Part shown: in pieces, positions 1 through 24,418 of the stretch
How positions within the stretch are numbered: the first letter of the stretch is position 1
Layout: each line of letters starts with the position of its first letter
Source of the DNA: a virus
DNA: 24,418 bases
Reading direction: 5' to 3' (one strand)
IMG/VR virus record: IMGVR_UViG_3300030108_000459
Coordinates: 304 to 24,721 of that record
The notes under the pieces: model-generated
Database searches by the model: none
What the model was told of the DNA's origin: nothing
The model's input: only the letters and a program-made list of their open reading frames with translations
Program-made: the position numbers and the translations under genes

Positions 1-870
1 CCTTTTGATGCTAGTCAATTTGGTCTTGGATTTAGTTTTATGGGTGGTCAACCACAACAACAACCGCCAGTTGCAGATAACCCCAATGTCCCTGAGATTA
101 TGACTCTTTATGGTCCTAACGGAGAAATAAGAACATTTAACATGCCTCTCAGTGAAGCAGATGCTGCAGAAGTAGCTCGACTAAAAGAGTTAGGATACTC
201 AGAGACAAAGGCTGTAACAACTACTCCTGTTACAGGAGGAGGTGGAGGTAGTTCAAGACCACCAGTAGAAACAGATCCTAATGCTTGGGCAAAAAATATT
301 ACAGACCCTACAGCATGGGTAGATGAAAATCTAGGTAAAAAACCTGAAGGTCCTTTTGATTTATTTAAACTAGGTGAATCCGTAGCACGAACAAGAGCAC
401 TAGCTATTATTGCAGAGTCAGAGGGTAATACTGAGTTAGCTGACTCATTTCGTGCTAAAGCAAGACAAGTGGTAGAAGACAACAAAGCTTTACAGTTTGT
501 TCCTGAAGGTGGGATGAACGGAACGTCAATTGCTTCTGCATTACTTAAAGACAGAAATATAGTGGACAATATCTTTAAAACTAAAACTCCTGATCCTGCA
601 CCTAGTGCTCCAGTTCAAACTCAAAATGTAGATGAACTAAGAACAAAGATACAAAAAGATAAAAAGAAAAAAACAAGTTTAGCAAAAACTAAAACTACAG
701 CCATAAAGTCAGAGGCCAAAAAAACTGGAAAATCTATAGCACAAATTGGAAGAGAAAAAGCACCATCTTCTAAAGGTAAAACAGCAGCACAAAAAGCTAA
801 AGATGAAGGTGATCCAAGAGCAGGTTTAATGAATAAAGGTGGACTAATGAATAAAAAGGGCGACAAGTAA
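1..870 (+). CDS. Unidentified phage structural-region protein, 5'-partial
   Basis: The reading frame is open from base 1 with no stop before the ATG at 40, so the gene very probably begins upstream of the window and the visible part is 289 residues. I do not recognise the family. Counting from the ATG at 40, the N-terminal part is Gln/Pro-rich, then comes a compact segment reading LYGPNGEIRTF, a GGGGGSS linker near residue 67, a predicted helical region around residues 110-190, and a strongly Lys-rich C-terminal tail ending in a doubled GLMNK motif. The tail looks disordered and could bind nucleic acid. It lies just upstream of the scaffold gene, where T7-like phages carry the portal gene, but nothing visible resembles a portal, so it may be a separate virion or head-assembly protein. 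Function unknown; that it is a real gene is fairly secure from composition and strand context. Confidence 0.75.
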   Translation, partial: PFDASQFGLGFSFMGGQPQQQPPVADNPNVPEIMTLYGPNGEIRTFNMPLSEADAAEVARLKELGYSETKAVTTTPVTGGGGGSSRPPVETDPNAWAKNITDPTAWVDENLGKKPEGPFDLFKLGESVARTRALAIIAESEGNTELADSFRAKARQVVEDNKALQFVPEGGMNGTSIASALLKDRNIVDNIFKTKTPDPAPSAPVQTQNVDELRTKIQKDKKKKTSLAKTKTTAIKSEAKKTGKSIAQIGREKAPSSKGKTAAQKAKDEGDPRAGLMNKGGLMNKKGDK

Positions 871-889
871 ACAATAACTATAAGGCTAC

Positions 890-906
890 CCAGGAATAGT
901 TCCTGG
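890..906 (+). other. Perfect hairpin between first gene and scaffold gene
   Basis: CCAGGAA and TTCCTGG form a perfect 7-bp stem around a TAG loop in the 60-nt gap. No T-run follows, so it is not a standard intrinsic terminator. It sits about 10 nt before the AAGGAG ribosome-binding site (917-922) of the next gene, and could be an RNA processing or mRNA-stabilising structure. That role is inference. Confidence 0.5.
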
Positions 907-930
907 CCCCAACATAAAGGAGAACTTTAA

Positions 931-1875
931 ATGCCTGAATTAACTGAAATGGAGAAACCAAAGACTGCAGGTTTTGTAGATCGTGGATATAACCACGCTA
1001 GAAAACAAAAGCGTATGGAAGAGGAAGAGGCAGAGATTGCCCGACTAGAAGCAGAGGCTCGTGGTGAAGAAGTTACTGAGAGTGAATCCAGTGGCGAAGA
1101 TACTGAGAACACCGAAGTACAAGCAACAGACGATTCCAAACAAGAAGAAACCAAAGAGGAAACCGAAGCACAGGAAGACGATAGTAGCCTGAGTGCTGAA
1201 GAGAAATCTTTTAAGAAACGTTACGGTGACTTGCGTAGGCATATGCAAGACAAAGAGAAAGAGTGGAATGAAAAACTTAAAGCTCTAGAAATAAAAAGTA
1301 AACGTGAAGGTATTATTCCCCCTAAGTCTGATGAAGACATAGAGAAGTGGGCAGAACAATATCCAGACGTTGCAGGTATCGTTGAAACCATAGCAGCTAA
1401 AAAAGCTCAAGAGATGTTCAGTAAAGCTGAATCACGTCTACAAGAATTAGATGAAGCTCACTCTGAAGCGCAAAGAGTAAAAGCAGAAAACATGATTCGT
1501 AAGTCTCATGAAGACTTTGACGAGTTAAGAGAATCAGATCAGTTTCACGACTGGGCAGACAGCCAACCTAAATGGGTTAAGGATGCACTCTATGAAAATA
1601 TGGATGATCCTGCCTCAGTTGTTCGTGTAATAGATCTATATAAGATTGATAACGGTATGACCGTTGCAGCTAAAAAACAATCTAAGAAAGCTGCAGCATC
1701 TACTGTTGCAAAAGGAACTCGTGCTTCTATTGATGCAGAGGGCGCACAAGGCACTATCAAAGAGTCTGATGTAGCCAAGATGTCTGATAAGGAGTTTGAG
1801 GAAATGCAGGACAAAATAAACGAAGCAATGCGTAAAGGCAAGTTTGTTTACGATGTTTCGGGTTCTGCAAGATAA
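931..1875 (+). CDS. Capsid assembly scaffolding protein
   Basis: A 314-residue, highly charged, mostly helical protein immediately upstream of the major capsid gene. T7 gp9 scaffold is close in length (307 residues) and has the same position. Residues about 28-95 are Glu/Asp-rich and low complexity. Then comes a basic helical stretch with FKKRYGDLRRHMQ near residue 93, which is typical of podoviral scaffold proteins, followed by predicted coiled coil to about residue 190. The C-terminal 45 residues form a further charged helical region, where scaffold proteins usually contact the coat protein. The start is supported by AAGGAG at 917-922, eight bases before the ATG. Scaffolds assemble the procapsid and leave before or during DNA packaging. 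The assignment rests on context, length and composition rather than on catalytic motifs. Confidence 0.8.
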   Translation: MPELTEMEKPKTAGFVDRGYNHARKQKRMEEEEAEIARLEAEARGEEVTESESSGEDTENTEVQATDDSKQEETKEETEAQEDDSSLSAEEKSFKKRYGDLRRHMQDKEKEWNEKLKALEIKSKREGIIPPKSDEDIEKWAEQYPDVAGIVETIAAKKAQEMFSKAESRLQELDEAHSEAQRVKAENMIRKSHEDFDELRESDQFHDWADSQPKWVKDALYENMDDPASVVRVIDLYKIDNGMTVAAKKQSKKAAASTVAKGTRASIDAEGAQGTIKESDVAKMSDKEFEEMQDKINEAMRKGKFVYDVSGSAR

Positions 1876-1879
1876 TTAG

Positions 1880-1907
1880 TTGACATATTTAAAGTCATCT
1901 ATATAAC
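1880..1907 (+). promoter_or_regulatory. Sigma70-type promoter for the capsid gene
   Basis: TTGACA (1880-1885) is a perfect -35 and TATAAC (1902-1907) matches the -10 consensus in five of six positions, with a 16-nt spacer. It starts five bases after the scaffold stop codon, in the longest gap of the plus-strand block. Transcription would begin near 1914 and leave a leader of about 200 nt before the capsid start. It is probably an extra promoter lifting capsid expression above the flanking structural genes. No start site has been measured here. Confidence 0.6.
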
Positions 1908-2008
1908 TACCAGTATCTGACTTGAAGCCTCCGAAAGGACTACCTTCAAAGATACTTTTCATAAAAAGTCTAAACTACAAAGAACTACCTGGACAAGTAT
2001 AGGCCCAG

Positions 2009-2036
2009 TGGTATTAGGTAGCGCAACCTAATGCTA
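2009..2036 (+). other. Stem-loop in the capsid mRNA leader
   Basis: ATTAGGT (2013-2019) and ACCTAAT (2026-2032) pair perfectly around an AGCGCA loop. The helix extends outward to 2009/2036 with two G-U pairs, giving about 11 bp. No T-run follows, so it is unlikely to be a terminator. It lies in the leader between the promoter at 1880-1907 and the capsid start, about 80 nt upstream of the latter. RNA stabilisation or nuclease processing are the simplest explanations, both inferred. Confidence 0.55.
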
Positions 2037-2102
2037 ACTGCACCCTAGAAAACGTACAGCCTCTTTCAGATGTTTAAGCTTTCTTCATAAGCCAAATATC
2101 AT

Positions 2103-2107
2103 GGAGG
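2103..2107 (+). promoter_or_regulatory. Ribosome-binding site fixing the capsid start
   Basis: GGAGG lies eight bases before the ATG at 2116. It overlaps an earlier in-frame ATG at 2101, which has no good ribosome-binding site of its own. The capsid protein should therefore start at 2116 with MAFQT, not five codons upstream. Confidence 0.8.
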
Positions 2108-2115
2108 ATTTAACA

Positions 2116-3189
2116 ATGGCTTTTCAAACCGCATCGGGTTACGGTAATTTACCTAACGGTAATTTTAGTTCCGTAATCTACTCCAAGAAAGTGCAACTTG
2201 CATTTCGCAAGAGCACTGTCGTAGGAGACATAACTAACTCTGATTATTTTGGGGAGATTTCTGCCCAAGGTGATACAGTGAAAATTATCAAGGAGCCAGA
2301 AATTTCTGTAAGCGCCTATGCTAGGGGTACGCAGGTTTCAGCACAAGACCTTGATGACGAAGACTTCTCTTTAGTTGTCGATAAAGCAAACTACTACGCT
2401 TTTAAAATCGATGATATAGAAGAGGCACATAGTCATGCGAATTTTATGCAGCTTGCAACTGATCGTGCTGCATATCGTTTGGCTGATCAGCATGACCAAG
2501 AAGTTCTTGGTTATTTGTCTGGTTTTAAACAGTCTGCTTTACACGCAAATGCAGGTACAGCAAATGACGTAGTGAACGGAACTAAAGCTGTTTCAACAGC
2601 AGGTTCAGACGAATTGTTGACATCAATGAAACTCCGTAAGGACTCATTTGGCAACATCACAACTGGCTCTGCAGGAGATCACTCAATTCCTGTAGCGGCA
2701 CGTCTACCAGGTGCAACAGCACTACCAACAGCAACTGTTTCTCCTGCCATGATTGTGGCACGTATGAAACGTTTGTTAGATCAACAACAAGTTGATTCAC
2801 AAGGTAGATGGCTTGTGGTTGACCCTGTGTTTATGGAAATAATGGCCGATGAGGACTCAAGGTTCTTAAACGCTGATTTCGGTGAATCAGGTGCTCTACG
2901 TAATGGTTTAGTAATGAACAATATGCATGGTTTCAGAATGTATGTTTCCTCAAACCTTCCTTCAGTAGGCACAGGTCCAGGAACTACAGGTGATGCAAAC
3001 CAAAACAGTAACTTTGGTGTTATTGTTGCAGGTCATGACTCAGCCGTAGCTACTGCAGAGCAGATCAGTAAGACTGAAACATATCGTGACCCTGACAGCT
3101 TTGCTGACATTGTTCGTGGTATGCATCTATACGGCAGAAAGATTCTTCGTCCAGAAGCAATCGTAACTGCTAAATACAACGCAGCGTAA
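2116..3189 (+). CDS. Major capsid protein
   Basis: A 357-residue protein, close to T7 gp10A (345 residues), directly after the scaffold gene with its own promoter, leader and strong ribosome-binding site. The N-terminal half (SGYGNLPNGNF, then DYFGEIS, GDTVKI, ARGTQVSAQDL, a helix with AHSHANFMQLATDRAA and DQEVLGYL) is characteristic of the HK97-fold coat proteins of marine podoviruses. The C-terminal half includes RWLVVDPVFMEIMADEDSRF and a final segment, DIVRGMHLYGRKI, as in P22/T7-like coats where this part closes the A-domain and P-domain sheet. It forms the icosahedral shell. I saw no slippery site near the 3' end that would suggest a T7-like longer minor form. The coat family is quite secure; the exact phage genus is not. 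Confidence 0.92.
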   Translation: MAFQTASGYGNLPNGNFSSVIYSKKVQLAFRKSTVVGDITNSDYFGEISAQGDTVKIIKEPEISVSAYARGTQVSAQDLDDEDFSLVVDKANYYAFKIDDIEEAHSHANFMQLATDRAAYRLADQHDQEVLGYLSGFKQSALHANAGTANDVVNGTKAVSTAGSDELLTSMKLRKDSFGNITTGSAGDHSIPVAARLPGATALPTATVSPAMIVARMKRLLDQQQVDSQGRWLVVDPVFMEIMADEDSRFLNADFGESGALRNGLVMNNMHGFRMYVSSNLPSVGTGPGTTGDANQNSNFGVIVAGHDSAVATAEQISKTETYRDPDSFADIVRGMHLYGRKILRPEAIVTAKYNAA

Positions 3190-3203
3190 GGGAGGATTGA
3201 CTT

Positions 3204-3740
3204 ATGGCTACTTATGATATGACTTCCTCAGCTACTGTAGGTGTTGACGCTAACAGCATTGCAGCAGCTACCTCACGTTATCAAGCGATGGGGATGTACA
3301 TGCGTGAAGCACGTTTGGACATTGCCAAAATGGTAGAAGATGGATACTCAAACGCAGATGGAGACATCTTCCAACTTCTAGAAATACCTGCTAACACATT
3401 AGTCTTGTTTGCAGGTGCTGAAGTTGAAACTGCTTTCAACGGTACATCACCAACTGTAGATATTGATTTTGCAGCAGGTGATGACATTGTTGACGGTGGT
3501 GATGTTACTTCTACTGGCTTTTTGGCTCAAGGTACAAACGGTCAATCTATGGTTGTTAGCACTGCTGATGCCTCTACATTTACACAGCACGTAACAACTA
3601 CAGACACAATTGACGTTAAGTTAATTGCAGGTTCTGCAGATGTTACATCTGGTATCCTACGTGTTATTGCATGTTGCATTGACACAGGCCCAAGAGGTGG
3701 ACGTGCTCCGACTGAAGTGGATCGTGATCTACTAGCATAA
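3204..3740 (+). CDS. Small virion protein, probable head decoration
   Basis: A 178-residue protein 14 nt after the capsid gene, with a strong GGGAGG ribosome-binding site (3190-3195). It is rich in Ala, Thr, Asp and Val, with alternating beta-strand patterns and no Lys/Arg-rich DNA-binding part. It begins MATYDMTSSATVG, contains a helix around residues 20-45, then a beta-rich body (FAGAEVETAFN, VDIDFAAGDD, VKLIAGSADV). I recognise no catalytic motif. Small beta-rich proteins co-expressed with the coat and closed off by a hairpin are commonly decoration or head-stabilising proteins needed in high copy, which is my inference here. A fibre or head-completion role is possible but less likely. Confidence 0.6.
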   Translation: MATYDMTSSATVGVDANSIAAATSRYQAMGMYMREARLDIAKMVEDGYSNADGDIFQLLEIPANTLVLFAGAEVETAFNGTSPTVDIDFAAGDDIVDGGDVTSTGFLAQGTNGQSMVVSTADASTFTQHVTTTDTIDVKLIAGSADVTSGILRVIACCIDTGPRGGRAPTEVDRDLLA

Positions 3741-3747
3741 CTACTTT

Positions 3748-3772
3748 AAGGGGCAGGGCAACTTGCCCCTTT
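3748..3772 (+). terminator. Hairpin after capsid/decoration unit
   Basis: AAGGGGCA (3748-3755) and TGCCCCTT (3764-3771) form a GC-rich 8-bp stem with an 8-nt loop. Only a short T-run follows before AACC, so termination is likely partial. Its place after the capsid unit recalls the T7 late terminator behind gene 10, which attenuates expression of the downstream tail genes. Confidence 0.6.
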
Positions 3773-3795
3773 AACCTTATCTAAGGGATTTTTTT

Positions 3796-4524
3796 ATGGC
3801 AACTTATATAACACTGGTTAATCAACTTTTAAGAAGATTAAATGAAGTTACACTAGATACTGCAGGTGAAGGGTTTACTACAGTACGTAATGTGCAAGCA
3901 CTTGCCAAAGATGCTATTAATAACTCCATTAGAAATATAATACAAACAGGACAAGAGTTTCCTTTTCTTAAAACAACACAGACGCAGACACTAGTAGCAG
4001 GAACAAGACAATATGATTTTCCTACTGATTACTCTAGTGCTGACTGGGAAACTTTTTACATTAAAAAATTAACGTCTGTTGATAACACCCCAATGCATCT
4101 ACCGACTATAAATTATGATGAGTACATTCAAAGGTATAGACATTTTGATGATACAGGGGATCAGACAGGTATATCTGCTCCCACACTTGTTTATAAGACT
4201 AACGAAGAAAAGTTTGGAGTTACTCCTATTCCTGATAACGCATATCAGATAGAGTATGTGTATTACTTTTTTCCTTCAGATCTATCTGCTTTTAATGATA
4301 TATCTTTTATACCAGATAGATTTAATCACGTAGTCATAGATGGTGCTATGATGTACATGATGAGATTTAGATCTAACGAACAGAGTGCTGCAATGCATCA
4401 ACAAAATTTTGAAGATGGCGTAAAAATGATGCGAAGAGTTCTTATAGATGACCAGTTAAGGGTAAGATCAACTGTGGTTGATAGAATTAACTCTTCCAAT
4501 CAGGTATTGGGTAGAGTTTTATAA
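3796..4524 (+). CDS. Tail tubular protein A-like adaptor
   Basis: A 242-residue protein directly before the nozzle gene, in the position of T7 gp11 (196 residues). It opens with a helical bundle typical of head-tail adaptors (TLVNQLLRRLNEV, then NVQALAKDAINNSIRNI), followed by a beta-rich insert with RQYDFPTDYSSADWETFYI and the LPTINYDEYIQRY element. A C-terminal helix-rich part (NHVVIDGAMMYMMRFRSNE) resembles the docking helices of gp4/gp11-type adaptors. Its role would be to sit under the portal and join the nozzle to the head. AAGGGA ahead of a run of T precedes the ATG. The stop overlaps the next start as TAATG, indicating translational coupling. Family assignment comes from motif layout and order; no alignment was made. 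Confidence 0.78.
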   Translation: MATYITLVNQLLRRLNEVTLDTAGEGFTTVRNVQALAKDAINNSIRNIIQTGQEFPFLKTTQTQTLVAGTRQYDFPTDYSSADWETFYIKKLTSVDNTPMHLPTINYDEYIQRYRHFDDTGDQTGISAPTLVYKTNEEKFGVTPIPDNAYQIEYVYYFFPSDLSAFNDISFIPDRFNHVVIDGAMMYMMRFRSNEQSAAMHQQNFEDGVKMMRRVLIDDQLRVRSTVVDRINSSNQVLGRVL

Positions 4525-6077
4525 TGGCAGATAATTTAGCTTCCTTTAAAGTCTTCTGTCAAGGTGGGCTGAACACTAGTAGAGATGTGTTATCCCAAGG
4601 CGAAACTGCACCTGGTTCTGCTATAAAGCTTACAAACTATGAGCCATCTGTTACTGGCGGTTATCGTAAGATAAATGGATTCAGTAATGACTTTGGAACA
4701 GTAACAGGTACAGGAAGTGTTCTTGGAGTCTGCGTAGCTAACGGTATTAATGATGGCATACTAGCCTGTCGAACTCCTTCTAGTGGTAATAATTATTTAC
4801 ATAAATGGAATAATTCTACAAGTGCATGGGATGCCATAACTACTTCTGGATCACCTACTATGTCGGGTGTAACAAAAGTTAGATTTACTAGATATAATTT
4901 TGGATCACCAAAAGTTGTTTTAACAGATGGAGTAAACCCTGCAGCTACTTATGATGGCAGCACATATACACAAATTACTCATTCAGACGCACCAACCGAT
5001 CCAAAATTTTCTGCAATATTTCAAAATCATTTATTTTTAGCAGGTGATCCTGCACACCCAACTAAGTTATTTTTTAGTGCTCCACTAGCAGAGACAGATT
5101 TTACTGCAGGTAATGGGGCAGGTGTAATAAATGTAGGTTTTCCTATAGTTGCTATTAAAGTTTTTAGAAATGAATTATTTATATTTGGTACAACTAATAT
5201 TAAAAAATTATCAGGCACTGCATTAGCTAATTTTGTATTACAAACTGTTACAGATGATCTTGGATGTTTAGCTACTGACAGTGTTATAGAAATTGGTGGT
5301 GATTTATTATTTTTATCTCAAGATGGTTTACGTCCAATATCAGGTACAGATAAAATTGGTGACGTTAATTTAGAAACAGTATCTAAAAATATTCAATCTA
5401 TTTTTACTGATGTTGTATTTGATATTGATCTTGAAGGTCTTAATGCAGTAGTAATACGACAAAAAACACAATTTAGATATTTTTTTGGTGCAGCAGATTC
5501 ACAAGGTATTATTGGTGGATTTAGAGAAACTCCTAACGGACTAAAGTTTGAGTACAGTCAGATACTAGGTATTACAGCTACCTGTGCAGACAGTGGATAC
5601 ATAGGACAAAACGAATTTGTATTACATGGAGATAGTACAGGTAAAGTTTACAGACAAGAAAGAGGTAACAACTTTGGAGGAAGCGATATATTTAGTGCTT
5701 TCCAAACTCCTTACTTGTATATGCAAGACCCAGAGCAACGTAAAATATTTTATACTATAGCAACTTATTTACGTTCTGAAGGCGATAATGAAATATTAAT
5801 GTCAGCAGTATATGATTACGAAGATGTAAATGTATTAAACCCCAATGACTTTACAGTAAGTAATGAAAATGCTGCTGCCTATTATAACGAGGCTGCGTAT
5901 GCTGCTGCTGATGCTACTAGTGGTTCTGTTTACGATGGTAGTCCTGCGCCTATACGAAGAACAAATGTGTCAGGATCAGGCAAGTCAATATCAATAAGAT
6001 ATGTTACAAACGATACAAAACCTTCACACAGTATACAAGGTTTGGTAATTACATTTGGGGTAGGAGATAGGTTATAA
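4524..6077 (+). CDS. Tail nozzle / tail tubular protein B-like stabilisation protein
   Basis: A 517-residue beta-rich protein coupled by a one-base overlap to the adaptor gene. The start GGLNTSRDVL and LTNYEPSVTGGYRKINGF match the opening of podoviral nozzle/stabilisation proteins (T7 gp12, P22 gp10). Residues about 165-290 carry the classic propeller signature: FQNHLFLAG, LFFSAPLAETDF, VAIKVFRNELFIFG, TTNIKKLSG, DDLGCLATDSV and LLFLSQDGLRPIS. It is shorter than T7 gp12 (794) and close to P22 gp10 (472). It would form the hexameric conduit that holds DNA in the capsid and opens on host contact. The C-terminal quarter (Ala/Tyr/Asn-rich, then SIQGLVITFGVGDRL) is the usual closing domain. Confidence 0.85.
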   Translation: MADNLASFKVFCQGGLNTSRDVLSQGETAPGSAIKLTNYEPSVTGGYRKINGFSNDFGTVTGTGSVLGVCVANGINDGILACRTPSSGNNYLHKWNNSTSAWDAITTSGSPTMSGVTKVRFTRYNFGSPKVVLTDGVNPAATYDGSTYTQITHSDAPTDPKFSAIFQNHLFLAGDPAHPTKLFFSAPLAETDFTAGNGAGVINVGFPIVAIKVFRNELFIFGTTNIKKLSGTALANFVLQTVTDDLGCLATDSVIEIGGDLLFLSQDGLRPISGTDKIGDVNLETVSKNIQSIFTDVVFDIDLEGLNAVVIRQKTQFRYFFGAADSQGIIGGFRETPNGLKFEYSQILGITATCADSGYIGQNEFVLHGDSTGKVYRQERGNNFGGSDIFSAFQTPYLYMQDPEQRKIFYTIATYLRSEGDNEILMSAVYDYEDVNVLNPNDFTVSNENAAAYYNEAAYAAADATSGSVYDGSPAPIRRTNVSGSGKSISIRYVTNDTKPSHSIQGLVITFGVGDRL

Positions 6078-6078
6078 C

Positions 6079-9000
6079 ATGGCAGGTTATTCAAGACAAT
6101 CCGCATCAACTATACAGCCTAATGAAGTCATTAAAGCTGCACCAGTAAACGCAGAGTATAACGCAATACGAGATGCGTTTGCTTTATCTGGTGGTCACAA
6201 ACATGATGGTAGTTCTACTGAAGGTGCATACGTACCTCTCATAGCTGATACTGATGCTTTAAACAAAATAGCGGTAGACACTAGTAACAATAGACATGGG
6301 GTGTTTGTTGAGGTTTCTTCTTCAGCAGTTGAACAGGTTAGGTTTCAAGATGGTGTAATCGTGCCTGTAACAGATAATGATATAGACTTAGGTACAAGTT
6401 CTGTAGAGTTTAAAGATTTATATTTAGATGGAACAGCTACAGTAGACACACTTCAAGTAGACGAGAATGCTACAGTAACAGGTAACCTTACTGTAAATGG
6501 AAACACTACTCTTGGTGATGCAGATTCAGACACTGTTACTGTTACTGCCGATGTTGCCTCTCCTCTTATACCTTCTGCTGATAATACACATGACCTTGGT
6601 GCTGTAGGTTCTGAGTGGCGTAATCTTTATGTTACTGGAACTGCTAACATAGATGCTCTTGTAGCTGACACTGCTGATATAAATGGTGGTACAGTTGATG
6701 GTGCAGTTATTGGTGGTAGTAGTGCTGCTGCAGGTAGTTTTACTACAGTAGGCTCTTCTGGTTTAGCTACATTAAACTCACTTACAGTAACAGGTGCTAC
6801 TGCTCTTAACGGTGGTCTTACTATGGACACCAACAAGTTTACTGTCGCAGATACAAGTGGTAACACTGCAATAGCAGGTACGTTAGATGTTACAGGTCAA
6901 ACAACTGTTGCTAATTTTACAGCCACAGGAACTACTATATTACCTGCTACATCTTTTGGTGATAATAACATTACTAATGTTGGAGACATTGCTCTAGATA
7001 GTATTAGTGCAGATGACTCTACTATTACTATTACAGGTAATACTACATTTGCTGATGGTTCTTTTAACTTTGATATAGCTTCTCATGACGGTACAAACGG
7101 CCTTGCGCTTGGTGGTGTTGTAGTGACAGCTAGTGCAGCAGAGTTAAATAAATTAGATGGTGTAACTGCAACGACTGATGAGTTAAACATATTAGACGGT
7201 GACACTTCAGCTAGTTCAGTAACTTTAGCAGATGCAGATCGTTTTGTAGTAAACGATGATGGCACAATGAAGCAAGTTGCAGCTACAGCTATCTCTACTT
7301 ATGTAGGAAGCTCTATTACATCATTATCAAATCTTACGACTACAGGTGCTCTTAACTCTGGTTCTATTACATCTGGTTTTGGTAGTATTGATACTGGTTC
7401 TAGTACAATTACTACTACAGGAAATATTACTGGTGGTAACATTATAATATCTGACGGTGGTAATATAGGTTCAGCTAGTGACACAGATGCAATAGCCATT
7501 GCTTCTGGTGGTAACGTTACTATGAGTCAAGACTTAATTGTCACAGGAGACTTAACTGTTAATGGTACAACCACTACAGTAAACAGCACAACTGTTACAA
7601 TAGATGATCCTGTTTTTACTATTGGAGGTGATACAGCCCCTGGATCAGATGACAACAAAGATCGTGGTATAGAATTTAGATACCATACAGGTTCTGCTGC
7701 TAAAGTAGGATTTTTTGGTTTTGATGACAGTGCAGGTAAATTTACATTTATACCAGATGCAACAAATAATAGTGAGGTTTTTTCAGGTACTGCAGGAACA
7801 ATTGTAGCAAATCTTGAGGGTGCTGTTACAGGAAATGCTTCAACTGCTACAGCATTAGCAAATGCTAGAACTATAGCAGGTCAATCTTTTGACGGCACTG
7901 GTAATATATCTATAGCCCCTACAGATTTAACAGGGGTAAACTCTACTGCTGCTGAATTAAATATTATGGATGGTGACACTTCTGCTACGTCAACTACACT
8001 TGCAGATGCAGATAGAGTTGTTGTTAATGATGACGGCACTATGGTTCAAGTAGCCCTTACTGATTTTGAAACATACTTTGAAGGAGCTTTAGACACCCTT
8101 AGTAACGTAACAACGGTAGGTGCTCTTAATGCAGGTAGCATAACAAGTGGTTTTGGAGCTATAGACAATGGCTCTAGTGCAATTACTACAACAGGCACTA
8201 TAACTTACGGTAGTTTATCTGATGGTACAATTACTGTAACTGCTTTTGTTGATGAAGATGATATGGCATCTGACAGTGCTACACTTATTCCTACGCAACA
8301 ATCTGTAAAAGCTTACGTAAACTCAGTAGCAAGTTCTGCTAACAATGTCACAGGTCTTAATGCCACAGGTGCAGAGCTTAACGCAGTTGCAGATTTTAGT
8401 GCAGTAAGTGTTGATACAAGTACAGCTATAGCTAACAACGATGCTATACTAATGTTTGATAACGGTAATGAAATAGGTTATCGTGATGTAGATTTACTTG
8501 ATACTTACTTTGCAGGAACAACTAAAACTCTAACAAATAAAACTCTTACATCTCCTACTATTACATCTCCTACTGTAACTGGTCTTCACCTTAACGACTC
8601 AGGTTTTACTGTAGAGGGTTCTAGTGAAGATGGTAACGAAACTACAGTTAGTTTTACAAACCCAACTGCTGACAGAACAATTACAATGCCTAATGAAACA
8701 GGTATTGTATTATTAAAAGATAGTGCTACAGGTTCTGTACAATTACCTGCAGGAACTACAGCACAAAGATCAGGTTCTCCTGCAAACGGTATGATTCGTT
8801 ACAATACTGATGATGATGCATTGGAAGTTTACAAAGGAGGTGCTTGGGGTCTTGTTGGTAGAAACAGACAAACAGCTTCTACATCAAGCACTTCACAAAC
8901 AGCTATTGCAACCTATACAGCTTCTTCATCATTAGGTATTGAGATTACTGTTATAGCTACAGATACAGTGGCTACAGAAAGAACAATAACAAAGCTGCTT

Positions 9001-9171
9001 GTAACACACGATGGATCGACAGCAGTAGCTACACAGTACGGTGAGATAAACACTGCAACTGCTATGGCTAGTTATGATGTAGATATAAATAGTGGTAACG
9101 TAAGATTGCTTGCAACAGCAGCATCATCAAATGCAACTAACTTTACAGTCAATGCGGTTGTATTAGACTAA
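6079..9171 (+). CDS. Tail fibre protein, long repetitive
   Basis: A 1030-residue fibre gene one base after the nozzle gene. The N-terminus (NEVIKAAPVNAEYNAI, then GGHKHDGSS near residue 40) is a common fibre attachment segment. The shaft is Thr/Gly/Asn/Asp-rich with DLGTSSVEFKDLYLDGTA and DLGAVGSEWRNLYVTGTA, repeated ELNxLDG-type motifs (about residues 353-375, 623-640 and 768-775), and TKTLTNKTLTSPTITSPTV near residue 815, all typical of marine phage fibres. The C-terminal part has ADRTITMPNETGIVLL, then QRSGSPANGMIRYNT and LEVYKGGAWG, a frequent pre-knob element, and a final beta-rich 100 residues that probably form the tip. Trimeric beta-structure is inferred. It lies between nozzle and accessory fibres, so it is likely the main fibre. 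AGGAG at 6062-6066 is the probable ribosome-binding site. Confidence 0.88.
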   Translation: MAGYSRQSASTIQPNEVIKAAPVNAEYNAIRDAFALSGGHKHDGSSTEGAYVPLIADTDALNKIAVDTSNNRHGVFVEVSSSAVEQVRFQDGVIVPVTDNDIDLGTSSVEFKDLYLDGTATVDTLQVDENATVTGNLTVNGNTTLGDADSDTVTVTADVASPLIPSADNTHDLGAVGSEWRNLYVTGTANIDALVADTADINGGTVDGAVIGGSSAAAGSFTTVGSSGLATLNSLTVTGATALNGGLTMDTNKFTVADTSGNTAIAGTLDVTGQTTVANFTATGTTILPATSFGDNNITNVGDIALDSISADDSTITITGNTTFADGSFNFDIASHDGTNGLALGGVVVTASAAELNKLDGVTATTDELNILDGDTSASSVTLADADRFVVNDDGTMKQVAATAISTYVGSSITSLSNLTTTGALNSGSITSGFGSIDTGSSTITTTGNITGGNIIISDGGNIGSASDTDAIAIASGGNVTMSQDLIVTGDLTVNGTTTTVNSTTVTIDDPVFTIGGDTAPGSDDNKDRGIEFRYHTGSAAKVGFFGFDDSAGKFTFIPDATNNSEVFSGTAGTIVANLEGAVTGNASTATALANARTIAGQSFDGTGNISIAPTDLTGVNSTAAELNIMDGDTSATSTTLADADRVVVNDDGTMVQVALTDFETYFEGALDTLSNVTTVGALNAGSITSGFGAIDNGSSAITTTGTITYGSLSDGTITVTAFVDEDDMASDSATLIPTQQSVKAYVNSVASSANNVTGLNATGAELNAVADFSAVSVDTSTAIANNDAILMFDNGNEIGYRDVDLLDTYFAGTTKTLTNKTLTSPTITSPTVTGLHLNDSGFTVEGSSEDGNETTVSFTNPTADRTITMPNETGIVLLKDSATGSVQLPAGTTAQRSGSPANGMIRYNTDDDALEVYKGGAWGLVGRNRQTASTSSTSQTAIATYTASSSLGIEITVIATDTVATERTITKLLVTHDGSTAVATQYGEINTATAMASYDVDINSGNVRLLATAASSNATNFTVNAVVLD
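7180..7422 (+). repeat. Intragenic fibre repeat, copy 1
   Basis: This encodes an ELNILDGDT segment, then TLADADRFVVNDDGTM and a GALNSGSITSGFGSID block. It matches copy 2, exactly 774 bp downstream (258 codons), along its whole length with many third-base differences. It is therefore an old in-frame duplication within the fibre shaft. Confidence 0.75.
7954..8196 (+). repeat. Intragenic fibre repeat, copy 2
   Basis: This is the partner of the block 774 bp upstream. It encodes ELNIMDGDT, TLADADRVVVNDDGTM and GALNAGSITSGFGAID in the same order and register. Confidence 0.75.
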
Positions 9172-9196
9172 TAAAAAGCCAAGTGGAGAGTGAAGC

Positions 9197-11293
9197 ATGG
9201 CAAACGATAAAGATTTTAAAGTAAATACAAGTATAAAACCTAAAAGATATCTTGAAACTTTGGGTACTATTACGTCAGGTACTGAAGGACCAAGTGGTAC
9301 ATTTAGTACAACACTTTATTCAGGCTCTGGTAGCAATCAAGATATTAATACTGGTATAGATTTATCAGGTAGTAATGAAGGTTTAGTTTGGACTAAAAGA
9401 AGAGATAGCACTGGTGATAATTTCTTTTTTGATACACTAAGAGGCACTGAAACTTTTTTATTAGCTAATAGCGTTAACAATGAAAAAGGACCATCTATAG
9501 CGTCTGCTCAAGATACTATAACAGCATTTAATAATAATGGTTTTACAACAGGGTCAAGCTCTAATACAAACAACAGTGCAGGTACTTTTTTAGCATGGAC
9601 CTTTAAATCTTCTGCTAATTTTTTTGATATAATGACTTATACAGGAAATGGAAGCAACAGAACTATTAGTCATAACTTAGGAGAATCTCCTGGTATGATT
9701 ATAACCAAAAGACGTAATTCAACTGGTAATTGGAATATATTTCATAGGTCTTTAGGTGCATCAAAATATATAATGTTACATAGTTCAGATGGTGAAAAAT
9801 CTCTTGGTACTATGTGGAATAATACAGTGCCTACTAGTACAGAGTGGTCTTTAGGAACTAGTGCTAATGTAAATGTAAGTTTTGGAACTTATATAGCTTA
9901 TGTTTTTGGTCATAATGATCACACTGTTCATTGTTCAAGTTACACAGGTGCAGGTAGTACTGATGTAACAGTTACAACTGGTTTTGAGCCTCAGTGGATA
10001 ATGATAAAAAAATCTTCTGCTGATGGTGATCAATGGATTATTTTTGATGATCAAAGAGGTATTGCAGGTAGTGGCGGTAATGATTCTAGACTTTTTGCTA
10101 ATCTTGATAACTCAGAAACAACTTCTACAGATTACATAGAAACTACATCATCAGGTTTTAAAGTTACAGGAACATCAGGAGATGTTGCAACTGATGGTGC
10201 TACTTATATTTATATGGCAATAGCTAAAACAGCAGATGTAGATAACTTAGATCTATCTACTGGCTCAGTATTTAATTATACACCTACTGCAAGTAAAAAA
10301 GTTAAAATAAGTAACCCTGCAGCATCAGGTACAAACTCTGGTGCTACTTTAATTTACAATGGTGGTACAACAGCTTCTTTTGATTTAGCTAATGCAAGCT
10401 ATGAAAGTAAAACATTAGATGTATCATCTCAAACTAATCAGCCTGCAGGTCTTGCATTTAAACATGATGGAACAAGACTGTTTTTGAATAGCGGCACAAT
10501 ATTTCAGTATGATTTAACTACACCTTTTGATATTTCAACAGCCTCTGTAGTAAGCGGATCATACACTGCAGGTGGATCTGGAGGATTAGTACTTAGTCCT
10601 GATGGTACTAAACTTTTCTATGCAGAAGCTGTCAATGACGGAATAGGAGAAGTAGCTCTTTCAACTCCTTTTGATCTTAGCACTGCTGTATCACCTGTAA
10701 CAACTTTTTTAGATACACAGCCTCAAGATGGTGGTACATTTGGTCTATGTTCTAATGAAGATGGCACTAAATTTTACATGGTTGGTTTTAATACAGATAC
10801 TGTATATCAATATAATTTAACTACAGGATTCGATCTTACCACAGCAAGTTTTGCAAATAAAAGTTTAAGTGTAAGCGCTCAAGATAATCTCCCTACAGCT
10901 GTTGCAATAAACACTGATGGAACTAAGCTTTTTGTTTTAGGTACAAGCGATAAAGTATATCAGTATAATTTATCAACACCTTTTGATGTTAGCACTGGAT
11001 CATTTGCTAGTGTTGAGTTTTCTGTTGCAAGTCAAGCTACTGGTCCACAAGGATTAGTTTTTGCAAATTCTGGTACAAAAATGTACGTTGCAGATACTAC
11101 TAATGATTCAATATTTCAGTATTCAGTTGGCAGTGGAGGTGTTAGTACAACATACCATAGTAGTATAAAATTTTCACGAGGCACAGCCCCTACTTCTCCT
11201 GCTTTAGGTGAAACAGATATAATTACATTTGATACAACAGATGGGGGTACAACTTACCTTGCATCTCATGCGATAGATGGGGCTAAAAAATAA
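9197..11293 (+). CDS. Accessory fibre / receptor-binding protein with propeller
   Basis: A 698-residue multi-domain beta-rich protein. Residues 1-20 (MANDKDFKVNTSIKPKRYLE) form a short anchor shared with the next two genes. Residues about 35-345 hold three repeats of a domain with YxGxGS, then a P/G-x-W/M-hydrophobic-K motif and WxxFDxxRG: GLVWTKRR, PGMIITKRR and GFEPQWIMIKK. I believe this repeat is catalogued as DUF7483. From residue 350 the cassette LDLSTGSVFNY begins. At about residues 400-645 there are five repeats of about 50 residues of the form xGLxFxxDGTKLFxx...xxxxYxLSTPFDxSTA, which look like beta-propeller blades. The last 50 residues (RGTAPTSP, then TTDGGTTYLA) finish the cassette. 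It probably binds a surface glycan or protein on the host. The ribosome-binding site is GGAGAG. Its TAA overlaps the next ATG by one base. Confidence 0.8.
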   Translation: MANDKDFKVNTSIKPKRYLETLGTITSGTEGPSGTFSTTLYSGSGSNQDINTGIDLSGSNEGLVWTKRRDSTGDNFFFDTLRGTETFLLANSVNNEKGPSIASAQDTITAFNNNGFTTGSSSNTNNSAGTFLAWTFKSSANFFDIMTYTGNGSNRTISHNLGESPGMIITKRRNSTGNWNIFHRSLGASKYIMLHSSDGEKSLGTMWNNTVPTSTEWSLGTSANVNVSFGTYIAYVFGHNDHTVHCSSYTGAGSTDVTVTTGFEPQWIMIKKSSADGDQWIIFDDQRGIAGSGGNDSRLFANLDNSETTSTDYIETTSSGFKVTGTSGDVATDGATYIYMAIAKTADVDNLDLSTGSVFNYTPTASKKVKISNPAASGTNSGATLIYNGGTTASFDLANASYESKTLDVSSQTNQPAGLAFKHDGTRLFLNSGTIFQYDLTTPFDISTASVVSGSYTAGGSGGLVLSPDGTKLFYAEAVNDGIGEVALSTPFDLSTAVSPVTTFLDTQPQDGGTFGLCSNEDGTKFYMVGFNTDTVYQYNLTTGFDLTTASFANKSLSVSAQDNLPTAVAINTDGTKLFVLGTSDKVYQYNLSTPFDVSTGSFASVEFSVASQATGPQGLVFANSGTKMYVADTTNDSIFQYSVGSGGVSTTYHSSIKFSRGTAPTSPALGETDIITFDTTDGGTTYLASHAIDGAKK
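10394..11130 (+). repeat. Five beta-propeller-like repeats
   Basis: These are five tandem units of about 48-53 codons. Each has a hydrophobic strand, a DGTKLF-type turn (HDGTRLF, PDGTKLF, EDGTKFY, TDGTKLF, NSGTKMY) and a closing YxLxTxFDxSTxS segment. The pattern is that of YVTN/NHL-like propeller blades. Whether the fold has five blades or recruits strands from the flanks needs a structure model. Confidence 0.7.
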
Positions 11294-11649
11294 TGGCTAA
11301 TGATAAAGACTTTGTTGTAAGTAAAGATGTAGAGATTGGTAAAGATAGTAAAGTTACTATTGGAACTATATCAAGCAACACTCTTGATTTATCTACAGGT
11401 AATTTTTTTACAGATACACCTGCAGGTGCGGTTACTTACACATTTAATAATCCAGGTACAGTACAAACATTTCAAATGAAACTTACTGGTGGAGCTTCAG
11501 CAGCAATTACGTGGCCTAACTCAGTAAAATATGAGGGTGGCACAGCACCTGTTGCACCTGGAAATGGTGAAATAGATACGCTAACATTTACGACAGATGA
11601 CGGTGGTACGACTTATATTGGTGTACTAACTGGTCATAATTTAAGCTAA
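11293..11649 (+). CDS. Minimal fibre-cassette protein
   Basis: A 118-residue protein coupled to the previous gene by a TAATG overlap. It starts MANDKDF like its upstream neighbour, and from about residue 32 consists almost entirely of the C-terminal cassette LDLSTGNFFTDTP, FNNPGT, ITWPNSVKYEGGTAP and TTDDGGTTYIG. That cassette type ends many phage tail-fibre proteins. With no domain between anchor and cassette it looks like a stripped-down relative of the flanking genes. It could be a small tip protein, a capping subunit that occupies the same attachment site, or the remnant of a larger fibre. Anchor and cassette are both intact and the reading frame is clean, so I treat it as a gene, not a pseudogene. 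Confidence 0.75.
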   Translation: MANDKDFVVSKDVEIGKDSKVTIGTISSNTLDLSTGNFFTDTPAGAVTYTFNNPGTVQTFQMKLTGGASAAITWPNSVKYEGGTAPVAPGNGEIDTLTFTTDDGGTTYIGVLTGHNLS

Positions 11650-11668
11650 TACTGGAGAGCGAAAGTAT

Positions 11669-12604
11669 ATGGCCACAACTAACTTTAAAATAAAAAACGG
11701 ATTGTTATCTAAAAGATACTTGCAAAATAAATCTGCTGTTAGTACTTCAAGTTTTACTACAGGAATAACCTCTCTTATTTTACAAACTACTGGAGATAAC
11801 AGTAGTTGGGTACAAAAAACAACAGATATTTCTGCGTATGGTGGGGCTACCGTAAGGCCAGTGTATTGGTATGATATGATTGCAAGTGTATTTACAGCAG
11901 ATCTGCAATTAGATAATATTGTTGTTGGTAACGAAACTTATACTTTTACCAATAATGCTACAGGTTGGCAAACTACCCAATCAAGCACAAATATAGGAAG
12001 TTATAGTGCTGCAAATTTTCATAATGTTGGAGCAGGTACAGCAGGAGGAAGAGTTTATAGAGACTCAGGAGGAACTCCTTCTAGTGGCACAGGATCTACC
12101 ACAGATGCAGATGGATCTAGTACTGGTCATTATTTATATTTTGAAACTTCATCTCCTGCTAACAGTTCATTTTATAATTTTCTTCTTAGAGGACCAGAAG
12201 TAACATTACCAATTAATAATCCTACTTGGAGTTGGTTTGAAAATAGAACAGGTACAAATGTGGGCAATCTTAATGCCTATCTTGATATTATAGGTGGTAC
12301 GACTGCAACTTTAGATTTAAGTCAAGGAAGTTATTTTACATTTTCATTAGGGTCATCAGTAACAGCAGTTTTTTCAAATCCACCTGCTTCAGGACCAGGA
12401 GGAATCCCCTCTAAAGCTTACTCTTTTGCTTTAGAAGTAGTAGCTTCGGGAGATTATACAATTACTTGGCCTGATTCAATAAAGTGGGAGGGTGGTAGTG
12501 CCCCTGCTAATACAGCGTCAGGGGCAACAGATTTGTATACATTTATAACAATCAATGGTGGTACTACGTACTTCGGTAAAAAAGCTTTAACAGGAGTATC
12601 ATAA
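11669..12604 (+). CDS. Accessory fibre protein with MAM-like sandwich domain
   Basis: A 311-residue protein. Residues 1-20 (MATTNFKIKNGLLSKRYLQ) resemble the anchor of the 698-residue protein (DFKVNTSIKPKRYLE). Residues about 30-210 look like a MAM/concanavalin-type beta-sandwich: SSWVQKTTDISAYGGATVR and ADLQLDNIVV first, then GHYLYFETSS, FLLRGPEVTLP and WSWFENRTGTNVGNLNAYL. The last about 95 residues are the shared cassette (LDLSQGSYFTF, FSNPP, ITWPDSIKWEGGSAP, NGGTTYFG). MAM-like domains bind glycans or other proteins, so a receptor-binding role is reasonable. GGAGAG (11654-11659) precedes the start. The leader closely resembles that of the 698-residue gene, consistent with duplication of the gene together with its start region. 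Confidence 0.75.
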   Translation: MATTNFKIKNGLLSKRYLQNKSAVSTSSFTTGITSLILQTTGDNSSWVQKTTDISAYGGATVRPVYWYDMIASVFTADLQLDNIVVGNETYTFTNNATGWQTTQSSTNIGSYSAANFHNVGAGTAGGRVYRDSGGTPSSGTGSTTDADGSSTGHYLYFETSSPANSSFYNFLLRGPEVTLPINNPTWSWFENRTGTNVGNLNAYLDIIGGTTATLDLSQGSYFTFSLGSSVTAVFSNPPASGPGGIPSKAYSFALEVVASGDYTITWPDSIKWEGGSAPANTASGATDLYTFITINGGTTYFGKKALTGVS

Positions 12605-14598
12605 TGTCACTTAGTAAAATGATAATGAGTCAGTCTGCAAATCAAGGCACAGGTGCAACTTTAGATGTAGATGATGTGTTTAGCACGTTTGTATATGACG
12701 GAACTGGTTCTGCACAAACGATTACAAACGACATTAATCTAAGTGGCGAAGGTGGATTGGTTTGGTCTAAAGCTAGAGACCAAGCATATGTTCATGGTTG
12801 GTATGACACAGAAAGAGGTATTTCAAAGTATCTTAATAGTGCATCAGCCTCTGGGCAACAATTAAACTTTAGCACTGAAGGCCTTAATGCGTTTAACAGT
12901 AATGGATTTACCCTAGGAACAAACAATGACGGTAGCAATGTTATAAACGCATCAGGAACGGAATATTGCACTTGGACATTCCGCCAAGCTCCTAAGTTTT
13001 TTGATATGGTTAAAGTAACAACAAGCTCTGGGACGAATACAATAAGTCACTCTTTAGGTCAAACTCCAGGCATGATTATATCAAAAGCTACTGGTTTTAG
13101 TAATCTGTGGTATGTTTGGCATAGATCAAATTCTACTGGTAATTTAGTTTTAAATAGTTCAAATGGAACATCATTTTTTACTGGCGCTATTTTTGGGAAT
13201 GGAATTTCAGAGGTTGTTCAGCCAACTTCTACTGAATTTACTTTTTATAGTGCGGGTGGAGAGCATATTTTTTATATTTTTGCTCACCACAACAATGATG
13301 GTGAGTTTGGGCCAAATCAAGACCAAGATATTATCAAGTGTGATAGTTATACTGGCAATGGTAGTAGCACTGGGCCAAGTGTTAATCTAGGATTTGAGCC
13401 TCAGTGGGTTATGGTAAAAAATTTAGATACCAACGGATATGGTTGGATTATATCCGATGCTATGAGAGGTTTTAATGTAACAGATACTGTAAATTTAGAA
13501 GCCAATTCCTCCGATTCTGAAACCACAGCCGATATCGGTCATTGGGCTGAACCTACATCGACAGGATTTAAATTAGTCAGTAATTCTGTCTCCTCAAATG
13601 CAAATGGCACAAATTATATTTACATGGCAATACGCAGAGGCCCACTAGCTGCACCTACTAGTGCAAGTCAAGTTTTTAATACAAACCCTGCCGTAGGTGC
13701 GTCTGGAAATTTAGGTCAACATAGGTCTGGTTTTCCTGTTGATTTTGCACTTCAAAAAGTAACAAACACTACTTCTGATTGGACAGCAGGGGCTAGATTA
13801 ATACAGAATAAAAGTTTACGTCCTAACGATACTAATCAACAATCTGACGCAACAAGCTTTAAATTTGATTATATGGATGGGTGGGGTACATCTAGTGCTG
13901 ATTCAGACAGAACTGCTTGGATGTGGAAACGTGCTCCTAAATATTTTGATGTAGTTGCTTATGACGGTAGTAGTAGTAACGCAACTTACAATCATAATTT
14001 AGGTATAGCTCCAGAAATGATGTGGGTAAAAGTTACAGATGGAACTACTGGCTATTGGGCTGTAGGGTCAAATTATTTAAGTAATGGAACTGGTTGGGAT
14101 AAAGAATTACGATTAAATGAGGCTACCCCTGAAGCAGCTACAAGCAAGTTTGATAATGCAAGTTCAGGTGGAACTGCGACAGCTCCTACAGCAACACAAT
14201 TTACTGTAAGGCCAGGTACAGGTGATGTTAATGATAGTGGAAAAACACACATAGCATTTTTGTTTGCTTCAATTTCAGGTATATGTAAAATAGGAAGTTA
14301 CACAGGTAATGGTTCTACACAAACTATAGATTGTGGATTTAGTAACGGTTCTAAACTTGTAATAGTTAAAAGAATTAGCACTGGTGCTAATGGCAATTGG
14401 GTTATTATGGATTCTGTTAGAGGTATAAATGCAGGTGACGATCCAACATTAAGTATAAATGTTACAAATCCAAATGACCCTTTTGATTTAATAAACCCAC
14501 AAAATTCTGGTTTTGAGGTAGAAGAACACAGTGGATCATCTGTTCACAAAATAAATACGAATGGTGTAACTTATCTCTTTTACGCTATTGCAGCATAA
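12604..14598 (+). CDS. Accessory fibre / receptor-binding protein, repeat-rich
   Basis: A 664-residue protein overlapping the previous stop by one base (TAATG), with AGGAG as ribosome-binding site. It lacks the MANDKDF anchor and starts MSLSKMIMSQSANQGTG. It is built from tandem repeats of the same domain as the 698-residue protein: GLVWSKARD, PGMIISKATG and GFEPQWVMVKN occur in the same order, then a degenerate unit (FALQKVTNTTSDW), then PEMMWVKVTDGTTGYW and KLVIVKRISTGANGNW near the C-terminus. Repeats end in a YIYMAIRR/HIAFLFA-type strand. No C-terminal cassette is present and it finishes with a repeat strand (TYLFYAIAA). It probably forms an extended receptor-binding arm. Partner and ligand cannot be told from sequence. 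Confidence 0.78.
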   Translation: MSLSKMIMSQSANQGTGATLDVDDVFSTFVYDGTGSAQTITNDINLSGEGGLVWSKARDQAYVHGWYDTERGISKYLNSASASGQQLNFSTEGLNAFNSNGFTLGTNNDGSNVINASGTEYCTWTFRQAPKFFDMVKVTTSSGTNTISHSLGQTPGMIISKATGFSNLWYVWHRSNSTGNLVLNSSNGTSFFTGAIFGNGISEVVQPTSTEFTFYSAGGEHIFYIFAHHNNDGEFGPNQDQDIIKCDSYTGNGSSTGPSVNLGFEPQWVMVKNLDTNGYGWIISDAMRGFNVTDTVNLEANSSDSETTADIGHWAEPTSTGFKLVSNSVSSNANGTNYIYMAIRRGPLAAPTSASQVFNTNPAVGASGNLGQHRSGFPVDFALQKVTNTTSDWTAGARLIQNKSLRPNDTNQQSDATSFKFDYMDGWGTSSADSDRTAWMWKRAPKYFDVVAYDGSSSNATYNHNLGIAPEMMWVKVTDGTTGYWAVGSNYLSNGTGWDKELRLNEATPEAATSKFDNASSGGTATAPTATQFTVRPGTGDVNDSGKTHIAFLFASISGICKIGSYTGNGSTQTIDCGFSNGSKLVIVKRISTGANGNWVIMDSVRGINAGDDPTLSINVTNPNDPFDLINPQNSGFEVEEHSGSSVHKINTNGVTYLFYAIAA

Positions 14599-14626
14599 TA
14601 TCAAACTCATATGAAAGGATCAATCA

Positions 14627-15115
14627 ATGGGTGAATATAGACATAGAAAATCTGGAGTTGTAAAAACTCAAGGCGAGTGGAGAAAAGAATACTCTAATAC
14701 TTCTTTTCCTGCTGTTTGGACTCAAGATACGTTAGACTTTATGAAGTTAGACGCAGTGTTGCCTAGCCCTCCTGCTACAACAACAGCGTATCAAACAAGT
14801 GTACGTGATGGTGTTGAGCAAGATAGTAAAGGCAACTGGGTAGAAAAATATGTAGCCAAAGATATGTTTGCTGATGATGATGAACTTGGCACTAAGGCAG
14901 AGCAAGAAGCTGCATATCAGGCAAAGCTAGACGCTAACACCGCAGCAAGCCATAGATCTACTAGAGATAAAAAACTTGCAGAGACAGATTTCTATGCGTT
15001 GTCAGATGTAACAATGTCAGATAATATGAAAACATATAGACAAGCTCTACGTGATTTACCAACACATAAAAACTGGCCTAATCTAGAAGATGCAGATTGG
15101 CCCACTAAACCTTGA
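14627..15115 (+). CDS. Tail fibre assembly chaperone-like protein
   Basis: A 162-residue protein right after the fibre genes. The C-terminal 45 residues carry the pattern RDKKLAETDFYALSDV, YRQALRDLPTHKNWP and WPTKP. This matches the phage tail assembly chaperone-type domain (laesDw..lpD ... YRqaLRDi ... WPtkP) that usually sits beside fibre genes. The N-terminal 110 residues (YRHRKSGVVKTQGEWRK, VRDGVEQDSKGNWVEKYV) look like the companion segment of such proteins. It likely helps one of the upstream fibres fold or trimerise, or is itself a small tail-tip part. The start has AAAGGA about eight bases upstream. Confidence 0.7.
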   Translation: MGEYRHRKSGVVKTQGEWRKEYSNTSFPAVWTQDTLDFMKLDAVLPSPPATTTAYQTSVRDGVEQDSKGNWVEKYVAKDMFADDDELGTKAEQEAAYQAKLDANTAASHRSTRDKKLAETDFYALSDVTMSDNMKTYRQALRDLPTHKNWPNLEDADWPTKP

Positions 15116-15128
15116 CAAATAAGAAAAA

Positions 15129-15395
15129 ATGGGTTTAACTATGAGTGATATCAGACTATCTCCCGAAGAATTAGAAGAGATGCTAGACAACGCAGCTAGA
15201 CGTGGTGCTAAAGAGGCTCTACGTTCTATAGGTTTGCTTGATGATGACGCAGCTAGAGATATTATAGAAATGAGAAGTTTACTAGAGGCATGGCGTGATA
15301 CTCGTAAATCTGTTTGGTCAACAATAGTTAAAGTAACCACTGTCGCACTGCTGACATTTATCGCAGGTGCAGTGTGGATGACAATGGGTAAATAA
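15129..15395 (+). CDS. Small one-TM protein (DUF6127-like), holin candidate
   Basis: An 88-residue protein if started at 15129; an in-frame ATG at 15141 (MSDIRLSPEEL) is an equally possible start, as neither has a clear ribosome-binding site. Residues about 10-55 are a charged helical region, ARRGAKEALRSIGL then MRSLLEAWRDTRKS. This matches the pattern I know for DUF6127 (GA+RAL..+GL.D..A..D+.E+R.LL..WRD.+). One hydrophobic helix follows (about residues 62-84, VWSTIVKVTTVALLTFIAG) with a one-lysine cytoplasmic or periplasmic end. Small size, single TM and location in a phage late block make it a holin or pinholin candidate. The lysozyme gene is about 3 kb downstream, which weakens the pairing. 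Function unproven. Confidence 0.7.
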   Translation: MGLTMSDIRLSPEELEEMLDNAARRGAKEALRSIGLLDDDAARDIIEMRSLLEAWRDTRKSVWSTIVKVTTVALLTFIAGAVWMTMGK

Positions 15396-15405
15396 GGAAT
15401 ATAGT

Positions 15406-18400
15406 ATGGCAATAGATTCAAAAAAACCAAAGCCAAGAGATGAAGAGAGATCAGCACTTCTAGCATCAGCAGCTAAAACAGCACAAGAAATGGCTGATGA
15501 TAATAATCCTAACGCTAGGGAAAGAGCACGAGAGATTGCAGCAGCAGAAGCTGCAGCCGATAGAGATGCACAATTATTGTCTGGAAATTATGGTGAAGCG
15601 GATCGGTTTAATCCTGTGCTCTATGGTGGAGGAAGTTATTCAGGTGGCTCAACCCTTAAACAAGCTACCCAAACTGATTTAAATAGATTTAAAGATGATA
15701 ATAGTAGAGGCTATGCTGTTTATGACAGTGTTACAGATGCAGATGGTAATCAATATGTAGCTGTGTCTGGTAAAAACTCTAGCTTTATTGAAAAAATAAG
15801 TCCTGATGGAACTGTTGAAAGAATAGATAACGTAAGTAGCAAAAAAGGTAAGAAAAACACTAACGTAAACAGAGTTCTTGGGGCCTTTGATAATTTAAAA
15901 TCAACATTAGATTTAAGTCAACCTAAACCCGAAGTAGATGATGATGTTGCAGACCCAGTAGACCCTACACCTGACCCTACTGATTTAGAACGTCTTCCTA
16001 TAGATGTAGGAGATGTTGTAGGTGGTCCTGCTCTGCCACCTGTATTTCAACCTGAGCCTGACCCTGATCCTGATCCTATAGATGTAGGAGATTTTGTTCC
16101 TACTGTTCCTGCAACAGATGTATTGGAGTTAGAGGCTGATGAAGTAGCCCCTATTAATCCTTCTGTTCCACAGACTGTTATTCAAGATGTAGCTCCTGTA
16201 ACATATCAGTCAGATCCTGTAAGTGTTGCACCTGCAACTTCTGGTTCAGGAACTCAAATTCCCTCAACAGGTACTTTTTCTGCACCTGTGCAAACAGCAG
16301 GTATTTCGGCTGTGCCCTCACAGGTGAGCTACAAAACACACTACGCAGGTACTGCAGGTGCTGTACCTCAAACACTTGTTACTACTGCACCAGGATTAGG
16401 ACAACAGTACACATCTGGTTATCAGACAGTATACTATAGAAATCAGTTAGGACAGCGTATACCCATTACTGAGTTTAATGGTAGACCTACTACTTACGTA
16501 CCACCAGGTTTTTATAAAGAGGTTACAAACCAACAACAAACAAATTCTGAATCTAAACCTGATTTAACACTTGTCCCTTTTGAATCTCAAGGTAGTCCTA
16601 ACGTGCAAGTACAATTACCAAGTACTCCTGTGCAAATGTTTGAAGGTGGAGATGTAATACTAGCTAGAAAATTTTTAGGGTTTGACGGTCCTCCTCAACA
16701 GCTTGATAATTTCTTACAAGCTAGTCCTGCTGCTGCTGCACGTATGGGTAAGTACAGACAAGCTATGACAGATATGGGTAAAATGCGTATGGGTGCTTCA
16801 CAGGGTACGGACGTTCGATTTCCTGACGGATCAAGCGATCAACCACCTGCAGATACTACTACAACACCTCCAGATCCAATGGCTCAGATGAGTGCTAATC
16901 TAGTCGGTCAAACAATGCAGCCAATGCAAGCCCCTACAAGTATGATAATGCCTACTGCAGGTGAGTTCATTCCAGTAGATGCAGGTCAGACTACACCTGT
17001 TGCTCCTATGGCTGATGCTGCTACTGTCGATACAGTACAATTAGCAGAGATGCCTACTAACGTAGGGGCAGTGACTGCTGACGCTACTGCTGTAGCTCCC
17101 GAAGTACAGGCAGAAACAGATAAGCTTGAAGCAGCCCAAGGTGAAGTCTCAAATATAATAGACGCTGCCCAACAAGAAACAAGTTCTGTTTCTGGAATGG
17201 AAGCTGCACAAGGGGAAGCTATAAAGGTAGATGGACCAACGGCTAGAAAACTAGAGACAGATCCTGTGACAGGTGAAAGTGAGCTTGTTTCTAGTGTGGC
17301 TAACGCTGAAACTGCTGCTGCTTTTGCTGAAGCAATAGAGGCTGAGACTGCTACTCCAAGTAAAAAAGCTACAGTTGCAGGTCAGTTAGAGGGGCTTATG
17401 GCTCAGTTTGAAGGTGGTAACACACCTGCTTGGGCTGCAGGATCTATGCGTACTGCGATGGCTACACTGGCTTCTCGTGGATTAGGTGCATCCAGTTTAG
17501 CAGGACAAGCTGTTATACAAGCTGCTATGGAGGCTGCTCTACCTATAGCTCAAATGGATGCCTCTACACAGGCACAGTTTGAAGCACAAAACCTATCTAA
17601 CAGACAGCAACGTGCAATGCTTGCTGCTCAACAACGTGCTACGTTTATAGGTCAGGAGTTTGATCAGGCATTTCAGGCTCGTGTAATTAACGCCTCTAAG
17701 ATTTCTGACATAGCTAACATGAACTTTACTGCTGAACAGCAGATAGCTCTAGAGGATTCTCGTGCAGCAAACACTATGGAGTTAGCTAACCTATCTAACA
17801 AACAAGCTATGGTAATGGCAGAGGCTGCTGCGTTGTCACAACTTGATATGGCTAACCTATCAAACAGACAGCAGACTGCTGTACAAAATGCAGCTAACTT
17901 TTTGCAGATGGACATGGCTAACTTGTCCAACCAACAGCAGACAGAAATGTTTAAGTCTCAACAAAACATTCAAGCTTTGTTTACTGATGCTGCTGCAGAA
18001 AATGCTTTTGCTCAATTTAACGCAGCAAATGAGAATCAAGTAAATCAATTCTTTGCAAGTCTGTCTAGTCAGACATCACAGTTTAACGCTACACAGCAGA
18101 ACGCTATGGATCAGTTTAACATAAACAGTGTCAACTCTTTACGTGAGTTTAACTCTGGGCTACAACAACAGCGTGATTTGTTTAACGCACAGAATGGTCT
18201 CGTAATAGCACAGGCTAATGCTCAGTGGAGACAGAATGTAGCAACTATCAACAACGCCACTCAGAATGAAAGCAACATGGCTTTTGCTCAGACTATAAAT
18301 GCTTTAACAGCTACTAACCTTGATGCAATATGGCAAAGAGAAAGAGATATATTGTCGATGGCTTTCCAAGTATCAGAGGGTAATGCTGACAGAGCTAACA

Positions 18401-18534
18401 GTATTATACTTCAGAAGATGGCAGGAGATAATAATATAGATGTTGCAGAGCTACAGGCTAAGATAGGTGCTGCTCAATCAAAAGGTAATTTTATTGCTGA
18501 AATGTTTAAGAAAATTATACCTTTACCATTTTAA
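15406..18534 (+). CDS. Large Gln/Asn/Ala-rich internal virion protein
   Basis: A 1042-residue protein of a type seen in marine phage virions. Residues 1-60 are charged and helical. About 180-260 is an Asp/Pro-rich linker with repeated IDVGD and DPDPDP. Around 420-465 is a small helical block (ARKFLGFDGPPQQLDNFLQA). Residues about 655-725 contain the conserved-looking stretch TPAWAAGSMRTAMATLASRG, then LGASSLAGQA and EAALPIA. From 795 to about 980 the sequence is built on an 11-residue helical repeat with NLSN(R/K)QQ and QFNxx motifs. No transmembrane helix or enzyme motif is visible, though the C-terminal 12 residues are hydrophobic (FKKIIPLPF). It could be an ejection-apparatus protein or a long helical core element. 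AAGGAAT precedes the start. Family function unknown; virion role is inferred from context. Confidence 0.7.
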   Translation: MAIDSKKPKPRDEERSALLASAAKTAQEMADDNNPNARERAREIAAAEAAADRDAQLLSGNYGEADRFNPVLYGGGSYSGGSTLKQATQTDLNRFKDDNSRGYAVYDSVTDADGNQYVAVSGKNSSFIEKISPDGTVERIDNVSSKKGKKNTNVNRVLGAFDNLKSTLDLSQPKPEVDDDVADPVDPTPDPTDLERLPIDVGDVVGGPALPPVFQPEPDPDPDPIDVGDFVPTVPATDVLELEADEVAPINPSVPQTVIQDVAPVTYQSDPVSVAPATSGSGTQIPSTGTFSAPVQTAGISAVPSQVSYKTHYAGTAGAVPQTLVTTAPGLGQQYTSGYQTVYYRNQLGQRIPITEFNGRPTTYVPPGFYKEVTNQQQTNSESKPDLTLVPFESQGSPNVQVQLPSTPVQMFEGGDVILARKFLGFDGPPQQLDNFLQASPAAAARMGKYRQAMTDMGKMRMGASQGTDVRFPDGSSDQPPADTTTTPPDPMAQMSANLVGQTMQPMQAPTSMIMPTAGEFIPVDAGQTTPVAPMADAATVDTVQLAEMPTNVGAVTADATAVAPEVQAETDKLEAAQGEVSNIIDAAQQETSSVSGMEAAQGEAIKVDGPTARKLETDPVTGESELVSSVANAETAAAFAEAIEAETATPSKKATVAGQLEGLMAQFEGGNTPAWAAGSMRTAMATLASRGLGASSLAGQAVIQAAMEAALPIAQMDASTQAQFEAQNLSNRQQRAMLAAQQRATFIGQEFDQAFQARVINASKISDIANMNFTAEQQIALEDSRAANTMELANLSNKQAMVMAEAAALSQLDMANLSNRQQTAVQNAANFLQMDMANLSNQQQTEMFKSQQNIQALFTDAAAENAFAQFNAANENQVNQFFASLSSQTSQFNATQQNAMDQFNINSVNSLREFNSGLQQQRDLFNAQNGLVIAQANAQWRQNVATINNATQNESNMAFAQTINALTATNLDAIWQRERDILSMAFQVSEGNADRANSIILQKMAGDNNIDVAELQAKIGAAQSKGNFIAEMFKKIIPLPF
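17788..18342 (+). repeat. Hendecad (11-residue) protein repeats
   Basis: From residue 795 the protein can be cut into 11-residue units: NLSNKQAMVMA, EAAALSQLDMA, NLSNRQQTAVQ, NAANFLQMDMA, NLSNQQQTEMF. After a two-residue phase shift it continues from residue 870 as QFNAANENQVN, QFFASLSSQTS, QFNATQQNAMD, QFNINSVNSLR, EFNSGLQQQRD, LFNAQNGLVIA, and weaker units to about residue 980. Eleven-residue periodicity is the mark of long straight or right-handed coiled helices. Confidence 0.75.
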
Positions 18535-18548
18535 ATTAGGGATACGAC

Positions 18549-19331
18549 ATGTTACCACCTGAACAAGATAGAAGAAGAAAAAGAAGATTGGCTGAACAGT
18601 ATAATCCTGAGTTAAATTTAGGAGAACCTGGTGAAAAGCGAAAATCAAAAGGAGGTCTTGCAGAAAGAACTACAATCGCTAGTGCTGAAGAGGTCAAAGA
18701 AGGTGTAAGGAGAATGCAAAATGATCCTAAAAAAACATCATCAAACAGTGGATCTGATGATAACTTTGCTTTTGCAGGGGGATGGGGTGAATTACTAGCA
18801 GAAGTTTTTTCTAGTGAAAATGAATCTCCTGAGTTAAAAGAAAAGAAAGCTAGTTTGAGTATGGATTCTATGCAAAGATCCCTTTCTTCTAAAGGAGAGG
18901 AACCAAGCAAGTCAGATAATTTAATTGATTTTATTATAAAACATGAAGGTTTTAGTTCGACTGCTTACGATGATGTTAAACAAACGTCCATAGGTTATGG
19001 AACAAAAGCTACCAGTAAAAATCAAACAGTAACTGAAGCTGAAGCAAGAAAATTGTTAGAAAGAGATGTAGACATTGCACGTAAAGCTGTTTTAAAAATG
19101 AAAGACGAAGCAGGTTATGACTGGAACGAGAATAAAGTAGATGCCCTTACTAGTTTTACTTACAACGCAGGGGAAGGTAATCTCAAAAACTTAACAAAGA
19201 ATGGCACAAGAAGTAACGAAGAAATTGCTGCTATGCTACCAGAGTACAAAAAAGCAGATGGTAAAGTTATTGATGGTCTTATAAAAAGAAGAGCAGCAGA
19301 ACTTAAATTATTTAACGAAGGATATACTTGA
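18549..19331 (+). CDS. GH24-type lysozyme with long N-terminal extension
   Basis: A 260-residue muramidase. The C-terminal domain (about residues 124-260) is of the T4-lysozyme/endolysin GH24 type: catalytic Glu133 in IKHEGF, Asp141 or Asp142 in AYDD, then SIGYGT (147-152), FTYNAGEG and RRAAELKLF. In many relatives a Thr precedes IGYG. Here Ser147 takes that place and the loop is one residue shorter, a variant I recall in other phage lysozymes with a KQxS(I/V)GYGT motif. It cleaves the MurNAc-GlcNAc bond of peptidoglycan. The first about 123 residues are polar, strongly basic at first (RRRKRR) and probably disordered; no signal peptide or TM is seen. Lying among internal protein genes, it may be virion-packaged instead of, or as well as, acting at lysis. 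Its TGA overlaps the next ATG by one base. Confidence 0.85.
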   Translation: MLPPEQDRRRKRRLAEQYNPELNLGEPGEKRKSKGGLAERTTIASAEEVKEGVRRMQNDPKKTSSNSGSDDNFAFAGGWGELLAEVFSSENESPELKEKKASLSMDSMQRSLSSKGEEPSKSDNLIDFIIKHEGFSSTAYDDVKQTSIGYGTKATSKNQTVTEAEARKLLERDVDIARKAVLKMKDEAGYDWNENKVDALTSFTYNAGEGNLKNLTKNGTRSNEEIAAMLPEYKKADGKVIDGLIKRRAAELKLFNEGYT

Positions 19332-19843
19332 TGACAGAGGCAGCACTTAGAGCAGCAATACCAGGACAGTCTTTAACGGACACACCTAAGAACTATCCTT
19401 GGGAAAGACCTGCAGAAATAGCAGACCCTAACGATGCTGTAAAATACCACATAGATAGGGTTTCAGAAGAGGACGTTATAGACAACGTGTTGGATGCTCT
19501 TGAGTTTGGAATCCCTGCTAAAACACTTTCTGAGGCAATGATGACAGGGGCAGTGGCTTCAGGTATCCACACCATAGATGTAAGTCTCATTGTTGAGCCT
19601 ATTGTCAGAGACTTTATTATGAAAGCTGCTGACATGGCAGGTGTCGAATATAAAGAAATGTTTGAGCCTGATAAACCAAGTATGGCTGAACGTGCTTCTA
19701 TGTTTGCTGATGCAGTTGAGGCAACACCTGAAGCAGAGATGGACAAGGGTTACGAGATTTTAAAAGAAGCTTCTGAGTCTATGCAGGAAGAACCAGTAGA
19801 AGAAACAACAGAAGAAAAACCTAAAGGTTTGATGGCGAGGTAA
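19331..19843 (+). CDS. Internal virion-region protein, 170 aa
   Basis: The start is ATG 19331, overlapping the lysozyme stop as TGATG; the TTG just before it is an unlikely start. The protein is acidic and helical. It opens with AALRAAIPGQSLTDTPKNYP and WERPAEIADPNDAVKYHID, a segment I believe recurs in marine phage structural regions. Helices with VIDNVLDALEFGIPAKTLSE and IHTIDVSLIVEPIVRDFI follow, then a Glu-rich tail ending EKPKGLMAR. The GLM ending echoes the C-terminus of the first gene of the window. It sits first of three genes in the position of T7 gp14/15/16, so an internal core or ejection role is plausible, but no homology to gp14 is visible. Confidence 0.65.
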   Translation: MTEAALRAAIPGQSLTDTPKNYPWERPAEIADPNDAVKYHIDRVSEEDVIDNVLDALEFGIPAKTLSEAMMTGAVASGIHTIDVSLIVEPIVRDFIMKAADMAGVEYKEMFEPDKPSMAERASMFADAVEATPEAEMDKGYEILKEASESMQEEPVEETTEEKPKGLMAR

Positions 19844-19848
19844 AAAAG

Positions 19849-20790
19849 ATGGTAACAGGAACAGTAATGGCAGGTGCTTTCTTTAAAAACCTAGCAGATA
19901 CTATGGAAAAAAACAGAGAGTACCTAAAAGCAAAACAGGGTATGCTTGAAGAATATATGTTAAAAGCAGGTTTTGAAGAGAGAGCTAAACTAAAAGAAGC
20001 TAGAGCAGAAAGAGCAAAGCTTTTAAATCAAGCAACAGACCTTGGTCTTACTGAGGAAGCTTCAGCAATATTATATTCTACTGGTCAGCTACAGAGCACT
20101 GTATCTTATTTAAAAAAGATAGAAGAATCTGAAGATCCCGATAAAAAGATAAACAGAGCAGGTCTAACAAGATTTAGTGAGGCTCTCGTAGAAAGTGTGC
20201 CTGAAGAAAAACTAGGTGCAGCTATGAAGTACGCTTTTGAGCTAGGGGCTGCAGAAGATCCAAGCTCTGATAAACTAGTAGAAGCTATACATGCTACATC
20301 ACTGGATGAATATGATGAAGCTATATCTGAGTTTATGAAAACACCTCAGACTACTAGTGCAGTAGCTCCAAACATAAGTGTCTTTGATATTAACAAAAGA
20401 GGTTTGGTTGATTTAGATCTAACAGATATAGGCTCAGCTAGAAAGAATATGGAAAGACAACTTGCTGCTCAACTAGGAGGCCAATATAACGCTGCAGAAG
20501 ACACAGTTACATTTGCAAACCCACAAGCAGCAGATAGAATTATTGATAGGGCTGAAACTAGATACATCGAACAAGTAACTGATCCACTAAGATCAAGAAG
20601 TCCTAATGTTGTCATAGATGAAATAGTTAATAAAGTAGTATCTCTTGTTGGCACTGAGGGTTTACAACTAAAAGATATAGCAGCCGTAGATTATTTTAAC
20701 ACTATGCCAACACCAATAGTAAGAAATCCAGAGGACACAGTTCCTACTTCTGCTGACGAAGATATTATTGAGGAAGAGACAGAAAATTAA
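19849..20790 (+). CDS. Internal virion-region protein, 313 aa
   Basis: A helical protein that opens MVTGTVMAGAFFKNLADTME, where the first 15 residues are hydrophobic enough for a membrane-active or amphipathic helix. A long charged coiled coil (about residues 20-70: KNREYLKAKQGMLEEYM, KLKEARAERAKLL) and further helices follow. The last 40 residues are acidic (DIIEEETEN). The ribosome-binding site is GGCGAGG, eight bases before the ATG. It lies between the 170-residue gene and the 1114-residue gene, matching the middle of a three-gene internal protein set. No enzymatic motif is seen; an ejection-protein role is inferred from order and composition. Confidence 0.65.
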   Translation: MVTGTVMAGAFFKNLADTMEKNREYLKAKQGMLEEYMLKAGFEERAKLKEARAERAKLLNQATDLGLTEEASAILYSTGQLQSTVSYLKKIEESEDPDKKINRAGLTRFSEALVESVPEEKLGAAMKYAFELGAAEDPSSDKLVEAIHATSLDEYDEAISEFMKTPQTTSAVAPNISVFDINKRGLVDLDLTDIGSARKNMERQLAAQLGGQYNAAEDTVTFANPQAADRIIDRAETRYIEQVTDPLRSRSPNVVIDEIVNKVVSLVGTEGLQLKDIAAVDYFNTMPTPIVRNPEDTVPTSADEDIIEEETEN

Positions 20791-23700
20791 ATGAGCACTT
20801 ACGTACAAAAAGCACCTGACTCTAGTTTTATTGATCTCGTTGAGGATGACGATTTCAAAAGAGACTTAGTTAGATTTTTTAGTGGTGGTAGATATAAATA
20901 TACTAAAGACCAAATAAAAGAAATGGGTTTTGAAAATCTCACCAAAGATTTTATAGAACACATGAGAGCACAATCAGTCAACGAAGTTACCGCTACAAAA
21001 GATTTAAACTATGTTCGCAACAAAGACTTCAGCTACAAAGGTAAACAAGCTTTTGGTAGGCTGACCCAGGCGTGGGATAATTCTAAAGACGCAGGTACAG
21101 GTTTCTTTGATGGTCTTGGAGACTTTGCAGAGGGTGTTATTACTGCACCATCTACTTACTTGGGGTTTGCTAGTTTTGGTCTTGGAAAAGTTGGGGCTAA
21201 AGTAGCATCTAAAGGTGTTCAGTTAGCTGTCAGAGCAGGTCTGAAAGAAACTCTAAAAAAGAATGTAGTTAAGTCCTCTATAGCGAGACAGTCTGTAAAA
21301 GACGCAGGTACAGGTGCAGTAACTGGTGCTGCTGTCTCTGGGTTTCAGGGTAAACAACAAGGTGAAACTAGAGAAGAACTTGGAGTAGGCCCAGAATACA
21401 CAACAAAAGATTTAATCTTTGACTCTACTGTGGGTGCTGTAACTGAAGGAACTTTTGGTGCAGCCACAGGTTACATCTCTGGTTTTGTAGGTAGAGGTAG
21501 AGCTAAAAAAGTAGACGATGTAATGTTGGAGAGAAACACTACATTTAAACAACAGGCAGAAGAGGCTGCTAAAAAATCTCTTGGAACTATAAAGGCTGCT
21601 TCAGACGCTGAGAAGAAACAAGCTATGAATATTGTAGCTGATGTAGAAGATATATTGTCTGCTCGTGCAGGAGTAAAAGGCGCTAAGATAAAAGCCAGAT
21701 TAGATCCTGAACGTGTAGCCAAAGGTAGAGCTATTCTCAACGCAATGTCAGATCCAAAAGCAAACCCAGAGTTTAGTTCTGGTCTTTCAGTGCAAACAAT
21801 GAGAGGTATTGCTGCTGCTAGTATAGACCTCATGAGAGAGTTGAAGCTAGATACAAAGAGTGGTGACATCAGGATTACTGAAGCTATAGCTAACAAGTTG
21901 AGAGATGGAGAAGGCCAGGAAGTATTTACAATACTCAAGGATGTAAAAGATAAGTATGGTCTTTCTAAAGATGAGTTCTCTATGATCTACTTATCTGAGG
22001 TATCAAGAGCAGGTCAAACACTAGGGTTTCAAAGTGCCATAAAACGTGGTGCGAAGATAGATATGGATAAAGCATCTGATATAGATGTTTTGTTTTCTAA
22101 AGGTGCTTCATCTATCAGCAGTCAAGACGCACAGGAAATATCTGCAGCAGCAGTTAGAAATTCTAAGGGTGGTGTTTACAAGTTCTTGCAGGATTTAGAC
22201 ACCATGAGAATATCTTTTATGACTTCTCAACCTGCTACTACAATGCGTAACTTGACTAACGTAGGTATCCTTATTGGAACAGATATGGTAGACCAAGTTA
22301 ACAAGGCTATCTACAAAGGGATTACTGGTGACGCATCTCAAATAAAAACTTTTATACCTAACATGACATCAGTTATCAGAGGTCTTTCTTTTAACAACAC
22401 AGAAGCAAAGATACTAAGACAGATTATGTTAGAGGAAATGCCAGAGCAGTCCATGCGCTTGTACAATCAAGCCATGAGACTAGAAGTCGGTATGGAAAGC
22501 AGTGGAGCTTTAGCCAAGATAGGTAGATTCGTGAACATGGCTAACACTCTTTCTGATTCTGTTTTTAAAGAGGGTATCTTCTATGGATCTCTAGAGAGGC
22601 AGTTCAGAGACAAAGGTATGTCGATGTCTGATTGGTTAAGGACTAACACTAAGTTAGAGGATCTACCAGAGGGTATAGACATAAACCTTGCCGTTGATGA
22701 CGCAAACAGACTTACTATGCAGAGAGATTTTAGGGGTGCTGATTCTGTACTAGCAAGCACAACAAGAGGGTTAGTAAACTTAAATAGAAAAGTACCATTC
22801 CTGGTTTCAGCAGCAGCAGGTGTTCCCTTCCCAAGATATTTAGGTAATCACTTACAGATGGTATCTGACTACGCTCCTGTTCTTGGAGAGATGTTACACA
22901 GATCAGGTCTGACTGAAGGTGCTAAAGATGATGCCACTAGGTATGCACGTCAAGCCACTGGAGCTATGATGTTGTTTGCAGGGTATCAGATAGCTAAAGA
23001 TAGAGATGGTGAGGTTGATTACGGATCAATAAAGAATGAGCTAGGAGCACAAGAGGATCTTAAACCTTTACTAGGTGCTGCCATGTTTCATATGTATCTA
23101 GGTGATCAGGCATGGAGGTATGAGAATGGTCTTCCTACTTCTTTTGACAACACAGATCAGTTGAAGAGAGACTTACAAGATGTCCTTGGTGGAATACCAG
23201 AGTTTTCTTTTGATCTTGGTATCCCTGTTGCAATATTAGATGCTGCAGCAAAACAAGAAATAACACCAGATTTAGAGAAAAAGTTTGGAGATTTCTTAGC
23301 TACATTTACGATGCCAGGTGCGATAGCTAGAGACTTGATAGGACAGGCAGACTATGATCAAGCAGGTAATCCTTACACCAGAGAACTAGCACTTACAGAT
23401 GATGTTAAACTAGACTACAGTGGTGCTGAGATGACTAACAGAGCACTGAGGATGTTACCTGATGTAAGATCTGTGCAGTACTTACAGTCTTTCAATGATG
23501 AGACAGACATTGCTTACTATGACTTTGACAACCCTGTAGCTAGAGGTAAAGTAAACCCTGCTCTAAAACAGATTACTGGTAGAACAGCAGAGCCACCGTT
23601 GACATCACTACAAAAAGAAATGTCTAGGTACAATCTAAAGAACTGGCAGATATATGGAAGCACTGCAACAAAGAGTGCTAACATTGATCTTGTGTTGAGG

Positions 23701-24135
23701 GAGAGACTAGCTAAGTCAATGTACAAAGACTTTGAAGACTGGAAGTCTAAAGCACCTGCTTCAAAGAAATATGGAGAGATGACTTACGATGAGATTGTAG
23801 CTAGTGATAGTATCTCTAACTTAGACAAAGCCAATCTTCTTGAGGGTTGGATTAGAAAGAAAATAAGAAAAGAGAAAGAACAAGTCGAGGCTTTGTTTGA
23901 TTCTTTTGTAGCTGAGAGTCCAGTAAAAGCTAGAGGCTATATCAGAAACAACTACATAATTTATTCTAAGGGTAAAGAGGGTAAACAAAACTTAGACACT
24001 GCTGCACAAACCCTTGGGTTCAATACAGCAGATGAATACTTGGCTGAGTCTGAAACTATATCAGATGAATTAACAAGAAGAATGAAACTTCTAGCCATAG
24101 TTCCAAACATACGAGAGAACGAACCGTATGACTAA
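20791..24135 (+). CDS. Very large internal/ejection protein (T7 gp16-like position)
   Basis: A 1114-residue protein starting directly after the previous stop. The first 60 residues are charged. About residues 100-240 contain two Gly/Ala-rich hydrophobic blocks (GLGDFAEGVITAPSTYLGFA; GAVTGAAVSGF; GAVTEGTFGAATGYISGF) of the sort found in phage ejection proteins that insert into membranes. The remaining about 870 residues are mainly helical with few striking motifs (RISFMTSQPATTMRNLTNVG; LNRKVPFLVSAAAGVPFPRY; MLFAGYQIAKDRDGEVDYG). T7 gp16 is 1318 residues and carries an N-terminal transglycosylase. No lysozyme-like domain is seen here, and the phage has a separate lysozyme gene close by. It probably forms part of the internal core and the DNA-translocation channel. 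It is the last plus-strand gene and is followed by a strong terminator. Confidence 0.72.
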   Translation: MSTYVQKAPDSSFIDLVEDDDFKRDLVRFFSGGRYKYTKDQIKEMGFENLTKDFIEHMRAQSVNEVTATKDLNYVRNKDFSYKGKQAFGRLTQAWDNSKDAGTGFFDGLGDFAEGVITAPSTYLGFASFGLGKVGAKVASKGVQLAVRAGLKETLKKNVVKSSIARQSVKDAGTGAVTGAAVSGFQGKQQGETREELGVGPEYTTKDLIFDSTVGAVTEGTFGAATGYISGFVGRGRAKKVDDVMLERNTTFKQQAEEAAKKSLGTIKAASDAEKKQAMNIVADVEDILSARAGVKGAKIKARLDPERVAKGRAILNAMSDPKANPEFSSGLSVQTMRGIAAASIDLMRELKLDTKSGDIRITEAIANKLRDGEGQEVFTILKDVKDKYGLSKDEFSMIYLSEVSRAGQTLGFQSAIKRGAKIDMDKASDIDVLFSKGASSISSQDAQEISAAAVRNSKGGVYKFLQDLDTMRISFMTSQPATTMRNLTNVGILIGTDMVDQVNKAIYKGITGDASQIKTFIPNMTSVIRGLSFNNTEAKILRQIMLEEMPEQSMRLYNQAMRLEVGMESSGALAKIGRFVNMANTLSDSVFKEGIFYGSLERQFRDKGMSMSDWLRTNTKLEDLPEGIDINLAVDDANRLTMQRDFRGADSVLASTTRGLVNLNRKVPFLVSAAAGVPFPRYLGNHLQMVSDYAPVLGEMLHRSGLTEGAKDDATRYARQATGAMMLFAGYQIAKDRDGEVDYGSIKNELGAQEDLKPLLGAAMFHMYLGDQAWRYENGLPTSFDNTDQLKRDLQDVLGGIPEFSFDLGIPVAILDAAAKQEITPDLEKKFGDFLATFTMPGAIARDLIGQADYDQAGNPYTRELALTDDVKLDYSGAEMTNRALRMLPDVRSVQYLQSFNDETDIAYYDFDNPVARGKVNPALKQITGRTAEPPLTSLQKEMSRYNLKNWQIYGSTATKSANIDLVLRERLAKSMYKDFEDWKSKAPASKKYGEMTYDEIVASDSISNLDKANLLEGWIRKKIRKEKEQVEALFDSFVAESPVKARGYIRNNYIIYSKGKEGKQNLDTAAQTLGFNTADEYLAESETISDELTRRMKLLAIVPNIRENEPYD

Positions 24136-24140
24136 AAAGA

Positions 24141-24169
24141 AACCCCCAGGAATTAACTGGGGGTTTTTT
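24141..24169. terminator. Bidirectional intrinsic terminator
   Basis: AACCCCCAG (24141-24149) and CTGGGGGTT (24157-24165) form a GC-rich 9-bp stem with a GAATTAA loop. T64-T69 gives a U-run on the plus strand, and the A-rich 5' flank gives one on the minus strand. It lies between convergent stops, 6 bases after the plus-strand gene and 7 bases before the end of the minus-strand gene, so it should end both transcripts. Confidence 0.9.
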
Positions 24170-24175
24170 AGTTTG

Positions 24176-24400
24176 TTATTTCTTTTTAGTATTTTTATAC
24201 TTTATCATTTTGTCTGAGTAAGAGAAGGCTTCTTCAACTATCTCCTCAGACCTGTTATACTTACCAGAGGCAAGGAGTCCTGACAAGGCATGACCTGCAA
24301 AAAAATCGTCAGTCTCCACCTTTATCTGGGTAGTGTCTTTCTTTGACACAAACTCTTGGGCTTCTTGCTCAAGGGTTTTTTTATTATCTTTTTTAGTCAT
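24176..24400 (-). CDS. Small phage protein, convergent to the late block
   Basis: A 74-residue Lys/Glu-rich protein on the minus strand. The first 25 residues are charged and low complexity (MTKKDNKKTLEQEAQEF). The middle reads DDFFAGHALSGLLASGKYN then VEEAFSYSDKMI. That resembles a common small phage/prophage protein pattern (Y/F-F-A..AL.GLLA ... A..YADaM). It ends in a Lys/Asn tail (KYKNTKKK). Function is unknown in that family as well. The ribosome-binding region upstream (24401-24418) is A-rich with no strong GGAGG. The terminator between this gene and the late block, plus the opposite strand, suggests it belongs to another transcription unit, probably reaching beyond the right edge. Confidence 0.65.
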   Translation of the reverse strand: MTKKDNKKTLEQEAQEFVSKKDTTQIKVETDDFFAGHALSGLLASGKYNRSEEIVEEAFSYSDKMIKYKNTKKK

Positions 24401-24418
24401 TTATGTTTTTCTTTTAAT

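Follow-up and report, generated by a model that had tools for sequence, protein, structure and literature searches.

A five-bladed propeller nested in a split C-terminal cassette of a marine phage tail-fibre-like protein, a putative exchangeable receptor-binding head

Can a complete folded domain be placed inside a loop of another domain in a phage fibre protein? This question is raised by a gene located in the window (the whole stretch of 24,418 nucleotides that was analysed), which is part of a 26.6-kb virus record. In its product of 698 amino acids (aa), the first-pass annotation had proposed that one domain sits within a loop of a second, with five propeller-like repeats separating the two parts of a C-terminal fibre cassette. 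Over approximately its full length, the major capsid protein encoded in the window shares 80.7% identity with its counterpart in Roseobacter phage CRP-9 and 70.8% with the one in Puniceispirillum phage HMO-2011, and on this basis the window was assigned to an HMO-2011-type marine phage.

Four consecutive fibre-like genes (698, 118, 311 and 664 aa) occupy positions 9197-14598 and are followed by a fibre-assembly-like gene (Table 1). The best PHROG tail-fibre matches of the 118- and 311-aa proteins had E-values of 3.8e-9 and 5.6e-12, respectively, and belonged to families of the 9017, 7760 and 19200 type. The split cassette halves of the 698-aa protein had no PHROG match and were matched only by the HMMs built in this analysis, and no cassette was seen in the 664-aa protein. 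The 311-aa paralogue contains another domain before its cassette (residues 138-207) with only a weak match to MAM (E 0.012), and two large proteins of 1114 aa (20791-24135) and 1042 aa (15406-18534) were without PHROG match.

Table 1. Features of the fibre gene cluster, in window coordinates. Locus numbers (L) denote relatives.
Feature	Position	Strand	Basis
Tail-fibre-like protein of 698 aa with two putative module slots, both filled	9197..11293	+	Closed ORF; PHROG virion structural/tail fibre matches; orthologues L090-L095, L137
Occupant of putative slot 1 (N-slot), DUF7483, residues 32-344	9290..10228	+	Pfam PF24299, E 7.9e-61
Cassette first half, residues 351-391, up to and including the first strand of the split hairpin	10247..10369	+	N-half HMM, 53 bits at 350-389; predicted strands 348-352, 358-361, 367-372, 381-389
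Insert footprint, DNA without counterpart in the empty L095 gene	10346..11142	+	blastn: HSPs interrupted between window 10345 and 11143
Nested five-bladed propeller, residues 393-648	10373..11140	+	Five repeat units; 20 predicted strands; 1l0q profile and Foldseek matches
Cassette second half, residues 650-698 (STTYHSSIKF...DGGTTYLASHAIDG)	11144..11290	+	C-half HMM, 67 bits at 651-694; predicted strands
118-aa paralogue, cassette slot empty	11293..11649	+	Cassette family A4; PHROG tail fibre 9017, E 3.8e-9
Empty insertion site in the 118-aa protein, its TGGAS hairpin turn	11485..11499	+	Between half-HMM matches; in alignments opposite the point where nested homologues have their insert
311-aa paralogue with a different N-slot domain; cassette at about 12290-12601 with empty hairpin slot	11669..12604	+	Alignments A1, A4; PHROG tail fibre matches
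664-aa fibre-like protein with two DUF7483 stretches	12604..14598	+	PF24299, E 1.5e-71
Tail fibre assembly-like protein adjoining the fibre genes	14627..15115	+	PHROG 8716 / 4912 tail fibre (assembly), E 4e-14 / 2e-13

The motifs on which the split had been proposed were all found at their expected positions, namely LDLSTGSVFNY at residue 351 (nt 10247), ISNPAASG at 371 (nt 10307), SSIKFSRGTAP at 655 and TTDGGTTY at 680, and five repeats lie between them (residues 402-448, 450-496, 502-549, 553-600 and 604-647). In the 118- and 311-aa proteins the cassette is indeed unbroken (LDLSTG...FNNP...ITWP.S(V/I)K.EGG...DGGTTY). Using HMMs for the two half-cassettes, each built from several proteins, we confirmed that residues 350-395 include the first part of the cassette, and 261 residues separate the two half-HMM matches.

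Relatives were collected by scanning IMG/VR with alignments, which yielded at least 580 relatives for the propeller and 315 and at least 552 for two cassette alignments, the best 80 of each being kept. A viral contig scan with the single protein as query detected no relatives, while the alignment-based scan succeeded. The gap between the cassette halves was then measured with the split-half HMMs in 276 distinct cassettes from 260 loci. It was empty in 179, of propeller size (240-296 aa) in 85, of 316-345 aa (DUF7483) in 10 and of approximately 525 aa (ten units) in two; fetching of loci biases these proportions, and leaves the discreteness of the classes and their common insertion point unaffected. 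No gap of 31-239 aa was observed among the 276 cassettes. All five units were recognised in 78 of the 85 propeller-sized inserts, and only one or two units in three others (L042, L253 and L255). The presence of DUF7483 inside the hairpin was confirmed by Pfam for proteins of L137 and L157. Thus, 84 other distinct cassettes are split at the same hairpin by an insert of propeller size. Most of these relatives are metagenome assemblies, in which single contigs could be chimeric, whereas the isolates ICBM2 and the CRP phages are not metagenomic. An assembly artefact as the general explanation was rejected because the same nesting is present in isolate ICBM2. Across these relatives, the hairpin acts as a slot for alternative occupants.

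The closest view of such a slot is provided by orthologues of the 698-aa gene itself. The L095 orthologue is uninterrupted, and that of L092 has a propeller added at one hairpin, which bears out the proposal of a domain nested in a loop. At the DNA level the two genes share 97% identity as far as the codons that precede the hairpin strand and 91% beyond it, and differ essentially by an insert of about 830 nt; the junction was smeared in a global DNA alignment and resolved by local blastn. The split bounds suggested earlier (approximately residues 395 and 650) are close to the refined DNA junctions of the 698-aa gene relative to L095, which lie at residue 383 (SGA) and residue 650. The end of a terminator-like stem-loop of nine pairs (AGCATCAGG...TCTGGTGCT, window 10321-10345) coincides exactly with the upstream insert junction. 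It was not accepted as a meaningful signal, since stems of this kind are as common after shuffling of the sequence (3 found against 2.4 expected). Since the split recurs in 84 other cassettes and the nearest insert-free orthologues align across the junction, it is more than a chance feature of the 698-aa protein.

Structure prediction of the single chain agreed with this arrangement. The AlphaFold2 model of residues 345-698, based on alignment A5 (72 rows comprising the window and fetched loci), had a pLDDT of 92.7 and a pTM of 0.85. Its confidence was high in the propeller (pLDDT mostly 92-98, twenty strands) as well as in the two halves of the cassette (eight strands). A single-sequence AlphaFold2 run on the same residues gave nothing useful (pLDDT 34.5), which counts in favour of a rival explanation, that the halves are two unrelated linkers beside an in-line propeller rather than one split domain. 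However, the model based on the alignment folds each half with confidence, and the halves are contiguous and co-linear in the 179 empty cassettes, including L095, where the same gene is free of inserts. We consider the linker explanation extremely unlikely, and a C-terminal cassette split at a beta-hairpin by a nested propeller is supported. In a mean-field covariation analysis of the 276 cassettes, the top pair was a cross-half one, linking Leu in LDLSTG with Tyr in GGTTY, which ranked 106th among filled cassettes; cross-half pairs were not enriched overall among the 35 listed covariation pairs, and this signal was regarded as no more than suggestive. The top Foldseek match in PDB was 1l0q (E 2.7e-9), together with YVTN and other propellers; TM-scores to 1l0q were near 0.4, the sizes being different and the query also containing the cassette. 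The best viral structural match was gp51 of Lentibacter phage ICBM2, with a TMq of 0.76 over 371 columns.

The nested module was further characterised through its repeats. Each unit consists of strands A (GLAFKPDG), B (KMYVVG), C (DTVYQYSLST) and D (ASYDSVSFSV). The module opens on a D strand and its last strand is a C strand, an order that fits 1+3 closure (one N-terminal strand pairing with three C-terminal ones), and in the predicted model the N-terminal strand of the propeller (401-408) would complete blade 5. The propeller profile A2 matched the solved YVTN propeller PDB 1l0q with an E-value of 2.8e-16. Whole arrays in the collection comprised 229 of five units and 13 of 10, 15 or 20, and a further 19 whole-looking arrays scored one to four units, which apparently reflects a missed divergent unit or the splitting of an array. 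Long arrays occurred in multiples of five, with 20 units in L041 and L066, 15 in L023, 25 in L048 (cut) and 10 in L031, L039 and L057. They are consistent with strings of complete five-bladed rings.

Orthologues of the 698-aa gene also differ in the state of a second position, located before the cassette. In a well-supported set of eight cassettes including that of the window, the hairpin contains a propeller in six, DUF7483 in one and nothing in one. Naming the occupant of the upstream slot (slot 1) and then that of the hairpin (slot 2), the combinations are empty/empty in L095 (126 aa), empty/propeller in L092 (392 aa), empty/another propeller in L091, DUF7483/propeller in the window, propeller/propeller in L090 and L094 (likewise in L093, which is incomplete at the contig end) and DUF7483/DUF7483 in L137. 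In L030:720-1871, which is less closely related, slot 1 of the orthologue contains a propeller and slot 2 nothing. Counterparts of the neighbouring 118-aa protein have a slot filled with either a propeller (L022:3797 and L054:2815) or DUF7483 (L137:2861 and L157:1786). Parsimony on the cassette tree required 37 slot-state changes, at least 11 of which are empty-versus-filled changes forced by well-supported branches, the tree being built on few columns and not distinguishing gain from loss.

The same propeller family was found in several other contexts, including an fn3-like domain, three positions in CRP fibres, protein C-termini and a position before the cassette. The fn3-like case was observed in L047 and three others, in which Pfam fn3 matched after the propeller (E 3e-9) and the first strands were recognised by eye before it. 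In the propeller tree these contexts are mixed, with 103 changes among eight contexts versus a minimum of 7 and 126 for shuffled labels. Fibre-like proteins of Roseobacter phages CRP-2, CRP-9, CRP-13 and CRP-738 resemble the 698-aa protein in having this propeller family plugged in, three times per protein in CRP-2, CRP-9 and CRP-13, although their scaffold is different and does not contain the same cassette. In CRP-738, residues 517-662 of gp33 (L005) correspond to Laminin_G_3 where CRP-2, CRP-9 and CRP-13 have the second propeller; this phage was isolated on a different host strain (FZCC0089 vs FZCC0023). In the 484-kb phage record LR756508, a protein (L008:964-8187) contains a propeller nested in yet another fibre scaffold with TTDDLAEG...LYYT repeats, and TnpB/IS605-type-like ORFs were recognised by eye on both sides of its gene. 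With a single propeller as query, relatives were also detected at 11 Pelagibacteraceae genome loci (L171 and L173-L182). In the two that were inspected, L171 and L177, the protein has a signal-peptide-like start and a propeller relative, and its long C-terminal part resembles, by eye, an autotransporter barrel. It is possible that the Pelagibacter proteins are cellular relatives or the source of the phage propeller module.

These distributions bear on the direction of change. As gain and loss are not polarised by the trees, the filled form might be ancestral and all empty forms deletions, with loss only and no exchangeable socket. However, close orthologues (the window, L091, L094, L090 and L137) carry two unrelated folds, as well as propellers of clearly different sequence, at one and the same site, and loss alone does not explain why the propeller family also resides in fn3-like loops, CRP fibres and C-terminal positions. 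We therefore regard loss alone as very unlikely. In the exchange that we propose instead, whole modules may be gained, lost and swapped between phages, and the route would probably be recombination in the conserved flanks.

Taken together, we propose that the 698-aa protein, part of a tail fibre or of its tip, serves as a scaffold offering two slots for modules, and that it may also trimerise. Slot 1 would lie between an N-terminal anchor (MANDKDFKV...) and the cassette and is here occupied by DUF7483; slot 2 would be the turn of one cassette beta-hairpin, holding a complete five-bladed YVTN-type propeller. Because the first strand of the module is the outer one (D) of a blade and its last is the third one (C) of that blade, the ends of the propeller should be neighbours at a C-D turn, and such adjacent ends could take the place of a hairpin turn and leave the host domain undisturbed. 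In propellers generally, the D-A and B-C loops are located on one face and the A-B and C-D turns on the other. Over 1228 distinct units, positions in the D-A and B-C loops had an average entropy of approximately 2.7 bits, compared with roughly 1.25 bits in the A-B and C-D turns. Attached at the C-D turn, the propeller would thus have its conserved face against the cassette and its variable face pointing out. Most likely, the propeller would stand on the tip with its variable face towards the host surface, acting as an exchangeable receptor-binding head.

A different function could be assigned to a nested propeller, such as a structural role or enzymatic trimming, for instance by an activity resembling that of lactonases or hydrolases. 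Enzymes are commonly built on propellers, and Pfam reported SGL and lactonase-type matches, although the SGL match spans repeat-like stretches only. Moreover, the slot of orthologues is either empty or filled with the unrelated DUF7483, and thus no fixed activity is required at this position. We consider such a role unlikely.

A precedent for host binding is provided by Staphylococcus phage phi11, whose receptor-binding protein Gp45 contains a five-bladed propeller in which the N-terminal strand joins the last blade, and for which a GlcNAc-binding cavity at the propeller has been proposed (PMC4901313). The Gp45 propeller is placed in-line between stem and tower in a stem-platform-tower architecture, whereas that of the 698-aa protein is nested in the cassette hairpin, and the available text describes no exchange with other folds at the propeller site. 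No sequence relation between Gp45 and the 698-aa propeller was detected. The YVTN propeller of PDB 1l0q, from an archaeal surface-layer protein, belongs to the same repeat family and has a similar fold; it is a cellular surface protein, whereas the propeller described here is a nested phage module. The nearest counterpart is gp51 of Lentibacter phage vB_LenP_ICBM2 (AYP28110.1), an isolate protein annotated as hypothetical, in which a five-unit propeller is nested in the same kind of cassette, although DUF7483 is absent in front of it and the cassette sequence has strongly diverged.

An exchangeable host-binding head is favoured by the predicted outward position of the variable face, the fibre context, the phi11 precedent and the module exchange. 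Judged from its position, variability and precedent, a receptor-binding role of the propeller is likely, and we hold the overall proposal, a two-slot fibre scaffold with the nested, exchangeable propeller as receptor-binding head, to be probable with good confidence. A broader proposal, towards which we lean with more reserve, is that fibre tips of marine phages use the hairpin turn as a dedicated socket, at which structurally unrelated heads with adjacent ends (five-bladed propellers, ten-blade doublets and DUF7483 domains) would be recombined in and out independently of the upstream slot, retargeting adsorption.

Binding domains of phage receptor-binding proteins are known to be swapped between phages while the anchor is conserved, and their diversity usually arises from swaps of the C-terminal end or from mutation of loops. 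In contrast, the exchange site of the present family lies inside a hairpin, leaving both protein ends unchanged. The folds themselves are already known, and we found no description of nested, exchangeable propellers in phage fibres in the open-access literature; within that literature, the new element is the nested, exchangeable arrangement in a fibre family. Entire folded domains are apparently exchanged inside one hairpin while the ends of the protein remain constant. The natural near-isogenic pairs with and without the insert offer a simple way to examine what these heads bind, and the split cassette is a recognisable signature by which many marine phage fibre genes labelled 'hypothetical' could be annotated.
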